Shown here one piece after another: positions 1-64,000 of a stretch of 64,000 nt of DNA (its first letter is position 1; each line of letters starts with the position of its first letter). The stretch covers positions 3,283,001-3,347,000 of the forward strand of contig NZ_CP146991.1 in the NCBI RefSeq assembly GCF_001941975.2, written 5' to 3'. Under the pieces are notes generated by a model, which was not told the origin of the DNA, ran no database searches, and saw nothing but the letters and a program-made list of their open reading frames with translations. Both the position numbers and the translations under genes were made by a program. This stretch comes from Sporomusa sphaeroides DSM 2875. Its GTDB lineage: Bacteria; Bacillota; Negativicutes; Sporomusales; Sporomusaceae.

Positions 1-114
1 ACACCCCCAGCGCCCCTCCGCAAACTCCAAAGCCTTTTCCGGCTTTTCATTGGTAAAAAGAATGGCTACCGGCGCATATCTAAGTTTTAACCGCTCCGCA
101 ATTTCACTGCGCAT
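1..114 (-). CDS. DUF169 family protein (N-terminal part only)
   Basis: The first 38 codons of a minus-strand gene that runs off the left edge. The ATG at 114 follows an AAAGGGGTG ribosome site. The reading begins MRSEIAERLKLRYAPVAIL, and the 'L..RY.PVAI.F' pattern is how DUF169 proteins usually begin. The function of that family is not settled; it is common in anaerobes and methanogens. Only the N-terminus is visible, so the family call is moderate. Confidence 0.55.
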   Translation of the reverse strand, partial: MRSEIAERLKLRYAPVAILFTNEKPEKALEFAEGRWGC

Positions 115-273
115 ACGAACACCCCTTTCTTTTTATTAGAATATTCAATATATTAATTGGCGATTGAACCTTATTCTCCTGCCGCGGCCCCACAAATATT
201 GACTTCCTTTTTTCGACCAATTAGGGCATAATATAACCTGTACTACATATATACAAAGAGTGAGGTGCGCAGC

Positions 274-858
274 ATGCTGAATGATACCAACAAAATCTGT
301 CAAGTCTGGAACCAGAAAGACGCCTTGGAGCAAACCCTTCTTGCAGGCCTGCATGGCGGACCGGAAATAAAGAAGGAAGAAAAGCAGGCTTATTTAGGGG
401 TATTCAGAGAACAGGTCATTGCTTTCCTTACCCAGGACCAGGTGAAAGAAGCTGCCCTTTATCCGGAAATTGCCGAAGCCCTGGAGCATGAGAAATTTCA
501 AAAACTGATTATCAACAGCAGCCTGGCTGCTTATTATACCAACAAATACCAAACGCTGGCCAGAGAAAAGAACAAAGCCTACACCATGGTTGCCGATGCT
601 GATTGTGCCCGGGCGGCAGGCCTTGTTGTAGCAGGCAGCGAGGCAGTAGACCTGCAGGATATTGCTGTCGACGACCGCCGGCTGCGGCTGCAAAAATTAG
701 GGGTTTCCGAAAAACTCATTGCCAGCGCCGGCAAAAAAATTTGTGAAACCTGCTTAAACAGCATTCTCAGTCTCGACCCGCGTGAAGCAATAAACTATTC
801 CGGGCTTACCTGGCTGGACAGGCTCACCGGCGAACGCTGCCCGGCCCATCAGGATTAA
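274..858 (+). CDS. YueI-like DUF1694 family protein
   Basis: A soluble protein of 194 aa. The early pattern 'GLHGGPEIKKEEKQAYLGVFRE' region followed by a 'FLTQDQV' helix is typical of YueI/DUF1694 proteins of Firmicutes, whose function is unknown. The ATG at 274 is preferred over an in-frame GTG at 265 because GAGGTG lies six bases upstream of it. Two cysteines (ICETC) sit near residue 155. The 3' end overlaps the convergent cdaR stop codon by four bases. Confidence 0.6.
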   Translation: MLNDTNKICQVWNQKDALEQTLLAGLHGGPEIKKEEKQAYLGVFREQVIAFLTQDQVKEAALYPEIAEALEHEKFQKLIINSSLAAYYTNKYQTLAREKNKAYTMVADADCARAAGLVVAGSEAVDLQDIAVDDRRLRLQKLGVSEKLIASAGKKICETCLNSILSLDPREAINYSGLTWLDRLTGERCPAHQD

Positions 859-2015
859 TAACTGAATAGTATCCGGCAAAGCATTGCATGATTTAAGGAC
901 TGACTGGGACACAACCCTGTCAGTTCTTTTAGTTTTTCCAAACGGAAAACCAGGGTGTTGCGATGGACAAATAATGCCTTAGCCGCGCTTGACACGTTCA
1001 GGTTATTATCCAGCAGGGCATTGACAGTATTGCGCATATCATATTTGCGGTCAAGCTGTGCCAGTATGAGGTCTTTCAATTTCTTCAACGCCAGACAAGA
1101 ATGAATAGCGCCCGGCTCCTTGATAAGATAATCGACAAGTATATCAAAATCATAAATGGAAGCAACAGCAGTGCCGTCCATTTTATTATTTTGCGAGAAT
1201 AGGGCCTCCTTGTAAGACTCATGAAGTTCTGCCGGCGAGCCGGTAAAGCTCCCCAGCCCCATACGCAAACCTTGCTGCTGCGGGCCGCCAAGCAGTGAAA
1301 GTATGGCTGAGCCCCATTGGTAAAACTCAGCCTCGCCGGCATCTGCCGGGAATTGTTTGAGAATAACCAATTCATCTTCAAAAAAAACAAACAGGTCCTG
1401 GGAATCGAGCAGCGAGGAATGCTCCAGCAGTTGGGCGAGTGTTTCCCTTGTCCTAAGCGCTACCAAATCATGCACTCCATACTGATTACATGCATCCCGG
1501 ATGATGAGGCCAACAGAAACAACCGCCACCAGCCGCGGCAGGTTTAGGCTAAAGCGCAACAATTTTGCTGTTTTTGCTATGGCATTGTCCTGATAGCGGT
1601 CTGACAAAACATGCTGCATGAATTGTTCCCTGAGCTGAAGATTGGCTCTGAATTCCTCCACCAGGTTTTCCCGCTCCAAAATGAGTTCTGTGACCATTTT
1701 TACTAGCTTGGTGGTATTGCGCACCTTGTCGGGATGGCCGGAAACCCCCACCGCACCAACCACCTGGCTGCCGAGAACAATGGGCCAGTTTAAACCAGGA
1801 AGCGCCCCGGGATAACGCTCCATATCCTCAGGAAATATTTCTACAACCTGCCCGCTGCGGATAACCTCCATCGCACCTTGATGATAAGTATTGAGCCGGC
1901 TCTTTTGGCCGGACCCGACAATCACGCCGGCACTATCCATAATATTGATATTTTGCTGGACCAGCGGCATAATATTATCCACAATGTGCTGAGCTAATTC
2001 TGCCGTGATAATCAT
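855..2015 (-). CDS. cdaR: CdaR-type sugar diacid regulator
   Basis: A transcription factor of 386 aa. The N-terminal sugar-diacid recognition domain (about residues 1-135) begins with the family hallmark 'TAELAQHIVD' and 'INIMDSAGVIV'. A middle segment is followed by a C-terminal PucR-type HTH (about 325-383, 'SAAKALFVHRNTLVFRLEKL'). The start at 2015 lies behind GGGAGG; an upstream in-frame ATG would add 30 residues outside the family. CdaR proteins sense glucarate, galactarate or glycerate and activate their catabolism. The gene is divergent from glycerate kinase, the classic target, and the garR/gudD genes lie farther along the window. Confidence 0.85.
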   Translation of the reverse strand: MIITAELAQHIVDNIMPLVQQNINIMDSAGVIVGSGQKSRLNTYHQGAMEVIRSGQVVEIFPEDMERYPGALPGLNWPIVLGSQVVGAVGVSGHPDKVRNTTKLVKMVTELILERENLVEEFRANLQLREQFMQHVLSDRYQDNAIAKTAKLLRFSLNLPRLVAVVSVGLIIRDACNQYGVHDLVALRTRETLAQLLEHSSLLDSQDLFVFFEDELVILKQFPADAGEAEFYQWGSAILSLLGGPQQQGLRMGLGSFTGSPAELHESYKEALFSQNNKMDGTAVASIYDFDILVDYLIKEPGAIHSCLALKKLKDLILAQLDRKYDMRNTVNALLDNNLNVSSAAKALFVHRNTLVFRLEKLKELTGLCPSQSLNHAMLCRILFSY

Positions 2016-2190
2016 AGCTTTGCCTCCCACCTGGTGGCCCGTCTCTGCCTGAAAGCGCAGGCAGGGCACCAGCCTACTGTTTATATTATACATAAATATC
2101 GGCAATAATAGGGATTATTTTGCACTTTCATTGTACAAAATCACTAATTTGCGCCAGGTAAAAGGCACTAATGTTAGTAAATGCCGATAA

Positions 2191-2219
2191 TTGAAAAAGG
2201 TCGGAATTATCAGTACAAT
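2191..2219 (+). promoter_or_regulatory. Sigma-A promoter of glycerate kinase
   Basis: TTGAAA (2191-2196) and TACAAT (2214-2219) are separated by exactly 17 bases and lie 39 bases before the garK ATG. The near-palindrome CACTAATGTTAGTA (2165-2178), just upstream of the -35 box, is a plausible CdaR operator. That operator role is inference. Confidence 0.6.
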
Positions 2220-2257
2220 AAAGATACATAGTTATTTTACTAAGGAGTGATTGCTCA

Positions 2258-3415
2258 ATGCGTATTGTCGTAGCTCCCGATTCCTATAAAAGCAGCCTCT
2301 CGGCCGTAGCTGTGGCTACAGCTATGGAACAGGGAATCCTCTCTGTCTTCCCGCAGGCCGAGGTGTATAAGGTTCCTATCGCCGACGGTGGCGAAGGCAC
2401 CGTAGAAGCCTTGGTAACAGCCACCAACGGCCGCATAATTCAGCAAACGGTAACCGGGCCTTTAGGTGAAGCGGTAACAGCTTTTTGGGGCCTGTTAGGC
2501 GACGGCGAAACGGCAGTCATTGAAATGGCGGCTGCCTCAGGCCTGCCGCTGGTACCTAAAGCAAAGCGGGACCCGCGCATCACCACTACGTTTGGTACAG
2601 GCCAGCTGATTAAGGCCGCCCTGGAACAAGGCATCAGAAAGTTTATTATTGGTATTGGCGGCAGCGCAACCAATGACGGCGGTGTCGGCATGGCCCAGGC
2701 TTTGGGCGCCAAATTCCGGGATGCCGCCGGGCAGGAACTGCCGTATGGCGGCGCCGCCCTTGCCGGTTTGGCGGCTATCGACCTCTCCGGCCTGGATGCC
2801 AGATTGAGCGAGGCCTCGATTATGGTGGCGTGCGATGTGGATAACCCGCTGTGCGGGCCCAAAGGCGCTTCTGCCGTATACGGACCGCAAAAAGGGGCTA
2901 CTCCGGCCATGGTAGCCGAGTTGGATGCCGCGCTTCACCAGTTTGCCATTATCGCCAAAACCGCTACCGGCAAGGACATAGCCGAGCTGCCGGGAGCAGG
3001 AGCCGCCGGGGGATTAGGCGCCGGACTGCTATTCTTTACCAATGCCCAGCTTAAACCCGGGGTGGAAATTGTGCTGGAAACCACCGGTTTTGAAAACATA
3101 GTTAAAGAGGCCGCCTTGGTTATTACCGGCGAAGGTAATACCGATTTTCAGACAGCCTTCGGTAAAGCCCCTGTCGGGGTAGCCAAAATTGCCCAGCGTC
3201 ATAATGTCCCCACAGTCTGCCTGTCAGGCGGTTTGGGCAAAGATCATGAGCAGGTCTTAGCGCACGGTATTGATGGCATAATGAGCATTATTCCCCATCC
3301 CATGACACTTGATGAATGCCTAAGCTCGGCTGCCGCACTGGTGCAAGCCGCAACAGGCAGGCTGTGCCGCCTGCTGGTTACCGGCAGCAAAATGAACAGC
3401 CGGCAGTCACGATAA
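2258..3415 (+). CDS. garK: Glycerate 2-kinase
   Basis: A protein of 385 aa, the usual length for GarK/GlxK kinases. It phosphorylates D-glycerate to 2-phosphoglycerate with ATP, the last step of glucarate/galactarate breakdown. Visible family signatures are 'APDSYKSSLSA' at the N-terminus, 'IADGGEGT' near residue 43, 'GIGGSATNDGG' near 132 and 'TGEGNTDFQT' near 290. AAGGAGTGA precedes the ATG. It is divergent from cdaR and closed by a strong terminator, so it is a single-gene unit. Its likely substrate source is the tartronate semialdehyde reductase at 15.7-16.5 kb. Confidence 0.92.
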   Translation: MRIVVAPDSYKSSLSAVAVATAMEQGILSVFPQAEVYKVPIADGGEGTVEALVTATNGRIIQQTVTGPLGEAVTAFWGLLGDGETAVIEMAAASGLPLVPKAKRDPRITTTFGTGQLIKAALEQGIRKFIIGIGGSATNDGGVGMAQALGAKFRDAAGQELPYGGAALAGLAAIDLSGLDARLSEASIMVACDVDNPLCGPKGASAVYGPQKGATPAMVAELDAALHQFAIIAKTATGKDIAELPGAGAAGGLGAGLLFFTNAQLKPGVEIVLETTGFENIVKEAALVITGEGNTDFQTAFGKAPVGVAKIAQRHNVPTVCLSGGLGKDHEQVLAHGIDGIMSIIPHPMTLDECLSSAAALVQAATGRLCRLLVTGSKMNSRQSR

Positions 3416-3434
3416 CACCTCGGATAAAGCCAAA

Positions 3435-3472
3435 CGGGTCGGCCTGACACAATCAGGCCGACCCGCTTTTTT
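3435..3472 (+). terminator. Intrinsic terminator after garK
   Basis: A perfect 13-bp stem (CGGGTCGGCCTGA) with a five-base loop, followed by CTTTTTT. It separates garK from the convergent DUF362 gene. Confidence 0.92.
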
Positions 3473-3480
3473 CTATTTAG

Positions 3481-4575
3481 TTAACGTAGCTGTTTTTCGA
3501 GAAAGTCAACAATGCTCTTGGCGGTCGGCGGACAGCCGGGTACATAGCTGCCGCACTGCCGCAGGCACTGACCGATGCCCAGGCCGGCTGCCGCCTGCCC
3601 CTGGTAACCTTGCCCAATACAAACAGGCTGCTTGAGCAACCGGAGAGTACCGTTATCCTCCAGCCGCTGCAGCGCATGGATCAAACTGCCATAACAGGCA
3701 GAACAGGCTTCTTTCGCGATTACATGCCGCGCCAGCTGTTTGGCCCGGTTGCCCGGCTGGAACCGGCTTGCCTGCTTATGCTCGGTGTTGTGCTCGATGA
3801 TTTGGGCTCCGGCCAAATCAGCAGAACCGGCACCGATACGCTCAGCAATACCAATATATTCAATATCTGACGGCGAATACCCCAGCAGCCAGGCGGCATA
3901 GGCATCAAGCAACACCGGATCGCGTCCGGCAATAATTCTATCCATCCGCACCGGGTTGCCGCCTTCCTCAAAAGTAAGATCACCGGCTATCGCATCAACA
4001 ATGGTTATTCCCGGGGGTAATGCTTTGCCCAAATAGGCAATAGGCTTCATCAGGCCCATTTGATGAAACCGGCGTTTTTCACTGTCCGGAATACAGCCTT
4101 TTAGATTTTTCAGGGCACAGGTAAGCAGGGTCTGGCAATGCGCCTTAAGCACCGGTACATTGATCAGAAAATCCGCTGTTAACGGCTTCTTGCAGACTTT
4201 TAGCTCCAGCTCCCCTACTCTTTTCACCAGAAAATCATCATCTTTCAAATCATACAAAGGCACGCCGTACTTTTGGGCAATATCGGTATACCCACAGACC
4301 CTGAAGGCCCGCTTGGTATCATCGCCAACCCAGGAGCCTTCCATAATGCTGATATTATGTATGCCATTCGCCTGCAGGTACTCAATAATTCCTTCAATAA
4401 CAGCCGGGGTGGTGGTTGCCCCCTGGCTGGCTTCCTTGGCAACCACTAAGTTCGGCTTAATGGCCACCTGCATCTGACTGTCAAGCCCGGCGGCCAGCTG
4501 CATTTTTGCCAGCAGGTCTTTAACCATCTGGCGGTAATTGGTGCCATATATTACGTGAAGCTCCTGCTTAATCAT
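3481..4575 (-). CDS. DUF362 domain protein
   Basis: A protein of 364 aa starting at ATG 4575 behind GGGGGAACGG. The core contains the DUF362 patterns 'VAIKPNLV' (near residue 35), 'ITIVDAI' (near 200) and 'DAYAAWLLGYSPSDI' (near 230). The C-terminal 90 residues are cysteine-rich (ACSACYG, CIGQGYQG, GQCLRQCG, PGCPP), which suggests a metal or Fe-S site. Its role is unknown. It is the last gene of the minus-strand block, 13 bases after the permease, and is probably cotranscribed with it. Confidence 0.7.
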   Translation of the reverse strand: MIKQELHVIYGTNYRQMVKDLLAKMQLAAGLDSQMQVAIKPNLVVAKEASQGATTTPAVIEGIIEYLQANGIHNISIMEGSWVGDDTKRAFRVCGYTDIAQKYGVPLYDLKDDDFLVKRVGELELKVCKKPLTADFLINVPVLKAHCQTLLTCALKNLKGCIPDSEKRRFHQMGLMKPIAYLGKALPPGITIVDAIAGDLTFEEGGNPVRMDRIIAGRDPVLLDAYAAWLLGYSPSDIEYIGIAERIGAGSADLAGAQIIEHNTEHKQASRFQPGNRAKQLARHVIAKEACSACYGSLIHALQRLEDNGTLRLLKQPVCIGQGYQGQAAAGLGIGQCLRQCGSYVPGCPPTAKSIVDFLEKQLR

Positions 4576-4588
4576 ACCCGTTCCCCCT

Positions 4589-5959
4589 TTACATGTTCTG
4601 TCCCCAATAATATGCAAATACTATCCCTACAAAAAAGTATACCAGACAAAATTGCCAATTCCAACGCAGCGCCACCTCTTCCGCCTTGGCATTAATCATT
4701 TTTGCCAGTGTCAGAATTAACCCGGCAAACGGCGAGACCATATAGGAAATTGACCCGCCCACGGCAAGACACAGCGCCAGGGTAAGCGAAGTAACCGGCA
4801 GGGAAAGCAGGGTGAGGATTTTGCCAAACATGACAATCGTCATAAACGGGTGAAGCCCAAATACTGCGGCAAGGATGATGAGCAGCGGCACCAGGACAAT
4901 GGAGAAAACACCTAAGACGCCGGCAGCCTGCTGCAAAGCGGCCTGCAATAGTACCATAAAGCCGGAGTGCTCCAGAGCGGTGGAGAAAATCCCCATCGCG
5001 ATAAAAAAGGGCGCAAGGTCGGCTGTTTTGAGAACACCTTCCTGCCAGTAACTTTTAACTGCCGCTGTGATGCTGACTTCACGGCTAAGCCAGGACAGCC
5101 AGGCGAAAATAACCACAAAACCGGCTAAAATAATCCGGTTATAGGTGGCGCCAATATGCAGCCTGTCAAACAGCAGGGTAAGCATTATCAGGCCGGCGAC
5201 TGCCAAAAATATATGGAGCACTCTGCGCCCTGCCGGTTTTTCAGCCGGCAGGCCTTGCGCCCCGGACACATCAGGCCGGACAGCGTCAGCTTTCAGCTGC
5301 AGCTTGCTCTCAATACCATACGATATAGCCATCCCAATAAAACTTAATATCACACCGGGTACGAATACGGCAGACCAGCTTACGCCGGTTGCCTGAATCA
5401 CCAGAAAAAGATTAATGGCCCCAGGCGCCCATAAGGAGGCCAGCGCATAGCCGCGCGACACGGCTGCCGCCATAAAGCGCTGATAATTGCCCACCGATTT
5501 TTTCAGCGTATGTTCCATAAGCGAAATCATCACAGGAATAGCGCCGAACATTAAAAAGCTGGTAAAAACATGGGTAGCGGCAGTGGTCAGCAGGAAGAGC
5601 GGTCCTTCCCCCCTGACAGATTTATTGAGCCAATATTGCAGCGCGGTATTATATTGGCCAATTTTTATGGGTATGGAAAAGGTCTGCATAACTACCAGTA
5701 TGGCAATAACATTGGTCATGGAAGTAACAGCCTCTGCCCAAATTGACAGCGGCTGTCCAAAATAAAATAGCAGCGCGAGGCCAATAAACAGAAAAGTCAG
5801 CGTTGCTTTAAAAAAGCCTTTGCCCATCATGGTCATGCCTGAAAGCAGAACAACAACGGCTGTAATACATATTGCCGCCGATAGATCAATAGTGACAAAA
5901 GGTTTGATAAGATGCAGACCTGCCAAAGCCAACAGCACAATTTTACAAAGTAATTTCAT
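4589..5959 (-). CDS. Anion permease of the ion-transporter superfamily
   Basis: A very hydrophobic protein of 456 aa with about eleven predicted membrane spans. The two-fold pattern and the segment 'SMTNVIAILVVMQTFSIPI' resemble DcuC/CitMHS-type carriers of organic anions; no substrate can be read from sequence. The start at 5959 (MKLLCK) follows GGGAGACGAG. It sits between the HcxA-like dehydrogenase and the DUF362 gene on the same strand, so a hydroxy- or oxo-carboxylate substrate is the reasonable inference. Confidence 0.55.
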   Translation of the reverse strand: MKLLCKIVLLALAGLHLIKPFVTIDLSAAICITAVVVLLSGMTMMGKGFFKATLTFLFIGLALLFYFGQPLSIWAEAVTSMTNVIAILVVMQTFSIPIKIGQYNTALQYWLNKSVRGEGPLFLLTTAATHVFTSFLMFGAIPVMISLMEHTLKKSVGNYQRFMAAAVSRGYALASLWAPGAINLFLVIQATGVSWSAVFVPGVILSFIGMAISYGIESKLQLKADAVRPDVSGAQGLPAEKPAGRRVLHIFLAVAGLIMLTLLFDRLHIGATYNRIILAGFVVIFAWLSWLSREVSITAAVKSYWQEGVLKTADLAPFFIAMGIFSTALEHSGFMVLLQAALQQAAGVLGVFSIVLVPLLIILAAVFGLHPFMTIVMFGKILTLLSLPVTSLTLALCLAVGGSISYMVSPFAGLILTLAKMINAKAEEVALRWNWQFCLVYFFVGIVFAYYWGQNM

Positions 5960-6100
5960 TTCTCGTCTCCCGCCCGCCCAAAAGAATTTCTCCATAGCAT
6001 CACTAAATATACAGCATATGTCAAGCGTCAGCGGTGCAGCTTTGTCTGAAAAAACCTCCGGGGCCGGCTATATCTTAGCTAAATATAAGTGTAAGCCAAA

Positions 6101-7189
6101 CTAACGTGCGGCCAGAGCATCCACCCGCCGTATAGCGTCAAGCACCATCTCGGCCGTTACAGGAAAAGGCATGCAGGACATGGCCGCTGCCTTGCAGGAA
6201 GCCTCGGCACCCAGCCGCATTTCATCGTCCGACAAATCGGCAATTTGTTTTAAGGTTGTAGGAATCCCGCAATTTTGCGCCAGTGTAATTTCTTCTATAA
6301 TTTCAGCATCTGCACGGCCTTCCAATGCCAGCAAGCATAAATTGCCATAACCGACAATCGAACCATGAGCAACAGCATGGGTCGCAGGTATTTTAGTAAA
6401 GCCGTTATAAATGGCATGCGCCGCAGCATTACGCAGCTTGTCCCCGCCAAAGATGGAAGAAATACCTGCAGCCAGAATAATGGCATCCACAATGGAGTCA
6501 AAAGCACCGCACAGGGTTTGGCTTTCAACCGCTTGTCTGGCTTCACCGCCAAACCGCTTAATGATATCATAGCAGATTTGACCATTCATCACAGCCGATA
6601 TTGTTAAACTTGTGGGTGTCATGCAGGAGGCTGCGGCACGCAGTTCATACATTTTCGCCAGCGTATCCCCCATGCCGGCAATCAGCCACGATACCGGAGT
6701 AGCCAGAATAATAGCTGTATCAATAACGATGGCAGCCGGACAGTCTGCTAAAAACAGGTTACTGGTAAATTCGCCTTTGTTGTTATAAAGTACCGTAAGG
6801 GGTGTTGCAGCCGCGCAGGTAGCCGCGATCGTCGGTACCGTAATTACCGGCAGCTTGCTTTTAGCGGCAACCGCTTTGGCGGTGTCAAGTGCCTTGCCAC
6901 CGCCAACTGCAATAATAAAATCGGCCTTTTGCGCTGCCGCCGCCCCTGCCAGATGTTCGATATTTTCCATAGTACATTCGCCGCCATACCATTCAGTGGC
7001 AACAACTTTGACACCTGCTTCAGTCAGCGAGGCTGCCAGCTGTTCCTCTGTTTTCAGCAATGCGGTTTTTCCACCCAAAATAAAGGCATTCTTACCTTGT
7101 GTCCTGCAAAAATCGCCTACATGCTTTAACGCGCCCGGTCCCCGAAAAACTTTCGCAGGAAATGGCAGGCGTTCCATGTGTTTTTCCAT
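6101..7189 (-). CDS. HcxA (YbdH)-like metal-dependent dehydrogenase
   Basis: A protein of 362 aa of the iron-containing/glycerol-dehydrogenase family. The NAD(P) site is 'AVGGGKALDTAK' (near residue 88), followed by 'VPTIAATCAAATPLTVLYN', a pattern close to E. coli HcxA, which reduces 2-oxo acids to 2-hydroxy acids. 'GMGDTLAKMYE' (near 165) and 'HAVAHGSIVGYG' (near 262) supply the metal ligands expected (D, H, H). The ATG at 7189 is placed by GGAGG and overlaps the region of the upstream stop codon. It likely interconverts a hydroxy acid handled by the neighbouring LarA-like protein. Confidence 0.7.
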   Translation of the reverse strand: MEKHMERLPFPAKVFRGPGALKHVGDFCRTQGKNAFILGGKTALLKTEEQLAASLTEAGVKVVATEWYGGECTMENIEHLAGAAAAQKADFIIAVGGGKALDTAKAVAAKSKLPVITVPTIAATCAAATPLTVLYNNKGEFTSNLFLADCPAAIVIDTAIILATPVSWLIAGMGDTLAKMYELRAAASCMTPTSLTISAVMNGQICYDIIKRFGGEARQAVESQTLCGAFDSIVDAIILAAGISSIFGGDKLRNAAAHAIYNGFTKIPATHAVAHGSIVGYGNLCLLALEGRADAEIIEEITLAQNCGIPTTLKQIADLSDDEMRLGAEASCKAAAMSCMPFPVTAEMVLDAIRRVDALAAR

Positions 7190-7193
7190 AACA

Positions 7194-8495
7194 TTAACCC
7201 TCCTTTTTAGCAAAACCGATGTCGTTAAGGTTGCCGGCGGCGTCAAACGTCCACTCCCGGGGTTGAGTAAGAATGTCGATATCGGCACAGGCTTTGGCTT
7301 CCGGCAGCATGGATTCTGATATATAAATCTCTTCCAGGTGCAGCGAATTGGGGATACGCACCAGCCGCAGCCGCTTGCTGTCAGGAACGCCGCAGGTCTT
7401 CACCGCCCCCTGAATCGCCAGGCGGTCTGAGTCCATAATCAAAGGTATCCGCCCCGAACGGGTGCCTGTTGAGGTTAAGACATTGGCATAAGTAACTTCA
7501 AAATCTATCTTGTTAAACAGCCGCCTTGTCACCAAGTCTGCCAAACCCATGCCACAGCAATTCCCATGACTGTAGTCGGTAACATCCAGGACTACCAGCC
7601 GTTCCGGCGAAGCAACTGCCGAGCGGGCATAATCGGTAGAAGACCGCCCGATGGTGTGCACGTCCATCCCGCCGCCGGAAAACTCTTTGCCCAACTGATC
7701 AACCACCAGCACATCAATATGCTCAAACAGAATCTTAGGCAGATTGGCCTTTGCTTCCGGCAACAGTCTTTTATCGGTGGCGATAATGTCTGCCGGCAGT
7801 ACAGCCACCAGCCTGGTAATCCGGTCATAGGCATTTTCTACGGTGCCAACGCCAAACAGGAAATTGGCTTTGGCTAATTTAATCTCAGCCATGGCAATAA
7901 TCTGCTCGGCCATATGCTTAAAGCCAAAGGCATGGCAGGCATCGGCGCCTTTTTGTTTGCCCAGGCCAATGGAAATCATCTTACTCAGACCGCTCTCCAC
8001 CGCTCCGCTGAAGGCATTGTGCCCCTTGATGCGGTTAATAACCACAATACCATCGGCTTCAAAGGCATGTTTATCTATTAACACCGGCAGGCCGCTGCTC
8101 TCTATTACACCTAATTCCACCGTCTCCATTGACGACAGTATCGGACAGCCGGCGCTCTCTGCGGTAACCCCCAGGCCGGCCAGCACTGCGCTTTGTCCCT
8201 CAGCCGTAGCGCCCCCGTGGCTGCCCATGGCAGGCACAATAAAGGGCTCTGCTCCCAGTCTTTTAAGTTCTGCAACAACAACCCGGGCAATTAATGAAAT
8301 ATCGGTCATCCCCCGGCTGCCCACAGCCACGGCCACCCGCATTCCGGTTTTGACGCGGCCGGCAATCTCCGGTTTGGCAAGCTGTTCCCTTACCGTTTGG
8401 GCCACATCCTGAAGCTCGGCAGCCGGAAACTTCTGCCTGATTTTAACCATTTTGGGCAAAGTTACCTGTTCCAGCATTTCTGTAATAATTGACAT
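7194..8495 (-). CDS. LarA-like (DUF2088) protein, possible nickel-pincer isomerase
   Basis: A protein of 433 aa. The N-terminal half carries the lactate-racemase-type fold signatures 'VAVGSRG', 'VPAMGSHGGAT' (near residue 90) and 'GHNAFSGAVESGLSKM' (near 160). Family members include LarA, which uses a nickel-pincer nucleotide, and many uncharacterised racemases or epimerases. No larB/C/E maturation genes are in this window. It is the first gene after the 8.55-8.60 kb terminator and is tightly coupled to the HcxA-like gene, which suggests epimerisation plus oxidation of a 2-hydroxy acid. Confidence 0.65.
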   Translation of the reverse strand: MSIITEMLEQVTLPKMVKIRQKFPAAELQDVAQTVREQLAKPEIAGRVKTGMRVAVAVGSRGMTDISLIARVVVAELKRLGAEPFIVPAMGSHGGATAEGQSAVLAGLGVTAESAGCPILSSMETVELGVIESSGLPVLIDKHAFEADGIVVINRIKGHNAFSGAVESGLSKMISIGLGKQKGADACHAFGFKHMAEQIIAMAEIKLAKANFLFGVGTVENAYDRITRLVAVLPADIIATDKRLLPEAKANLPKILFEHIDVLVVDQLGKEFSGGGMDVHTIGRSSTDYARSAVASPERLVVLDVTDYSHGNCCGMGLADLVTRRLFNKIDFEVTYANVLTSTGTRSGRIPLIMDSDRLAIQGAVKTCGVPDSKRLRLVRIPNSLHLEEIYISESMLPEAKACADIDILTQPREWTFDAAGNLNDIGFAKKEG

Positions 8496-8552
8496 TTCTC
8501 CACCGCCTTTTGCTATGGTTTATAGAAAGCTCTACTTTCTGCCAGGACAAAC

Positions 8553-8602
8553 AAAGGCCGCCTCTCACGCGGCATTACCGCCGCGTGAACTAAGCGACCT
8601 TT
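8553..8602 (-). terminator. Long hairpin between dapA-like and larA-like genes
   Basis: On the minus strand the inner stem CACGCGGC/GCCGCGTG is extended by outer pairing of AAAGGTCGC with GCGGCCTTT and followed by TTTGTTTGT. It splits the long block into two units or causes partial termination. Confidence 0.7.
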
Positions 8603-8612
8603 CCTAATTAAT

Positions 8613-9518
8613 TTACTTGAGCAGCCCCATGCCAATAAGCACCTGGCGAAGTTTTTCCCGTTCCTCTGTTGTCATCGGGCCTACCGGTTCCATGCAAGGT
8701 CCGGCATCGATACCGAGTAATGCCAGCGATTCCTTGATAACCGCCGGGAAGGTGCCAATAGTGAAAGCAATGCGCAGCGGCGCTAACCTAAACTGAGCTT
8801 CAAGCGATCCTTTAAGGTCACCGGCCATGAATTTGTCATAAATATCGGCGCAAAGCCTTGGTGCCACGTTGGCGCAGGAGGCAATTGAACCTGCCGCACC
8901 ATAGCAGAGTGCTCCATATATCAATGTGTCGCGGCCCATAAGCACGTTAAAATCCTCACGGCCCTGAGTCAGGCGGATGTACTCGGCAGTAAGCGTAAGG
9001 TCGCCGCTGGAGTCTTTGATACTGACAATATTCGGAATGTCAGCCAGCTTAGCCACAGTAGCCGCCGTGAGATTAACGCCGGTTTTGGGCGGATTATTAT
9101 ACAGCAATACCGGCAGCGAGGTATTAGCGGCAATGGTTTGGTAATGGGTATATAACTGGTCCTGGCTGGGGGTAATAAACATCGGCGTCAAAACAGAAAC
9201 CGCATCGATCTTGCATTCTTCGGCCAGTTGGGTCAGCATGACACTCTCGCGGGTGGTAATCCCGTTAGTTCCGGCATAAACAGGAATCCGGCCGTTGGTT
9301 TCATCTAAGGTAACCTGGAAAATCTCACGTTTTTCTTCCGGCGTCAACCCGTAAAATTCTCCGGTTGTGCCGGTAATGAAGAGGCCGTGTACACCGCCGT
9401 CAATCAGGTACTTGATTAACTGGCGCATTGCCTGTTCATTAAATTTACCTGCCGGTGTAAGCGGTGTAACCACCGCCGGAATAATTCCCTGGGGTTTGAA
9501 GCTGGTTTTGCTACTCAT
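8613..9518 (-). CDS. DapA-family lyase, candidate 2-keto-3-deoxy sugar acid aldolase
   Basis: A protein of 301 aa of the class I DHDPS/N-acetylneuraminate lyase family. It shows 'GTTGEF' (residues 50-55), the catalytic tyrosine in 'LLYNNPP' (near 138) and the Schiff-base lysine in 'SIKDSSGD' (near 166). The start at 9518 follows AGGGAGG. It lacks the GTGGEFF/KDGDGD pattern I associate with 5-dehydro-4-deoxyglucarate dehydratase (KdgD). No GarL-type aldolase is visible here, so this protein may split 5-keto-4-deoxyglucarate to pyruvate and tartronate semialdehyde. That role is inferred from context only. Confidence 0.75.
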   Translation of the reverse strand: MSSKTSFKPQGIIPAVVTPLTPAGKFNEQAMRQLIKYLIDGGVHGLFITGTTGEFYGLTPEEKREIFQVTLDETNGRIPVYAGTNGITTRESVMLTQLAEECKIDAVSVLTPMFITPSQDQLYTHYQTIAANTSLPVLLYNNPPKTGVNLTAATVAKLADIPNIVSIKDSSGDLTLTAEYIRLTQGREDFNVLMGRDTLIYGALCYGAAGSIASCANVAPRLCADIYDKFMAGDLKGSLEAQFRLAPLRIAFTIGTFPAVIKESLALLGIDAGPCMEPVGPMTTEEREKLRQVLIGMGLLK

Positions 9519-9540
9519 GCTATATCCTCCCTGTATCCCT

Positions 9541-10335
9541 CTAAGCCAGACGTCCGGCCCGGAAGGCATCAATATATTCCATGCAGAACTCGTCTCTGCC
9601 GCTTAAGGCTTCGGCAGCGTAGATGGCTTTAATCATTTCGGTATTCAAAGGGTCGCAGATAACCGCATCCAAGCCGGCGGTAATACACATAATTACGAAA
9701 GAACGATTTAAGAGACCCCGTCCCGGCAAGCCAAAAGAAACATTGGACAAGCCGCAGATGGTGTGGATTCCGGGATAGGCTTTCATGATGGTGGAAATGG
9801 TTTCAAAAACTGCCATTGCCTGTGTTCCGTCTGTTGAAATAGGCTGAATCAACGGATCAATATAGATATCTTCCACCGCAACCCCGTCTTTGGTCAGGCG
9901 GGTAATCAGCCTGTCGGCTGCCGCCAGACGGTCTTTCACTGTTGACGGCATCCCGGCATCATCCATAGCCAAAGCCACAACCGAGGCCTTATACTCCTGG
10001 ATTAAAGACACAACCGGCTCATAGCGGCCGCTTTCGCCGCTGATAGAGTTTATCAGTGCTTTGCCTTTATGGAATTTCAGCGCCGCTGCCAACGCTGCCG
10101 GATTAGGGCTGTCGATGCATAAGGCAGCGTCTGTTTTTTCCTGTACTGTCCGAACAAGCCAGCTTAAGGCTTCCGGCTCATCGCCAAGCAGTGTGCCGCA
10201 ATTTACATCAATATAAGTGCTGCCTGCCTTCAGCTGGCTTTCGGCCTCTGCCTGAATGAATGCGGCATCCCGGCTCTTAACAGCCGGTTCCAGACCTTTG
10301 CGGCTGGTATTAATTCTTTCCCCGACAATGATCAT
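9541..10335 (-). CDS. Methyl-THF:corrinoid methyltransferase (MtrH/AcsE-like)
   Basis: A protein of 264 aa with the pterin-binding TIM barrel of the AcsE/MtrH/MtvA group: 'VGERINTSRKG' at the N-terminus, 'YIDVNCGT' (near residue 42), 'CIDSPNP' (near 73), 'IYIDPLIQP' (near 158) and 'CGLSNVSFGLP' (near 193). In anaerobic O- and N-demethylation this type moves the methyl group from the methylated corrinoid protein to tetrahydrofolate. It directly follows its corrinoid protein (36-bp gap) and precedes the DapA-like gene by 22 bp. The ATG at 10335 has AAAGGGG upstream. Confidence 0.88.
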   Translation of the reverse strand: MIIVGERINTSRKGLEPAVKSRDAAFIQAEAESQLKAGSTYIDVNCGTLLGDEPEALSWLVRTVQEKTDAALCIDSPNPAALAAALKFHKGKALINSISGESGRYEPVVSLIQEYKASVVALAMDDAGMPSTVKDRLAAADRLITRLTKDGVAVEDIYIDPLIQPISTDGTQAMAVFETISTIMKAYPGIHTICGLSNVSFGLPGRGLLNRSFVIMCITAGLDAVICDPLNTEMIKAIYAAEALSGRDEFCMEYIDAFRAGRLA

Positions 10336-10370
10336 GGCGAGAAATCCCCTTTCATAACAATGGTTGAAGC

Positions 10371-11003
10371 TTATGCGCCAATCAGCATATTAGCCTTTTC
10401 GACAGCAACGGCTGCATCCTGGGCATAGGCATCGGCGCCGATTTCATCAGCAAAGTTTTGGGTTATCGGAGCGCCGCCGACAATAATTTTTGTGCCAGGA
10501 AACTTGTTTTTGATAGCAGCTGTCGTTTCCTTCATATTTACCATAGTAGTAGTAAGCAAGGCACACAACCCCACAATATCCGGCTTGTGTTCTTCAATGG
10601 CTTCGATAAATTTTTCTGACGGCACATTAATGCCCAAATCAACAACCTTGTAACCGGAGCCTTCAAAAATAGCATTGACAATGTTCTTGCCGATATCATG
10701 CAGGTCTTCTTTGACTGTACCGATGAGGAAAATGCCTTTCTCCTTAATCCCGGCTTGTGCCAGGAGCGGTTTGATGACCGCCATGCCGGCTCCCATGGCC
10801 CGGGCGGAGACCAATATTTCCGGCATAAATACCTCACCTGATTTGAATTTTGCTCCCAAGGCATTCATGCCGCTGACAAGACCATCATTAACAATTGTAT
10901 TAATATCAACCTGCTCGGCCACAGCTTGCTCTACCAAGGCTTTAACCTTTTTAGAATCGTGGTTCCAAACGGCTTCGCGAATGGCACTCATTAATTGTTC
11001 CAT
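10371..11003 (-). CDS. Corrinoid (methyl carrier) protein of a demethylase system
   Basis: A protein of 210 aa. A four-helix cap (about residues 1-85, 'LVEQAVAEQVDINTIVNDGL') is followed by a Rossmann cobalamin domain with the cobalt-ligand motif 'DLHDIGKNIV' (near residue 104) and the base-binding 'GLCALLTTTM' and 'IVGGAPI' segments. It carries the methyl group between methyltransferases I and II. The ATG at 11003 follows GGGGGAAG; an ATG 15 bases upstream has no suitable site. It lies between a UroD-family and an MtrH-type gene, the arrangement of a complete three-component demethylase. Confidence 0.9.
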   Translation of the reverse strand: MEQLMSAIREAVWNHDSKKVKALVEQAVAEQVDINTIVNDGLVSGMNALGAKFKSGEVFMPEILVSARAMGAGMAVIKPLLAQAGIKEKGIFLIGTVKEDLHDIGKNIVNAIFEGSGYKVVDLGINVPSEKFIEAIEEHKPDIVGLCALLTTTMVNMKETTAAIKNKFPGTKIIVGGAPITQNFADEIGADAYAQDAAVAVEKANMLIGA

Positions 11004-11039
11004 AATTTCTTCCCCCATTATTTATCACTTTTGCCTGTA

Positions 11040-12236
11040 TTAAGAATTAACAGGCCCGAACTCTTTGGCAAGTCTGGCAATCCGCTCTAAGCGTGAAAAT
11101 TTCATTTCCGGCGGTGCTGTATCAGCGATGCTCAGGATAAGATGATCACCCTTGCCCATCTGCAGGAACAAGTCGTCCAAATAGCTTTCAAATTCATAGT
11201 CGCTCATCGAATTTTCCAGAACGGAAACCGAGGGGATACCGCCCCAGATAGTAATCTTGCCGTCAAAGGCTTCTCTGATCTCCCGCAGGGTTTGCGAAGT
11301 CATCGGTGCAGGACAAATGGAGTCGGCAATATCAAGCTTGCCTTGTACATAGTACTGCAAGAGCCCCTTGTTTTCACCGTCAGTATGGTTCAGCATAAAC
11401 TTGCCTTTAGCATGAAGCTTGTCGGCAGTCTCAATCATATTGGGCATTATATGCTTTTCGAAGAAAGGCGGCCAGGTAATCGAGGCATCATAGTTGGTGC
11501 CTGACTGGATGATATCAGCCGGGCTATTGGCTGCAATGTCAACAACTTTGTTGAAATAAGGAGTGATGCGTTCAGCCAGACGTACCAACTCATCATAGTT
11601 GTCATAATACTCGCAGAAAAATAAGTCATAGGGCATAAGTTCGTGAATGATATAGTGCATAGCCGAAGCTCCCATATTGGCCGTACCCACTAGCAGCGCC
11701 CGGTCGCCAATTTCCTCTTTCTGCCGCTCCATTCCCTCATAATCGGCATAAACATCCATATTTTCAAAGATATAACCCACAGCCTCAAAATCATCCACAC
11801 TCTTAATGGCGTGCTCGCTGACATGGGATAACGAAATCCCGGCTTTACGCATAGATTCGTCATAAACTGTTTTTGTCCGGATATTGCCATGCGGTGTAAG
11901 GTACTCAACAATGGTGGTATCGCCCTGATAGGTGATATTCCGCTTGATATTCTTCAGCGCCGGACGGTGCGGCTTGTGATGGACCCGCCAAATGCCAAGC
12001 GCCCTGTCGACGATATCCAGCGAATCGTCATATAGACTGCGGTCAGCCGAAACAGTATGAACCCCGATGTCCAAATCTTCCACAATCTGCATCAAGGTGG
12101 CATTCTTATACTTGTCAGGCAACGTACCTTTATATTTGTTTGCCCGATACCACAAATCAAGACGCGGCACGAAGGGAATACAATCGGTTGGCCGTCCCTC
12201 CAGCGTTGCCAGCATTCTCTCCCGGTAAGTCATCAT
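11040..12236 (-). CDS. UroD-family methyltransferase I (probable O-demethylase)
   Basis: A protein of 398 aa with a uroporphyrinogen-decarboxylase-like barrel: 'TYRERMLATLEGRPTDCIPF' at the start and 'GKFMLNHTDGENKGLLQYY' near residue 290. Proteins of this family beside a corrinoid and an MtrH-type gene act as methyltransferase I in O-demethylases of acetogens (MtvB/OdmB type) rather than in haem synthesis. The HxC zinc motif of MtaA-type enzymes reads HTD here, with a cysteine at 'ICPAPM' further on, so metal ligation may differ. Two adjacent ATGs at 12236 and 12233 follow GGGGGAG. The substrate is unknown; context suggests a methoxylated sugar acid or hydroxy acid. Confidence 0.82.
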   Translation of the reverse strand: MMTYRERMLATLEGRPTDCIPFVPRLDLWYRANKYKGTLPDKYKNATLMQIVEDLDIGVHTVSADRSLYDDSLDIVDRALGIWRVHHKPHRPALKNIKRNITYQGDTTIVEYLTPHGNIRTKTVYDESMRKAGISLSHVSEHAIKSVDDFEAVGYIFENMDVYADYEGMERQKEEIGDRALLVGTANMGASAMHYIIHELMPYDLFFCEYYDNYDELVRLAERITPYFNKVVDIAANSPADIIQSGTNYDASITWPPFFEKHIMPNMIETADKLHAKGKFMLNHTDGENKGLLQYYVQGKLDIADSICPAPMTSQTLREIREAFDGKITIWGGIPSVSVLENSMSDYEFESYLDDLFLQMGKGDHLILSIADTAPPEMKFSRLERIARLAKEFGPVNS

Positions 12237-12570
12237 TGCTTTCTCCCCCATTTAGTTCATTTATTGATAGCTATTGCTGTCTTGCAGGTAAACAAAACAA
12301 TTGAGGCGCAGGCGGCCGTTATCCATAAACGGAGGTTAAGCGCCAGCGGCGCAGCGTTGTATAACGGCGCGTCTGCGCGGATTTTGTGTTGGCGCGCACA
12401 ACGTATACCTTCTATTAAAAAGGATCAAATCACCATAAGCAGTGGACGTTTGAAGAAACAACCATGAACATGGCAATTTCATCCTTTTCCCAGTATGTCA
12501 ACCGGGGGGACGGGGCAGCAGGCACTTACCGTCGCCTGCTGCACTGCCGGCACCCTGTTCGGCGGTCTTA
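12237..12570 (-). other. Gap with hairpins between tctC and the demethylase genes
   Basis: This stretch of 334 bases has no convincing gene. GCAGCAGGC and GCCTGCTGC (12515-12542) form a 9-bp stem after tctC, but with no U-tract. A GC-rich imperfect palindrome occupies about 12354-12404 (CGTTGT...ACAACG with GCGCG/CGCGC inside). I found no cobalamin riboswitch box, no sigma-54 signature and only a poor sigma-A candidate (TTGACA at 12501-12496). The two parts may be one transcript with processing or partial termination here. Confidence 0.4.
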
Positions 12571-13596
12571 CTATTTATCCAAACCGGTTTCTTTGATCAG
12601 TTTGGCATAGTCGTCACTCGCTTGTTTCAGGTTCTTGGCAAACTCGTCCGGTCCAAGATACATGACCGGCTGCATCATATCATCCATAGTTTTCTTGTAT
12701 TCAGGGTCTTCGCTGATCTTTTTGAAGATATCGGCATAGTAGTCGACGATTTCTTTCGGAGTATCTTTCGGTAAAGCTATGCCTTTAATGGAACCCCAGG
12801 TATAGAAATCAATTCCTTGCTCTTTTAATGTAGGAACATTAGGCATAGCAGGGTCTCTTTCCAGGGTGGCAATACCAAGCGGTTTCACCCGGCCGGCCTT
12901 AATCTGGGACATGGCTTCGGTAGGATGAGCACCACCGATGGCTGTTTGGTTGCCCATCAGTGAGGTCAATGCCTGTGCACCGCCGGCATGCGGGATGGGA
13001 GTAATGTTAATGCCTGTCGATTTGCCCAAACCACGCATTACCAGGTCAACGGCACCAGCCTTGGTGGATACAGCGGCTGTAACGGGTTTATTCTCTTTCT
13101 TAGCCCACTCAACCACATCTTTGATGGAGTTAAACGGCGAATCGGCCGGCGCCAGCACAACTACCGTGTGGATGGACAGGCGCGAAACAAAGGTAAGATC
13201 TTTGAACGGATCATACTCTACTTTTTGAATATGCGGCATAACAATGTCATGGCCGGAACCGGTACCCATCAGCAAGGTATAGCCGTCAGGCTTGGCACGG
13301 GATACATATTTGGAGCCTTCAACCCCGCCGCCGCCCGGCTTGTTCAGAATCTGGATCGGCTGTGAACTATATTTTGTCCAGACTTTTTCGATTGTACGGC
13401 CAAGCATATCGGTAGAACCGCCGGCTGCCATGGGTACTACCAGCGTAATCGGTTTATCCGGTTTAAAGGCAGCTTTTTCCCCCTCTTTCTTCGTGTCGGC
13501 TGATTTGCCACATCCGGTGACAAGTCCCAGCATAGAAACTGCCAGCAATCCGCCTACGACCACTTTCCACTTGCTCTTATTCATCTTACCAATCAT
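12571..13596 (-). CDS. tctC: TctC (Bug family) solute-binding lipoprotein
   Basis: A protein of 341 aa. A signal peptide ends in the lipobox LVTGC (near residue 28), so it is a lipid-anchored periplasmic protein. 'ITLVVPMAAGGSTDMLGR' and 'KPGGGGVEG' are the ligand-carboxylate binding loops of Bug proteins. It belongs to the tripartite tricarboxylate transporter, with TctA and TctB immediately upstream. The order tctB-tctA-tctC behind gudD and garR suggests an aldarate or related acid as cargo. Start at 13596 by GAGGGGGAG. Confidence 0.88.
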   Translation of the reverse strand: MIGKMNKSKWKVVVGGLLAVSMLGLVTGCGKSADTKKEGEKAAFKPDKPITLVVPMAAGGSTDMLGRTIEKVWTKYSSQPIQILNKPGGGGVEGSKYVSRAKPDGYTLLMGTGSGHDIVMPHIQKVEYDPFKDLTFVSRLSIHTVVVLAPADSPFNSIKDVVEWAKKENKPVTAAVSTKAGAVDLVMRGLGKSTGINITPIPHAGGAQALTSLMGNQTAIGGAHPTEAMSQIKAGRVKPLGIATLERDPAMPNVPTLKEQGIDFYTWGSIKGIALPKDTPKEIVDYYADIFKKISEDPEYKKTMDDMMQPVMYLGPDEFAKNLKQASDDYAKLIKETGLDK

Positions 13597-13645
13597 TGTA
13601 TCTCCCCCTCTTTTTATTTTTACCCCTCTCAGAAAACCCACCGTT

Positions 13646-15157
13646 CTACTCGTCTACTACACACTCAGCCTTTTTGTTCCTGTTCTTAAAGGCCACAACC
13701 AGCTGGCCAATGATGATAAGTGCAAAAACAGCCATCAGTGTGCCAGATATCGGCCGTGAAACAAAAATCGAAAAATCACCGGCAGACATCAACAGCGACT
13801 GGCGCAACGCGTTCTCTATTAGCGGAGCAAGGATAAACGCCATCAACATGGGGCCCGGATCAAAACACAGTTTTCTCAGAATATACCCCACAATACCGAA
13901 GACAAGAAACATAAACACATTAAACATGTCATTTTCCAGGCTATAGCAGCCAACCACCGTAAACATAACGATAATTGGTCCTAATATCCCAAACGGCACC
14001 CGGATTAACTGCACCCATAACCCCACTAGCGGCAGATTCAGGATAAGCAGAATGACATTACCGATATACATTGACGCAATTACACCCCAGAAAACATCGG
14101 GATGTTCTACAATCAGGAAAGGACCAGGTGTAATGCCCTGAACCAGCAAGGCGGCAAAAATCATGGCAATAGCCGCATTACAGGGGATTCCCAGCGTCAG
14201 CAAGGGAATAAAGGAAGAACTGGAGGCCGCATTGTTCGCCGATTCGGGACCTGCAACCCCGGCAATGGCCCCCTTGCCAAATTCGCCCGGATTTTTGGCT
14301 ATTTTTTTCTCCACCGCATAGGAGGTCAACGAGGCTACGATAGCGCCGCCGCCAGGAATAACGCCGGTGAAAAAGCCGATAATCGAGCCGCGGAAGATGG
14401 CCCACTTACTCTCGGCCCACTCCTGCGCGTTGGGGAAAAGCTTGCCAATCTTTCTGGTAACAAATTCGGCTCCGCCCTTGCTTTCCAGGGTAACAAAAAC
14501 TTCACTTAAGCCGAACAAGCCCATGGCTAAGGTTACGAAATCAAATCCGTTCTGTAATGCCAGAACGCCAAACGTGAATCGCTCTTTGCCGGATATTGGG
14601 TCAACGCCTACATTGGCCAGCAATATCCCGACAAACAGCATGATGGTTCCTTTTAGCGCCGAGCCGCCGGTCAAAAACACCGCCAATAAAAGACCGATCA
14701 GCATCAGGGCAAAATATTCGGGCGGACCAAACCGGAGAGCGAATTCCGCCAGCGGCGGCGCGACAAAGGTCAGCCCGATAACCCCTACCGTACCGGCGAC
14801 AAAGGAGCCGATGGCCGCGATAGCAAGCGCCGCCCCCGCCCGTCCTTTTTTGGCCATTTCATAACCATCAATGGCAGTAACTACCGATGCCGCCTCGCCG
14901 GGTATCTTAAGCAGTATCGAGGTTGTTGAACCGCCATACATGGCACCATAAAATATTCCGGCTAAAAAGATTAACGCCGAAGCCGGTGAACCCAGCGAAT
15001 AGACAATCGGCAACAGCAGAGATATTGTGGCAGATGGCCCCAATCCAGGCAATACGCCTACCGCAGTGCCTAAAAGCGCCCCTAGGAAACAGAGAAGCAG
15101 GTTGTTTCCAGTCAACGCTATACCAAAGCCGTCAACTAATCCTTGAAATATTTCCAT
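13646..15157 (-). CDS. tctA: TctA large membrane subunit of a tripartite tricarboxylate transporter
   Basis: A protein of 503 aa with about twelve membrane spans. The TctA signatures 'GVLPGLGPSATISLLLP' (near residue 40) and 'GVIPGGGAIVASL' (near 265) are present as a duplicated glycine-rich motif. It forms the ion-coupled channel with TctB. The ATG at 15157 follows AAAGGTGG and is 14 bases from the tctB stop, so the two are cotranscribed. Confidence 0.9.
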   Translation of the reverse strand: MEIFQGLVDGFGIALTGNNLLLCFLGALLGTAVGVLPGLGPSATISLLLPIVYSLGSPASALIFLAGIFYGAMYGGSTTSILLKIPGEAASVVTAIDGYEMAKKGRAGAALAIAAIGSFVAGTVGVIGLTFVAPPLAEFALRFGPPEYFALMLIGLLLAVFLTGGSALKGTIMLFVGILLANVGVDPISGKERFTFGVLALQNGFDFVTLAMGLFGLSEVFVTLESKGGAEFVTRKIGKLFPNAQEWAESKWAIFRGSIIGFFTGVIPGGGAIVASLTSYAVEKKIAKNPGEFGKGAIAGVAGPESANNAASSSSFIPLLTLGIPCNAAIAMIFAALLVQGITPGPFLIVEHPDVFWGVIASMYIGNVILLILNLPLVGLWVQLIRVPFGILGPIIVMFTVVGCYSLENDMFNVFMFLVFGIVGYILRKLCFDPGPMLMAFILAPLIENALRQSLLMSAGDFSIFVSRPISGTLMAVFALIIIGQLVVAFKNRNKKAECVVDE

Positions 15158-15171
15158 TTTAAGCCACCTTT

Positions 15172-15627
15172 TTAATCAGCTATTAGTATTCCCTCCGGTA
15201 ACGGCACTCCCAGCAAATAGGCAAACAGCACATACATAACCGTGGTGCCGACAATGGCTATTATCCCTGTCTTTAACCATTTCTCCCGTTCAATCGCCTG
15301 CTGCCAGGCAATCAAAAACACGATTGTGGCCAGTATATAGCCCAATATTTCCATAATGGAGGCATAAACGGCTATGAGAATAACAGCTATCAACGGAGAT
15401 AACCATGCCCCTTTTTCCCAGAGCGGCGCGGCGCAGGCTTCTGTTTTAAGACTGGTGATAAACCAGATTACACTGAGAATAACGATACCTGTCCCGCAGA
15501 TGGCGGGGAAGAAGCCGGGACCGGGTTCTTGGATCGTACCGACCGTCAAAACGGAAAAGCCATAGTACACCACTGCCATACCAAGCAAAACTAACAACAG
15601 GCCTGCCATACGTTCTTGTTTTGTCAT
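15172..15627 (-). CDS. tctB: TctB small membrane subunit
   Basis: A protein of 151 aa with four membrane spans and the typical opening 'AGLLLVLLGMAVVYYGF...PGPGFFP'. It is the small permease subunit of the TctABC carrier. The ATG at 15627 follows AAAAGGCGGAAGG. It lies between garR and tctA on the same strand. Confidence 0.85.
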   Translation of the reverse strand: MTKQERMAGLLLVLLGMAVVYYGFSVLTVGTIQEPGPGFFPAICGTGIVILSVIWFITSLKTEACAAPLWEKGAWLSPLIAVILIAVYASIMEILGYILATIVFLIAWQQAIEREKWLKTGIIAIVGTTVMYVLFAYLLGVPLPEGILIAD

Positions 15628-15661
15628 TATCCTTCCGCCTTTTGCTGAACTTATTGATGCT

Positions 15662-16546
15662 TTAGCGCTTCACTTCCACTTGTGCCAGCTTCTCATAATA
15701 TCTTACCAGACTGCCATGATCGTTATCGCCCATGCCATCCACTTTGAGCGCCTGCATCATTTCCATAACGGCGGCGGTAAGCGGCAGCGGCACTCCGACT
15801 TCATGCGAGGTTTCCAGCACATTCGCCAGGTCTTTGATATGCAGATTAATGCGGAAGCCCGGGTCAAATTTGCGGTCCAGTACCAGTGGTGCTTTGGCGT
15901 CAAGCACAGTGCTGCCTGCCAAACCGCCCCGGATAGCCTGATACACCAGTTCCGGTTCAACGCCGGCCTTACTTGCCAAAACAAGCGCTTCCGACATAGC
16001 GGCGATATTGATGGCTACAATAATCTGGTTGGCCAGTTTGGTTACATTGCCTGCACCTATCTCACCGGTAAGTACAACCGAACCTGCCATGGCTTTCATA
16101 ACATCGTAGCATTTTTCAAATATTTCCTTCTTGCCGCCAACCATAACCGAGAGCGTGCCGTCAATGGCTTTAGGCTCACCGCCGCTTACCGGCGCATCCA
16201 GCATCTCAACACCCTTGGCAGCAAGTTTCCCGGCCACCTCACGGCTGACCAGCGGTGCGATCGAACTCATGTCCACCACAACAGCCCCTGGCTTAGCGCC
16301 TTCAATGACACCGTTTTCTCCCAGCACTACCGTTTTTACCTGCGGGGAATTGGGCAGCATGGTAATAATAATATCTGTCTGTTCCGCTACCGCCTTGGGC
16401 GTAGCGGCGGCCGCCGCGCCGGCGGCAACAACCTCATCCACCGAGCTTTGGTTCATATCAAGCACTACCAGATCATAACCAGCTTTGATCAAGTTTTTGC
16501 TCATGGGTTTACCCATAATTCCTAATCCAATAAATCCAATTTTCAT
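15662..16546 (-). CDS. garR: Tartronate semialdehyde reductase (GarR)
   Basis: A protein of 294 aa of the beta-hydroxyacid dehydrogenase family. It has the N-terminal NAD(P) motif 'GFIGLGIMGKPM', the substrate loop 'DAPVSGGEPKA' (near residue 117) and the catalytic lysine in 'GAGNVTKLANQ' (near 165). GarR reduces 2-hydroxy-3-oxopropionate to glycerate. 3-Hydroxyisobutyrate dehydrogenase is very similar, but adjacent gudD and the distant garK favour GarR. GGAGG precedes the ATG. Confidence 0.85.
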   Translation of the reverse strand: MKIGFIGLGIMGKPMSKNLIKAGYDLVVLDMNQSSVDEVVAAGAAAAATPKAVAEQTDIIITMLPNSPQVKTVVLGENGVIEGAKPGAVVVDMSSIAPLVSREVAGKLAAKGVEMLDAPVSGGEPKAIDGTLSVMVGGKKEIFEKCYDVMKAMAGSVVLTGEIGAGNVTKLANQIIVAINIAAMSEALVLASKAGVEPELVYQAIRGGLAGSTVLDAKAPLVLDRKFDPGFRINLHIKDLANVLETSHEVGVPLPLTAAVMEMMQALKVDGMGDNDHGSLVRYYEKLAQVEVKR

Positions 16547-16633
16547 GTTAACATAACCTCCAGTTTTTATGTTTTATTCTTGAGAAGCGGTCAAAATCCT
16601 TTCCTCCGGGAGACCACTTCTGTGTTTGGCAAA

Positions 16634-17980
16634 TCAGCGAACCAGGCAAGGACGTTTGTTGTCAAATTTCCAGCCGGGAATTAAATATTGCATAGCTGCC
16701 GAATCATCACGGGCACCCAGTCCCATCTGCCGGTACAGTTCATGGGCCTTTGCCACCTGCTCCATGTCAATCTCGATACCAAGACCCGGTTTTTCCGGAA
16801 CAGCAATCATGCCTTCTACAATTTTAAGCGGTTCTTTGGTCAGACGCTGACCATCCTGCCAAATCCAGTGAGTATCCAGGGCCGCAATTTTTCCCGGTGC
16901 GGCGGCACCTACATGGGTGAACATGGCTAAAGATATATCGAAGTGGTTATTGGAATGAGAGCCCCAGGTAAGTCCCCATTCATGACACATCTGCGCAACC
17001 CGTACCGAGCCTTGCATTGTCCAGAAATGCGGATCGGCCAGCGGAATGTCCACCGAGTGCAATTGAATGGTATGCCCCATTTGCCGCCAGTCGGTGGCAA
17101 TCATATTGGTTGCGGTCAGCAAGCCTGTGGCTCTGCGGAACTCAGCCATAACCTCACGGCCGGAATAGCCGTTTTCAGCCCCGCAGGGATCTTCGGCATA
17201 AGCCAGAATTCCGTGCATATCGCGGCAAAGCCTAATGGCATCTGCCAGCAGCCAGCCGCCGTTAGGGTCCAGCGTAATCCGGGCGTTGGGGAAACGCTTG
17301 GCCAGCGCAGTCACCGCCTCAATTTCCTCTTCACCGCGCAGCACGCCGCCCTTTAGCTTGAAATCATTGAACCCGTAACGCGCATGGGCCGCTTCTGCCA
17401 GCCGGACGATGGCCTCCGGCGTCAACGCTTCTTCATGGCGCAAACGCAGCCAGGCATCTTGTTCCTCAGGAGCGCTCAAATAAGGCAGATCGGTTTTGCT
17501 GCGGTCGCCAACATAAAAGAGATAGCCCAGCATCTCAACTTTATCCCGCTGTTGTCCTTCACCCAGCAAGGCGGCAACAGGGACATTCAGGAATTGGCCC
17601 AATAGGTCCAGCAGTGCTGCTTCCAGAGCGGTAACGGCATGGATGGCAATACGCAAATCGAAGGTTTGCAAACCACGGCCGCCGGCATCCCTGTCAGCAA
17701 AATTCTTGCGGGCCTTGTTAAGAATATTGTTATAATTCCCGACAGATTGTCCCACTACCAAGGCTTTTGCGTCTTCCAGGGTCTTGCGGATCCCTTCGCC
17801 GCCCGGCACTTCGCCAACCCCAGAGTGACCGGCATTGTCCTTGAGGATGACTATATTCCGGGTAAAGTAGGGCCCATGGGCACCACTAAGATTAAGCAGC
17901 ATGCTATCATGACCGGCAACAGGGATAACCAGCATCTCGGTAATAACCGGTGTACCGGCCGGCTTTTTTTGGCAGTCCAT
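16634..17980 (-). CDS. gudD: Glucarate dehydratase
   Basis: A protein of 448 aa (E. coli GudD is 446) of the enolase superfamily. It converts D-glucarate (and often L-idarate) to 5-keto-4-deoxyglucarate. Visible are the K-x-K base in 'DFKLKGGVL' (near residue 203), metal ligands in 'TLDPNGGW' (near 234) and '[19 protein letters not shown]' region (near 260), and the histidine segment '[12 protein letters not shown]' (near 335). The start at 17980 follows GGAGTGAAATT. It is the first gene after the sigma-54 promoter at 18038-18056, so it heads the inducible operon. Confidence 0.93.
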
Positions 17981-18037
17981 AATTTCACTCCATTCAGTTA
18001 TGCGATTTTCAGAATTGCTCTGTATGTTTCTATGATA

Positions 18038-18056
18038 ATGCAAGTAGCATGCCAAA
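18038..18056 (-). promoter_or_regulatory. Sigma-54 (-24/-12) promoter of the gudD operon
   Basis: On the minus strand it reads TTGGCATGCTACTTGCAT. The GG (18053-18052) and GC (18041-18040) are exactly 12 bases apart, matching the sigma-54 consensus. It lies 58 bases before the gudD ATG and downstream of a gene for a sigma-54 activator. Confidence 0.88.
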
Positions 18057-18154
18057 GCCGTGTATGTTTCATTATTTTGTCGAATCATAGGGAACAACAC
18101 CGATAAAGTCTCAATTGTTAGTTTTTTCAATCGAAACGGTAATTTCTGAAATAT

Positions 18155-18186
18155 AAAAAAAAGCCCGCAACATTTGTTGCAGACTT
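18155..18186 (-). terminator. Terminator of the PrpR-N-type activator gene
   Basis: On the minus strand AAGTCTGCAACA pairs with TGTTGCGGGCTT (some G-U pairs) and is followed by a run of eight T. The hairpin contains one of the TGTTGCA elements, so this DNA may serve both as terminator and as activator site. Confidence 0.72.
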
Positions 18187-18221
18187 CCTCACGTGTTGCA
18201 AACACCACATCACGTGTTGCA
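18175..18221. promoter_or_regulatory. Tandem TGTTGCA elements, probable upstream activator sites
   Basis: TGTTGCA occurs at 18175-18181, 18194-18200 and 18215-18221, spaced 19 and 21 bases, about two helical turns each. The last two are part of a 12-bp direct repeat (TCACGTGTTGCA). They lie about 120-170 bp upstream of the sigma-54 promoter, the usual distance for an enhancer-binding protein. Confidence 0.65.
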
Positions 18222-20126
18222 GATTTTTTTCACCTCGATACGCAGGGCCTTTAATTTCCGGTACAGCGTACTTCTGTCAATGCCAAGGCATTTAGCCGTT
18301 TCCTTCTGGTTATATCCATTTTCGGCAAGCACCCGCAGAATCCGGGCCTTTTCCGAAATATCCTCATGCACGGTTTCGGTGCGGGGGATGATAACTTCTT
18401 CCGGTATATCCAGCATGCTGCGCATCAGTTCACCGGAGATAACATTCTCCTTGGCCACAACTACGATGCGTTCCATAACATTGCGAAGCTGGCGGATATT
18501 GCCCGGCCAATCATAAACACGAATATATTCCTTAGCTTCCGGGCTCAAAGTTACCGACCGGAAAAATCTGCGGTTATAGGTAGTAATGAAATATTCGGCA
18601 ATACTGACGGCATCGCCGGCACGATCTTTTAAGACCGGCAGTTCCAAGGGCAATACATTGATCCGGTAATAAAGATCTTCTCTAAATTGGCCGTCTTTCA
18701 CCAATTGCGCCAGATTCTTATTGGTAGCCGCAATAATCCTGACATCAACCGGCAGATATTTATCATCCCCCAGCCGCATTACCCGCCGCTCCTGAATCAC
18801 GCGCAGCAGGCTTGTCTGCGCTAATTTCCCCATCTCGCCAATTTCATCTAAAAAAAGGGTGCCGCCATGGGCCAGCTCAAAAAATCCGGCTTTGCCCTTC
18901 CTGTTGGCTCCGGTAAACGCGCCCTCCACATGGCCAAATAATTCACTTTCCAATATGCTGGAGGGAATGGCCCCGCAATTTACCGCAACAAAAGGCCGCT
19001 GCCGCCGGCTGCTGGCATTATGAATACTTTGCGCAAACATTTCCTTGCCTGTCCCTGACGCGCCCATAATTAATACAGTGGCGTCTGTAGCGGCGTACTC
19101 CTCGGCAATTCGCTTTACTTCCGTCATCTTGGCCGATGACCCCAGAATGTCGCTCAGACGGTATTGAGCGGTGAGTCCTTTGCTATAAATTTCTTTGCGG
19201 ATCGTAGCTTCCATTGCCACGATTTGTCCTACATCTTCAATCGTAATCATGACACCGGTGACATGGGCGTCAATCGTGATAGGGATAATGTTGGCCACCA
19301 GCTTGCGGCCGTTGAACTCGATAAGCTCGCCAAGCCCGGCCTGGCCGCTCTGCAAAGTCCTGTCCACAGGCAAGGACGGACATATTTCCTCAATATTCCT
19401 GCCGACAGCAGCGACTGCCTTACACCCCAACAGCCGCTCGGCGGCATTATTAAATACCTCAACACTTTTTTCACAATCAATGCCAATGATCCCCTGAACG
19501 GAATAATCAATCAAAACCCGGAATTTTTGCAGCCGCTCTTTTTCAATCTTTCGGGCATAGGACACGCTATTGGCCTGAAGAAAGGCTGTCCGGAAGGAAT
19601 CTTTGCCGGAAACCAGCAGAACGGTTTTAGACCCCAGGCTGGCCGCCAGTCTGTTGATCTCGATTCCGCCAATGATAACATCTGTTTGCACGCTAAGCGC
19701 GCGGTGAACCTCTTTGGCAAAATCCAGGGCCGAGCACACAGGATAAATCGTTAAATCAATATCTGTTACTTTACTAAAGACCTCAATACTGTAAATCATA
19801 TTACTAAAAGCCAATACCCCGATTTTGGGGTTGCTTTTCCCGGTAATAACCTGTGCGGCAAGCAAGGCTTCCGCTAAATCCTGAATAGTGATGGGTATTT
19901 CGATAAGCGGTATCTTTATCTCAGAATCAAGGATGAGCTTGGCCGTACCGCCCCGGGTAACAATAACGTCAAAGCCATCGGCCTCTGCCTGTCTGGCTAT
20001 CTCAACTCCCTCTTGCAAGCCCCCCAGAAAAGTCTCAACCTTCTCCCCCATTCCTAATTCTGCAATTACTTCCCGGCCTACCACCAGCATCTCGGGCGAG
20101 GGTGCTATGAAGGCAATTTTCCCCAT
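18210..20126 (-). CDS. Sigma-54 activator with PrpR-type sensor and PAS domain
   Basis: A protein of 638 aa. The N-terminal PrpR_N sensor domain (about 1-190, '[12 protein letters not shown]') is followed by a PAS domain (about 200-300). The AAA+ domain (about 325-555) has Walker A 'GASGTGKE', the sigma-54 contact loop 'GAFTGA' and 'LFLDEIGEM'. A Fis-type HTH ends the protein (about 600-635, '[20 protein letters not shown]'). All parts needed to open sigma-54 promoters are intact. PrpR_N domains bind small organic acids. The gene lies directly upstream of gudD and its promoter, so it very probably controls that operon. Confidence 0.9.
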
Positions 20127-20536
20127 TTACATCACCTGGCTTATCTACTTTTCTACATTATAACATAATGTGTATGGACTAAGCTAACTATGCAGACAGC
20201 GCAATACAGGCCCATATGCCCTCTGCTAAAACCCGCTGACGCCGGTCCTTACAACTGCTGACATTATTGAGGCGCCAAACTTATGCATTCCAGACAAAAA
20301 TAAACAGGCCGCCGACCCGAAGGCAGACGGCTTGTATTTTGGGGCTATGGCACAAACCGGTAATCTAAGCGGGCGATACTCATAGATTCGTTGTGCATAA
20401 TAATGACAGGATAAAGCAAACTCAGCTCCAGTTGGATATAACCCAGCTGAACGTCAGCCGCCCTCATCCAGGGACTTAGCTGTCTTTAACTCCTGCTTGA
20501 ATTGCAAGTGCGGAGCAGTTTAGTCACAGGATAATG
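20127..20536. other. Intergenic region without a convincing gene
   Basis: TTATAATG near 20157-20164 (minus) is a likely -10 for the activator gene. A hairpin at 20304-20335 (ACAGGCCG/CGGCTTGT) is followed by ATTTT on the plus strand. A minus-strand ORF of 40 codons (20467-20345) has protein-like composition but no ribosome site, and I do not call it a gene. Confidence 0.4.
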
Positions 20537-20653
20537 TTAGCAGGTTGAATTGCAATCATTATTGAACGAGCAGAATAAGAGAATGATTATAATGATGATT
20601 ATAATCCAGCTATTACTGCCATTGCCGCAGCCACCGCCAAAACCGAATCCCAT
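20537..20653 (-). CDS. YjcZ-like small membrane protein
   Basis: A protein of 38 aa: a glycine-rich head MGFGFGGGCGNG, a run of eight isoleucines forming one membrane span, and a short cysteine-containing tail. The 'MGFGxGGG' head plus a single span is the layout of the YjcZ-type sporulation proteins of Firmicutes. A strong AAAGGAGGTT site precedes the ATG. The gene stands alone. Function is unknown; a role in the spore is inferred from the family resemblance. Confidence 0.65.
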   Translation of the reverse strand: MGFGFGGGCGNGSNSWIIIIIIIILLFCSFNNDCNSTC

Positions 20654-20840
20654 AAGTATAAACCTCCTTTTTGTGTGATAGGGGAGATATTACATGCTAT
20701 GAACCAGGGGGGAGTTTTGTTACTGGGCCGGCAAAAAATTAGCAAGCCGGATGGGAAAAGATAAATAGGAAAAGACTATCCATGCCAACAAAAATTTGAT
20801 AAAATATAGGTACAAGCATTATATCTAGGGAGGGATTGAA

Positions 20841-20987
20841 ATGAGAGCATCTTTTCTCAGTTCTGTTGAAAAATCACTAGATACTTTGCACTTCTTCTAT
20901 CGCGCCGCTCCATTCATTCTAGGAATTTGTTTTGCAATTGCAGCATTGGTTTTTTATATATTAGCCCTTTCCATTCTTGGAAAGTGA
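20841..20987 (+). CDS. Small single-span membrane protein
   Basis: A protein of 48 aa: a polar N-terminal 20 residues followed by one membrane span (about 24-46). AGGGAGGG lies seven bases before the ATG, TATAAT-like sequence lies further upstream and a hairpin terminator follows. These signals support a real monocistronic gene. I do not recognise the family. Confidence 0.6.
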   Translation: MRASFLSSVEKSLDTLHFFYRAAPFILGICFAIAALVFYILALSILGK

Positions 20988-20996
20988 GTCAAAATG

Positions 20997-21025
20997 AACC
21001 TGCCTACCGGGTGGGTTCTTTTTTT
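20997..21025 (+). terminator. Terminator after the 48-aa protein gene
   Basis: AACCTGCC pairs with GGTGGGTT around a five-base loop and is followed by CTTTTTTT. Confidence 0.75.
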
Positions 21026-21105
21026 GCGTATACGCCAAAATATAAACAGCCCCCGCTTCCGGCCACTGGCCGAGAGCTGGAGCTGTTGCAAAGGATGTAC
21101 TGCAA

Positions 21106-22383
21106 TTATTTTCTGGCAAAAGTCACCATTTCCGGTTCTGCCTGCAAAAACAGTTGTGATTGGGCCGGCTGGGTTTGGGCGACTACCCGGCCCTGCCGCA
21201 GCGAGTAACGCACAGGAACCTGACGGCGGATGGCATCATAGCCGTCGGTGGCCGGCAAGATAATCAGATTGGCCGGTTTCCCGGCCTCAATGCCGTAGGT
21301 GTCAAGAATATGCAGGGTTCTGGCACTATTATGGGTTATCAGTTGCAAGGCGGCAGCAATTTGGTCATACCCCATCAACTGGCATACATGCAGCCCCATA
21401 TGCAGCACCTGCAGCATATTGCCGGTCCCGAGCGGATACCAGGGATCGACAATATCATCATGGCCAAAACAAACATTCAGGCCGGCTTCAAGCAGTTCTT
21501 TCACCCGGGTAATACCGCGGCGTTTAGGATAGGTATCAAAACGCCCCTGCAAATGGATATTGACCAACGGGTTGGCGACAAAATTAATATCAGCCAGTTT
21601 CAGCAGGCGGAACAACTTGTAGGCATAAGCATTGTTATAGGAATGCATGGCCGTGGTATGGCTGGCCGTCACTCGTTCGCCCATGCCTCTCTCGTACGCC
21701 TCGGTTGCTACAACTTCGATAAAGCGAGATTGCTCATCGTCAATTTCATCACAGTGAACATCAACCAGGCGGTTATACTTTTCCGCCAGGTCAAAGGCTT
21801 GTTTGACCGATTGTACACCATATTCCCGGGTAAATTCGAAGTGTGGAATGGCACCGACAACATCGGCGCCCATAACCAGCGACTCTTCCAATAGTTCAAA
21901 GCCCCGCGGGAAGGAGCCGATGCCCTCCTGGGGGAAAGCTACAATCTGTAAATCCATCCAGGGCGCCATTTCAGCTTTTACTTCCAGCATGGCCTGCAAA
22001 GCCACCAGTTGCGGGTCAGTTACGTCAACATGGGTTCTTACATGCTGGATACCCTGGGCCAGCTGCCATTTTAACGCCTCCGTCGCCCGGGCCTTGATGT
22101 CGGCACGCGACAGCAGCTGCTTTCTTTCCGACCAGCAGGCTATGCCTTCAAACAGTGTGCCACTGGCATTCCATCTTGGTTCGCCGGCGGTTAGCACCGC
22201 GTCAAGATGCACATGCGGTTCAACGAACGGCGGCAGCACCAGACCACCCTCAGCATCAATCATGTCTTCCCCGTTTCCGGCAAGACCGTCTGCTTGTGCG
22301 GTAATACTCACTATCTGACCGGCCTTAATAGCAATTTCCCACAAACCTTCTTTTCCGCATAAACGCGCATTCCGGATATACAT
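21106..22383 (-). CDS. codA: Cytosine deaminase
   Basis: A protein of 425 aa (E. coli CodA 427). It hydrolyses cytosine to uracil and ammonia. Metal ligands are visible in '[10 protein letters not shown]' (HxH near residue 57), 'DVHCDEIDD' (His and the catalytic Glu, near 207) and '[10 protein letters not shown]' (Asp near 306). It follows codB by four bases and shares its leader control. Confidence 0.88.
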
Positions 22384-22387
22384 GGGC

Positions 22388-23656
22388 TTACCCTGCCTTT
22401 CGCGGCTGCATGGCAGACTCTTTCGCTGTCCCCCGTAAAGCTGACAGCGTTACATATACGATCCCGGAGCCAAGAATGGCGTTAACCGGCGGAATTCCCG
22501 GCGCGAAGTGGGCTAATGCCACACCGCCGGCCCAGGCGGCAAGCGCATGCCATCTTACGGCTTCAAACTGCATGTCGGCAATGGGCGGATAACATCTGCG
22601 CTGTACCAGGAAGTAGTCGGCAATAATGATGCCGCCGATGGGGGGCAGTGTTGACCCCAGGAAGGTCAGAAAACCGATAAAATTAGTATATAGCCAAAAA
22701 GCAAGCAGCGTCCCGATGAAGCCGTTGAACAGGACAAGCTTCTGTTTCGGTATGCCGGTAATATTCGAAAACCCGAGACCGGAAGCATATAAGGCATTGT
22801 CATTGGTTGTCCAGATATTCAGACCAAGAATAATAATTGCCGGAACAATCAGCCCTTGCAAAAACATAACCTCAGAGATATCAGCCTGACCGGTAGCGGC
22901 AGCCCCCATCGCGCCAAACAAAAACATCAGCGAATTGCCGAGAAAGAAGGCGATGACTGTTGTGGACACACCGACAGTCCTGGTTTTGGCAAACCGGGTA
23001 AAATCAGGCGATAGCGTGCCGCCGCTGATGAAAGAACCGACACAGATCGTCAGTGCCGTAGCAAAGGATAGCTTTTCGGCCGGCTCCAGCAGCATTAAGG
23101 CTTGCAAGCCGCCGATGGATTCCACGGCATTACCCACAGAATAAGCTCCCAGCAGGGCAATGGAGGGCACAGCAATCACACTCAGGATAGTTAAGGCCTT
23201 AATTCCCCAGTAGGCGGTTGTCGACATGAGCAGCCCGCCGACGACAATCAATAGATACAGGTTCAGACCGGTAACCTTTTGCACCGGCAGGGCAAACATA
23301 ACTACACCGACGCCAAACCAGCCGACTTGCGTCACTGACAGCATCAGCGATGCGAGTTGCGAGCCCTTCTCGCCAAACGCGTATCTTGCCAGCAGATGGG
23401 TCGACAACCCGGTACTGGCCGCAATATAACTCAAGGCCCCGGTATAAATACCCAAAAGAATATTGCCGCCCAGGACTGCAAAAATAAATTCCCAGGCAGT
23501 CAAGCCGGCACCCAGTGTGCCACCGGCCCACATGCTGGCACTAAAAAAGGTAAAACCAACCATCAGCACAAACATGGACCAAAACCCGCGTCTTTCCGTT
23601 TGCGGCACCTCGGATAATGAAAAATCGCGATCAACAAGCTGAACATTTTCTTTCAT
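22388..23656 (-). CDS. codB: Cytosine permease (NCS1 family)
   Basis: A protein of 422 aa with twelve membrane spans, of the nucleobase:cation symporter-1 family. The N-terminal '[21 protein letters not shown]' region and '[13 protein letters not shown]' near residue 235 match CodB. The start at 23656 lies behind TGAGGAGG; an upstream in-frame ATG falls inside the RNA leader. It forms an operon with codA and is probably controlled by the PyrR-type leader directly upstream. Confidence 0.88.
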
Positions 23657-23812
23657 ATTTTTCCTCCTCAGGTCAGGCACCCTGTAGACACGGAAAGGCT
23701 CTCTGCCATTGCTGACAGAGAGCCTTCCACGATAGCTAATACATTGCGTAGCTAATCGCAAATCCGCTCACCTTATCAGCCTCTCTGGACTGCCTTTAAA
23801 GGTGCCTTTTAT
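23657..23812 (-). promoter_or_regulatory. PyrR-type attenuator leader of codBA
   Basis: On the minus strand AGTCCAGAGAGGCTG (23791-23777) matches the conserved PyrR-binding loop. It is followed by a strong hairpin (23728-23692, GGAAGGCTCTCTG with CAGAGAGCC). The CAGAGAG of the PyrR loop can pair instead with CTCTCTG of that hairpin, giving mutually exclusive folds. AGGCACC and GGGTGCC at the two ends can close the whole leader. The hairpin has only a short U-run, so control might be translational. Confidence 0.78.
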
Positions 23813-23908
23813 TTTGTCTTATTATGTCACTAAAAAGGGATGTTGTCAAGGTGTGGACCGACCGTTTAAAAGACAATCGGACGGCAGCCACAGTGGTGGA
23901 ATTTTTGC

Positions 23909-23937
23909 TTGACATGACGAGTTTTAGGATATAATAT
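23909..23937 (+). promoter_or_regulatory. Probable sigma-A promoter of the marR gene
   Basis: TTGACA at 23909-23914 and TAATAT at 23932-23937 with 17 bases between (TATAAT at 23930 is an alternative with 15). The palindrome at 23953-23964 lies at about +10, a repressing position. Confidence 0.55.
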
Positions 23938-23952
23938 AAAGACATCACATAC

Positions 23953-23964
23953 GTGTATATGCAC
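23953..23964. promoter_or_regulatory. MarR operator (upstream of marR gene)
   Basis: GTGTATATGCAC is an imperfect copy of the perfect palindrome GTGTATATACAC found between the marR gene and the next gene. Two matching sites flanking the regulator suggest autoregulation. Confidence 0.6.
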
Positions 23965-23998
23965 ATTAATACAGCTAACTACAGAAAAGGTGATCAAC

Positions 23999-24445
23999 AT
24001 GATGCAATCTGATGCCGGTTATTTCCCGAAGCGGTCCAGCCCCTGTCTGTGTCTCAATATCCGCCGTGCCTCCCGGGCAGTGAGCGCGTTTTATGAAAAG
24101 ATGCTGGAACCCAGCGGACTTAAAATTGCCCAATATTCCCTGCTGCGGCACCTCGAACAAACCGAGCCGGTTACCATTACCAGGCTGGCGCACATCATGC
24201 GGATTGACCGGACTACCTTGAACCGGAATATGAAGCCGCTGCTGAGTGCCGGACTTATTGCCGTTCGTGCGGGCGAAGATCCCCGGTCCCGGCAGGTTGA
24301 GCTTACTGCGGCCGGCAAGTCGGCGCTGGGCAGTGCTTTGGCGCTATGGGACCAGGCCCAGGCATCCTTGCAGGAATATCTGGGTGAAACAGAGACAGCG
24401 CAATTTAACCGTCTGGTTGCCAAGCTGGAAGCGCTGGTGCCCTAA
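23999..24445 (+). CDS. MarR-family transcriptional regulator
   Basis: A protein of 148 aa with the winged-helix fold of MarR proteins: 'LKIAQYSLLRHLEQTEPVTITRLAHIM' region (near residue 38), recognition helix 'RTTLNRNMKPLLSAGLI' and wing 'EDPRSRQVELTAAG'. AAAAGG precedes the ATG at 23999. A four-cysteine-poor N-terminus (SPCLCLNIRRA) is unusual in having two cysteines that could sense redox or metal. Palindromic operators lie on both sides of the gene. Confidence 0.82.
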   Translation: MMQSDAGYFPKRSSPCLCLNIRRASRAVSAFYEKMLEPSGLKIAQYSLLRHLEQTEPVTITRLAHIMRIDRTTLNRNMKPLLSAGLIAVRAGEDPRSRQVELTAAGKSALGSALALWDQAQASLQEYLGETETAQFNRLVAKLEALVP

Positions 24446-24462
24446 TTTTTTTCTTATAACAA

Positions 24463-24474
24463 GTGTATATACAC
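24463..24474. promoter_or_regulatory. MarR operator (upstream of the Fe-S protein gene)
   Basis: The perfect 12-bp palindrome GTGTATATACAC, a near copy of the site upstream of the marR gene. It lies 15 bases before the Shine-Dalgarno sequence of the next gene. Confidence 0.6.
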
Positions 24475-24502
24475 ATAAATAAAGTTACAAGGAGTGTTTA
24501 GA

Positions 24503-25261
24503 TTGGAAGAGCAAATTCGCAATTATATTTTGGATCTGGGTGTGGATGACGTTGGCTTTGCCTGCGCCCAGGACTATCACAGTCCTAAGTCCTACGAAAT
24601 CACCAAACTCCTGCCTGAGGCCAAATCCATCATTGTGCTGGCGTTCAAACCGCTTTCAAGTTGTGAAAGTCCCAGTATGAGCGCAGCTCAGAACGGCTAT
24701 CTGGACTTAGGCTCATTTGCGCGGTCTGCCAGTTATCGGATTTCCCGCTTTCTGGAGCGTAACTACAAGGCCAAAATTGCTACCATGCCTATTGCTTATC
24801 CGTTTGAAATTCATAACGACCGCAAAGCGCTTGCCGATTTTTCCCAGCGGCATGCAGCCGTGGCCGCCGGCTTGGGGTCGTTTGGCCGCCATAATCTGGT
24901 GATTCATCCCCAGTTTGGCACCCGGGTTATTTTCACCAGTATTATTACCAACCTCACTTTGCAGCCTTCACCCCAATGTGAAGATTTTTGCACCCAATGC
25001 AATCTCTGTGTTGAAAATTGCCCTGCCCGCGCCTTAGACGAGGCGGGAAAAACCGATATCAGGAAATGTTTGGGGCATTCCCAGCCTTATGGCCTGATAG
25101 CGGATATTACATTCCAGTTACAGCAACTAGGGCGTTCCCCGGAGGAACAAAAGCAGATGCTTATGGACGAACAATATGCCCGGTTGCGGCAGGCGGCGCA
25201 TTTAGGCAACCAGTATATGTGCTTCAACTGTCTCAAGAGCTGTCCAATAGGATTAGCCTAG
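24503..25261 (+). CDS. 4Fe-4S double-cluster protein (QueG-like)
   Basis: A protein of 252 aa of the epoxyqueuosine-reductase-like group. Two cysteine clusters near the C-terminus carry Fe-S motifs: 'CEDFCTQCNLCVENCP' (near residue 158) and 'MCFNCLKSCPIG' (end). AAGGAG at 24489-24494 places the start at TTG 24503; a GTG at 24494 would overlap that site. The function is not established. The MarR palindrome upstream and the DUF1638 gene 28 bases downstream suggest a small regulated operon linked to corrinoid methyl metabolism. Confidence 0.65.
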   Translation: MEEQIRNYILDLGVDDVGFACAQDYHSPKSYEITKLLPEAKSIIVLAFKPLSSCESPSMSAAQNGYLDLGSFARSASYRISRFLERNYKAKIATMPIAYPFEIHNDRKALADFSQRHAAVAAGLGSFGRHNLVIHPQFGTRVIFTSIITNLTLQPSPQCEDFCTQCNLCVENCPARALDEAGKTDIRKCLGHSQPYGLIADITFQLQQLGRSPEEQKQMLMDEQYARLRQAAHLGNQYMCFNCLKSCPIGLA

Positions 25262-25289
25262 AGCGTAAATATAAACAGGGAGCCAGCCA

Positions 25290-25892
25290 ATGATGAAAAT
25301 ATGTTTCCTGGCCTGCGAAATTTATCAGCCTGAATTAGAGCAGGTTTTAGCGCAAATTAAGCAGGAAAAGTTGTACTCATGCGAACTGGAGCTAACCTAT
25401 CTGCCAGCAAAATTGCATGTGGATTTAAAAAAATTGAAAACGGCTGTCCTTCAGGCGCTGGATACTGTAGCTGCTGACCGCATCATCCTGCTCTATGGTT
25501 CCAAATGTCACCCCGAGTTTGATGAGTTTTTGCAAAATTATCCGGTAATCCGGTTCGAGCCGGCTAACTGTATTGAGTTGATTCTGGGTGAACACAGCCA
25601 GGATTCCCGGACTTTTTGCCTGACTTCCGGCTGGATGCTCAAATGGCGGGAAATTTTCGACACCGGCTGGGGTGTGGATGAGGTTGCCATGCGCCAGAGT
25701 TTTGCCTGTTATGACAGGATATTGTTTACAGATACCGGTGTAAGCGAAATTACCGATGAACAACTGCTGGATTTTTTTGAACATACCCGGATTCCCATTG
25801 AAGTGGAGCAAGGAGGATTGGCCGCTTTTAAAGCGGCTATTACAACAGCCATCCGGCAAGCCATATTGACCGGGAAACAAGGGCAGGTATGA
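25290..25892 (+). CDS. DUF1638 protein
   Basis: A protein of 200 aa with the DUF1638 features 'FLACEIYQPEL' at the start, 'ILLYGSKCHPE' (near residue 67) and 'CLTSGWMLKW' (near 112). Several conserved cysteines could hold a cofactor. DUF1638 genes are frequent neighbours of corrinoid methyltransferases in anaerobes; their biochemical role is unproven. A degenerate piece of a second copy lies at 27129-27175. Confidence 0.72.
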   Translation: MMKICFLACEIYQPELEQVLAQIKQEKLYSCELELTYLPAKLHVDLKKLKTAVLQALDTVAADRIILLYGSKCHPEFDEFLQNYPVIRFEPANCIELILGEHSQDSRTFCLTSGWMLKWREIFDTGWGVDEVAMRQSFACYDRILFTDTGVSEITDEQLLDFFEHTRIPIEVEQGGLAAFKAAITTAIRQAILTGKQGQV

Positions 25893-25908
25893 CGAGTCCG
25901 CAAAAAAA

Positions 25909-25962
25909 GGTAAGCATTCCTGGTTCGAACCGCCATCGAACTAAGACTGCTTACCCTTTTTT
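25909..25962 (+). terminator. Terminator after DUF1638 gene
   Basis: GGTAAGCA (25909-25916) pairs with TGCTTACC (25948-25955), enclosing a nested GTTCGA/TCGAAC stem, followed by CTTTTTT. The inner GGTTCGAACC resembles a tRNA T-arm but no tRNA is present. Confidence 0.8.
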
Positions 25963-26192
25963 ATAAACATTCCATAATTAGCCAAATTTTGCATCGTAAT
26001 ACATTACTAATTACCCAGACGGAATCAATCGAATCTGGTACCTTCCTCACTGGCTGAAGTGGTTAGGGATGATCCAGTTTGGGGTATTAAGGTCTTGGTT
26101 GACATTTTTTTTGCATAAATCGAGCAGAATTTTTTGCATATTCTGCATAGTGCTGTTATACTTGGAGAAACAATTTTTTTAAGGGGGCTAAT

Positions 26193-27035
26193 ATGGAAAA
26201 AGACAATGTAATAAAAATGAATCTCAAAAATGGTGAAAAATTTACTAAAGTGTTACTTCCGTTTGTGTTAGCAGGAATTATTCTCTTGCTCCTGGCTTTC
26301 AACTCGATTGTTATTGTACAAGCCGGTACCCGTGGAATCGTACTCCAGTTGGGAGCAGTGCAACCTTTGGTCTTGAATGAAGGACTCCATTTTAAAATTC
26401 CGTTCGTCCAACAAGTCATCCCCGTTGATGTGCGGGTTGGCAAAGCCCAGTCAGATCAAACTGCCGCTTCCAGGGACCTGCAAATTGTGACCACTACGAT
26501 TGCAGTAAACTTTCACCTGGTACCTGACGAGGTCAATACGCTTTACCAGAATGTCGGGTTAGCCTATGAAGACCGCATTGTAGCCCCGGCTATTGGCGAG
26601 GCCGTTAAAGCTGTTACTGCTCAGTACACGGCGGAAGAACTGATTTCCAAACGGTCAGAGGTTAGCGCCAAAGTCAAGGAAACCCTGGCCGCCAAACTGT
26701 CAACCTACCATATGGCACTTGATGAAATCAATATTACCGAATTCAAATTCAGCACAGAATACAATAATGCCATTGAACAAAAGCAAATTGCTGAACAAAA
26801 TGCCTTAAAGGCTAAGCTTGACCTCCAGCGTATCGCCGTTGAGGCTCAGCAAAAAGTTGAGCGGGCCAAAGCGGAGGCTGAATCCCTGCGCCTGCAAAAG
26901 CAAGAGGTTACACAGGAATTGATTGACTTAAGACGCATTGAAGCGCAAATGAGGGCTATTGAGAAATGGGATGGCAAAATGCCTTCAGTAACAGGGGGAG
27001 CCACCCCGTTCATTGATATCAATCAAGTGAAATAA
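26193..27035 (+). CDS. Prohibitin-like SPFH membrane protein
   Basis: A protein of 280 aa. One N-terminal membrane span (about residues 22-45) is followed by an SPFH/band 7 domain ('VVQAGTRGIVLQLGAVQPLVLNEGLHFKIP' region, about 45-210) and an alanine/glutamate-rich coiled coil (about 195-255). Prohibitin-type proteins assemble as membrane rings and often act with proteases or membrane domains. AAGGGGG precedes the ATG. It is monocistronic, closed by a strong terminator. Confidence 0.85.
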   Translation: MEKDNVIKMNLKNGEKFTKVLLPFVLAGIILLLLAFNSIVIVQAGTRGIVLQLGAVQPLVLNEGLHFKIPFVQQVIPVDVRVGKAQSDQTAASRDLQIVTTTIAVNFHLVPDEVNTLYQNVGLAYEDRIVAPAIGEAVKAVTAQYTAEELISKRSEVSAKVKETLAAKLSTYHMALDEINITEFKFSTEYNNAIEQKQIAEQNALKAKLDLQRIAVEAQQKVERAKAEAESLRLQKQEVTQELIDLRRIEAQMRAIEKWDGKMPSVTGGATPFIDINQVK

Positions 27036-27080
27036 CCCCTGATTATACTGGCACCTCCGCGGAAGCAACTACAAATAATT

Positions 27081-27118
27081 GTGAGTCAAGGAACTGTTCC
27101 TTGACTCACGTTTTTTTT
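27081..27118 (+). terminator. Terminator after the SPFH gene
   Basis: A perfect 14-bp inverted repeat (GTGAGTCAAGGAAC) followed by G and eight T. Its sequence resembles palindromes at 27899-27924 and 30334-30356. Confidence 0.9.
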
Positions 27119-27128
27119 AGGAGCGCTT

Positions 27129-27175
27129 ATTCTCATGTGAACTGGAGCCAGCCTATCTGGCGGCAAAAGTGAAGC
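27129..27175 (+). pseudogene. Vestigial DUF1638 fragment
   Basis: In one frame it reads about SCELEPAYLAAKVKH, close to SCELELTYLPAKLHV of the DUF1638 protein at 25.3 kb, and most of about 45 bases match 25374-25420. No start, stop or rest of the gene is present. It looks like a deletion remnant of a second copy. Confidence 0.55.
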
Positions 27176-27197
27176 ATAGCATCCGGTACTGCTTCAC
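27165..27197 (-). terminator. Terminator of the B12-reactivation-domain gene
   Basis: On the minus strand GTGAAGCA...TGCTTCAC is followed by TTTT; the hairpin overlaps the stop codon at 27194. Confidence 0.7.
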
Positions 27198-27880
27198 AGT
27201 TTGAATTTCTCTTCAAAAAGATGCTCATCATAGGGTGCCTTTCGCCCCGGACAGTTTTCCCGCGGGCATAGCTGGCAGTTTTCCCAGGAGCCCTGCTTGG
27301 GAAAGTGAATACCGGAAACACTTTTTATGGGTACCATGAGACAGCTTTCGTTAAGTCTAACCCCAATCAGAGCCTCTACATCCCCGATTAACTTAAAGAG
27401 AGGCCTCTGTTCGGTAATTGGCCAGTCAGCCAGTGAACCCGGATTCATATTGGCAGTACTCTCCAGACCCCAATGTTCATCAAGCTGCTCAAAGAAAGTC
27501 TGGCGTGTATTTTTCAGTATCATCTCGGTGATAGTGTCAGCATAGTAGTTGTCAAGCATATCCTGCTGATTTTTAGCCCAGGCGGCGAGCTCTTCCCCGC
27601 AGGTTATTACATAAGGAAATACCCGGTAAGTATCGGCAAGATTCACACTCAGCACCCGGCTGGTAAATGTTATGTCGTCGATTGTAACAGAACTCTCACT
27701 TTTTGCTTCTACAAAAGCAACTTTATATACTGCTTTGACGGTTGCAATTTTCCGGGCTGCAAGAGCTAATTCCTGAATCCCAGCAAAATGCGGGCTTTCG
27801 GCCTTCACACGCAGAACCTTACATAGCTGCTCCATATCGATAGTAATGGAATCACCTTCATATACAAGCTTGGTAATCAT
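27194..27880 (-). CDS. Methionine synthase activation-domain (B12 reactivation) protein
   Basis: A protein of 228 aa similar to the C-terminal reactivation domain of B12-dependent methionine synthase, found free-standing in acetogens beside corrinoid methyltransferases. The C-terminus shows 'ESCLMVPIKSVSGIHFP' and 'CQLCPRENCPGRKAPYD', the latter with cysteines that may hold a metal cluster. It probably helps reactivate oxidised corrinoid or supports corrinoid binding. The start at 27880 is placed by GGAAGGG. It lies next to the betaine methyltransferase island on the same strand. Confidence 0.72.
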   Translation of the reverse strand: MITKLVYEGDSITIDMEQLCKVLRVKAESPHFAGIQELALAARKIATVKAVYKVAFVEAKSESSVTIDDITFTSRVLSVNLADTYRVFPYVITCGEELAAWAKNQQDMLDNYYADTITEMILKNTRQTFFEQLDEHWGLESTANMNPGSLADWPITEQRPLFKLIGDVEALIGVRLNESCLMVPIKSVSGIHFPKQGSWENCQLCPRENCPGRKAPYDEHLFEEKFKL

Positions 27881-27898
27881 AATATCACTACCCTTCCA

Positions 27899-27924
27899 CG
27901 AGTCAGGGAACACTTCCTGACTCG
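27899..27924. repeat. Palindrome of the GAGTCAGGGAAC type
   Basis: CGAGTCAGG...CCTGACTCG, 26 bases, upstream of the B12-reactivation gene. Related palindromes occur at 27081-27109 and 30334-30356, so this is a small dispersed hairpin family. Confidence 0.6.
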
Positions 27925-28061
27925 TCCGTATTTTTAAGGTGCCTAACGAAATGAGTCAGAGAACCCGCCCTCAACTCACCCTATAATAGTTAAGTTTACT
28001 ATAGCTCAATTACCTATGATATTCAATATGTGCCATACAGTTTTTCCTTCTTTTAACAGGT

Positions 28062-28244
28062 TTATTGGGTTGTATCCTGTTCTTCCTTTTTGTTGCCGTC
28101 CATGGGCAAGCCACGTTCAGTTATTAATAAAATTTCTTTTGCAATGTCCACAATTTTAATAATAGTTTTCGCTGTATCTTCTTCTATAATTTCATGGTTA
28201 CAAGTTCTTTGCCTGCTATCCTGAATGTTTTGTAATTGTGACAT
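28062..28244 (-). CDS. Small hypothetical protein
   Basis: A protein of 60 aa with a charged middle ('EEDTAKTIIKIVDIAKEILLI') and an acidic/lysine tail, with no membrane span. AGGTGGTGG precedes the ATG. I do not recognise it. It lies between the B12-reactivation gene and the chemoreceptor fusion on the same strand, which gives no functional clue. Confidence 0.5.
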   Translation of the reverse strand: MSQLQNIQDSRQRTCNHEIIEEDTAKTIIKIVDIAKEILLITERGLPMDGNKKEEQDTTQ

Positions 28245-28346
28245 TCATTCCACCACCTGATATCTTTTACTCTTCTCCTCTTACCCGGCTATGCGGCAAT
28301 ATGGTCAAAAACTCGGTCTGTTTAATGACTTACAGGAACAAAACAA

Positions 28347-30302
28347 TTACGACTTTAAATATTTCATGGCTACATCCTTAACCCTTGCTCCCTGTTTTAT
28401 TTCATGCAAGGCAGTATTGACATCAACCATGTTTAGTTTGAAATTCCTGATGATCTCATACAGCTCTTTATTCTCTGCTTTCAGGTCTTTTCTAACCAGT
28501 GTAGTAAGATGCTCTTCCTTGCCAAATACGCCTTTAGGGTCTTCTAAGAATTTCAAGTCATATACCGAAAATTTATAATGAGGCTGCCAGCCGGTCATAA
28601 CCACCCATTCGTTATTCCTAATCGCTTGTTCCACCGCCTGCAGCATGGTTTCCTCGTCGCTGTAGTCGATGATATAATCATGTAAATCATATACTTTTAA
28701 AGCCGTTGCCGTACATTGACTGACTTTGGTACGCCTTTGCAGCGCACATATTCTATTTCTAAATTTATATGAATGATTTTTCAGTTCCGGTATGCTCTTA
28801 ACCGTAACATAGGAGGGAACCACTAAACCGAACTTACAGCCCGGAAGGTTTGGTCCCAGATTCTCTACCTGATGTCCGTATTGCTGCTCCAATTCCTCAT
28901 CCACATAGGGCAGCCACGATGACAGCGTGACATCGGCTTTGCCTGCAGCTATCAATTTCCAGGTTTCCGGATTAGGTACAAGTATCCCTTCGGCTGCCAT
29001 ACCCAACTTTTGTCTTATTATTTCTTTTAATATTTCTACCTGAAATAGCGACTCGGTAAATTCGGTATGTGCAATCTTAACATATTTGTAGCTTTCAAGC
29101 TGAGTGGAAATCTGATCAATTTTTTGGGTCAGTTCACTGAACCTTTCGGTTATACTGCCGATGGAGTTAGCATTGTCCTGCATCGCTGCGCCTATTTCTT
29201 CAGAACTGGCTGCAGCCTCCTGGCACACCGCCGAAATGCTTTCCATATCGGCATTTATGCTTTCACTGGAAGTAGTAAGCGCATTTATTTTAGCAAAAAT
29301 ATCTTCTATTTCTTTCTCAACAACATTCATTGCCCCATTTATCTTTGAAAATGCTTCCTTGGTATTGTTTAAATGAGTTTCCTGTTCCAATACAGTTTGA
29401 TTATTGTTATTTATCACTTCTGTGGCCGTATCTATTTCACAATTAATCTTTCCAATTAATTCCCTGACTTTTACAGCCGAATTACTACACTCTTCCGCAA
29501 GCTTTTTTACTTCTGTCGCCACTACGGTAAAGCCTCTGCCGGCTTCACCGGCACGAGCCGCCTCAATAGCTGCATTTAACGCCAATAAGTTGGTTTGCGA
29601 AGAAATATTGGAAATGGTGTTAACAATTGAATTAATTTCAAGCCCATTCTTTTTCAAAATACCGATAACACCGACAACTTGTTTAAAGGATTGGATACTT
29701 TCATACAATTTTTGGCTTTGAACCTCTAAAGCCAGGTTCCCTTCCGTAACCAGCAGCATGGTTTTTTGCGAGCTGTCGTTAATCAGTTCAATTTGATTTT
29801 TTATCTCCACCACTGCCTGATACACTTTCGCCATTTTACCAGATGCTTCTGATACCGAATACGCAACTTCGGAATTTCCTTGCGCCATATAAGTCAATGT
29901 ACCTGAAATCTTATCGGTAGCTTGCAGCATGCCAGCAATATCTTTTGCCAGATAGATGCCGGTACTGCTTGCCACCCGTACCACCCCGTATATCTCGGCA
30001 ATGGTTTTCCGTATCTGTCCCGTAAATTGACTTAGCTTCCCTTCAAGCAAGCTGGCTTTGCTATTGTGATTACTACTGGAAAAATTACCGGCTATTAAAT
30101 CTTCCGCAATCTGGTCAGCAAGATTATCCTTATTGTCTATTGCTAAAGAAACCCTATCAAAAATAAGGATGAAGAATACAACAATTACTTGCATGGCCAG
30201 AAATGACCAAACGCTAATTTTTTCGTAGAAGTTTAACGAGAAATAGCACAGTATATTAATCCCTACACATACGATAGCGTTTAATAAAGGCCTGATTACC
30301 AT
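28347..30302 (-). CDS. Chemoreceptor fused to an OpuAC-type betaine-binding domain
   Basis: A protein of 651 aa. Two short membrane spans (about residues 4-24 and 30-52) are followed by a cytoplasmic methyl-accepting signalling domain (about 85-400) with the conserved hairpin tip '[20 protein letters not shown]'. The C-terminal 240 residues resemble the glycine betaine-binding OpuAC domain ('[14 protein letters not shown]' near 475, '[20 protein letters not shown]' near 578). There is no large extracytoplasmic domain, so the ligand domain should lie inside the cell. The start at 30302 follows GGGGAGTGG. It is the last gene of the betaine island and probably senses imported betaine. Confidence 0.82.
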
Positions 30303-30333
30303 ACTACCACTCCCCGGCAAATTTGGCTGCGCA

Positions 30334-30356
30334 AGTCAAGGGACTGTTCCCTGACT
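30334..30356. repeat. Palindrome of the GTCAAGGGACTGTTCCCTGAC type
   Basis: A 23-base inverted repeat just after the ASKHA gene and before the chemoreceptor gene, related to those at 27081 and 27899. Confidence 0.6.
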
Positions 30357-30362
30357 CTAGAC

Positions 30363-32330
30363 TCACCATTTTGGACGACCCAGTACTATTATCGTGATCC
30401 TTGTTTCCAGCAGGGTTTTGTCGCCTAAGCTTCTATTTGAGTCGCCATAAACCTCTTCCACTTCCATTACAATCTCAATATCGGCTGCGCCTGACTGTTC
30501 AGCCATCGCTTTTGCCTGCAATTGTCCCTGTTCGATTCCTAACTGCTTAGCCGCCGGATAGTCGGAAACCGTTTTTCTTTCCCATGGAAAATGTACGACT
30601 GCTCCATGTCCCGGCAGGGCTTTAACAAGTATCTTCAGCTTCTCGACCACCTGTCCGGCTACCGCACCAATAGCATTGGCAACATCCGCATTCTCAGGTA
30701 TAATCAATTCACAATTCAACTTCTTGGCGATCTGCGGCAAATAGGCATGAGCCGGTGCGCCGATGGCGATGATGGGATAAGTAACGTGAGCGCTTAATCC
30801 CAAAGTTTCTCCGCCTGCATAGAACGCCTGTTGGAATAAGTATTTAATGTCGTTATTCTTATGCAGCAAAATCGAACTGCCTTCATAGTTGAGCAAGCTT
30901 TGAATAACCGCAAAATAGAGATTCTCCATAATGGCAGCCCATGCCCTTGTTAAGAATTGCTCAGTATCCACGCCCAATTCTTTAGCCATAATGGCTACAC
31001 CCAGTTTCGCAGCATCAGTATCCCAGGCAGTATACTGCCCCCTAACATGCAGCAAATCGGTGGGTGTCAAGGATGTTTTAACCAAAACGCCATTTCCGGC
31101 CAGGTGCCTCAGGGCAGCTAACAGCTGATAGTCTTCCAGCCCTTCATCCTGCAGCTGCCTTGCGAGATAGTCAAAAGTGTGCGGGCCGGCTGCCAGCAAT
31201 TTTATGATACTTGTCTCCATTGCCGTGCCTTTTTCATACTTGTCTTTTACTAACATAAAAGCATCGGTAGGCTGAAAATCAGTCCAGCAGCTTTTTATTT
31301 CCGCCTGCTCTTGTATTTCTTCCTGCAGATATGGATATTGCTTAACTACCAGGGACAACGGCCACACTTTTTGGGGACCAACCACCAGCTCTTTGCCATT
31401 ATGCAGATGAATATAGCTGTCACCGCCGATGCCGTATGTATATATTTCTGCCGCCTCAACCCGTGTCAGCCAGTTATTGATCGTGGCTCCTTCCGGACTG
31501 ATGCGCGGCTTATGATTTTTTAATATCGCAATATCGGTGGTTGTTCCGCCCATATCTATGACGACAGCTTCCGGACAGCCGGCAAGCGTAGTGCTGCCAA
31601 TAACACTGGCAGCCGGTCCGGAAAGAATGGTGTCAATAGGCTTTTTCCTGGCGGTTTCCTCGTTCATCAGGGTGCCATTACCTTTTACCAGCATTAAGGG
31701 TGCCGTAATACCCATGCTGCTTATGACCGCTTTTACAGAAGTGATTAGCTCCGCGATAACCGGAATGAGTTTGGCGTTTAATACCGCCGTTACTGTCCGT
31801 TCATGGAACCCCAGTGCTGTTGTCAATTGATGGCCGCATACCACCGGAATTCCCAGCTTACTGCTGACAAGCTCGCGGGCGATCGCTTCATGCTCGGGAT
31901 TGCGGACACTGAAATAACCGGAAATTGCCACCGCTTCCACTTTGCCGTTAAACCTGTCCAGAGCTAAATGAATGCCATTAGTATCAAGCTCAGCTAATGG
32001 ATTGCCCCGCACATCATGTCCGCCGGTAACAACCTCAACATAGGGAGTCGGTATTGCAGCTATCGGCTGATGACCGATTAACAGAAGGCCAGCCTCACAC
32101 CCCCGCCCTTCAACAATGGCGTTGGTCGCCAGGGTCGTTGACAGTGCCACCCCTTTAATCCTGGTCAAATCATCAAACTGCAATGCCTGCAGACAGTTAG
32201 TTATTCCTTCCACTAAATTGCCATGTGTGGTTAGTGCTTTGGCTTTGGTAACTATTTTTTGTTCGGAATCCTCCCATATTACTCCGTCAGTATAGGTGCC
32301 ACCAGTGTCTATGCCAAGTCTAAACGCCAT
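30363..32330 (-). CDS. Hydantoinase/oxoprolinase (HyuA)-like ASKHA protein
   Basis: A protein of 655 aa with an actin-like ATPase fold: phosphate loop 'GIDTGGTYTDGVI' at the N-terminus, 'GPAASVIGST' (near residue 245) and 'VVIDMGGTTTDIAI' (near 265). The family includes hydantoinase A and 5-oxoprolinase A; related ATPases reactivate corrinoid proteins. No HyuB partner is visible. The start at 32330 is preferred over an ATG nine bases upstream that abuts the ribosome site. Operon position between BCCT carriers and the chemoreceptor suggests a role in betaine use or corrinoid activation. Confidence 0.7.
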   Translation of the reverse strand: MAFRLGIDTGGTYTDGVIWEDSEQKIVTKAKALTTHGNLVEGITNCLQALQFDDLTRIKGVALSTTLATNAIVEGRGCEAGLLLIGHQPIAAIPTPYVEVVTGGHDVRGNPLAELDTNGIHLALDRFNGKVEAVAISGYFSVRNPEHEAIARELVSSKLGIPVVCGHQLTTALGFHERTVTAVLNAKLIPVIAELITSVKAVISSMGITAPLMLVKGNGTLMNEETARKKPIDTILSGPAASVIGSTTLAGCPEAVVIDMGGTTTDIAILKNHKPRISPEGATINNWLTRVEAAEIYTYGIGGDSYIHLHNGKELVVGPQKVWPLSLVVKQYPYLQEEIQEQAEIKSCWTDFQPTDAFMLVKDKYEKGTAMETSIIKLLAAGPHTFDYLARQLQDEGLEDYQLLAALRHLAGNGVLVKTSLTPTDLLHVRGQYTAWDTDAAKLGVAIMAKELGVDTEQFLTRAWAAIMENLYFAVIQSLLNYEGSSILLHKNNDIKYLFQQAFYAGGETLGLSAHVTYPIIAIGAPAHAYLPQIAKKLNCELIIPENADVANAIGAVAGQVVEKLKILVKALPGHGAVVHFPWERKTVSDYPAAKQLGIEQGQLQAKAMAEQSGAADIEIVMEVEEVYGDSNRSLGDKTLLETRITIIVLGRPKW

Positions 32331-32421
32331 TTCCCGCATCTCCCTTCCGCAATCACACTTGTAATCCCGAACCGGACGTATCCATTGTTCTATAAGAGAC
32401 TTCTTCTATCGTTGAGGATTC

Positions 32422-33960
32422 CTACTGAGATTTCTTGTCAGATTGATTTTTTATCAAATCCTCATTCATTGCCTTAACAAATGGATATAACATAACCAAC
32501 ATGATAATCATTATAGGAAAGCCAAAAGCAACAGAAACAGATTTTACGGCATTAACTCCTCCGGTTACTACAATAATTGCCCCAACAGCTCCTTCGATAA
32601 CTCCCCAAAGCACTTTTGAAGCCTTGGAGGGATTCAAATCTCCGCCGGAGGTCATTTGCCCCAATACAGAGGTTGCCGAATCGGCAGAAGTAAGGAAGAA
32701 AGTTAAAATCAGCCCTATACAAATTGTGCTGGTTATTGCCGGTATAGGCAGATGACTCAAAGCCACAAACAATGCACTGCTAACATCTTTAGCCACGGCT
32801 GCCGCTATTCCTCCAGCTCCGTTTAAGTCGATATCCATACCTAATCCTCCGGTAATCGCAAACCAAACAAAGCTAAGCAAAGAAGGAGCAAATAAAACCG
32901 CCAGGACAAATTCCCTAATGGTGCGGCCCTTGGATATTTTGGCGATAAATCCGCCTACAAATGGCGCCCAGCCGATCCACCATGTCCAGTAAAATATGGT
33001 CCAGCTGCCAACCCAGTTATATCCCACTTTTTTGGCAACAGTTCCGGTGGCATCCAGGTAGAGACTCATCCATACAATGTTATGAAAATATTGTCCCAGC
33101 GTTTCAAAAAACATGTTAATAATATATCTTGTAGGACCAAAAACCAGCATAAACGCCATCATCGAAAAGAAAAGCACCATATTAGATTTGCTCAAAAATT
33201 TCATGCCTTTTTCAATGCCAACAGCCGAGGAAACACAAAACATCGCAGTAAGAACTGCGATAATCCCCAAGGTTACTGCCGTATTATTAGGCAGGCCATA
33301 AACAAAGTTCAAACCGCTGTTAATTTGCATGCTGCCCATTCCCAAAATATTGGCAAGACCGAACAGAGTAGTGACTACAACAAAAGAATCAATGCCTCTG
33401 CCAATAGGACCCTTGATACCTTTTTCACCCAAAATAGGATACAGGCAGGAACTGACCAAACCCGGCAATCCTTTCCGGTATTGGAAATAGCCTAAAGACA
33501 TTGCAACTACTGCGTACATGCACCATGGGTGCAGACCCCAGTGAAAAAAGGAATAACGCATAGCTATAGCTGCTGCTTCCGGGCTATTAGCCTCCCCAAA
33601 AGGCGGGTTGCCAAAATACGTCATTGGTTCTGCAATCCCCCAGAAAACAAGCCCGATCCCCATACCGGCACTAAATAGCATGGCAATCCACACATAGGTA
33701 CTGTATTCCGGTTCATCCTCATCTTTTCCAAGTTTGATATCTCCATATTTACTGAAGGCGAGAATAAGACAAAACGCCAAAAATATGGTTACCCCGCTGA
33801 TAAAGAGCCAACCAAAATATTCTGTGAAAAACTTTAAAATCTTCCCCAGATCCTCAGTCATACCTTGCGGCGTGATAACAGCCCAGCCAACAAAAATACC
33901 GGAAATAATAATGGCTGTCCAAAACATCGCTCTATCAATCTTGCCGAAAATATTAGTCAT
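32422..33960 (-). CDS. BCCT transporter, OpuD/BetP-like
   Basis: A protein of 512 aa with twelve spans. It has the glycine-rich substrate/sodium motif 'AGMGIGLVFWGIAEP' (near residue 98) and the tryptophan-rich segment 'YWTWWIGWAPFVGGFIAKISKGRTIREF' region (near 325) that forms the aromatic cage. These indicate sodium-coupled uptake of glycine betaine or a similar trimethylammonium compound. It lies 174 bases downstream of a second, divergent-type BCCT gene in the methyltransferase operon. Confidence 0.88.
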   Translation of the reverse strand: MTNIFGKIDRAMFWTAIIISGIFVGWAVITPQGMTEDLGKILKFFTEYFGWLFISGVTIFLAFCLILAFSKYGDIKLGKDEDEPEYSTYVWIAMLFSAGMGIGLVFWGIAEPMTYFGNPPFGEANSPEAAAIAMRYSFFHWGLHPWCMYAVVAMSLGYFQYRKGLPGLVSSCLYPILGEKGIKGPIGRGIDSFVVVTTLFGLANILGMGSMQINSGLNFVYGLPNNTAVTLGIIAVLTAMFCVSSAVGIEKGMKFLSKSNMVLFFSMMAFMLVFGPTRYIINMFFETLGQYFHNIVWMSLYLDATGTVAKKVGYNWVGSWTIFYWTWWIGWAPFVGGFIAKISKGRTIREFVLAVLFAPSLLSFVWFAITGGLGMDIDLNGAGGIAAAVAKDVSSALFVALSHLPIPAITSTICIGLILTFFLTSADSATSVLGQMTSGGDLNPSKASKVLWGVIEGAVGAIIVVTGGVNAVKSVSVAFGFPIMIIMLVMLYPFVKAMNEDLIKNQSDKKSQ

Positions 33961-34134
33961 GGGTTAGCCCTCTTTTCCTGAAATAAATACACCGGCTAAA
34001 GCTTAGCCATAGAGTGAAAAATACAAGGTATGCCGAAATTAGCTTCCGTAGTAACCTTGTATTTTTCTCTCATAGTGTTTGCAACCGGCACAATAATTCC
34101 GGTCAGTCAAGCAACTGATTAATTACATTCAATA

Positions 34135-35733
34135 TCAGCAGGACTCATTACCATTGCGCGGCTCAACCGGTACTTCAGTACCTGTACCTGAGGTAAAATT
34201 ATGGGGCGTTTCACAGGGTTCCGGCTGTGTATCGTTCCAGTCCTTACCTGCCTTCTTGATAAAGCCATATACAATAATCCCAATGATAAACATGGCCGGG
34301 AAGGAACTGGCAACTACTGAGGTCTGCAGCGGCTTCATACCTCCCAGGAATATCAGCGTGAGCGAAAAACCGCCTAAAACCACCGCCCAAAATACGCGAT
34401 TCCATTTTGCCGGTTCTTCGCCGGCCCCCAGCTTTGCTGTTGTTACCATAGCAAGTGTATAGGCGATACCGTTAATAACGGTTGCATTGGAGATAAACAG
34501 CAGTACCAAAACTATAGGTAAGATAATAAAGCTAATAGGCAAGGTGGAAAATATCTCGACAATGGCTCCCGGGACACCCTGGGTTTTAATAATTTTCCCC
34601 AGATTGATTACTCCCCTGGTTTGTAAGTCAAGCGTGTAGTTGCCAAATATCGCAAAATAGGTGTATACACAGGTTACACCCGAAAGTGTCGCACCCAGCG
34701 TAAACTCCCGCACTGTTCTGCCTCGGGATATTCTGGCAAGATACATCCCTGTGCTGATCGCAAAGGAAAGGAACCAGGCAAAGTAGAAGATCGTCCAGTT
34801 CTGCGGAATTCCCGATTGCTGAATCGGATCAGTATATAAGCTGATACGGAAAAAATTCGTAAGCATTACGCCCAGGCTGTCAAAGAAATTGTTAAAGATA
34901 AACGAAGTCGGTCCAGCCACCAACACAAAGGCCAGCAAACCAAAGCCCAGATAGTTCCTGAAATCACTCAGGAATCTAATCCCCTTATCCAGTCCGCCAT
35001 AGACGCAAATGGCCACAAGAATTGTCCAGCTAACCAGCAGCGCCGCATCCATGCCCAGCGTGTGCGGTATACCCGTGATCCTGGTAATAACCTCGCTTAA
35101 AAGCGGTGTCCCCAGACCGATGGAGGTACCAATGCCGGCGATAATACCAACCATATAAAAAACATCAATGGCCTTACCGACATATCTGCCGCCGTACTCG
35201 CCCATGAATTCCTGGCAAGCCGCACTGGGCCTGAATACATCTGTACCCTGCACAAAGAATATGTAGCCAAATACTACGCCAATCCCCACATAGAGAGCAT
35301 AGCTGCTCGGCCCCCAGTTAAGCAGCGGATACGCGGAAGCCATTGCCGCGGCCTGAGGTGAGAACGGTTCCAGGCCAAAAGGCGGTTCTGACAGATACAT
35401 GTAGAACTCAATGGGAGCCCAATACACAATGGCTGCCGTCGTGCCTGCGGAAAACAGCATCCCCAGCCAGCTCAAAGTGCTGAATTCGGGTTTATCGCCG
35501 CCAAAACGTTTATTGGCAAACTTGCCAAATACAAAATAAAGCACCACGGCAAAATTAATCAAAACAAAGAGCTGATATGTCCATCCCAGCGGGCCGCTTA
35601 AAAACGCAAATACTTTATTTGCGGTGGCAGAGCTCGCCTCGGGATTAGCGATAATTGCTGCACTAATAATCCCAACCAATACTAAGGGCGGCCAAAACAA
35701 CAGTTTATCAATTGCACCACTATCTTTTTTCAT
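34135..35733 (-). CDS. BCCT transporter with altered glycine-rich motif
   Basis: A protein of 532 aa with twelve spans and the family segment 'FYFAWFLSFAISTGMYLARISRGRTVREF' region (near 320). The usual 'GMGIGLxFWGxAEP' stretch is replaced by 'AGTTAAIVYWAPIEF' (near residue 96), and the 'WWxxWxP' tryptophans are partly missing. This suggests a different cation requirement, as in the sodium-independent exchanger CaiT, or another substrate. AGGGGGAATGG precedes the ATG. It follows the first MttB gene by 181 bases and is probably cotranscribed with it. Confidence 0.82.
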   Translation of the reverse strand: MKKDSGAIDKLLFWPPLVLVGIISAAIIANPEASSATANKVFAFLSGPLGWTYQLFVLINFAVVLYFVFGKFANKRFGGDKPEFSTLSWLGMLFSAGTTAAIVYWAPIEFYMYLSEPPFGLEPFSPQAAAMASAYPLLNWGPSSYALYVGIGVVFGYIFFVQGTDVFRPSAACQEFMGEYGGRYVGKAIDVFYMVGIIAGIGTSIGLGTPLLSEVITRITGIPHTLGMDAALLVSWTILVAICVYGGLDKGIRFLSDFRNYLGFGLLAFVLVAGPTSFIFNNFFDSLGVMLTNFFRISLYTDPIQQSGIPQNWTIFYFAWFLSFAISTGMYLARISRGRTVREFTLGATLSGVTCVYTYFAIFGNYTLDLQTRGVINLGKIIKTQGVPGAIVEIFSTLPISFIILPIVLVLLFISNATVINGIAYTLAMVTTAKLGAGEEPAKWNRVFWAVVLGGFSLTLIFLGGMKPLQTSVVASSFPAMFIIGIIVYGFIKKAGKDWNDTQPEPCETPHNFTSGTGTEVPVEPRNGNESC

Positions 35734-35764
35734 GCGCCATTCCCCCTATATTTCAATGCCTCAA

Positions 35765-35890
35765 ACCCATAAAAAATATCCCCATCTCCCCCAGTGGAGA
35801 GGTGTCGCTTTAGACGGCGTGGTCTTTTCGGCAAGTGGAAACCACCCCGCCCTCCGGACACCCCTTCACAGAAGGAAATGGGGTTTTATT
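35765..35890. repeat. Palindromic intergenic element
   Basis: Between mttB1 and the second BCCT gene lies a stretch rich in inverted segments: AATATCCCCATCTCC near the left end against GGAAATGGGGTTTTATT on the right, with ACCACCCCGCCC and GGCGTGGTC inside. It has no ORF. It looks like a degenerate mobile repeat or a processing hairpin. Confidence 0.4.
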
Positions 35891-35914
35891 ATCTGGCTGC
35901 TGACTTGTTTTTAA

Positions 35915-37315
35915 TTATCTTTTGCTGGCGATATAGCGCTGCAGCTCAGCGTCTACATCCTCAGGCAATACTGGTTGTACGTATTCCTCCAGCATCTTTT
36001 TCCAGCGTGCATTAGCCCGCTCTTCTATCGTCAGACCGTCTTGGTTAACTCTGGCTCTGTCACTCAACTGAGCCTGATAAAACTCTTTACGGAAATGAGC
36101 GAAGGTATGTTTGTTGGTGATATATTCGCCGCGGGGACCGACCTGTTTAGCGACATCGAATGCCAAAGTCTCGTCATTTACGGTAACGCCCCGGCCAATC
36201 CGTTTTACCATCCCGATAATTTCATCGTCGATCATTAATTTCTCGAAAGATACACAATTATAAGTATCCAAAATACCGGCAGAGTGGAGAATGAAGTTGC
36301 CGCCGGCCATTTGCGCCATCATCAGGGTCATCATAGACTCATAACCTGCCTGGGCGTCGACCTGTTTACTGTCAGAGAGAGTACCGCTTATCCGGCAGGG
36401 AATCTTATAATATTTTGCCAGGTGTCCATTGACCAGCGAGAAGAGAGCGCTTTCGGGGGCGCCAATGGACAGGTTGCCATAACGCATATCGGTACTGGAA
36501 CCGGAAGCAGAATAGACAATAGGAGTGCCGGGACTTACTAACTGAGCCAAAACAATCCCTGCCAAAATTTCCGCATTTTGCACGGCGATGCTTCCGGCAA
36601 TAGTTGCCGGCGAGGTGGCTCCGGCAAGGCAGAGCGAGTTAACCAGCTGCGGCTGGCGGTATTCGGCATAAGCGATGATGGCGCCGGCCATTTTGTCGTC
36701 ATAGCTAAGTGGCGTCAAGGTGCAAGGAATAGAAATAATTACAGGCTTATCTTTGATGGCGTCCAGACCGCCATGAGCAATTGCTGCCATTTCAATGTTT
36801 TCTTTGGATGCTTCATAGCCCAAAACACTGCCCATAAGCGGTTTATCACTGTATTTAATGGTGTTGTAAACCATATCCAGATGACGGGTGTCAGCATCCG
36901 TATCGCCAGGTTCGCAGGGGATATGGCTTTGAACGTCGATATTGTTCATCATTTGGCATAATTTTACCAGCTTGATAAAATCATCCAAGGTGCCTGGACG
37001 CCGGCCATTATCCAGATCCATGACGAAAGGCGCACCATAAGGACCCACAAATCTCGTCTCTTCCGTATTAAACTCAACGTTCTTTTCCGGGTTGCGGGCA
37101 TGCAGGGTAAACGAGGAGGGAACATGCTTCAGTTCCCGTTCCACCATACCTTTAGGGAAATAGACTGTTTCTCCCTCAACTTTAGCGCCGCCTTTGGCCA
37201 AAATCTCCCGGGCCGGCGCGTAACTAAAGATAACGCCGACTTCCTCCATGATTTTAAGCGAGGTTTGATGGATTGTCTCGATATCCTCTGTGCGAACTGT
37301 CTGATATCTTTGCAT
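35915..37315 (-). CDS. MttB-family (non-pyrrolysine) quaternary amine methyltransferase 1
   Basis: A protein of 466 aa of the trimethylamine methyltransferase superfamily. Diagnostic stretches are 'VGPYGAPFVMDLDNGRRPGT' (near residue 90), 'NAEILAGIVLAQLVSPGTPIVYS' region (near 250) and 'QAGYESMMTLMMAQMAGGNF' (near 325). The frame is open throughout with no internal amber codon, so it is an MtgB-like enzyme that demethylates a quaternary amine such as glycine betaine. It is preceded by its methyl-THF methyltransferase and corrinoid protein and followed by two BCCT carriers. Carnitine or proline betaine are alternative substrates. Confidence 0.85.
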   Translation of the reverse strand: MQRYQTVRTEDIETIHQTSLKIMEEVGVIFSYAPAREILAKGGAKVEGETVYFPKGMVERELKHVPSSFTLHARNPEKNVEFNTEETRFVGPYGAPFVMDLDNGRRPGTLDDFIKLVKLCQMMNNIDVQSHIPCEPGDTDADTRHLDMVYNTIKYSDKPLMGSVLGYEASKENIEMAAIAHGGLDAIKDKPVIISIPCTLTPLSYDDKMAGAIIAYAEYRQPQLVNSLCLAGATSPATIAGSIAVQNAEILAGIVLAQLVSPGTPIVYSASGSSTDMRYGNLSIGAPESALFSLVNGHLAKYYKIPCRISGTLSDSKQVDAQAGYESMMTLMMAQMAGGNFILHSAGILDTYNCVSFEKLMIDDEIIGMVKRIGRGVTVNDETLAFDVAKQVGPRGEYITNKHTFAHFRKEFYQAQLSDRARVNQDGLTIEERANARWKKMLEEYVQPVLPEDVDAELQRYIASKR

Positions 37316-37371
37316 CTGTTTTATTTCCTCCTCATTAATAACTCCTCTTAGAACTGGAAGCTATAATTTGT

Positions 37372-38172
37372 TTATTCTTCATAAATCCCTTTACGATGAG
37401 CTTTTAAATAGCCCATGCAGTAATCATCTTTGCCTAACAGCGTCGCGCCGGCGTAAATGACTCCCATCATGCTCTTATCGGTAGGATTCAAAATATAGCC
37501 GTCCATTCCCAGGGTCATAGTCTGAGCCACAAATAACCGGTTCAGCACTTTCCTGTTAGGCAGCCCGTACGACACATTGCTCAGACCGCACATAAAGTGA
37601 ACGTCAGGATAGTTCTGTTTTATCAGCTTGATGGTCTCCAGCACTTCGACTCCTGCTGTCTGCACACTGCTTACCGGTTTTACCAAAGGATCAAAATAGA
37701 TATCGTCATCCTTAACCCCTGCCGCAGTCAGTTTGCGATACAGGCTGTCCACCACCCGCATCCGGTCTGCCGCTGTCTCCGGCATCCCATGATCGTCCAT
37801 GCACAGGGCGACTACTTTGGCTTTATACTTCAGTACCAAGGGCAGGATGGCCTCAAATCTTGGACCCTCGTCGGTAATGGAATTAATCATTGGTGTACCG
37901 TATTTAGCCAAGGCCAAACCGGCTTCCAGCGCCTGCGGGTTGGGGCTGTCGATACAAAGCGGCGCCTGCACGGCTTCCTGAATGGTAGTTACCAGCCACT
38001 GCATATACTCCACTTCATTAAACACCTTATTGCCGCAATTGACGTCAATATAGTTAGCGCCTGCGTCTAATTGCTCCCGGGCCACTTGCTGAATATATTG
38101 GGCATCTTTTCCTTCAACGGCTTCACTGATGGCTTTTCGGCTGGTATTAATCAGTTCTCCTACAATTAGCAC
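37372..38172 (-). CDS. Methyl-THF:corrinoid methyltransferase (MtgA-like)
   Basis: A protein of 266 aa with the same pterin-binding barrel as the protein at 9.5-10.3 kb ('VGELINTSRKA', 'YIDVNCGNKV', 'CIDSPNP', 'CGLSNVSYGLP'). It uses a GTG start at 38172 behind GGAGGTTACATT. It passes the methyl group from the corrinoid protein to tetrahydrofolate during betaine demethylation. It lies 15 bases after the corrinoid gene and 56 bases before mttB1, completing one three-part system. Confidence 0.88.
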   Translation of the reverse strand: MLIVGELINTSRKAISEAVEGKDAQYIQQVAREQLDAGANYIDVNCGNKVFNEVEYMQWLVTTIQEAVQAPLCIDSPNPQALEAGLALAKYGTPMINSITDEGPRFEAILPLVLKYKAKVVALCMDDHGMPETAADRMRVVDSLYRKLTAAGVKDDDIYFDPLVKPVSSVQTAGVEVLETIKLIKQNYPDVHFMCGLSNVSYGLPNRKVLNRLFVAQTMTLGMDGYILNPTDKSMMGVIYAGATLLGKDDYCMGYLKAHRKGIYEE

Positions 38173-38187
38173 AATGTAACCTCCATT

Positions 38188-38826
38188 TTAGTTTTTGGCC
38201 ACAATCTTAGCAGATATTTCCTTGCAAGCCACCGCATCGACACAATAGCCGTCAGCGCCGATTTTTTCGGCAAATTCCGGATATAAGGGAGCGCCGCCAA
38301 CCAGCACCTTCACCTTATCTCTCAAGCCGGCTTCGGTGATGGCATCAATAGTATCCTGCATGGCCATCATGGTAGTGGTAAGAAGCGCGCACATGCCGAC
38401 AATCTGTGGCTTATGCTCCTTGATAGCCTCAACAAAAGCCTCTGGTGTAACATCCACACCCAGGTCCACTACATTGAAGCCGCCGCTTTCCAGCAGCATG
38501 ACTACCAGATTTTTGCCGATATCGTGCAAATCGCCCTTTACCGTGCCCATGACAAAGGTGGATACATTAGCCGAATCCTCCGCCGATAACAGCGGCTTAA
38601 CAATGGTTAACCCTTCAGACAAAGCTTTGGCCGACATCATAACTTCCGGAATAAACATTTCGCCTGCCTTGAACTTGGGCGCAACGATGTCCATGCCGGC
38701 CAGCAAGCCCTTGCTGACGATCTCCATCGGCTTTACACCGGCTGCTATCATCCCCTGGGTAATCGTCTTTACCTCTTCATCATCACCCTGATACACCGCT
38801 TCTGCTAACTTTTCGAAATTGCTCAT
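38188..38826 (-). CDS. Corrinoid protein 1 of the betaine island
   Basis: A protein of 212 aa with a helical cap and a cobalamin domain with 'DLHDIGKNLV' (near residue 105), 'GMCALLTTTMMAM' and 'LVGGAPL'. It differs from corrinoid protein 2 (40.8 kb) at about eleven positions only. The start at 38826 follows a strong TAGGAGG; an in-frame upstream ATG at 39012 would run through the sigma-54 promoter and is rejected. It is the first gene behind the promoter at 38896-38911. Confidence 0.9.
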   Translation of the reverse strand: MSNFEKLAEAVYQGDDEEVKTITQGMIAAGVKPMEIVSKGLLAGMDIVAPKFKAGEMFIPEVMMSAKALSEGLTIVKPLLSAEDSANVSTFVMGTVKGDLHDIGKNLVVMLLESGGFNVVDLGVDVTPEAFVEAIKEHKPQIVGMCALLTTTMMAMQDTIDAITEAGLRDKVKVLVGGAPLYPEFAEKIGADGYCVDAVACKEISAKIVAKN

Positions 38827-38895
38827 ACAATATCTACCTCCTAAAATTTGAATTTTGCTTTCCTTCAGCGTTATTGTGCCGTCACTTTTAACTAT

Positions 38896-38911
38896 TGCAC
38901 AATTCGTGCCA
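38896..38911 (-). promoter_or_regulatory. Sigma-54 promoter of the corrinoid 1-mtgA-mttB1 operon
   Basis: The minus strand reads TGGCACGAATTGTGCA, with GG and GC 12 bases apart. It lies 70 bases before the ATG. The same 16-mer occurs at 41553-41568 and a close variant at 42561-42576. Confidence 0.8.
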
Positions 38912-39147
38912 CCCTTTTTTGCAGGCGATAAAAATAGTGTAAAGAATGGAAATTTTTTAAAATTACTCATTTTTTTCAATAAACTATTCGTAATAAAAGC
39001 ATTTTGGGGCATTTTAGCCGGTAAACCCGGGTGCCTAGATTAACCACTTTCCCTGAAAACCACGAAATCAGTGCCGCGGACCTTCCCTACCGAAAGGATT
39101 CCTTTCACTCAAATACAGGAAAATTACAGCTACTGCTGTCATTATTT

Positions 39148-39240
39148 TTCGAATATTTCAACAAAATAGCACCTTGCTGACTATTGTGAAAAGTAGTGCA
39201 AGGCAGTGAAAGTTTTTCTTTCAGTTGATAGGAATATTTG
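39148..39240 (+). pseudogene. Vestigial copy of the activator gene's upstream region
   Basis: This segment aligns with 42656-42745, the DNA upstream of the RocR-like activator gene. Shared pieces are CGAATATTT, GAAAAG/GCAAAAG and TTTCAGTTGATAGGAA against CTTCAGTTGATAAGAA. The TATAAT-like sequence of the intact copy (TTATAATAAC) is replaced by GCAAGGCAGTG here, and no activator gene follows. It reads as a duplication in which the activator gene was lost. Confidence 0.55.
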
Positions 39241-39340
39241 CAGGCGGTAAAGAAAACACGGCTTGCGCCGAGCCTTTGGCGACGATGGAAGCCGAAGTTG
39301 CCCTTTTAAACACACACAACCTTACATCCTGTGAATCAGC

Positions 39341-39382
39341 AAAAAGAGGCCGCGTTGAACGACAGTCCAACGCGGCCTTTTT
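39341..39382 (-). terminator. Terminator after mttB2
   Basis: GGCCGCGTTG/CAACGCGGCC with a ten-base loop. On the minus strand it is followed by TCTTTTT; the plus side also has TTTTT, so it works in both directions. Confidence 0.85.
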
Positions 39383-39384
39383 GT

Positions 39385-40797
39385 CTAGCCCAGTTTATCA
39401 AGTTCTGCCTGGTTAAGCCCTTTATCTGCGAGATATTTTTTAAGCTCCCGGACAGTAGCCTCAGGCAGTTCCGGTCTTGCGTACGCTGCCAGCATTTTAT
39501 CCATCTTTTTATTGATATTCTGCAGTATTTCTTGGTTTGGATCACCGGTAACAGCCCCTTTAAGGCTGATTTCCGGTAAGAAAGATTCTTTACGGCAATG
39601 CCGCATAGTATGAGTCTGAGTTAAGAAATGACCAGCAATGCCTACGTTATTAATTACATCAATAGCAAGAGTCTCCTCGTTAACCTCTATCCCTTTTAAG
39701 AAACGTCTGACCATACCGATAATCTCAAAATCCGCAATCAGCTTTTCATAACTTATGCAGCTATAACTGTCAACAATACCGGCAGCATGGATAATGATAT
39801 TGGTTTTTGCCCCATGTGCGGCCAACAGTGTGAGCATACTCTCATAACCGGCTTGTATTGACAGCGACTTCGCATCGGTTACAGCACCACCTCCCCGGCA
39901 AGGAAGTCCATAGGCCTTTGCCAGCCGCGCCCCGTACTGATAACATAACGCTCCTTCCGGCGAACCACTGGCAATACTGCCGCTCTTCATATCAGAGGTG
40001 GTGGTTTGGGTTCCGTATACCACAGGTGTGCCTGGATTCATCATCTGAGCGACGGCAATACCGGCCAAAACTTCTGCATTATGCAAGGCCATTGTGCCTG
40101 CCAGGGTTATCGGCGCAGTCGTCCCCGCCATAGCGCAGGCCGCAATAACTGCCGGCTGAGAATACTTAGTAAAGACTAATAAGGTCTCTAACATCGTACG
40201 GTCTAACTGCAGCGGCGTATTAGTATTGACAATGGTCGTCGCCCTGGGCTTATTTACCAAGTCAGCTTTACCAAAAACGATGCCTAACATGTCCATAAGC
40301 GCTTCTACCTCATCGGCTTTGCCTGATCCGGTAACAATGCATTTATCGGAATGCAGCAGTGTAGCGTATAACAAGGCACCGATACCCTGGTCAGCCGGTT
40401 GGACAATCATCCCTCCATTGGCGTTAAAATGGTCGCATTGTTGATAAAGCTTCAAAAACCGGACATAATCCTCCATTTGCGCCGGCCGCTTGCTGCCATC
40501 AAGCTCCAGTACGAGCGGCGGACCATAGGCGGGGAAGCACTCGACGTTATCGCCGCCCACGGTAATATCATACTTGGAATTACGCGCATACATCGCAAAG
40601 GACGACGGAGCCTTGCCAATCCACTCCAGCAGTTGTTCTTCGGTAAAATAAGCCGTTTGCCCGTCAACCTTGATTCCGTTTTTCTGTAAAAGCTCAATTA
40701 CGTCCGGATGAAGAAACTTCATGCCGGTTTTTTCAAGAATTTTCACCGTTGCCAGATGTATCTGCTTTAAGTCTTCCGTCATAGTCGCTACACTCAT
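39385..40797 (-). CDS. MttB-family (non-pyrrolysine) quaternary amine methyltransferase 2
   Basis: A protein of 470 aa, a diverged relative of the protein at 35.9-37.3 kb: 'AYGPPLVLELDGSKRPAQ' (near residue 92), 'NAEVLAGIAVAQMMNPGTPVVYG' region (near 245) and 'QAGYESMLTLLAAHGAKTN' (near 320). There is no internal amber codon. AGGGGG places the start at the ATG at 40797. It is paired with corrinoid protein 2 but has no methyl-THF methyltransferase of its own, so it may share the one at 37.4 kb. The nearby proC remnant hints at proline betaine; that is inference. Confidence 0.84.
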   Translation of the reverse strand: MSVATMTEDLKQIHLATVKILEKTGMKFLHPDVIELLQKNGIKVDGQTAYFTEEQLLEWIGKAPSSFAMYARNSKYDITVGGDNVECFPAYGPPLVLELDGSKRPAQMEDYVRFLKLYQQCDHFNANGGMIVQPADQGIGALLYATLLHSDKCIVTGSGKADEVEALMDMLGIVFGKADLVNKPRATTIVNTNTPLQLDRTMLETLLVFTKYSQPAVIAACAMAGTTAPITLAGTMALHNAEVLAGIAVAQMMNPGTPVVYGTQTTTSDMKSGSIASGSPEGALCYQYGARLAKAYGLPCRGGGAVTDAKSLSIQAGYESMLTLLAAHGAKTNIIIHAAGIVDSYSCISYEKLIADFEIIGMVRRFLKGIEVNEETLAIDVINNVGIAGHFLTQTHTMRHCRKESFLPEISLKGAVTGDPNQEILQNINKKMDKMLAAYARPELPEATVRELKKYLADKGLNQAELDKLG

Positions 40798-40827
40798 GTC
40801 CATCCCCCTATTCTTATCCCTTTTCTG

Positions 40828-41466
40828 TTAGTTACCGGCCACTATCTTAGCAGCCATTTCCTTGCAGGCCACGGCATCGACACAATAGCCGTCAGCCCCG
40901 ATTTTTTCGGCAAACTCCGGATATAAGGGAGCGCCGCCAACCAGCACCTTCACCTTATCTCTCAGGCCGGCTTCGGTGATGGCATCAAGAGTATCCTGCA
41001 TGGCCATCATGGTAGTGGTGAGCAGTGCGCACATGCCGACAATCCGGGGCTTATGCTCCTTAATGGCCGCAACAAAAGCCTCTGGCGTAACATCCACACC
41101 CAGATCTACTACATTGAAGCCGCCGCTTTCCAGCAGCATGACTACCAGGTTTTTGCCGATATCATGTAAATCGCCTTTTACCGTGCCCATGACAAAGGTG
41201 GATACATTGGCCGAATCCTCCGCCGACAACAGCGGCTTGACAATGCTCAGCCCTTCGGATAAGGCTTTGGCCGACATCATAACTTCCGGAATAAACATCT
41301 CTCCGGCCTTGAACTTGGGCGCGACGATGTCCATGCCGGCCAGCAGGCCCTTGCTGACAATCTCCATCGGATTTACCCCGGCTGCTACCATACCCTGGGT
41401 AATTGTCTTTACCGCTAAATCATCACCCTGATACACCGCTTCTGCCAGCTTTTCGAAATTGCTCAT
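40828..41466 (-). CDS. Corrinoid protein 2 of the betaine island
   Basis: A protein of 212 aa, about 95% identical by eye to corrinoid protein 1, with 'DLHDIGKNLV' and 'LVGGAPL' intact. The start at 41466 lies behind the same GGAGGTCGG-type site. Its high similarity to copy 1 points to recent duplication or gene conversion. It is the first gene behind the sigma-54 promoter at 41553-41568 and forms an operon with mttB2. Confidence 0.9.
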   Translation of the reverse strand: MSNFEKLAEAVYQGDDLAVKTITQGMVAAGVNPMEIVSKGLLAGMDIVAPKFKAGEMFIPEVMMSAKALSEGLSIVKPLLSAEDSANVSTFVMGTVKGDLHDIGKNLVVMLLESGGFNVVDLGVDVTPEAFVAAIKEHKPRIVGMCALLTTTMMAMQDTLDAITEAGLRDKVKVLVGGAPLYPEFAEKIGADGYCVDAVACKEMAAKIVAGN

Positions 41467-41552
41467 ACAGTACCGACCTCCTAAAAATTTGGTATTGATT
41501 ATACGCATAATGACACCGGTAAAAACGTGCTTGTGCCACTGCCCATAACTAT

Positions 41553-41568
41553 TGCACAATTCGTGCCA
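41553..41568 (-). promoter_or_regulatory. Sigma-54 promoter of the corrinoid 2-mttB2 operon
   Basis: TGGCACGAATTGTGCA on the minus strand, identical to the site at 38896-38911, 87 bases before the ATG. A further TGGCAC lies in the early transcribed region, as in the variant upstream of proC. Confidence 0.8.
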
Positions 41569-41574
41569 CTTATT

Positions 41575-41600
41575 GATTATGTTGCAAAAATAACATAATC
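41575..41600. promoter_or_regulatory. Inverted repeat, candidate activator site
   Basis: GATTATGTT and AACATAATC form perfect 9-base arms around an 8-base spacer, just upstream of the sigma-54 promoter. A weaker version lies at the same relative place upstream of proC (42583-42607, GAATATGTT/AACGTATTT). It suits a dimeric RocR-like activator. Confidence 0.55.
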
Positions 41601-41609
41601 TCTTTTTCA

Positions 41610-41682
41610 AAAACCAGCAAGACGGGGGACGGTGGTATCGTCTTACCAATTCAAGCAAGACAATGCCACCGCCCCCCGTCTT
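41610..41682 (-). terminator. Long hairpin after the proC remnant
   Basis: AAGACGGGGGACGGTGG (41619-41635) and its near complement (41666-41682) flank about 30 bases; on the minus strand GCTGGTTTTTG follows. It is a probable terminator. Confidence 0.65.
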
Positions 41683-41690
41683 ATAAATAA

Positions 41691-42496
41691 TTATAAATTA
41701 CCCAGCTCTTTGCAACGTGAAACACATGCTTTTATACCCTCTGTTAAGCAACGGTCAAAGCCGAGTTCGTCCATTTTATCAAGCGCTGCAAGCGTTGTTC
41801 CACCCTTCAAGCGGAGCTTATCCTCCAGCATTTCGGCACTCATCCCGGAATTCAGCAGCATCTCTGCACGCCTTTCATGGTTTGCACAAAAAGCCGTAAT
41901 GCAGTATCTTCGTCAAATCCCATATGTACGGCTTCTTTCAAGATAACACGAGTCATATGGTAAAAATAAGCCGGGGCAGATCCATTAATTGGAACCACCT
42001 CACACATAAGCGACTCCGGTATTTCTTCTACAATACCGCAACTTGACAAAAAACATTCAACTGCTTTATAGTCATCATCAGCTACTGTTTCAGCGCGTGA
42101 AACTGCAAAAGCGCCCAATCCCACTTGGGCCGTTAGCGTAGGCATACACCTAATCACTTTACAGTCTTTTCCCAATTGTTCCTGATACCATTTGATGCTG
42201 ACTCCTGCTGCAAGTGAAAGAAAAATAGTGTCTGCAGATAAAGCATTCTTAATTTGCTGCATGATTGAATCGATTACCTGAGGGGTTACAGCAACTACAA
42301 CAACGCGAGCGCTTTTAACCAAATCATCAATTGATGAAAAAACGGTGTACCCCTTTTCCCTAAAATCATCACATACTTTTTGTGAGACATCGAAAATTCC
42401 AATCCGGTTCGGAAAATAAACACCGCTCTTCTCTACCCCTGCAAGCAATGCCTTTACAATATTACCAGCTCCTATACAGCCAACTATTGTACTCAT
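41691..42496 (-). pseudogene. proC: Frameshifted pyrroline-5-carboxylate reductase
   Basis: The first 214 codons are ProC-like: 'CIGAGNIVKALLAG', 'AVTPQVID', 'SLAAGVSIKW', 'RCMPTLTAQVGLG', 'VPINGSAPAYFY'. The reading stops after 'TMKGVQRCC' at 41852. One base out of phase, from about 41878, it continues as AEMLLNSGMSAEMLED, 'LKGGTTLAALDKMDELGF' and ends at 41691, which is the normal ProC C-terminus. A single missing base near 41878 explains this. It is either a true pseudogene or a sequence error. The gene has its own sigma-54 promoter and may serve proline betaine use. Confidence 0.8.
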
Positions 42497-42560
42497 TAAA
42501 ACATCTCCTAAAAAATATTATGTAGTATGACACAACTATCGTGCCATCACCTTTGACTAT

Positions 42561-42576
42561 TGCAAAATTCGTACCA
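42561..42576 (-). promoter_or_regulatory. Sigma-54 promoter of the proC-like gene
   Basis: TGGTACGAATTTTGCA on the minus strand, with GG and GC 12 bases apart, 65 bases before the ATG. It is a variant of the sites upstream of both corrinoid genes, which suggests that one activator serves all three. Confidence 0.75.
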
Positions 42577-42776
42577 GTTTTTGAATATGTTAAAAAGCAA
42601 CGTATTTTTTAGCAAGACAAACTTGTACCGCAACCGGACATGGATAATTTTGTTTTGCGAATATTTAAAATAAATGCAGTTTACTAATTATCGCAAAAGA
42701 TGTTATAATAACTGAAAAAATCCCTTCAGTTGATAAGAACATGTGCCGATCTTTTTATTGACAGGGAGGCCGCTTA

Positions 42777-44246
42777 ATGGTAAAAAAAACGTATGAAGAG
42801 CTGGAGTCTGAAAACCGCTTATTGCATGCCATGTTTGATGTAGTATCCGACGGGGCTTATGCAGTAAGCGTGGATGGCACTGTTCTCTTCTACAACAAAG
42901 CCTTTGAAAAAATGGAGGGGACAACCCGCAGCCAGATGGTGGGAAAAAAAGATTTTGACGTATATCCGGGATTTGAAAACTTCCAGCGGCATGTTGTATG
43001 CAAAAATCCCGAACCATTGCGGGATCAGCATATGACCTATACGTCGATAAGCGGCAAAAAAGTTGATATTGTATATAATTCCTACCCGTTTTTTCAGGAT
43101 GGAAAATTATCTGCCGTCATTTCCATTGGCAGAGATAAGCCCTCCATAAACGAATTAGTTACCATGGTGCTAAATTCATTTAACAGTAAAAAATCTAACA
43201 GAGTCACCAATGGCACCATCTATACGTTGGAAGATATTATCGGCAGCAGTACCGTCATCCGGCAAACCCTGAAACAAGCCCGCAAAATGGCGCAGAGCCA
43301 GTCTACCGTCATGCTTGTGGGGGAAACAGGCACAGGTAAAGAGTTGTTTGCCCAAGGTATACATAACGCCAGTCCTTACAAATCCCGCCCCTTTATTGCC
43401 GTAAACTGCGCCGCAATCCCGGAAACACTGATGGAAAGCCTGATGATGGGAACTGTAAAGGGTGCATTTTCCGGAGCATTGGATACGCCCGGTTTTTTTG
43501 AGCAGGCTGAAAATGGAACTTTATTTTTAGATGAAATAAACTCGCTGTCTATTTCCTTGCAAGCAAAACTGCTAAGATTACTGCAGGATAAAAAAATACG
43601 ACGCCTGGGCGATAATAAAGAACGCAAGATTTCGTGCCGGATAATCAGTGCAACCAATCAGGACTTATTTGCGCTGGCAAAGAGCGGCCTTTTCCGTGAA
43701 GATCTGTTATACCGTTTGACTCCCGTTATTGCGGATATTCCGCCCTTACGTGAGCGGTTAGAGGACATACCGCTGCTGGCAAGAGAATTTGTAGACCGCT
43801 TTAACGATGAACTGGCGCTAAACATAAAAATCATATCCCAGGATTTGATGCAGCTATTTTTATATTACCGCTGGCCGGGAAATGTGCGTGAATTGGAGCA
43901 TATCATTGAAAGCGCGATGAGCCTGGCCGAAAATACAGAAACCATATTATCCAGGGAGCATCTGCCCAGGATGTTAAAAAAGAGACTGATGAGTGATCAA
44001 ACAAAGTCCGGCTCAAGTGATAGTGAAGCAGGTGCCAATAAGTCGCTAGCCGAACTGTTGCGTCAATACGAGAAAGAAACCATTGAAAACGCACTGATAC
44101 TAAAGAATGGGAACGTAAGCCAGTGCGCTATTCAACTGGGAATTACCAGGCAAAATTTGCATTATCACCTCCGCCGGCATGGAATTAAAGCTGTTTTGTA
44201 TAAAGCCCAGTCTGTCGGCGATGCAACAGATTCCCCTGTGCCTTAA
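42777..44246 (+). CDS. RocR-like PAS/sigma-54 activator of the betaine island
   Basis: A protein of 489 aa. A PAS sensor (about residues 8-120) is followed by an AAA+ domain (about 150-385) with Walker A 'GETGTGKE' and 'LFLDEINSL', and a Fis-type HTH (about 430-472, 'NVSQCAIQLGITRQNLHYHL'). The sigma-54 contact loop reads GAFSGA instead of GAFTGA within 'GTVKGAFSGA', the form seen in the RocR group. GGGAGG precedes the ATG. It is divergent from proC and lies beside three sigma-54 promoters, so it is the obvious regulator of the betaine genes. Confidence 0.88.
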   Translation: MVKKTYEELESENRLLHAMFDVVSDGAYAVSVDGTVLFYNKAFEKMEGTTRSQMVGKKDFDVYPGFENFQRHVVCKNPEPLRDQHMTYTSISGKKVDIVYNSYPFFQDGKLSAVISIGRDKPSINELVTMVLNSFNSKKSNRVTNGTIYTLEDIIGSSTVIRQTLKQARKMAQSQSTVMLVGETGTGKELFAQGIHNASPYKSRPFIAVNCAAIPETLMESLMMGTVKGAFSGALDTPGFFEQAENGTLFLDEINSLSISLQAKLLRLLQDKKIRRLGDNKERKISCRIISATNQDLFALAKSGLFREDLLYRLTPVIADIPPLRERLEDIPLLAREFVDRFNDELALNIKIISQDLMQLFLYYRWPGNVRELEHIIESAMSLAENTETILSREHLPRMLKKRLMSDQTKSGSSDSEAGANKSLAELLRQYEKETIENALILKNGNVSQCAIQLGITRQNLHYHLRRHGIKAVLYKAQSVGDATDSPVP

Positions 44247-44251
44247 ACGAA

Positions 44252-44288
44252 AACCGGTTACTGTGGCCGCCAACCACCGTAACCGGTT
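44252..44288 (+). terminator. Hairpin after the activator gene
   Basis: AACCGGTTAC pairs with GTAACCGGTT around a 17-base loop. There is no T-run, so it may be a weak terminator or a stabilising stem. Confidence 0.5.
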
Positions 44289-44301
44289 AATTACACTGCA
44301 A

Positions 44302-44346
44302 CAAAAGCCGCCAGGCGCGAGAGTGGAACTCGCAGCTGGCGGCTTC
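44302..44346 (-). terminator. Terminator of the FliD-like gene
   Basis: AAGCCGCCAG/CTGGCGGCTT with an inner CGAG/CTCG pairing; the minus strand continues TTGTTGC and the plus strand CTTTAA. It lies between convergent genes. Confidence 0.7.
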
Positions 44347-44355
44347 TTTAACATG

Positions 44356-45654
44356 TCATGCCATTATATCAAAAAATAATCCCTTGGCAACGCCGTAGTA
44401 GCCATTGGTAAGACTGGGCAGCGGCAGCAGATTATCCTTATGGATAAGCGCGCTGAAAGCCTTGTTGTAAGTTACACCGGCAATGCCGTCCGAACTGCCT
44501 ACCAGCCGCTGCAAGGAATCCAGATTGTTCGTTGCCGCTTCTGTCAGCCGATTCTCGTTAACGCTGAGCTTGCCGCCGGCACCCACGTCAATCCCCAGTT
44601 GGGACAAAGAACCAGCGGAAAAGCGAATGTTCGCAAATGAACCGGCCAGATTGGAAATAGCTTTTGACGAACCGGCATTGGCTTTCAGATGCTCCACCAC
44701 AGCATTATAGGCGCCGGCAAATTGTTTAACCGCGTTCACCAGCTTACCGGCATCCATCTGATCCGGACTTACCTTAGCCTCGCCGGTTCCGGTCAGGGTA
44801 GCGGAAACGCCCTCGGCCAGTTCAATTTCATTTTTCCCGGAAGTATGGCTAACACCGTTCACACGGTAAACAGCATCCTGCGCCGTCTCCTGGCGCTCTG
44901 TCTGCAACTGCTGCTCCAGCGCTCCGGTCATGGTCACGCTGAAGGCGGTTGCGGCTCCTGTTCCGCTGGTGTAAAGCTGCAGCTGACTTTTACCGTCCTT
45001 TTCCGTGACGCTGGCTTTCAGGCTGCCGCCTGATTCATTGACCTTCTCTGCGATTGACTGCAAGGCCTGCTTGTTGGTCGTGCCGGCAGTGAAATTAAAG
45101 TCAAACTTATAGGTTTTATCACCGCTGTTCAAGGTAAGACTGCTCTTACCGGCAAAAGCTCCCGCACCTTCCGCAGCCAGAGCAGCATAGGCCGTTTTCT
45201 GTCCGCCGGCAAGCTGACTTACCTCCACATTAAAACTGTCACGGCCTGGTGCAAACTTGGACGTCACCGTGACGACCTTGCTGTTATCACTGCCATAGCC
45301 AATTTGGTTGACGGCGCTGTTCAGGCTGGTATTTTTCAGATCATAAGCTGCATCCTTCAATGCTTTCATCGACGAATCAAAGCCGTTGTAAAAGCTTGAC
45401 GCCAGGTTATTGTAATTCTCGACAATCTCTGTGGCCATAGCAAGTTTTTTCTGCCGGTCAGCCAGGATACTGGCCAATTGGTTCCTGCTGTCTGACGCAT
45501 AATCATAAAGCACATCAGACCCGCCGGGCAAGAGGGTGCCTGTGCGGCCTGTCTGACCGTTATTGGCAAAATCCTGCCTTTGCAGCATTGACGCATAAAT
45601 GCCATATTGTCCCCACGAGGTATATTGGTTAGCAACAGAACCGCTCCTAAACAC
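44356..45654 (-). CDS. FliD-like flagellar hook-associated protein 2 homologue
   Basis: A protein of 432 aa. 'KFAPGRDSFNVEVSQLAGGQKTAY' region (near residue 132) and the following beta-rich part resemble the core domain of FliD, the filament cap. The C-terminal part shows a late helix 'NNLDSLQRLVGSSDGIAG'. AAAGGAG places the start at GTG 45654 rather than at the GTG that overlaps the site. No other flagellar gene is in the window, so this is an orphan copy and might be an adhesin or a specialised cap. Confidence 0.6.
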   Translation of the reverse strand: MFRSGSVANQYTSWGQYGIYASMLQRQDFANNGQTGRTGTLLPGGSDVLYDYASDSRNQLASILADRQKKLAMATEIVENYNNLASSFYNGFDSSMKALKDAAYDLKNTSLNSAVNQIGYGSDNSKVVTVTSKFAPGRDSFNVEVSQLAGGQKTAYAALAAEGAGAFAGKSSLTLNSGDKTYKFDFNFTAGTTNKQALQSIAEKVNESGGSLKASVTEKDGKSQLQLYTSGTGAATAFSVTMTGALEQQLQTERQETAQDAVYRVNGVSHTSGKNEIELAEGVSATLTGTGEAKVSPDQMDAGKLVNAVKQFAGAYNAVVEHLKANAGSSKAISNLAGSFANIRFSAGSLSQLGIDVGAGGKLSVNENRLTEAATNNLDSLQRLVGSSDGIAGVTYNKAFSALIHKDNLLPLPSLTNGYYGVAKGLFFDIMA

Positions 45655-45974
45655 GCTGCTCACTCCTTTGCACCCGGACGTTCATCCCTGATTCGCCTTC
45701 TGCTGTGTTTGGACACGCCTTCCTTACTTTTTTTGTACCACAATCCCCCGAGTTTTGCAAGAAAATCTTGTAAATTGCTAAACCTTAAAGGTGAAGTTCT
45801 TTAATGAGGAATGAGATAAGCAACTAAAACAGCCTGAGGCAATCCAAAGCGGATCATCCCAGGCTGTTTCCTGTTAAATTATTTTCTGTCGCCTGCTTCC
45901 CCGGCAGCAGCCGCTGGTAATGGGAAGCTTCGTTGTCCGGCTGTTTAGCAGTTGGTTACAGCACCCAACCAGAC
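45655..45974. other. Gap between katG and the FliD-like gene
   Basis: This stretch of 320 bases has no gene I can support. It contains the katG terminator at 45827-45869. I see no clear sigma-28 promoter for the FliD-like gene. Confidence 0.5.
45827..45869 (-). terminator. Terminator of katG
   Basis: AAACAGCCTG pairs with CAGGCTGTTT, with TTAGTT following on the minus strand. Confidence 0.7.
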
Positions 45975-48610
<2,636 letters not shown>

Positions 48611-48641
48611 TATAATCCCTGCGTTTCTCTCTTGTTAACAA

Positions 48642-48667
48642 TAATCATTACAGTTTTGTAATGATTA
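48642..48667. promoter_or_regulatory. PerR/Fur-type operator
   Basis: TAATCATTACA-GTTT-TGTAATGATTA, a perfect inverted repeat with 11-base arms, 32 bases before the perR ATG. It contains the overlapping 13-base palindrome TGTAATGATTACA, close to Per-box sequences. Confidence 0.7.
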
Positions 48668-49000
48668 CATTTTTATTTTATTCAATAAATTAAAACTTGT
48701 CAATCTCTAATTACCTGTAAAACTGCTTCAGTAGAAAAATCCTTGGAGCTGAAGTAATAAGCTGTTTGCTGACGCGTCAATTTACAGCATCGCTTCCCTA
48801 GCTGCATTGATAGCTTATACACTAAATCATTCGACAAATTCCATTAAATTCCTGCAAGCACAATAGCCGGACACTAAGTGTTCTCCCAATACCTAAAGCC
48901 GCTAACAATGTTAGCGGCTCAAAGATGATATCACAATATTATTATACCTGTGTCAGACAGCTTGAACTGCCCGCACAGGTACGAAAGTGCTCAAAAATAA
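48668..49000. other. Gap between perR and the YddG-like gene
   Basis: AT-rich, no supported gene. Only the terminator at 48892-48919 stands out. Confidence 0.5.
48892..48919 (-). terminator. Terminator of the YddG-like gene
   Basis: AGCCGCTAACA/TGTTAGCGGCT, followed on the minus strand by TTAGGT. A strong stem but a short U-run. Confidence 0.65.
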
Positions 49001-49924
49001 TTATGAAGCGCAAACCTTATTTTTCTCTGACTGGTTCTTAGTTGCCTGCCAACATAATATTGATCCCAAACATACCATACATACACCCTGCCAGAAGGGA
49101 ACTGAAAGCGGGGCATTTAAAAGCAACGAGCCTAACAACGATGATAATATCGGCGTGAAATAGGAGGCACTGGCAAGTACTGAGACATTGCCATGCAAAA
49201 TACCATAATTCCAGGAAGCATACCCAAAACCTATCGCGCAGCCTGCCACCAGCACATACATTATGGCCCGCACACTAAGATTGGGCACAGCAGCTCCGCT
49301 AATGAAGAACTTAACCCAAAGAACTGCAGCAGTAAGAATAAAAAATAGGGTAATTCCGTTTTTCCCTGCCGCTAACCTATTTGTGATAGTGCAGTATGCA
49401 GCCCAAATGAAAGCGCCTGCAAAGGCTAAAGCATAACTAAATGTATTGCTTTTTATATTGCTAATCATCCCACTTACATCCAGACCTTTCTCGCCTCCTA
49501 ATACCCAACAAACGCCAAGAAGGCAAAGGATCAGCCCCGGAATTATCAGAAGTGTGGATTTTTGTTTATTAAAAAGGATAGCAAATACAATGGTAAGACA
49601 AGGCCACAGATAGTTTATAATATTGATTTCAATTGCCTGATTCCCATTGTTGGCAAAGCCAATCGCCATCGCAAAAGATATTTCATAGGCCACAAATAAA
49701 AAACCTCCCAGTAGCAAATATTTCCAAGGGAAAGTTTTTATTTTGGGTACTCCAAACGTAACAATAAGAATCACAGACGCGGAGGTATAGATCATAGCAA
49801 TACCTCCAATCGGGCCAAGCAGTTCACTTACACTGTGAATTAAACCAACCATTGTGCTCCAAAGTATGATAGCAATTAGTCCAATAAAAGTAGCATTGCT
49901 CCTGGTGCGTGTATTCAACGACAT
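49001..49924 (-). CDS. YddG-like EamA/DMT exporter
   Basis: A protein of 307 aa with ten membrane spans and two EamA halves. 'FIGLIAIILWSTMVGLIHSVSELLGPIGGIAMIY' region at the start and 'EINIINYLWPCLTIVFAILF' (near residue 100) match the aromatic amino acid exporter YddG. AAAGGGG precedes the ATG. The cargo here is unproven. Confidence 0.75.
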   Translation of the reverse strand: MSLNTRTRSNATFIGLIAIILWSTMVGLIHSVSELLGPIGGIAMIYTSASVILIVTFGVPKIKTFPWKYLLLGGFLFVAYEISFAMAIGFANNGNQAIEINIINYLWPCLTIVFAILFNKQKSTLLIIPGLILCLLGVCWVLGGEKGLDVSGMISNIKSNTFSYALAFAGAFIWAAYCTITNRLAAGKNGITLFFILTAAVLWVKFFISGAAVPNLSVRAIMYVLVAGCAIGFGYASWNYGILHGNVSVLASASYFTPILSSLLGSLLLNAPLSVPFWQGVCMVCLGSILCWQATKNQSEKNKVCAS

Positions 49925-50243
49925 AATCCCCTTTTTAATGAAGTAGTAATTCAGGCTTGTTAAAAATGCCCAATAAAGTCAGCTAGCGCAACTTTCACTT
50001 GCCGTAATATCCATATTGCATACAATTGCCCCCTGTCACCTGTACCTTGTCATTTACCTATTGTACTATACAACGGGTTTACTATAAAGTAAAACGACAA
50101 ATTCTTACTTCAGATATGAGAAAGTATCATATCTGAAAATATAATGGGACTAGGTATCCGCCACCTTGTCCTTATAGTTATGCGGGCATTAAAAATCTGA
50201 AAAGACAGATACTAAGCAATACATTAAATAAGGAGTGAGCCCT
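49925..50243. promoter_or_regulatory. Divergent intergenic region with inverted repeats
   Basis: Between the YddG-like gene and the CBO0543-like gene. TTCAGATATGA/TCATATCTGAA (50109-50137) is a perfect inverted repeat with 11-base arms and TTTACTATAAAGTAAA (50079-50094) is a palindrome. No U-run follows either, so they look like operators rather than terminators. Confidence 0.45.
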
Positions 50244-50774
50244 ATGAGTAATCAAGCTATATTATGGTCAATGCTGATCGTTCCTTGGTTAACACTATTC
50301 TTCATACCTAAAGAAAATATCAAATATTATATGCCTGTCGCTCTATTCTCTGCACTTACAAGTATACTGGTTGTAGAGACAGGAGAAAATCTAGGTTGGT
50401 TTATTTATGCAGAAGTTGCTTTGCCGCTAAGAACGCATTCGTATGTTATTTTTGGATTAAATATTGTGACAACTATATGGTTATTCCACTTTGCCTATGG
50501 TAGATTTTGGTTCTATCTGGTAATTGACATACTCCTAAACTTTGGATTTATCTATTTATTTCATGTTTATTTTCTTGGCAGTAGAGGACTGTTTCAGGAA
50601 GTAGGCATTACCCCTTTTGTAAACGCTGTAATTACTACGCTTGATGGTGTATTAATATACGGTTATCAAATGTGGCAAGAGGGAATATTGGTTAGGTCTG
50701 AAAAAAACATCTGCAGAACAAAATTACAACCAGCAGCGGCGAAGTCACTCCGTGATGATAATCCCAATGACTAA
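50244..50774 (+). CDS. CBO0543-like membrane protein
   Basis: A protein of 176 aa with about five membrane spans and the pattern 'TGENLGWFIYAEVALPLRTHSYVIFGL' region (near residue 50) that I associate with CBO0543-family proteins of spore formers; function unknown. AAGGAG lies eight bases before the ATG at 50244. Confidence 0.55.
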   Translation: MSNQAILWSMLIVPWLTLFFIPKENIKYYMPVALFSALTSILVVETGENLGWFIYAEVALPLRTHSYVIFGLNIVTTIWLFHFAYGRFWFYLVIDILLNFGFIYLFHVYFLGSRGLFQEVGITPFVNAVITTLDGVLIYGYQMWQEGILVRSEKNICRTKLQPAAAKSLRDDNPND

Positions 50775-50914
50775 CTACATCTTATTCTAACTTCGTGCTC
50801 ATTGCTTTGAGAACTATTCTCATTGCTTATTCTCCCAATCAATTATTACTGAGAGTATGGCCTGCCTCATCCAGGGAAACGCTAATATCAACCATTACTC
50901 CAAAGAGGTGCAAT

Positions 50915-51061
50915 ATGAGCGATCTATATCAAAGCAAGCAAACCGGAAATTCTCCCCGCGTTACCCTTGGTGATCCTAAATACGTTTCCAACAAGGAAAG
51001 TGCCAAAGAAGTAAATTCGATCAATAAACCTCAGTTACCGGAGGGAAATAGAGAAAAATGA
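50915..51061 (+). CDS. Small hydrophilic hypothetical protein
   Basis: A protein of 48 aa: MSDLYQSKQTGNSPRV, then a lysine/asparagine-rich rest, no membrane span. AGAGGTG precedes the ATG and a terminator follows directly. Its place next to the collagen-like gene may point to the spore surface; that is a guess. Confidence 0.5.
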   Translation: MSDLYQSKQTGNSPRVTLGDPKYVSNKESAKEVNSINKPQLPEGNREK

Positions 51062-51063
51062 CG

Positions 51064-51095
51064 ATATACCGCCTAAAAGGCGGTATATTCTTTTT
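51064..51095 (+). terminator. Terminator after the 48-codon gene
   Basis: ATATACCGCC pairs with GGCGGTATAT around a five-base loop, followed by TCTTTTT. Confidence 0.88.
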
Positions 51096-51155
51096 CCCCC
51101 GGTAACTCTATCGACTTCAAGGGACGCCGGGACAGGCCGTTTGTCCCATTAAAAA

Positions 51156-51206
51156 GAGGGGTCGCTTTGCGCTTTTTCATAAAGCGTTTTGCGACACCCC
51201 TTTTTT
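51156..51206 (+). terminator. Second strong hairpin before the collagen-like gene
   Basis: AGGGGTCGC pairs with GCGACACCCCT, with an inner GCGCTTT/AAAGCG stem, followed by TTTTTT. No gene is seen between it and the terminator at 51064. Confidence 0.75.
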
Positions 51207-51301
51207 GTTTTTAGCATTCACTACCAAAGCATATTTATGTAATACTGCATATAATGGCATAAAGTATTTTTTTTTGTATGTGGTATTATATTGGAGGTTA
51301 G

Positions 51302-52903
<1,602 letters not shown>

Positions 52904-52950
52904 ATTTAAGTACCAGTATTTTGGTGCTCAGATTATAAATTCCATTGTAA

Positions 52951-52980
52951 AGCGGCTGGTCAATTGACCAGCCGCTCTTT
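52951..52980 (+). terminator. Terminator after the collagen-like gene
   Basis: A perfect 26-base palindrome (AGCGGCTGGTCAA and its complement) followed by CTTTC. Confidence 0.75.
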
Positions 52981-53076
52981 CGTAATATCGATTCCGAAAA
53001 TACCGTTTCTTTACTATTTAAAATATCAGCAATTCTGAATGGGTCATGCTCTAGCTGCGGGCTGTTTATTAGTTTG

Positions 53077-53493
53077 TTAATAACTGTGCTCGTGTTCGTC
53101 TTCCTCGGCATCTGCCTTTGTTAGATGTATTGTTCCTTTTGGATGTTGGGGTGGCGCATAGATTGAATACAGTTTCAACGGTCTTTCCCCAGTATTAATT
53201 AAGTTATGCCAGGTCCCTGCCGGAATAATAAAGGCATAACCAGGGCCTACGTTTTTTTGGAAGCATAAATCATTTTTGCGAAGACCCATTTTAACAATCC
53301 CTACCCCTTTTTCAATACGAATGAACTGGTCAAGATCGGAGTGAACTTCCAACCCGATTTCACCGCCAACAGGAATACACATTAGAGTTAGCTGCATAAA
53401 TTCGCCCGTCCACATAGTGGTGCGAAATGCCTTATTTTGTTTTGCTGTCTGCGCTATATTTATAACAAAAGGTTTTGGACCATGGTCAGACAA
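53077..53493 (-). CDS. Single-domain cupin protein
   Basis: A protein of 138 aa. The cupin motif 'GGEIGLEVHSDLDQFIRIEKGVG' region (near residue 48) and 'IPAGTWHNLINTG' (near 92) supply the usual His/Glu metal ligands. AAGGAGG lies ten bases before a TTG start at 53493, the only start giving the full family N-terminus. The C-terminus is acidic and His-rich (EEDEHEHSY). Reaction unknown. Confidence 0.75.
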   Translation of the reverse strand: MSDHGPKPFVINIAQTAKQNKAFRTTMWTGEFMQLTLMCIPVGGEIGLEVHSDLDQFIRIEKGVGIVKMGLRKNDLCFQKNVGPGYAFIIPAGTWHNLINTGERPLKLYSIYAPPQHPKGTIHLTKADAEEDEHEHSY

Positions 53494-53603
53494 TTGATAT
53501 CATCCTCCTTTTCCGGAGTTTATTACCATTATATGACGCTGCGCAGAATTAGGTGATGTAATCTATTATGTCTTCCATACTGGAGCGGATGAAGGGAATC
53601 ACA

Positions 53604-53633
53604 CAGGGACAAGGTACCTGGTCTTTGTCCCTG
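53604..53633. repeat. Hairpin with CAGGGACAA arms
   Basis: CAGGGACAA and TTTGTCCCTG flank a ten-base loop in the gap between the cupin gene and the next small gene. It is similar in style to the GTCAAGGGAC palindromes of the 27-30 kb region but differs in sequence. Confidence 0.5.
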
Positions 53634-53742
53634 TAATAATATTACATTCTAAGCAGGAATATACTGTAAGTTAATCGTATTTTATAATTGGAAAATATTA
53701 ACATGGCAATTAATATATAGGAAGGTTTTGGAGGTGGTTCAT

Positions 53743-53940
53743 ATGCCATTAACCAAAGAGCAAAAGAAAAAAATTTATGAAGAAGAACGTGAACGTATTA
53801 GGGCCAGAGAACGCATCGAGGCTGAACGTGCTCGGCGCAACCAGCCAAAATTCCCAAAGATAAAAGAACGGATAAAAAATTGGATCATTGTGTTAGGTTT
53901 TTTTCTTATGCTTTACATTGTATTAGGTGGAAATAACTAG
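53743..53940 (+). CDS. Small charged protein with a C-terminal membrane span
   Basis: A protein of 65 aa: a highly charged helical N-terminus (KEQKKKIYEEERERIRARER) and one C-terminal span (about 46-62). GGAGGTGG precedes the ATG at 53743. This tail-anchored layout is common in small Firmicutes membrane proteins; function unknown. Confidence 0.6.
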   Translation: MPLTKEQKKKIYEEERERIRARERIEAERARRNQPKFPKIKERIKNWIIVLGFFLMLYIVLGGNN

Positions 53941-54050
53941 CCAATCATGGACAAGCCCCTTGTTCCTGCCCACATAGTGATGTTTAACCACTCAAGGCCA
54001 GCAGGCTTATTTCAGAACCCAACCCCAATTAAGTTCTACTTTCTGTTGGA

Positions 54051-54080
54051 TAAAAAAAAAGCCGGCTATTATACCGGTTT
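54051..54080 (-). terminator. Terminator of the coiled-coil protein gene
   Basis: AACCGG/CCGGCT with a run of nine T on the minus strand; the stem overlaps the stop codon. Confidence 0.75.
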
Positions 54081-54348
54081 ATATATTAATAACCTTTTTA
54101 AGCCTATCTAGCTCTCTGTCATGTTTACGTATTAATAAGTCTTGTGTATCAACCTTCATAGCTATAGTATTAAGCTTCTCTATTATCATATCATTAACAT
54201 CTTGTTGAACTTCTCTAGCGTCAATTAAAGCCTTTAACATAGTACCGTGATTATATTCTATGCGTGTTGTAGCAGCTTCAATACGTGCCTGTCCTGCTTT
54301 GAGTTCCTTAATCTCAGCAAGCATCTGTTTTAGTAATTCTTCCACCAT
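54079..54348 (-). CDS. Small coiled-coil hypothetical protein
   Basis: A protein of 89 aa, almost wholly helical with heptad-like spacing ('LLKQMLAEIKELKAGQARIEAATTRIE' region and 'LIRKHDRELDRLKKV' at the end). AGAGGTGG places the start at ATG 54348. I do not recognise a function; similar short coiled-coil proteins occur in phage-derived loci, but no other phage genes are seen. Confidence 0.55.
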   Translation of the reverse strand: MVEELLKQMLAEIKELKAGQARIEAATTRIEYNHGTMLKALIDAREVQQDVNDMIIEKLNTIAMKVDTQDLLIRKHDRELDRLKKVINI

Positions 54349-54474
54349 ACCACCTCTTAGCAATTATTATAGCATATCATGCCTGCCACGATAACGAAGT
54401 TCGAAAACTTTTCTTTCCATGACAAATCTGCCCTTGCCATCCTCTATTGTCTTATAAGTAATAAATACTTATTG

Positions 54475-55033
54475 CTAGCCTATTGATCGAACTGACCAGG
54501 CAATATTTGATAATAACCTGCAACCGTCACACTGAAAATTAAATAATCCATGAAGTGGCTCTTGGAGTAACCATTCACCTTTACATGATGGACATTTCCT
54601 TGCTTGCTCTGCTTTCAGTCCCTTACCGCTTGATTTCAGCAGATAATAGTATGTGGGTATTCCAGTCGTAACGGTTATTCGGTTACAAATCTCTCTTCCT
54701 CTTATTGCTAAACTACTATCGTGTTTCGAAAGTTGAGAAAGGCCAAACCGTTCTCCTGTACTGCAATTCATTTGAAGAGTATCACAGGCTTTATAATCGC
54801 TTTCCCAGGTAATGATATCCCCGTATTCATCATCCCTGGTTGCCGGCAATCGATACAAAGGTATACCCCCAAAACAATCTCCACACCGGATGGGTGATTC
54901 AAGTGATACATACTTCTCGCCCCAGAATCTGCCCATTCATCCTTAATGCGCCTAATAAATGATCAAGTACCTCCTGTATTTGCTCAGGGTCCTGCGATAC
55001 GGCAGGTTTAAAGATACCTTCTACAACAAACAT
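54475..55033 (-). pseudogene. DUF2310 Zn-ribbon gene with internal deletion
   Basis: The ATG at 55033 (behind GGAAGAATGGAG) opens a frame reading MFVVEGIFKP...LLGALRMNGQILGRE, then it stops at a TGA. Another frame continues from about 54920 as KYVSLESPIRCGDCFGGIPL through two CxxC ribbons (CPSC, CDGC) to 54475. Both parts belong to DUF2310, a Zn-ribbon family of unknown function. As I recall the family, some 50-60 residues between the two parts are missing, so an out-of-frame deletion rather than a single-base error is likely. The C-terminal part alone is open for 153 codons. Confidence 0.65.
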
Positions 55034-55080
55034 GACTCCATTCTTCCTTTATTAAAAGATTCCACAAGTAGCATATTTGA

Positions 55081-55626
55081 TTACTGCCTATCCTCTTCAT
55101 GCAGCGGCCTCCTTTTCCATCGATATTCATTGATGAGTTTTAGTTCAAAGTTGTCATATTCGGAGTTATAGCAATGCACGTGAGGGCATGGAATATTTAC
55201 TGATTCCTTCTTTAATCCCATTCTGTCAATAATATGTAGGTGATCACCTGTAAAACCATATAAATATATGAGATTATGCCGATCATAAACGATCGTTGTA
55301 TTTGTTTCAGGTGAATGAATCCATATATCATGACGTCCGTCATTCTCAAAAAACTCTTTATAGCAATTAAGCAGCGTACTGACTTCATCATAAGTAAGTT
55401 CCCCAGTTTGGTATCTACCTTCTTCACATGAATGCGGGGTGTGCAGGACATACAAGATGTAAAACGGTCCATTGCATACGCCTACTAAATCTAACATTGT
55501 ATCAATATGGCTTTGCGTGAGTCCCAAAACAATTCTTTCATAGCTACTGTTTTGCTCCACATTATATATGTCAAAGTAATGATACTCCTGGGATTCGCTG
55601 TTGCTGTGACTACCGAATTTAAACAT
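55081..55626 (-). CDS. Hypothetical protein
   Basis: A soluble protein of 181 aa, rich in Tyr, His and acidic residues, with no membrane span or motif I recognise. AAGGATGTG precedes the ATG. It ends 48 bases before the DUF2310 start on the same strand, so the two were probably one operon. Confidence 0.6.
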   Translation of the reverse strand: MFKFGSHSNSESQEYHYFDIYNVEQNSSYERIVLGLTQSHIDTMLDLVGVCNGPFYILYVLHTPHSCEEGRYQTGELTYDEVSTLLNCYKEFFENDGRHDIWIHSPETNTTIVYDRHNLIYLYGFTGDHLHIIDRMGLKKESVNIPCPHVHCYNSEYDNFELKLINEYRWKRRPLHEEDRQ

Positions 55627-55742
55627 GCATTCACATCCTTGGAATTCACAAACTCATTTATTATACTACTTCTATTTTCTTCCCTTGTCCTTAAAAACCT
55701 TTATAAGCAAGTAACAGTCCCAAAAACATCTCCGGCTTAATT

Positions 55743-56465
55743 TTAAAAAGGACTACCAAAAGGCCTGAATGTATGCCCAACCTCATTGTACTGTAATAAT
55801 TCACTTACGGTAACAAATATATAACCACGCTCCCGAAGACCGTCTATTATAGTACCAAGTACGCGTGGCGTTGGAATTGGATATTGTCCATCATGCATTA
55901 AAATAATACTTCCAGGCTTTACTGCTTTATAAACTTCATCAATAATTCTCTTTTCTGGTGGACACTCCCAGTCTCGTGTATCTATTGACCATAAAACCAC
56001 CTGATAGCCCCGTTGCTTGGCTATCCTAATCACCCGTTCGTTGAAAGCTCCTCCGGGAGGTCTGAATAAAGTCGGCATAGCAGTAATTGGCAGGATCACT
56101 TTTTCCGCTTTTTCAAATTCCTCTTCAATTTTTTTATCGCTTAACTTTGGTAACGACGAATGACTATAAGTATGAACTCCAACTTCGTGACCGTCGGCTA
56201 TTTCTTGAGCAAAAATTCGAGGATTATCCTCAACGTTTTTTCCTAAAACAAAGAATGTTGCTTTTACGTTTTTATCTTTTAAGATTGCAAGTATTTCGGG
56301 GGTCACCTTATTGTGTGGTCCATCATCTATTGTCAATGCAACGACTTTCTGAGTAGTAGGAACTTTAGAAATTATTTTGGTATCGTTGGATGACTCCCTA
56401 TCTATTAGCACAAACATTGCAGCCATTATTACTGCAGCGCATAGCATCAAGTGAAATCTTCTCAT
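55743..56465 (-). CDS. Polysaccharide deacetylase (NodB domain)
   Basis: A protein of 240 aa. An N-terminal membrane anchor or signal (about 6-22) is followed by a NodB domain with all five motifs: 'TIDDGP' (near residue 45), 'HTYSHSS' (near 98), 'FRPPGG' (near 134), 'DTRDW' (near 161) and 'ILMHDG' (near 188). It should remove N-acetyl groups from peptidoglycan or another glycan outside the membrane, as PdaA/PdaB proteins do in spore formers. GGGAGG precedes the ATG. Confidence 0.88.
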   Translation of the reverse strand: MRRFHLMLCAAVIMAAMFVLIDRESSNDTKIISKVPTTQKVVALTIDDGPHNKVTPEILAILKDKNVKATFFVLGKNVEDNPRIFAQEIADGHEVGVHTYSHSSLPKLSDKKIEEEFEKAEKVILPITAMPTLFRPPGGAFNERVIRIAKQRGYQVVLWSIDTRDWECPPEKRIIDEVYKAVKPGSIILMHDGQYPIPTPRVLGTIIDGLRERGYIFVTVSELLQYNEVGHTFRPFGSPF

Positions 56466-56560
56466 CGGTACTTACCTCCCTTCGCTTCATCAGAAGCACC
56501 TCACTGTGCCAAATATATGCAAGGTGTACTCAAATATTTCACTAAATTTAAATTATTGAC

Positions 56561-56596
56561 AAAAAAAAAAGCCCCACCCCGGATGAGGTGCGGCTA
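56561..56596 (-). terminator. Terminator of the 56.6-58.7 kb gene group
   Basis: AGCCGCACCTC/GGGGTGGGGCT followed by a run of ten T on the minus strand. Confidence 0.82.
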
Positions 56597-56609
56597 TTAC
56601 AATTACCAA

Positions 56610-57499
56610 TTATTTTCCAACTAAAGGAATTATAAAGTCTTTCCACTTTGTAAATGTTTCTATTAATGACGGGGAGTTATTTATAGTATTGATTACTGCA
56701 TTAATTCCACTTAATATGCCGGTTAAGGTAATTTTATTAGGGCTGCCTGAATTAACCTGTTTATCAATTTCGTTAATAGATTCTTCCAGCTCTTTTTTAG
56801 TTGTATCTGGAATATCTGATGCTTTTATTTCTCTAATTAAATTTGCTGACAATTCTTTAGCCGTTTGATTTATATTAACAATTGTCTGATCAGAACCGAT
56901 CCCTAAAGAGCCATGGTTATCATTAACAGTAACTCCGCCAAAACTGTTTTTGGAATTCACTAGTAACCCCTCCGCAAAATCGCAATTCCGAAAAATATTA
57001 ACCATAAGTGGTGCACTTATTTCCGATGGAAGATTACCAATATTACCCTTAAATATCTGCGTTAAAGATATTGGTTGGTTTTCTGCTAGTTTAAATGTTT
57101 CTTGCCTTTCATTGGTGGTTGTTTTTTTTTAGTTTGCAGGTCCAATTGCCTTAGATATTCTTTGTAATCTTTGCAGACTTCAAAAGCAGGATAGATATAA
57201 TCATATACATCACCATCGTCGCCTTCACAAAAATCATGACCGCAATACTGGCAAAACACATCTCTAAGCTTAACAGCTTTTTCGTCAAGAACCAGCAGTG
57301 TACGTGCACAGTTATCTCCTGGGCATCTTAATTCCCACTTTACACATAGTTTATGATCCTTGGTTAATTCCAGAAGGCGAGTAAAAACAGTATCTATCGG
57401 GAGGCCGGTACGCTTTGCAATCAGTGTAGGATAGAATTTCTTTACAGGCCACAATGCTATTTCATTGACGACCTCATCTATCTTCCATACTAAAGCCAT
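56610..57499 (-). CDS. HTH/zinc-ribbon protein, frame broken at an A9 tract
   Basis: The first frame (57499-57086, 137 codons) encodes a winged-helix-like part ('YPTLIAKRTGLPIDTVFTRLLEL', near residue 25) and a zinc ribbon (CPGDNC, then CQYCGHDFC). It meets nine A at 57130-57122 and stops 15 codons later. With one extra A the reading continues without a stop as KKKTTTNERQETF into the frame ending at 56610, which has no ribosome site of its own. The joined protein would have about 295 aa; its second half contains 'GGVTVNDNHGSLGIGSD' and a helical C-terminus. This is either transcriptional slippage or an indel. No function is recognised. Confidence 0.55.
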
Positions 57500-57560
57500 A
57501 CCCAGTCACCTCCCTCTTTTTGTATATATTTATTACTATAAATTATACCATTTGTCAAGG

Positions 57561-58658
57561 TTAAAAGATACGTTCGCGAACAAATTTTAAAACGTTTTCT
57601 GTCGCAGGTGTAACAAAATATACACTATTGCTTTTAAGACCTACCTTTATTGTATAACTTTGTGGCAAACCTTCATCCGATACTACAAACTGAATGAAAC
57701 CACCTTGATGCTGCAAATACGGTTTTAAAAAATCGTATAATACTAGCTCTCTCAGATCCCGACCAGCAACGCCCAATGATACCTTTTCAATTCCCGATAA
57801 TATTAATGCTGCAAAAGGAACACTTAGCATTTCACCTCCGAAAGCAATCTTTGCGTCTTTTAGCTCTTTAGTTAAACTATCGACATCCTCAGCAGCCAAG
57901 TATTCATCAAATGCAGTCAGCACTTTTGCAATAGCTTCTGTTTGTTCTGCTGTAAAATCCTCAAGCAACGACTCAGGTTTGGAAAGAGCTTCAATCAAAT
58001 TTCCCTCCAACGCATCTGCCATTGCTTCTACATTATTACCAAAAGGAACTAGTATGTTCCTAGGTGTCAATGCTATTTCACGGTTAATTAAACGCGCAAA
58101 ACTTCTTGCCACCTTTGAAGCAGTTCCAGGTTCAGAGCGAACTTCAAAACAATTTAACTCTTCATTAACATATACCGTAACAATACTACTGCTAGGGATT
58201 AGCTGCATTTCATCTCCATAAATATTTTTTGTTACTCCAGATTTATAAATGAACCTTAGGAAATACTCGCTTTCAGTATCACCATTAGCAGCACTAATTA
58301 AAATTGGTGTACTCGTTAATTCTTCTTTCGGTGGCATTTTTATATAATTAAACGGGTTAAAACCGCATTGCTTTATAAGGGTTTCTTTTATCCCTTTGGA
58401 TGTACCTACATCTAACTGGTACCACATCACGGATGTACGTCCACACAGAAGCCTTGTTTTCCAAGCCTTCAGTTTTTCATTTTGAAGTTCAGTATTTCCC
58501 TTTATCTTTTCCCAAATAGTAAAGGCAAGCTCCGGTCGGTAACCATCAGTCGGTAAATTCATATCAGTACAAATTTCAACTAATTGATTTTTTGAAAGTT
58601 TCAGCAGATCACTATGATGCGTTATGTTTTGTATGTCTAGCAGAGTATCCACCCCCAA
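57561..58658 (-). CDS. SAP-like domain protein of unknown function
   Basis: A protein of about 365 aa. The N-terminal 'LLKLSKNQLVEICTDMNLPTDGYRPELAFTIWEKI' region (residues about 18-53) fits a SAP-type helix-extended-helix DNA-binding motif. The rest (about 60-365) is a mixed alpha/beta protein I do not recognise. The start is uncertain: TTG 58658 has no ribosome site, and GTG 58652 lies in a G-run. TATAAT at about 58680 supports a promoter just upstream. It lies 62 bases before the HTH/zinc-ribbon gene, so the two probably act together. Confidence 0.55.
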   Translation of the reverse strand: MGVDTLLDIQNITHHSDLLKLSKNQLVEICTDMNLPTDGYRPELAFTIWEKIKGNTELQNEKLKAWKTRLLCGRTSVMWYQLDVGTSKGIKETLIKQCGFNPFNYIKMPPKEELTSTPILISAANGDTESEYFLRFIYKSGVTKNIYGDEMQLIPSSSIVTVYVNEELNCFEVRSEPGTASKVARSFARLINREIALTPRNILVPFGNNVEAMADALEGNLIEALSKPESLLEDFTAEQTEAIAKVLTAFDEYLAAEDVDSLTKELKDAKIAFGGEMLSVPFAALILSGIEKVSLGVAGRDLRELVLYDFLKPYLQHQGGFIQFVVSDEGLPQSYTIKVGLKSNSVYFVTPATENVLKFVRERIF

Positions 58659-58743
58659 AACTATATATAAATACTTTACAAATTATACATATATTTGTAA
58701 AATCCTCCCTGTTTTGAAATAAACATCAACATTTACAATCGAG

Positions 58744-60635
58744 TAAGAGGCTACGCATTAGTTGAGTAGCCGACTTCTCACACCACCGTACGTACGGATC
58801 CGTATACGGCGGTTCAATAGCTTAAGTGCAATACCTCGTATCTTTTGGCTATATCATCATAGCCGATGGATGCGAGGTATTCGTTCGTTAATGACCTGCA
58901 TAAAATCCAGCTACCTGCAATACGCCAATATCCTAGTCGGGAATAAGACCATTCTCTAGCCTTCTGCTTTGGTATACCGTGGAGCATGAGGTTCTTAAAT
59001 TTTGCGGAGGGTTTCTTCCACTGTTTCCAAAAGATTTGCCTTATTCTTCGGCGTATCCATTCGTTAAGAGATTTTATCTTGGAACTCATTTCAGCTATTG
59101 CATAATAGCCTAACCATCCGGTTGTATATTTCCTGATATTGTTTAGAATTGCCGGGATAGGCTTGGCTTGCTTTCTGCTTGTTAATTGCCTGATTTTGTT
59201 CTTGAATTTCTCCATCGACTTGGCATGTGGCCGTATACCCATTCTTTTCCCTGTCTTAAATAGGGAAAAACCTAGGAATTTAAGTTTTAATGGGCTCCCC
59301 GCCTTGCTCTTTTCCTGGTTTACCTTAAGTTTTAATTTGTTCTCAAGATATTTCGTGCTGCTGGTCATTACCCGCTCGGCCGCTCTTTGACTTTTGACGT
59401 AAATATTGCAGTCGTCCGCATACCTTACAAACTTATGACCTCTGCTTTCCAGCATTCGGTCGAAAGCCGTAAGGTATATGTTGCTGAGAAGTGGTGAAAG
59501 GTTGCCTCCTTGTGGCGTTCCCTCCGTTGTCGGACTGACTAAGCCGTTTGCCATAACGCCGCTCTTTAAGAACTTACGTATCAGCTTGATGACGTGCTCA
59601 TCCTTAATTACTTCTCTTATCCTATCTATGAGAATGTCATGATTGACTGTATCAAAATATTTAGCGAGGTCTATGTCTACGACTCTGATATAACCCTGCT
59701 TATAATATTCTTCGGCCTTCTTCATGGCTTGATGGGCGCTGCGCCCCGGTCGGAAACCGTAGCTGTTTTCGGAGAAATGGGGCTCAAACATGGGTTGCAT
59801 TACCTGTACTACGGCTTGTTGTACCATACGGTCTATGACCGTTGGTACTCCAAGGTTTCTCTTTCCCCCGTCTGGCTTTGGTATTTCTACTCGTCTGACC
59901 GGTTTGGGGTTGTACCATCCGGCACGAATACTTGCCAACAGTTCCTCTTTATGGTCCTTTAGATAGGGCAGCATTTCTTCTACTGCCATTCCGTCAACTC
60001 CCGGAGCGCCGCCGTTTCGCTTTACTCGTAGGTAGGCTGCATTGAGGTTGTCCCTGTGTAATATGGCTTCGAGCAAACGACTTGCACCGTCTTTCTCTGC
60101 GGTTTCAGGCGTAACAATGCTCCGCGCTCCGCTATTACTCTCTGTTTCCAACATACCCTCACACCGGTAGCCGACTTTCGTCGTTTTCTGCTCTCTTTGC
60201 ATTGCTTCACCGTCCTCTCGTTCAAAGACTACTATTGTTCGGTCCTTCCCGGAAAAAAAATCCGGTACTATGACCTCTGCTGACTTCTTGCAATTTAGCC
60301 ATACATCACTGCATGGGTTCTCCGGGTGTCATGGGGTTGCCTATGTCTTTCGGAGCCTTGCGAGACCTCCCCCGTTAAGAGCGATAACCTTCCCCTCATA
60401 TATCTGCTACATTTACACCACAGGGTTCGGGCAGTATTGGACTTTGTTTTAGTTAGCAAACTCGTCCTCCCTGCATATGCCTTATATGTAGTTTCTATTC
60501 GTCAGACCAAGGGTTTGCATTAGGCTTACTTCAGATTCCGCCTCACGGCGGACACCCTTGCCCTCTGCTAACAGTTCCTACTGCCAAGCCTGTAGTGGAC
60601 TTTCACCACCAAGTTATCACCCATTCGAGGCAAAC
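58744..60635 (-). mobile_element. Group II intron (approximate ends)
   Basis: The 5' part (60635-60203) has a structured RNA-like sequence with 'GTGGTGAAAGTCC' and 'GGCAGTAGGAACT' pieces usual in bacterial group II introns. The RT/maturase gene follows, and then a domain V-like hairpin (about 58815-58780, ACCGCCGTATACGG...CCGTACGTACGGTGG) and a domain VI-like stem GGCTAC/GTAGCC (58749-58771). The 5' end lies within about five bases of the T-run of the tRNA terminator, which is the insertion habit of class C introns. Exact splice sites were not determined. Confidence 0.82.
58814..60202 (-). CDS. ltrA: Group II intron reverse transcriptase/maturase
   Basis: A protein of 462 aa. RT domains are visible: 'RRVEIPKPDGGKRNLGVPTV' (near residue 107), 'YGFRPGRSAHQAM' (near 150), 'GTPQGGNLSPLLSNIYL' (near 228) and the catalytic 'VRYADDCNIY' (near 258). 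A maturase X domain follows (about 320-440, 'IRKYTTGWLGYYAIAEM' and 'RRIRQIFWKQWKKP'). There is no HNH endonuclease domain, as in class C introns. The frame is intact, so the intron may be active. Confidence 0.93.
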   Translation of the reverse strand: MQREQKTTKVGYRCEGMLETESNSGARSIVTPETAEKDGASRLLEAILHRDNLNAAYLRVKRNGGAPGVDGMAVEEMLPYLKDHKEELLASIRAGWYNPKPVRRVEIPKPDGGKRNLGVPTVIDRMVQQAVVQVMQPMFEPHFSENSYGFRPGRSAHQAMKKAEEYYKQGYIRVVDIDLAKYFDTVNHDILIDRIREVIKDEHVIKLIRKFLKSGVMANGLVSPTTEGTPQGGNLSPLLSNIYLTAFDRMLESRGHKFVRYADDCNIYVKSQRAAERVMTSSTKYLENKLKLKVNQEKSKAGSPLKLKFLGFSLFKTGKRMGIRPHAKSMEKFKNKIRQLTSRKQAKPIPAILNNIRKYTTGWLGYYAIAEMSSKIKSLNEWIRRRIRQIFWKQWKKPSAKFKNLMLHGIPKQKAREWSYSRLGYWRIAGSWILCRSLTNEYLASIGYDDIAKRYEVLHLSY

Positions 60636-60639
60636 TAAC

Positions 60640-60664
60640 AAAAAGCTTCCGATTTCTCGGAAGC
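60640..60664 (-). terminator. Terminator of the tRNA cluster
   Basis: GCTTCCGA-GAAA-TCGGAAGC followed by TTTTT on the minus strand, 12 bases after the tRNA-Arg 3' end. The intron begins directly behind it. Confidence 0.92.
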
Positions 60665-60675
60665 CTTGATTTCTC

Positions 60676-60751
60676 TGGCACGCCTGGTAGGAATCGAACC
60701 TACGACCAACCGCTTAGAAGGCGGTTGCTCTATCCTCTGAGCTACAGGCGC
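60676..60751 (-). tRNA. tRNA-Arg (anticodon TCT)
   Basis: A complete 76-base cloverleaf with CTTCTAA anticodon loop, GGTTCGATTCC T-arm and encoded CCA. The first acceptor pair is G-U, which is slightly unusual. Confidence 0.95.
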
Positions 60752-60769
60752 ATAATTATGAAAATAGAA

Positions 60770-60843
60770 TGGAGCGGGTGAAGGGAATCGAACCCTCGTA
60801 GCTAGCTTGGAAGGCTAGTGCTCTACCATTGAGCTACACCCGC
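60770..60843 (-). tRNA. tRNA-Gly (anticodon TCC)
   Basis: A 74-base cloverleaf with CTTCCAA anticodon loop, GGTTCGATTCC T-arm, GCGGGTG/CACCCGC acceptor stem and encoded CCA. Confidence 0.96.
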
Positions 60844-60864
60844 AACAAATGGTCATATATGATG

Positions 60865-60941
60865 TGGTCGGAGCGGCAGGATTCGAACCTGCGACCCCCT
60901 GGTCCCAAGCCAGGTACTCTACCAAACTGAGCCACGCCCCG
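60865..60941 (-). tRNA. tRNA-Pro (anticodon TGG)
   Basis: A 77-base cloverleaf with CTTGGGA anticodon loop, GGTTCGAATCC T-arm and encoded CCA. It is the first of three tRNAs in a Pro-Gly-Arg transcript. Confidence 0.96.
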
Positions 60942-61054
60942 TAGTCACAAAACATATTATACTGATATTTCAATTGTTTGTCAAGCAGCTACTTGTAAGG
61001 TATTTTTTACTGCTGCCCAACACCTGTTTCGGCATTGGGCAGCAGCCTGTTATT

Positions 61055-61612
61055 TTACAGATTGCGGTATTTAGCCTGTCCTTCATCATAGAAGTTCCGG
61101 CCTTCACTGTCAATAACAACAATGGCCGGGAAGTCTTCTACCGTTAAGCGGGACAATGCTTCAGGTCCAAGATCCTCGTAAGCTACTACTTCATATTTCT
61201 TAATGGTTTTGGCAATAAGCGCCGCTGCACCGCCGGTGGCGGCAAAATATACGGCACCATGCTCTTTCATGGACTCTACCACTTCCGCCGAACGATAGCC
61301 TTTGCCAATCATGCCACGTAAGCCTTCTTCCAGCATACGCGGAGTGTATGCGTCCATACGGCCGCTGGTGGTGGGGCCGGCTGAACCGATAGCATTGCCT
61401 GGCTTAGCAGGAGCCGGACCGACATAATAGATGATCTGGTCGGTGAAATCAACCGGCAGCTTCTCACCTGCCGCCAAGGCTTCGGTCATACGCTTGTGAG
61501 CAGCATCCCGGGATGTATAGATAGTGCCGGTAATAAGCACCAGGTCACCGGCTTTAAGTTCACAGGCTTTTTCTTTAGTCAACGGGGTGACTATTTTAAT
61601 AGCTTCTTTCAT
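61055..61612 (-). CDS. Class I fumarate hydratase, beta subunit
   Basis: A protein of 185 aa, the C-terminal domain of the two-subunit [4Fe-4S] fumarase/tartrate dehydratase family: 'AGDLVLITGTIYTSRDAAHKRM' region (near residue 21), 'GPAPAKPGNAIGSAGPTTSGRMD' region (near 65) and 'YFAATGGAAALIA' (near 122). With the alpha subunit it interconverts malate and fumarate. L-tartrate dehydratase is the alternative. It lies 12 bases after the alpha gene. Confidence 0.9.
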   Translation of the reverse strand: MKEAIKIVTPLTKEKACELKAGDLVLITGTIYTSRDAAHKRMTEALAAGEKLPVDFTDQIIYYVGPAPAKPGNAIGSAGPTTSGRMDAYTPRMLEEGLRGMIGKGYRSAEVVESMKEHGAVYFAATGGAAALIAKTIKKYEVVAYEDLGPEALSRLTVEDFPAIVVIDSEGRNFYDEGQAKYRNL

Positions 61613-61624
61613 CTGGCGTTCCTC

Positions 61625-62470
61625 CTACAATTCAACTTCGGCATGACGGGTAGCATGACAGTTGATGTTAATCGCCACAGGCAACCCGGCAATATGTGTT
61701 GAATAATATTCAATGTTAACAGCCAGCGCTGTCACCCGGCCGCCAAGGCCTTGCGGACCGACACCTGTATTGTTGACAAGCTCAAGGAATTCTTGTTCCA
61801 GCTTGGCATACTCTTCATGCGGGTTGCGTTTGGTAATAGGGCGCAACAAGGCTTTTTTCGCCAGCAGGGCCGCTTTTTCCATAGTGCCGCCAATGCCAAT
61901 ACCAACAACGATCGGCGGACAGGGATTAGAGCCGGCGTTAAAGATGGTATCAACAAGGAATTTTCTGATTGCCGGCAATCCATCGGACGGCTTGAACATT
62001 TTTAAAGTGCTCATGTTTTCACTGCCAAAGCCTTTGGGAGCCAGGGTAATTTTTAATTTGTCACCAGGAACAATGCTGGTATGCAGTACTGCAGGAGTGT
62101 TATTCCCGGTATTCTTACGGTTAAACAGCGGTTCCATAACCACTGATTTGCGCAGATAGCCTTCGGTATAGCCTTTGGCTACCCCGGCGTTAACGGCATC
62201 TTCTAAATTGCCGCCGGTAATATGGACATCCTGGCCAATCTCCATGAAAATTACCGTCATGCCGGTATCCTGGCAAATAGGCATTTGCTCGTCACGGGCA
62301 ATACAGGCATTTTCTACTAACTGGCCAAGAATGGCTTTGCCCAGGGGTGATTCTTCTCTTTCCTGGCCAGCCTCCAAAGCGGCGCGGATATCATCTGTCA
62401 AATAATAGTTGGCATCAACAGCCAGTTTAGCTACAGCGGCTGTGATTTGAGAAGCTTCAATTGTACGCAT
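61625..62470 (-). CDS. Class I fumarate hydratase, alpha subunit
   Basis: A protein of 281 aa carrying the cluster-binding cysteines in 'QMPICQDTGM' (near residue 60), 'GSNPCPPIVVGIGIGG' (near 180) and 'NINCHATRHAEVEL' (end). Of two adjacent ATGs behind GGAGG, 62470 has the better spacing. The alpha and beta genes form an operon following citC, which suggests joint use of citrate, malate and fumarate. Confidence 0.9.
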   Translation of the reverse strand: MRTIEASQITAAVAKLAVDANYYLTDDIRAALEAGQEREESPLGKAILGQLVENACIARDEQMPICQDTGMTVIFMEIGQDVHITGGNLEDAVNAGVAKGYTEGYLRKSVVMEPLFNRKNTGNNTPAVLHTSIVPGDKLKITLAPKGFGSENMSTLKMFKPSDGLPAIRKFLVDTIFNAGSNPCPPIVVGIGIGGTMEKAALLAKKALLRPITKRNPHEEYAKLEQEFLELVNNTGVGPQGLGGRVTALAVNIEYYSTHIAGLPVAININCHATRHAEVEL

Positions 62471-62537
62471 CATATCCTCCTTTTTAACGGTTACGCGTAA
62501 CTCGTTGTACGATTCGAATCGGTTTAAGACGGTTACA

Positions 62538-63584
62538 TTAATGCCGTGAATGACTGGCTTTAATGCGGGCAATGACAGGCTGAGCCTCCGGTGACAGCAA
62601 ATACTGATAGGTTGTTGCCGGCACCAGTTCTTTGATGGCAGGCCAATTTTCCTGGCGCACGAGTTCTCGCACGCGCGAGGCACTGATGGGCTCACTGCCG
62701 CTCATAATCCGGGGCATAACAGTAAGACTGATTCCATATTGCGGCAATAGGTCAGCCAAAGCTTCGTTATAACTGGAAGTTGTCGCACAATATGGCTCAT
62801 CACCGACATACCGCCTGTCAACACCAAGTGCCGGCGCAATGTAGCGGGCAAATACCGTGGCATCCAGACGGGTCTGAGCTTGAAAAGCAGCCTCCCCCCG
62901 GGTAAAGTAAGCGGGAAAGGTCGCCGCTGAAATAATATATTTTCCGGCAGGCAATACCAGAATATTATCAAATTCGGCCAAACCTTCCTGTACCAGGCGC
63001 AAGCGTACTTCAAAAGGAAACAAAGACCGCTCTTCACTGACAACCAGCACAACAACTGCCTTATTATCTGCGGCTGCCTTGGAAATTACCGCTTTGTGCC
63101 CCAGGGTAAACGGGTTGCAGTTAACAACAAGCGCCGCTCGGGGACCTGCAGGCAGGCTTTCAGCCTTTTTAGCTATTTCCCGGCAATATTCCTCAATCGA
63201 ACCTAAGCCTGCTTCCAGCAGCACGGCGTGCGGTTCGGCGCGGGCTATTTCTTTAAAACCTAATCCGGCGAACATCGGAGCGGCAGTAGGTTTGGTGTAA
63301 ATAAAATAATGATATATGCCGCGCTGTCTGGCCTGCTGCATGAGCTGGCTTACCACATTGGCGGTTAGCCCTTCTCCCTGCAGCCGGGGTGAAACAGCAA
63401 TATTTCGCAGCACTTCACCTGCCAGCGAGCCGGTGGCAACCATCTCCTCATTCTGAAAAAAGGCTACCGTATATTCAACAGCACCGTCAAAAGTGAGGTC
63501 AAAGTCTGCCAAAAAGGCACGGACAGCCTCCACTTCCCGGGTACTGTCAAGGTTAATTTCCCGCATATCATAGTTACCCCACAT
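62538..63584 (-). CDS. citC: [Citrate (pro-3S)-lyase] ligase
   Basis: A protein of 348 aa that acetylates the citrate lyase prosthetic group. An N-terminal GNAT-like domain (about 15-140) is followed by a nucleotidyltransferase domain with 'VVNCNPFTLGHKAVI' (near residue 148) and 'ISASRVRELV' (near 308). GGAGGGG upstream places the start at ATG 63584 (MWGNYD); a longer reading would run into repeat DNA. The citF end lies upstream on the same strand, so this is part of a citrate lyase cluster interrupted by repeats. Confidence 0.88.
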   Translation of the reverse strand: MWGNYDMREINLDSTREVEAVRAFLADFDLTFDGAVEYTVAFFQNEEMVATGSLAGEVLRNIAVSPRLQGEGLTANVVSQLMQQARQRGIYHYFIYTKPTAAPMFAGLGFKEIARAEPHAVLLEAGLGSIEEYCREIAKKAESLPAGPRAALVVNCNPFTLGHKAVISKAAADNKAVVVLVVSEERSLFPFEVRLRLVQEGLAEFDNILVLPAGKYIISAATFPAYFTRGEAAFQAQTRLDATVFARYIAPALGVDRRYVGDEPYCATTSSYNEALADLLPQYGISLTVMPRIMSGSEPISASRVRELVRQENWPAIKELVPATTYQYLLSPEAQPVIARIKASHSRH

Positions 63585-63617
63585 ACACACACACCCCTCC
63601 TTAAAACACCGGCGCCA

Positions 63618-63780
63618 TAGTACCTTATCGCACCTAATTCTTTGGATTATATAGCAGTCTTTTTCCGCCCTGCGTTGTTGTCGTCGCCTTACATATGTCC
63701 GATATGCGCGGCTCCTCCGCCTAGCAGGGCGAAAAAATCCTTGCCATCTAATCTCAAATTTTAGATGCGACAAGGTACTA
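63618..63780. mobile_element. MITE-like element
   Basis: A non-coding element of 163 bp bounded by inverted ends TAGTACCTTATCGCA and TGCGACAAGGTACTA (14 of 15 match). Inside, CGCCCTGC and GCAGGGCG make a second inverted pair. It has the size and form of a miniature inverted-repeat element. Confidence 0.6.
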
Positions 63781-63785
63781 CATGA

Positions 63786-63862
63786 AAAACCGAGATTGCC
63801 ACGCTGGCACTCGCAATGACGGTAAGTCACTTGCCAGGAGGCAGCCGGAGCAATCTCAGGTT
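63786..63862. repeat. Palindromic repeat with GAGATTGC arms
   Basis: ACCGAGATTGC near the left end and GCAATCTCAGGT on the right form the arms of a hairpin of about 77 bases. The 'GAGATTGCCACG...CTCGCAATGAC' core is of a type that recurs widely in bacterial intergenic DNA. Confidence 0.5.
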
Positions 63863-63877
63863 ATGGTCAACATAGTA

Positions 63878-64000
63878 CTAGCCTACTTGTTTTACAACAT
63901 CAATTACCGTACCGTCACGGTACTCAACTACAGCAACAATTTTGTCCTGAGTGGAGATGCTTTCCGGTACACCGGCAATTTTTTCAGCCAGTTCTTTTAA
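63878..64000 (-). CDS. citF: Citrate lyase alpha subunit, C-terminal end
   Basis: The last 40 codons of a gene running in from the right edge: 'TQDKIVAVVEYRDGTVIDVVKQVG'-type ending (shown in part), which matches the C-terminus of CitF, the citrate:acetyl-ACP transferase subunit. citC follows it beyond the repeat elements. Confidence 0.82.
   Translation of the reverse strand, partial: LKELAEKIAGVPESISTQDKIVAVVEYRDGTVIDVVKQVG

Follow-up and report, generated by a model that had tools for sequence, protein, structure and literature searches.

The substrate-binding domain of lactococcal OpuA, an OpuAC-family domain fused to a permease (PDB 7ahc; see also 3l6g and 3l6h), is extracellular and serves uptake. 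Extracytoplasmic OpuAC proteins bind betaine at the micromolar level, and in their pocket glycine betaine is gripped at its carboxylate by a clamp that includes a histidine and a glycine. In Halobacterium salinarum, CosB is a separate, extracellular protein which acts on the transducer CosT from outside, and McpX of Sinorhizobium and PctD of Pseudomonas mediate taxis to choline- or betaine-like compounds by means of extracellular Cache-type sensors. The hairpin tip of a methyl-accepting chemotaxis protein (MCP), in turn, must meet CheA and CheW in the cytoplasm. For CosB/CosT, compatible-solute taxis that involves a betaine-family binding protein and trimethylammonium compounds has been described (PMC4230888). 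Solute-binding proteins (SBPs) acting on receptors from outside are well known, and SBP profiles also match sensor domains and cytosolic proteins (PMC9602780). Titles and abstract openings returned by literature searches for a chemoreceptor with an OpuAC or C-terminal binding domain contain no description of this arrangement.

The protein described here is encoded in a 64,000-nucleotide stretch of the genome of Sporomusa sphaeroides DSM 2875 (the window). It shares fold and family with the lactococcal OpuA domain, its best match in both sequence and structure, but is fused to an MCP instead of a permease, is predicted to be intracellular and has its clamp histidine and glycine changed. Unlike OpuA, it has no ABC genes among its scanned neighbours (0 of 9 co-scanned proteins is an ABC protein), and as its OpuAC domain moreover follows an MCP hairpin, it does not present itself as the SBP of an ABC transporter. 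Nor is it of the CosB-CosT type, since the binding domain is built into one polypeptide, C-terminal to the signalling hairpin, and is predicted to lie inside. From McpX and PctD it differs in having an OpuAC domain, predicted to be cytoplasmic, at the opposite end of the protein. On balance, we regard it as probably a membrane-anchored chemoreceptor whose ligand is an intracellular small methylated amine, probably a quaternary one. This suggests that the acetogen Sporomusa may steer by a methylated amine already imported, not by its level outside.

Domain layout and topology of the receptor

The receptor gene and its parts are the following (window positions):

28347..30302, minus strand: chemoreceptor gene, 651 aa, with membrane hairpin, MCP signalling hairpin and C-terminal OpuAC domain (ORF and Pfam)
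30231..30290, minus strand: first membrane span, residues ~5-24 (hydropathy)
30144..30212, minus strand: second membrane span, residues ~31-53, after a short inter-span loop, extracellular sensor absent (hydropathy)
29082..29972, minus strand: MCP coiled-coil hairpin, residues ~111-407 (PF00015 and PDB matches)
29517..29564, minus strand: hairpin tip, residues 247-262, expected to bind CheA/CheW (sequence)
28350..29081, minus strand: OpuAC (PF04069) solute-binding domain, residues 408-651, predicted cytoplasmic (Pfam, PDB and Foldseek)
28587..29060, minus strand: stretch with the mapped pocket residues F415, W463, D468, K526 and W572 (alignment)

The reading frame starts with an ATG at 30302, just preceded by GGGGAGTGG, and its stop codon ends at 28347. 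The 651 aa and the extent given in the initial annotation are thereby confirmed; the mechanical ORF, which begins at an upstream TTG, comprises 657 aa. The same annotation had placed the MCP domain ahead of the solute-binding domain and had described a pair of close N-terminal spans without a sensor between them, and both descriptions hold. Pfam locates MCPsignal (PF00015) at residues 201-359 (1.3e-36, 126.5 bits vs a cut-off of 34.6) and OpuAC (PF04069) at residues 408-650 (1.1e-48, 166.5 bits vs 21.2), the latter matching over its full length (profile positions 3-256 of 257). In a hydropathy scan (19-residue mean, threshold 1.2) values above the threshold are confined to residues 1-27 and 25-58, and the maximum past residue 70 is 1.16. 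No HAMP domain was detected by Pfam at E 0.01 in the receptor, in which about 50 residues separate the spans from the hairpin. The tip is mostly invariant in our alignment (A1), and residues 357 and 364 mark two consensus-like methylation sites, which are pattern matches only. By its signalling domain and conserved hairpin tip the protein would thus be a methyl-accepting chemotaxis protein.

A hidden third span ahead of the OpuAC domain was considered and rejected on the basis of the hydropathy scan. As the scan shows no re-crossing of the membrane between the tip and the OpuAC domain, we infer that this domain should lie in the cytoplasm, on the same side as the CheA/CheW-binding tip. The intracellular position originally proposed for it is supported by this reasoning, with no span past residue ~60.

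Relatives and distribution

Sporomusa malonica DSM 5090 encodes an intact orthologue that is 84% identical over all 651 residues (hairpin 92.3%, OpuAC 82.8%). For the OpuAC domains of the two proteins we obtained dN = 0.089 and dS = 0.603, i.e. a dN/dS of about 0.15, which indicates that the sensor part is kept by purifying selection. Two distant fusions (L008, L009; 660 and 661 aa, both intact) are 29-30% identical to the receptor. The intact orthologue and these two homologues together exclude a chance fusion, a frameshift or an assembly error.

The full fusion is present in 2 of 12 family-sample genomes including our own, in 2 of 300 class-sample genomes (our own and S. malonica) and in 3 of 398 phylum-sample genomes, again including our own; the other two phylum hits are L008 and L009 from one genus, in which 2 of 3 genomes carry the fusion. 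A search of nine Sporomusa genomes returned a match spanning the OpuAC domain only for our own genome and S. malonica, and among 481 matching plasmid records none covers 80% of the receptor query. With E limits of 1e-50 to 1e-60, and with scoring restricted in the large samples to the first 3-4 candidates of each genome, these searches could have missed fusions of greater divergence. They covered the phylum of the window, plasmids and viral contigs, in addition to one peptide-pattern scan of genome contigs that detects close relatives only. The viral-contig scan gave no relative with the receptor domains as query and a single, circularly permuted one with 27 OpuAC proteins.

An OpuAC profile search of the 398 phylum genomes yielded three MCP fusions among the 98 matches listed. 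Five further frames exceed 400 aa; of the three that were read (those of G346 and G037 being left out), two are permeases with tandem binding domains and one is a read-through before a binding protein. OpuA-type permeases with two tandem OpuAC domains (L114 1762-4365 and L115 2477-5065; 863-868 aa) occur in large genomes of one family. A single origin of the fusion is conceivable, as the four fusion domains group together in the OpuAC tree (97/90), but this grouping carries a long-branch warning and was obtained with a comparison set picked by similarity to these domains. Betaine genes were not found beside the distant fusions in the stretches read, which amount to just 6.6 kb for one of them. 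Both distant receptors are adjoined by a further, divergently oriented MCP frame whose N-terminal region is long (L008 3-926 and L009 3721-4761).

Gene neighbourhood

The receptor gene lies beside an island of genes with a putative role in methylated-amine metabolism:

42777..44246, plus strand: sigma-54 dependent activator carrying a PAS domain, in divergent orientation to the island
40828..41658, minus strand: second corrinoid protein
39385..40803, minus strand: second MttB-superfamily methyltransferase (profile)
38188..39012, minus strand: corrinoid protein, start probably internal (profile)
37372..38172, minus strand: methyltetrahydrofolate:corrinoid methyltransferase, MTII (profile)
35915..37315, minus strand: MttB-superfamily methyltransferase, MTI (profile)
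34135..35733, minus strand: BCCT transporter 1 (BCCT1), CaiT model 657 vs cut-off 541 (profile)
32422..33960, minus strand: BCCT transporter 2, near the glycine betaine uptake model with 633.5 bits vs cut-off 650 (profile)
30363..32339, minus strand: hydantoinase/oxoprolinase-family gene directly upstream of the receptor, 60 bp gap (Pfam)
27194..27913, minus strand: small protein with a match to the methionine synthase activation domain, 26.2 bits vs cut-off 25 (Pfam)

The initially proposed connection with the BCCT and methyltransferase genes upstream is borne out insofar as two of the four Sporomusa copies of the island that were examined are accompanied by the receptor. In S. malonica the order is activator, corrinoid protein, MTII, MTI, BCCT, activation-domain protein and receptor, and the activation-domain protein, a possible corrinoid reactivator, adjoins the receptor in both copies. 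In two other Sporomusa genomes, G003 and G005, the island occurs but the receptor is missing; in the island of G003 a BCCT was not found and the activator is in two frames.

No terminator-like site was detected on the coding strand between the hydantoinase-like gene and the receptor. The 60-bp gap contains a 23-bp palindrome of the AGTCARGGAACNGTYCCYTGACT type (30334-30356), and co-transcription of the two genes, although presumed here, is therefore not certain. Palindromes of this type recur at 27084-27106, after the downstream neighbour of the receptor, with a weaker copy in between (27898-27925), and are found at five places genome-wide at ≤2 mismatches; they are possibly a small dispersed element. 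Sigma-54 promoter patterns (19 matches vs 14.3 expected) are not significant as a whole. A 58 kb betaine cluster that is under sigma-54 control and responds to betaine by induction is reported for S. sphaeroides KIAC (PMC12456013). A figure legend of another study lists MTI, BCCT and RACE genes together with a 'ProX' gene for loci including S. ovata (PMC9768040).

BCCT1 (34135-35733) has FAWF in place of WAWW as its substrate box and a threonine where CaiT has Met331; the carrier is possibly a substrate/product exchanger. S. malonica and genome G006 encode a conventional dCache chemoreceptor near an MtgB-type cluster (L112 1232-3304 and L113 17594-19657), so that S. malonica may watch one amine outside and another inside the cell.

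Pocket residues and structure model

Pocket residues were mapped by alignment to 28 comparison proteins, i.e. 27 high-scoring proteins of the phylum sample, with frames of 285-358 aa, and lactococcal OpuAC (3l6g). As a reference we took the pocket residues W72, W178, W225, G26, I27 and H230 of Bacillus subtilis OpuAC, which fit the spacing of the alignment. Hereby, F415, W463 and W572 of the receptor correspond to W178, W225 and W72. All 28 comparison proteins possess tryptophan at the three cage positions as well as the clamp histidine, and 27 of 28 the clamp glycine. The aromatic cage, whose absence had been named as evidence against betaine binding, is present in the receptor and its S. malonica orthologue as F415, W463 and W572 as far as the sequence alignment can tell, with phenylalanine for tryptophan at one position; W463 and W572 align with two cage tryptophans of the lactococcal OpuA domain. 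In the same two proteins the clamp histidine is replaced by Asp468 and the clamp glycine by Lys526. Thus, the Sporomusa pair looks as if the quaternary-nitrogen site is kept and the acid-end site changed. The distant fusions retain all five residues (Trp, Trp, Trp, His, Gly) and therefore look closer to a glycine betaine pocket than the Sporomusa pair; they show PEV vs PHW in the 28 comparison proteins (PHY in the window).

The best solved relatives of the domain are the lactococcal OpuA domain (3l6g, 2.1e-42) and ProX (3tmg, 1.4e-35). A structure model computed with four alignment rows reached a mean pLDDT of 63.8 and a pTM of 0.61 (mean pLDDT 36 without relatives), with 89 of 248 residues below a pLDDT of 50, nearly all of them in domain residues 83-195, the second lobe. 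In the structure prediction suggested for this domain, the two-lobed OpuAC fold is matched (3l6g: Z 17.9 and rmsd 3.9, with 222 residues aligned; liganded lactococcal form: Foldseek 4.6e-16), but the model is of moderate confidence and its poor second lobe is too uncertain for the geometry of the cage.

Sensing mechanism and candidate ligands

If the receptor senses an intracellular methylated amine, the two N-terminal spans would serve as an anchor only. The helix that leads back from the hairpin tip ends next to the membrane, which would bring the OpuAC domain near the inner membrane face and so near the point at which the BCCT carriers release their substrate. Ligand binding would close the two-lobed domain, which would pull on the hairpin base, alter its packing or twist and thereby change CheA activity, with methylation giving adaptation. 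Made together with the demethylation enzymes, the receptor would report the intracellular pool of the imported substrate or product, amounting to metabolism-coupled taxis; the ligand class and the direction of the response are presumed here.

A plausible though tentative candidate for the ligand is a longer or hydroxylated relative of betaine (L-carnitine, gamma-butyrobetaine or choline) or the demethylated product, for which Lys526 and Asp468 would re-form the polar end of the pocket. The clamp changes are common to both Sporomusa proteins and BCCT1 exceeds the CaiT cut-off in our own genome and in S. malonica. Furthermore, the island methyltransferase is distinct from MtgB: it is about 45% identical to the MtgB-type enzyme that is encoded elsewhere in our own genome, and against the solved glycine betaine methyltransferase of D. 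hafniense (9yce) it scores 478.5 bits compared to 744.6 for the MtgB-type enzyme. Our own MtgC reaches 410 vs a model cut-off of 310, and the island corrinoid protein with 218 vs 370 stays below its cut-off. On the other hand, the pocket structure is unreliable and the CaiT-type call is weak. Three BCCTs that are 72-74% identical to BCCT1 and share its FAWF motif adjoin MtgB-type genes in other Sporomusa, and at the two of these loci that were compared the methyltransferase is 84-87% identical to our own MtgB-type enzyme. The CaiT match thus does not fix the substrate of the island, and we discarded it as decisive evidence for carnitine or gamma-butyrobetaine, both of which we keep as possibilities.

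We consider it rather unlikely that glycine betaine in particular is what the receptor senses inside the cell. The receptor belongs to the OpuAC family, its closest solved relatives are betaine-binding proteins and its aromatic cage is kept; upstream of it are BCCT genes, one near the glycine betaine uptake model, and the similarity of BCCT1 to carriers beside MtgB-type genes points in the same direction. Against this stands the replacement of the clamp residues in both Sporomusa proteins at positions that are conserved in 28 and 27 of the 28 comparison proteins. Moreover, our own MtgB-type and MtgC genes lie elsewhere, and no receptor of the OpuAC kind is found in the 20 kb read there. With the carboxylate clamp altered, glycine betaine is not established as the ligand, and the betaine specificity initially annotated is, in view of Asp468/Lys526, the separate MtgB-type gene and the divergent island enzyme, not supported as stated; any quaternary amine, glycine betaine included, is a possible ligand. 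In addition, if the cell stores betaine as an osmolyte, an intracellular OpuAC sensor of micromolar affinity would be saturated.

Given Asp468 and Lys526, the OpuAC domain may also bind something else, or nothing. A domain which has lost small-molecule binding and either is decaying or serves as a docking site or scaffold, for instance towards a BCCT carrier or enzyme, would agree with the changed clamp residues and the long branch in the OpuAC tree. We judge this improbable, and the dN/dS of about 0.15 together with the kept cage speaks against decay, though not against docking.

An OpuAC domain outside the cell, due to an inverted topology or to just one of the spans being real, would match the characterised OpuAC proteins, which act outside the cytoplasm, but is hardly credible as the tip has to reach CheA/CheW in the cytoplasm and the interval between tip and OpuAC domain is free of spans. 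A general statement on SBPs may be cited in its favour (PMC9602780).

Other chemoreceptors of the genome

Our own genome contains 51 MCP loci (52 match rows, two apparently within one gene). The residues following the tip were counted for 48 of them, with L048, L057 and L060 left out as the tip motif was not found; hereby, 34 of 48 have 145-149 residues, nine have 71-77 and five more than 270. With 389 residues, the receptor comprises the usual hairpin plus about 244 residues, which indicates that the OpuAC domain was added at the normal hairpin end.

One of the other loci (L044 1964-3784; G000:C1 ~3216463-3218283, outside the window) encodes a soluble MCP with a C-terminal Phosphonate-bd domain of the PhnD type (5.6e-56). 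Like the OpuAC receptor, it has a solute-binding domain attached where the MCP hairpin ends and lacks any span able to bring this domain outside; it differs by its PhnD-type domain and by the absence of membrane spans, owing to which its solute-binding domain cannot be extracellular. As judged by reading the sequences, its gene lies between a GlpC/GlpB-like (glycerol-3-phosphate dehydrogenase-like) pair and pyruvate kinase, and the protein is a possible intracellular sensor of a phosphorylated metabolite. Two more MCPs (L036/L052) have a C-terminal Cache domain, in one case sCache_3_3 (1.1e-27) after a membrane hairpin and in the other dCache_1 (6.3e-20) in a spanless protein; L050 is the remaining MCP with more than 270 residues after the tip. 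Together with the OpuAC receptor, L044, L036 and L052 show that mainly extracellular sensor domains are repeatedly placed at the inner end in this genome.

It is nearly an even question, in our estimation, whether some chemoreceptors have turned the SBPs of ABC importers into intracellular gauges of substrates that are imported by unrelated carriers. Our own genome would then hold two independent cases, the OpuAC receptor for methylated amines and the soluble PhnD-type receptor near glycerol-3-phosphate and pyruvate kinase genes. If so, the cell would swim by uptake and metabolism and not by outside concentration. Whether cells steer by the outside level or by the imported and metabolised substrate is a long-standing question, usually studied via redox or energy sensors; an intracellular ligand domain of the well-understood SBP type would open this question to experiments in which ligand, carrier and enzyme are all defined. 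It would also show that an SBP profile alone does not mean extracellular binding or transport. In a search at E 1e-35 the OpuAC subtype of the receptor had no further member in our own genome. A conventional OpuAC-family binding protein (L001) is encoded there between genes which, from their sequences, appear permease-like and ATPase-like.
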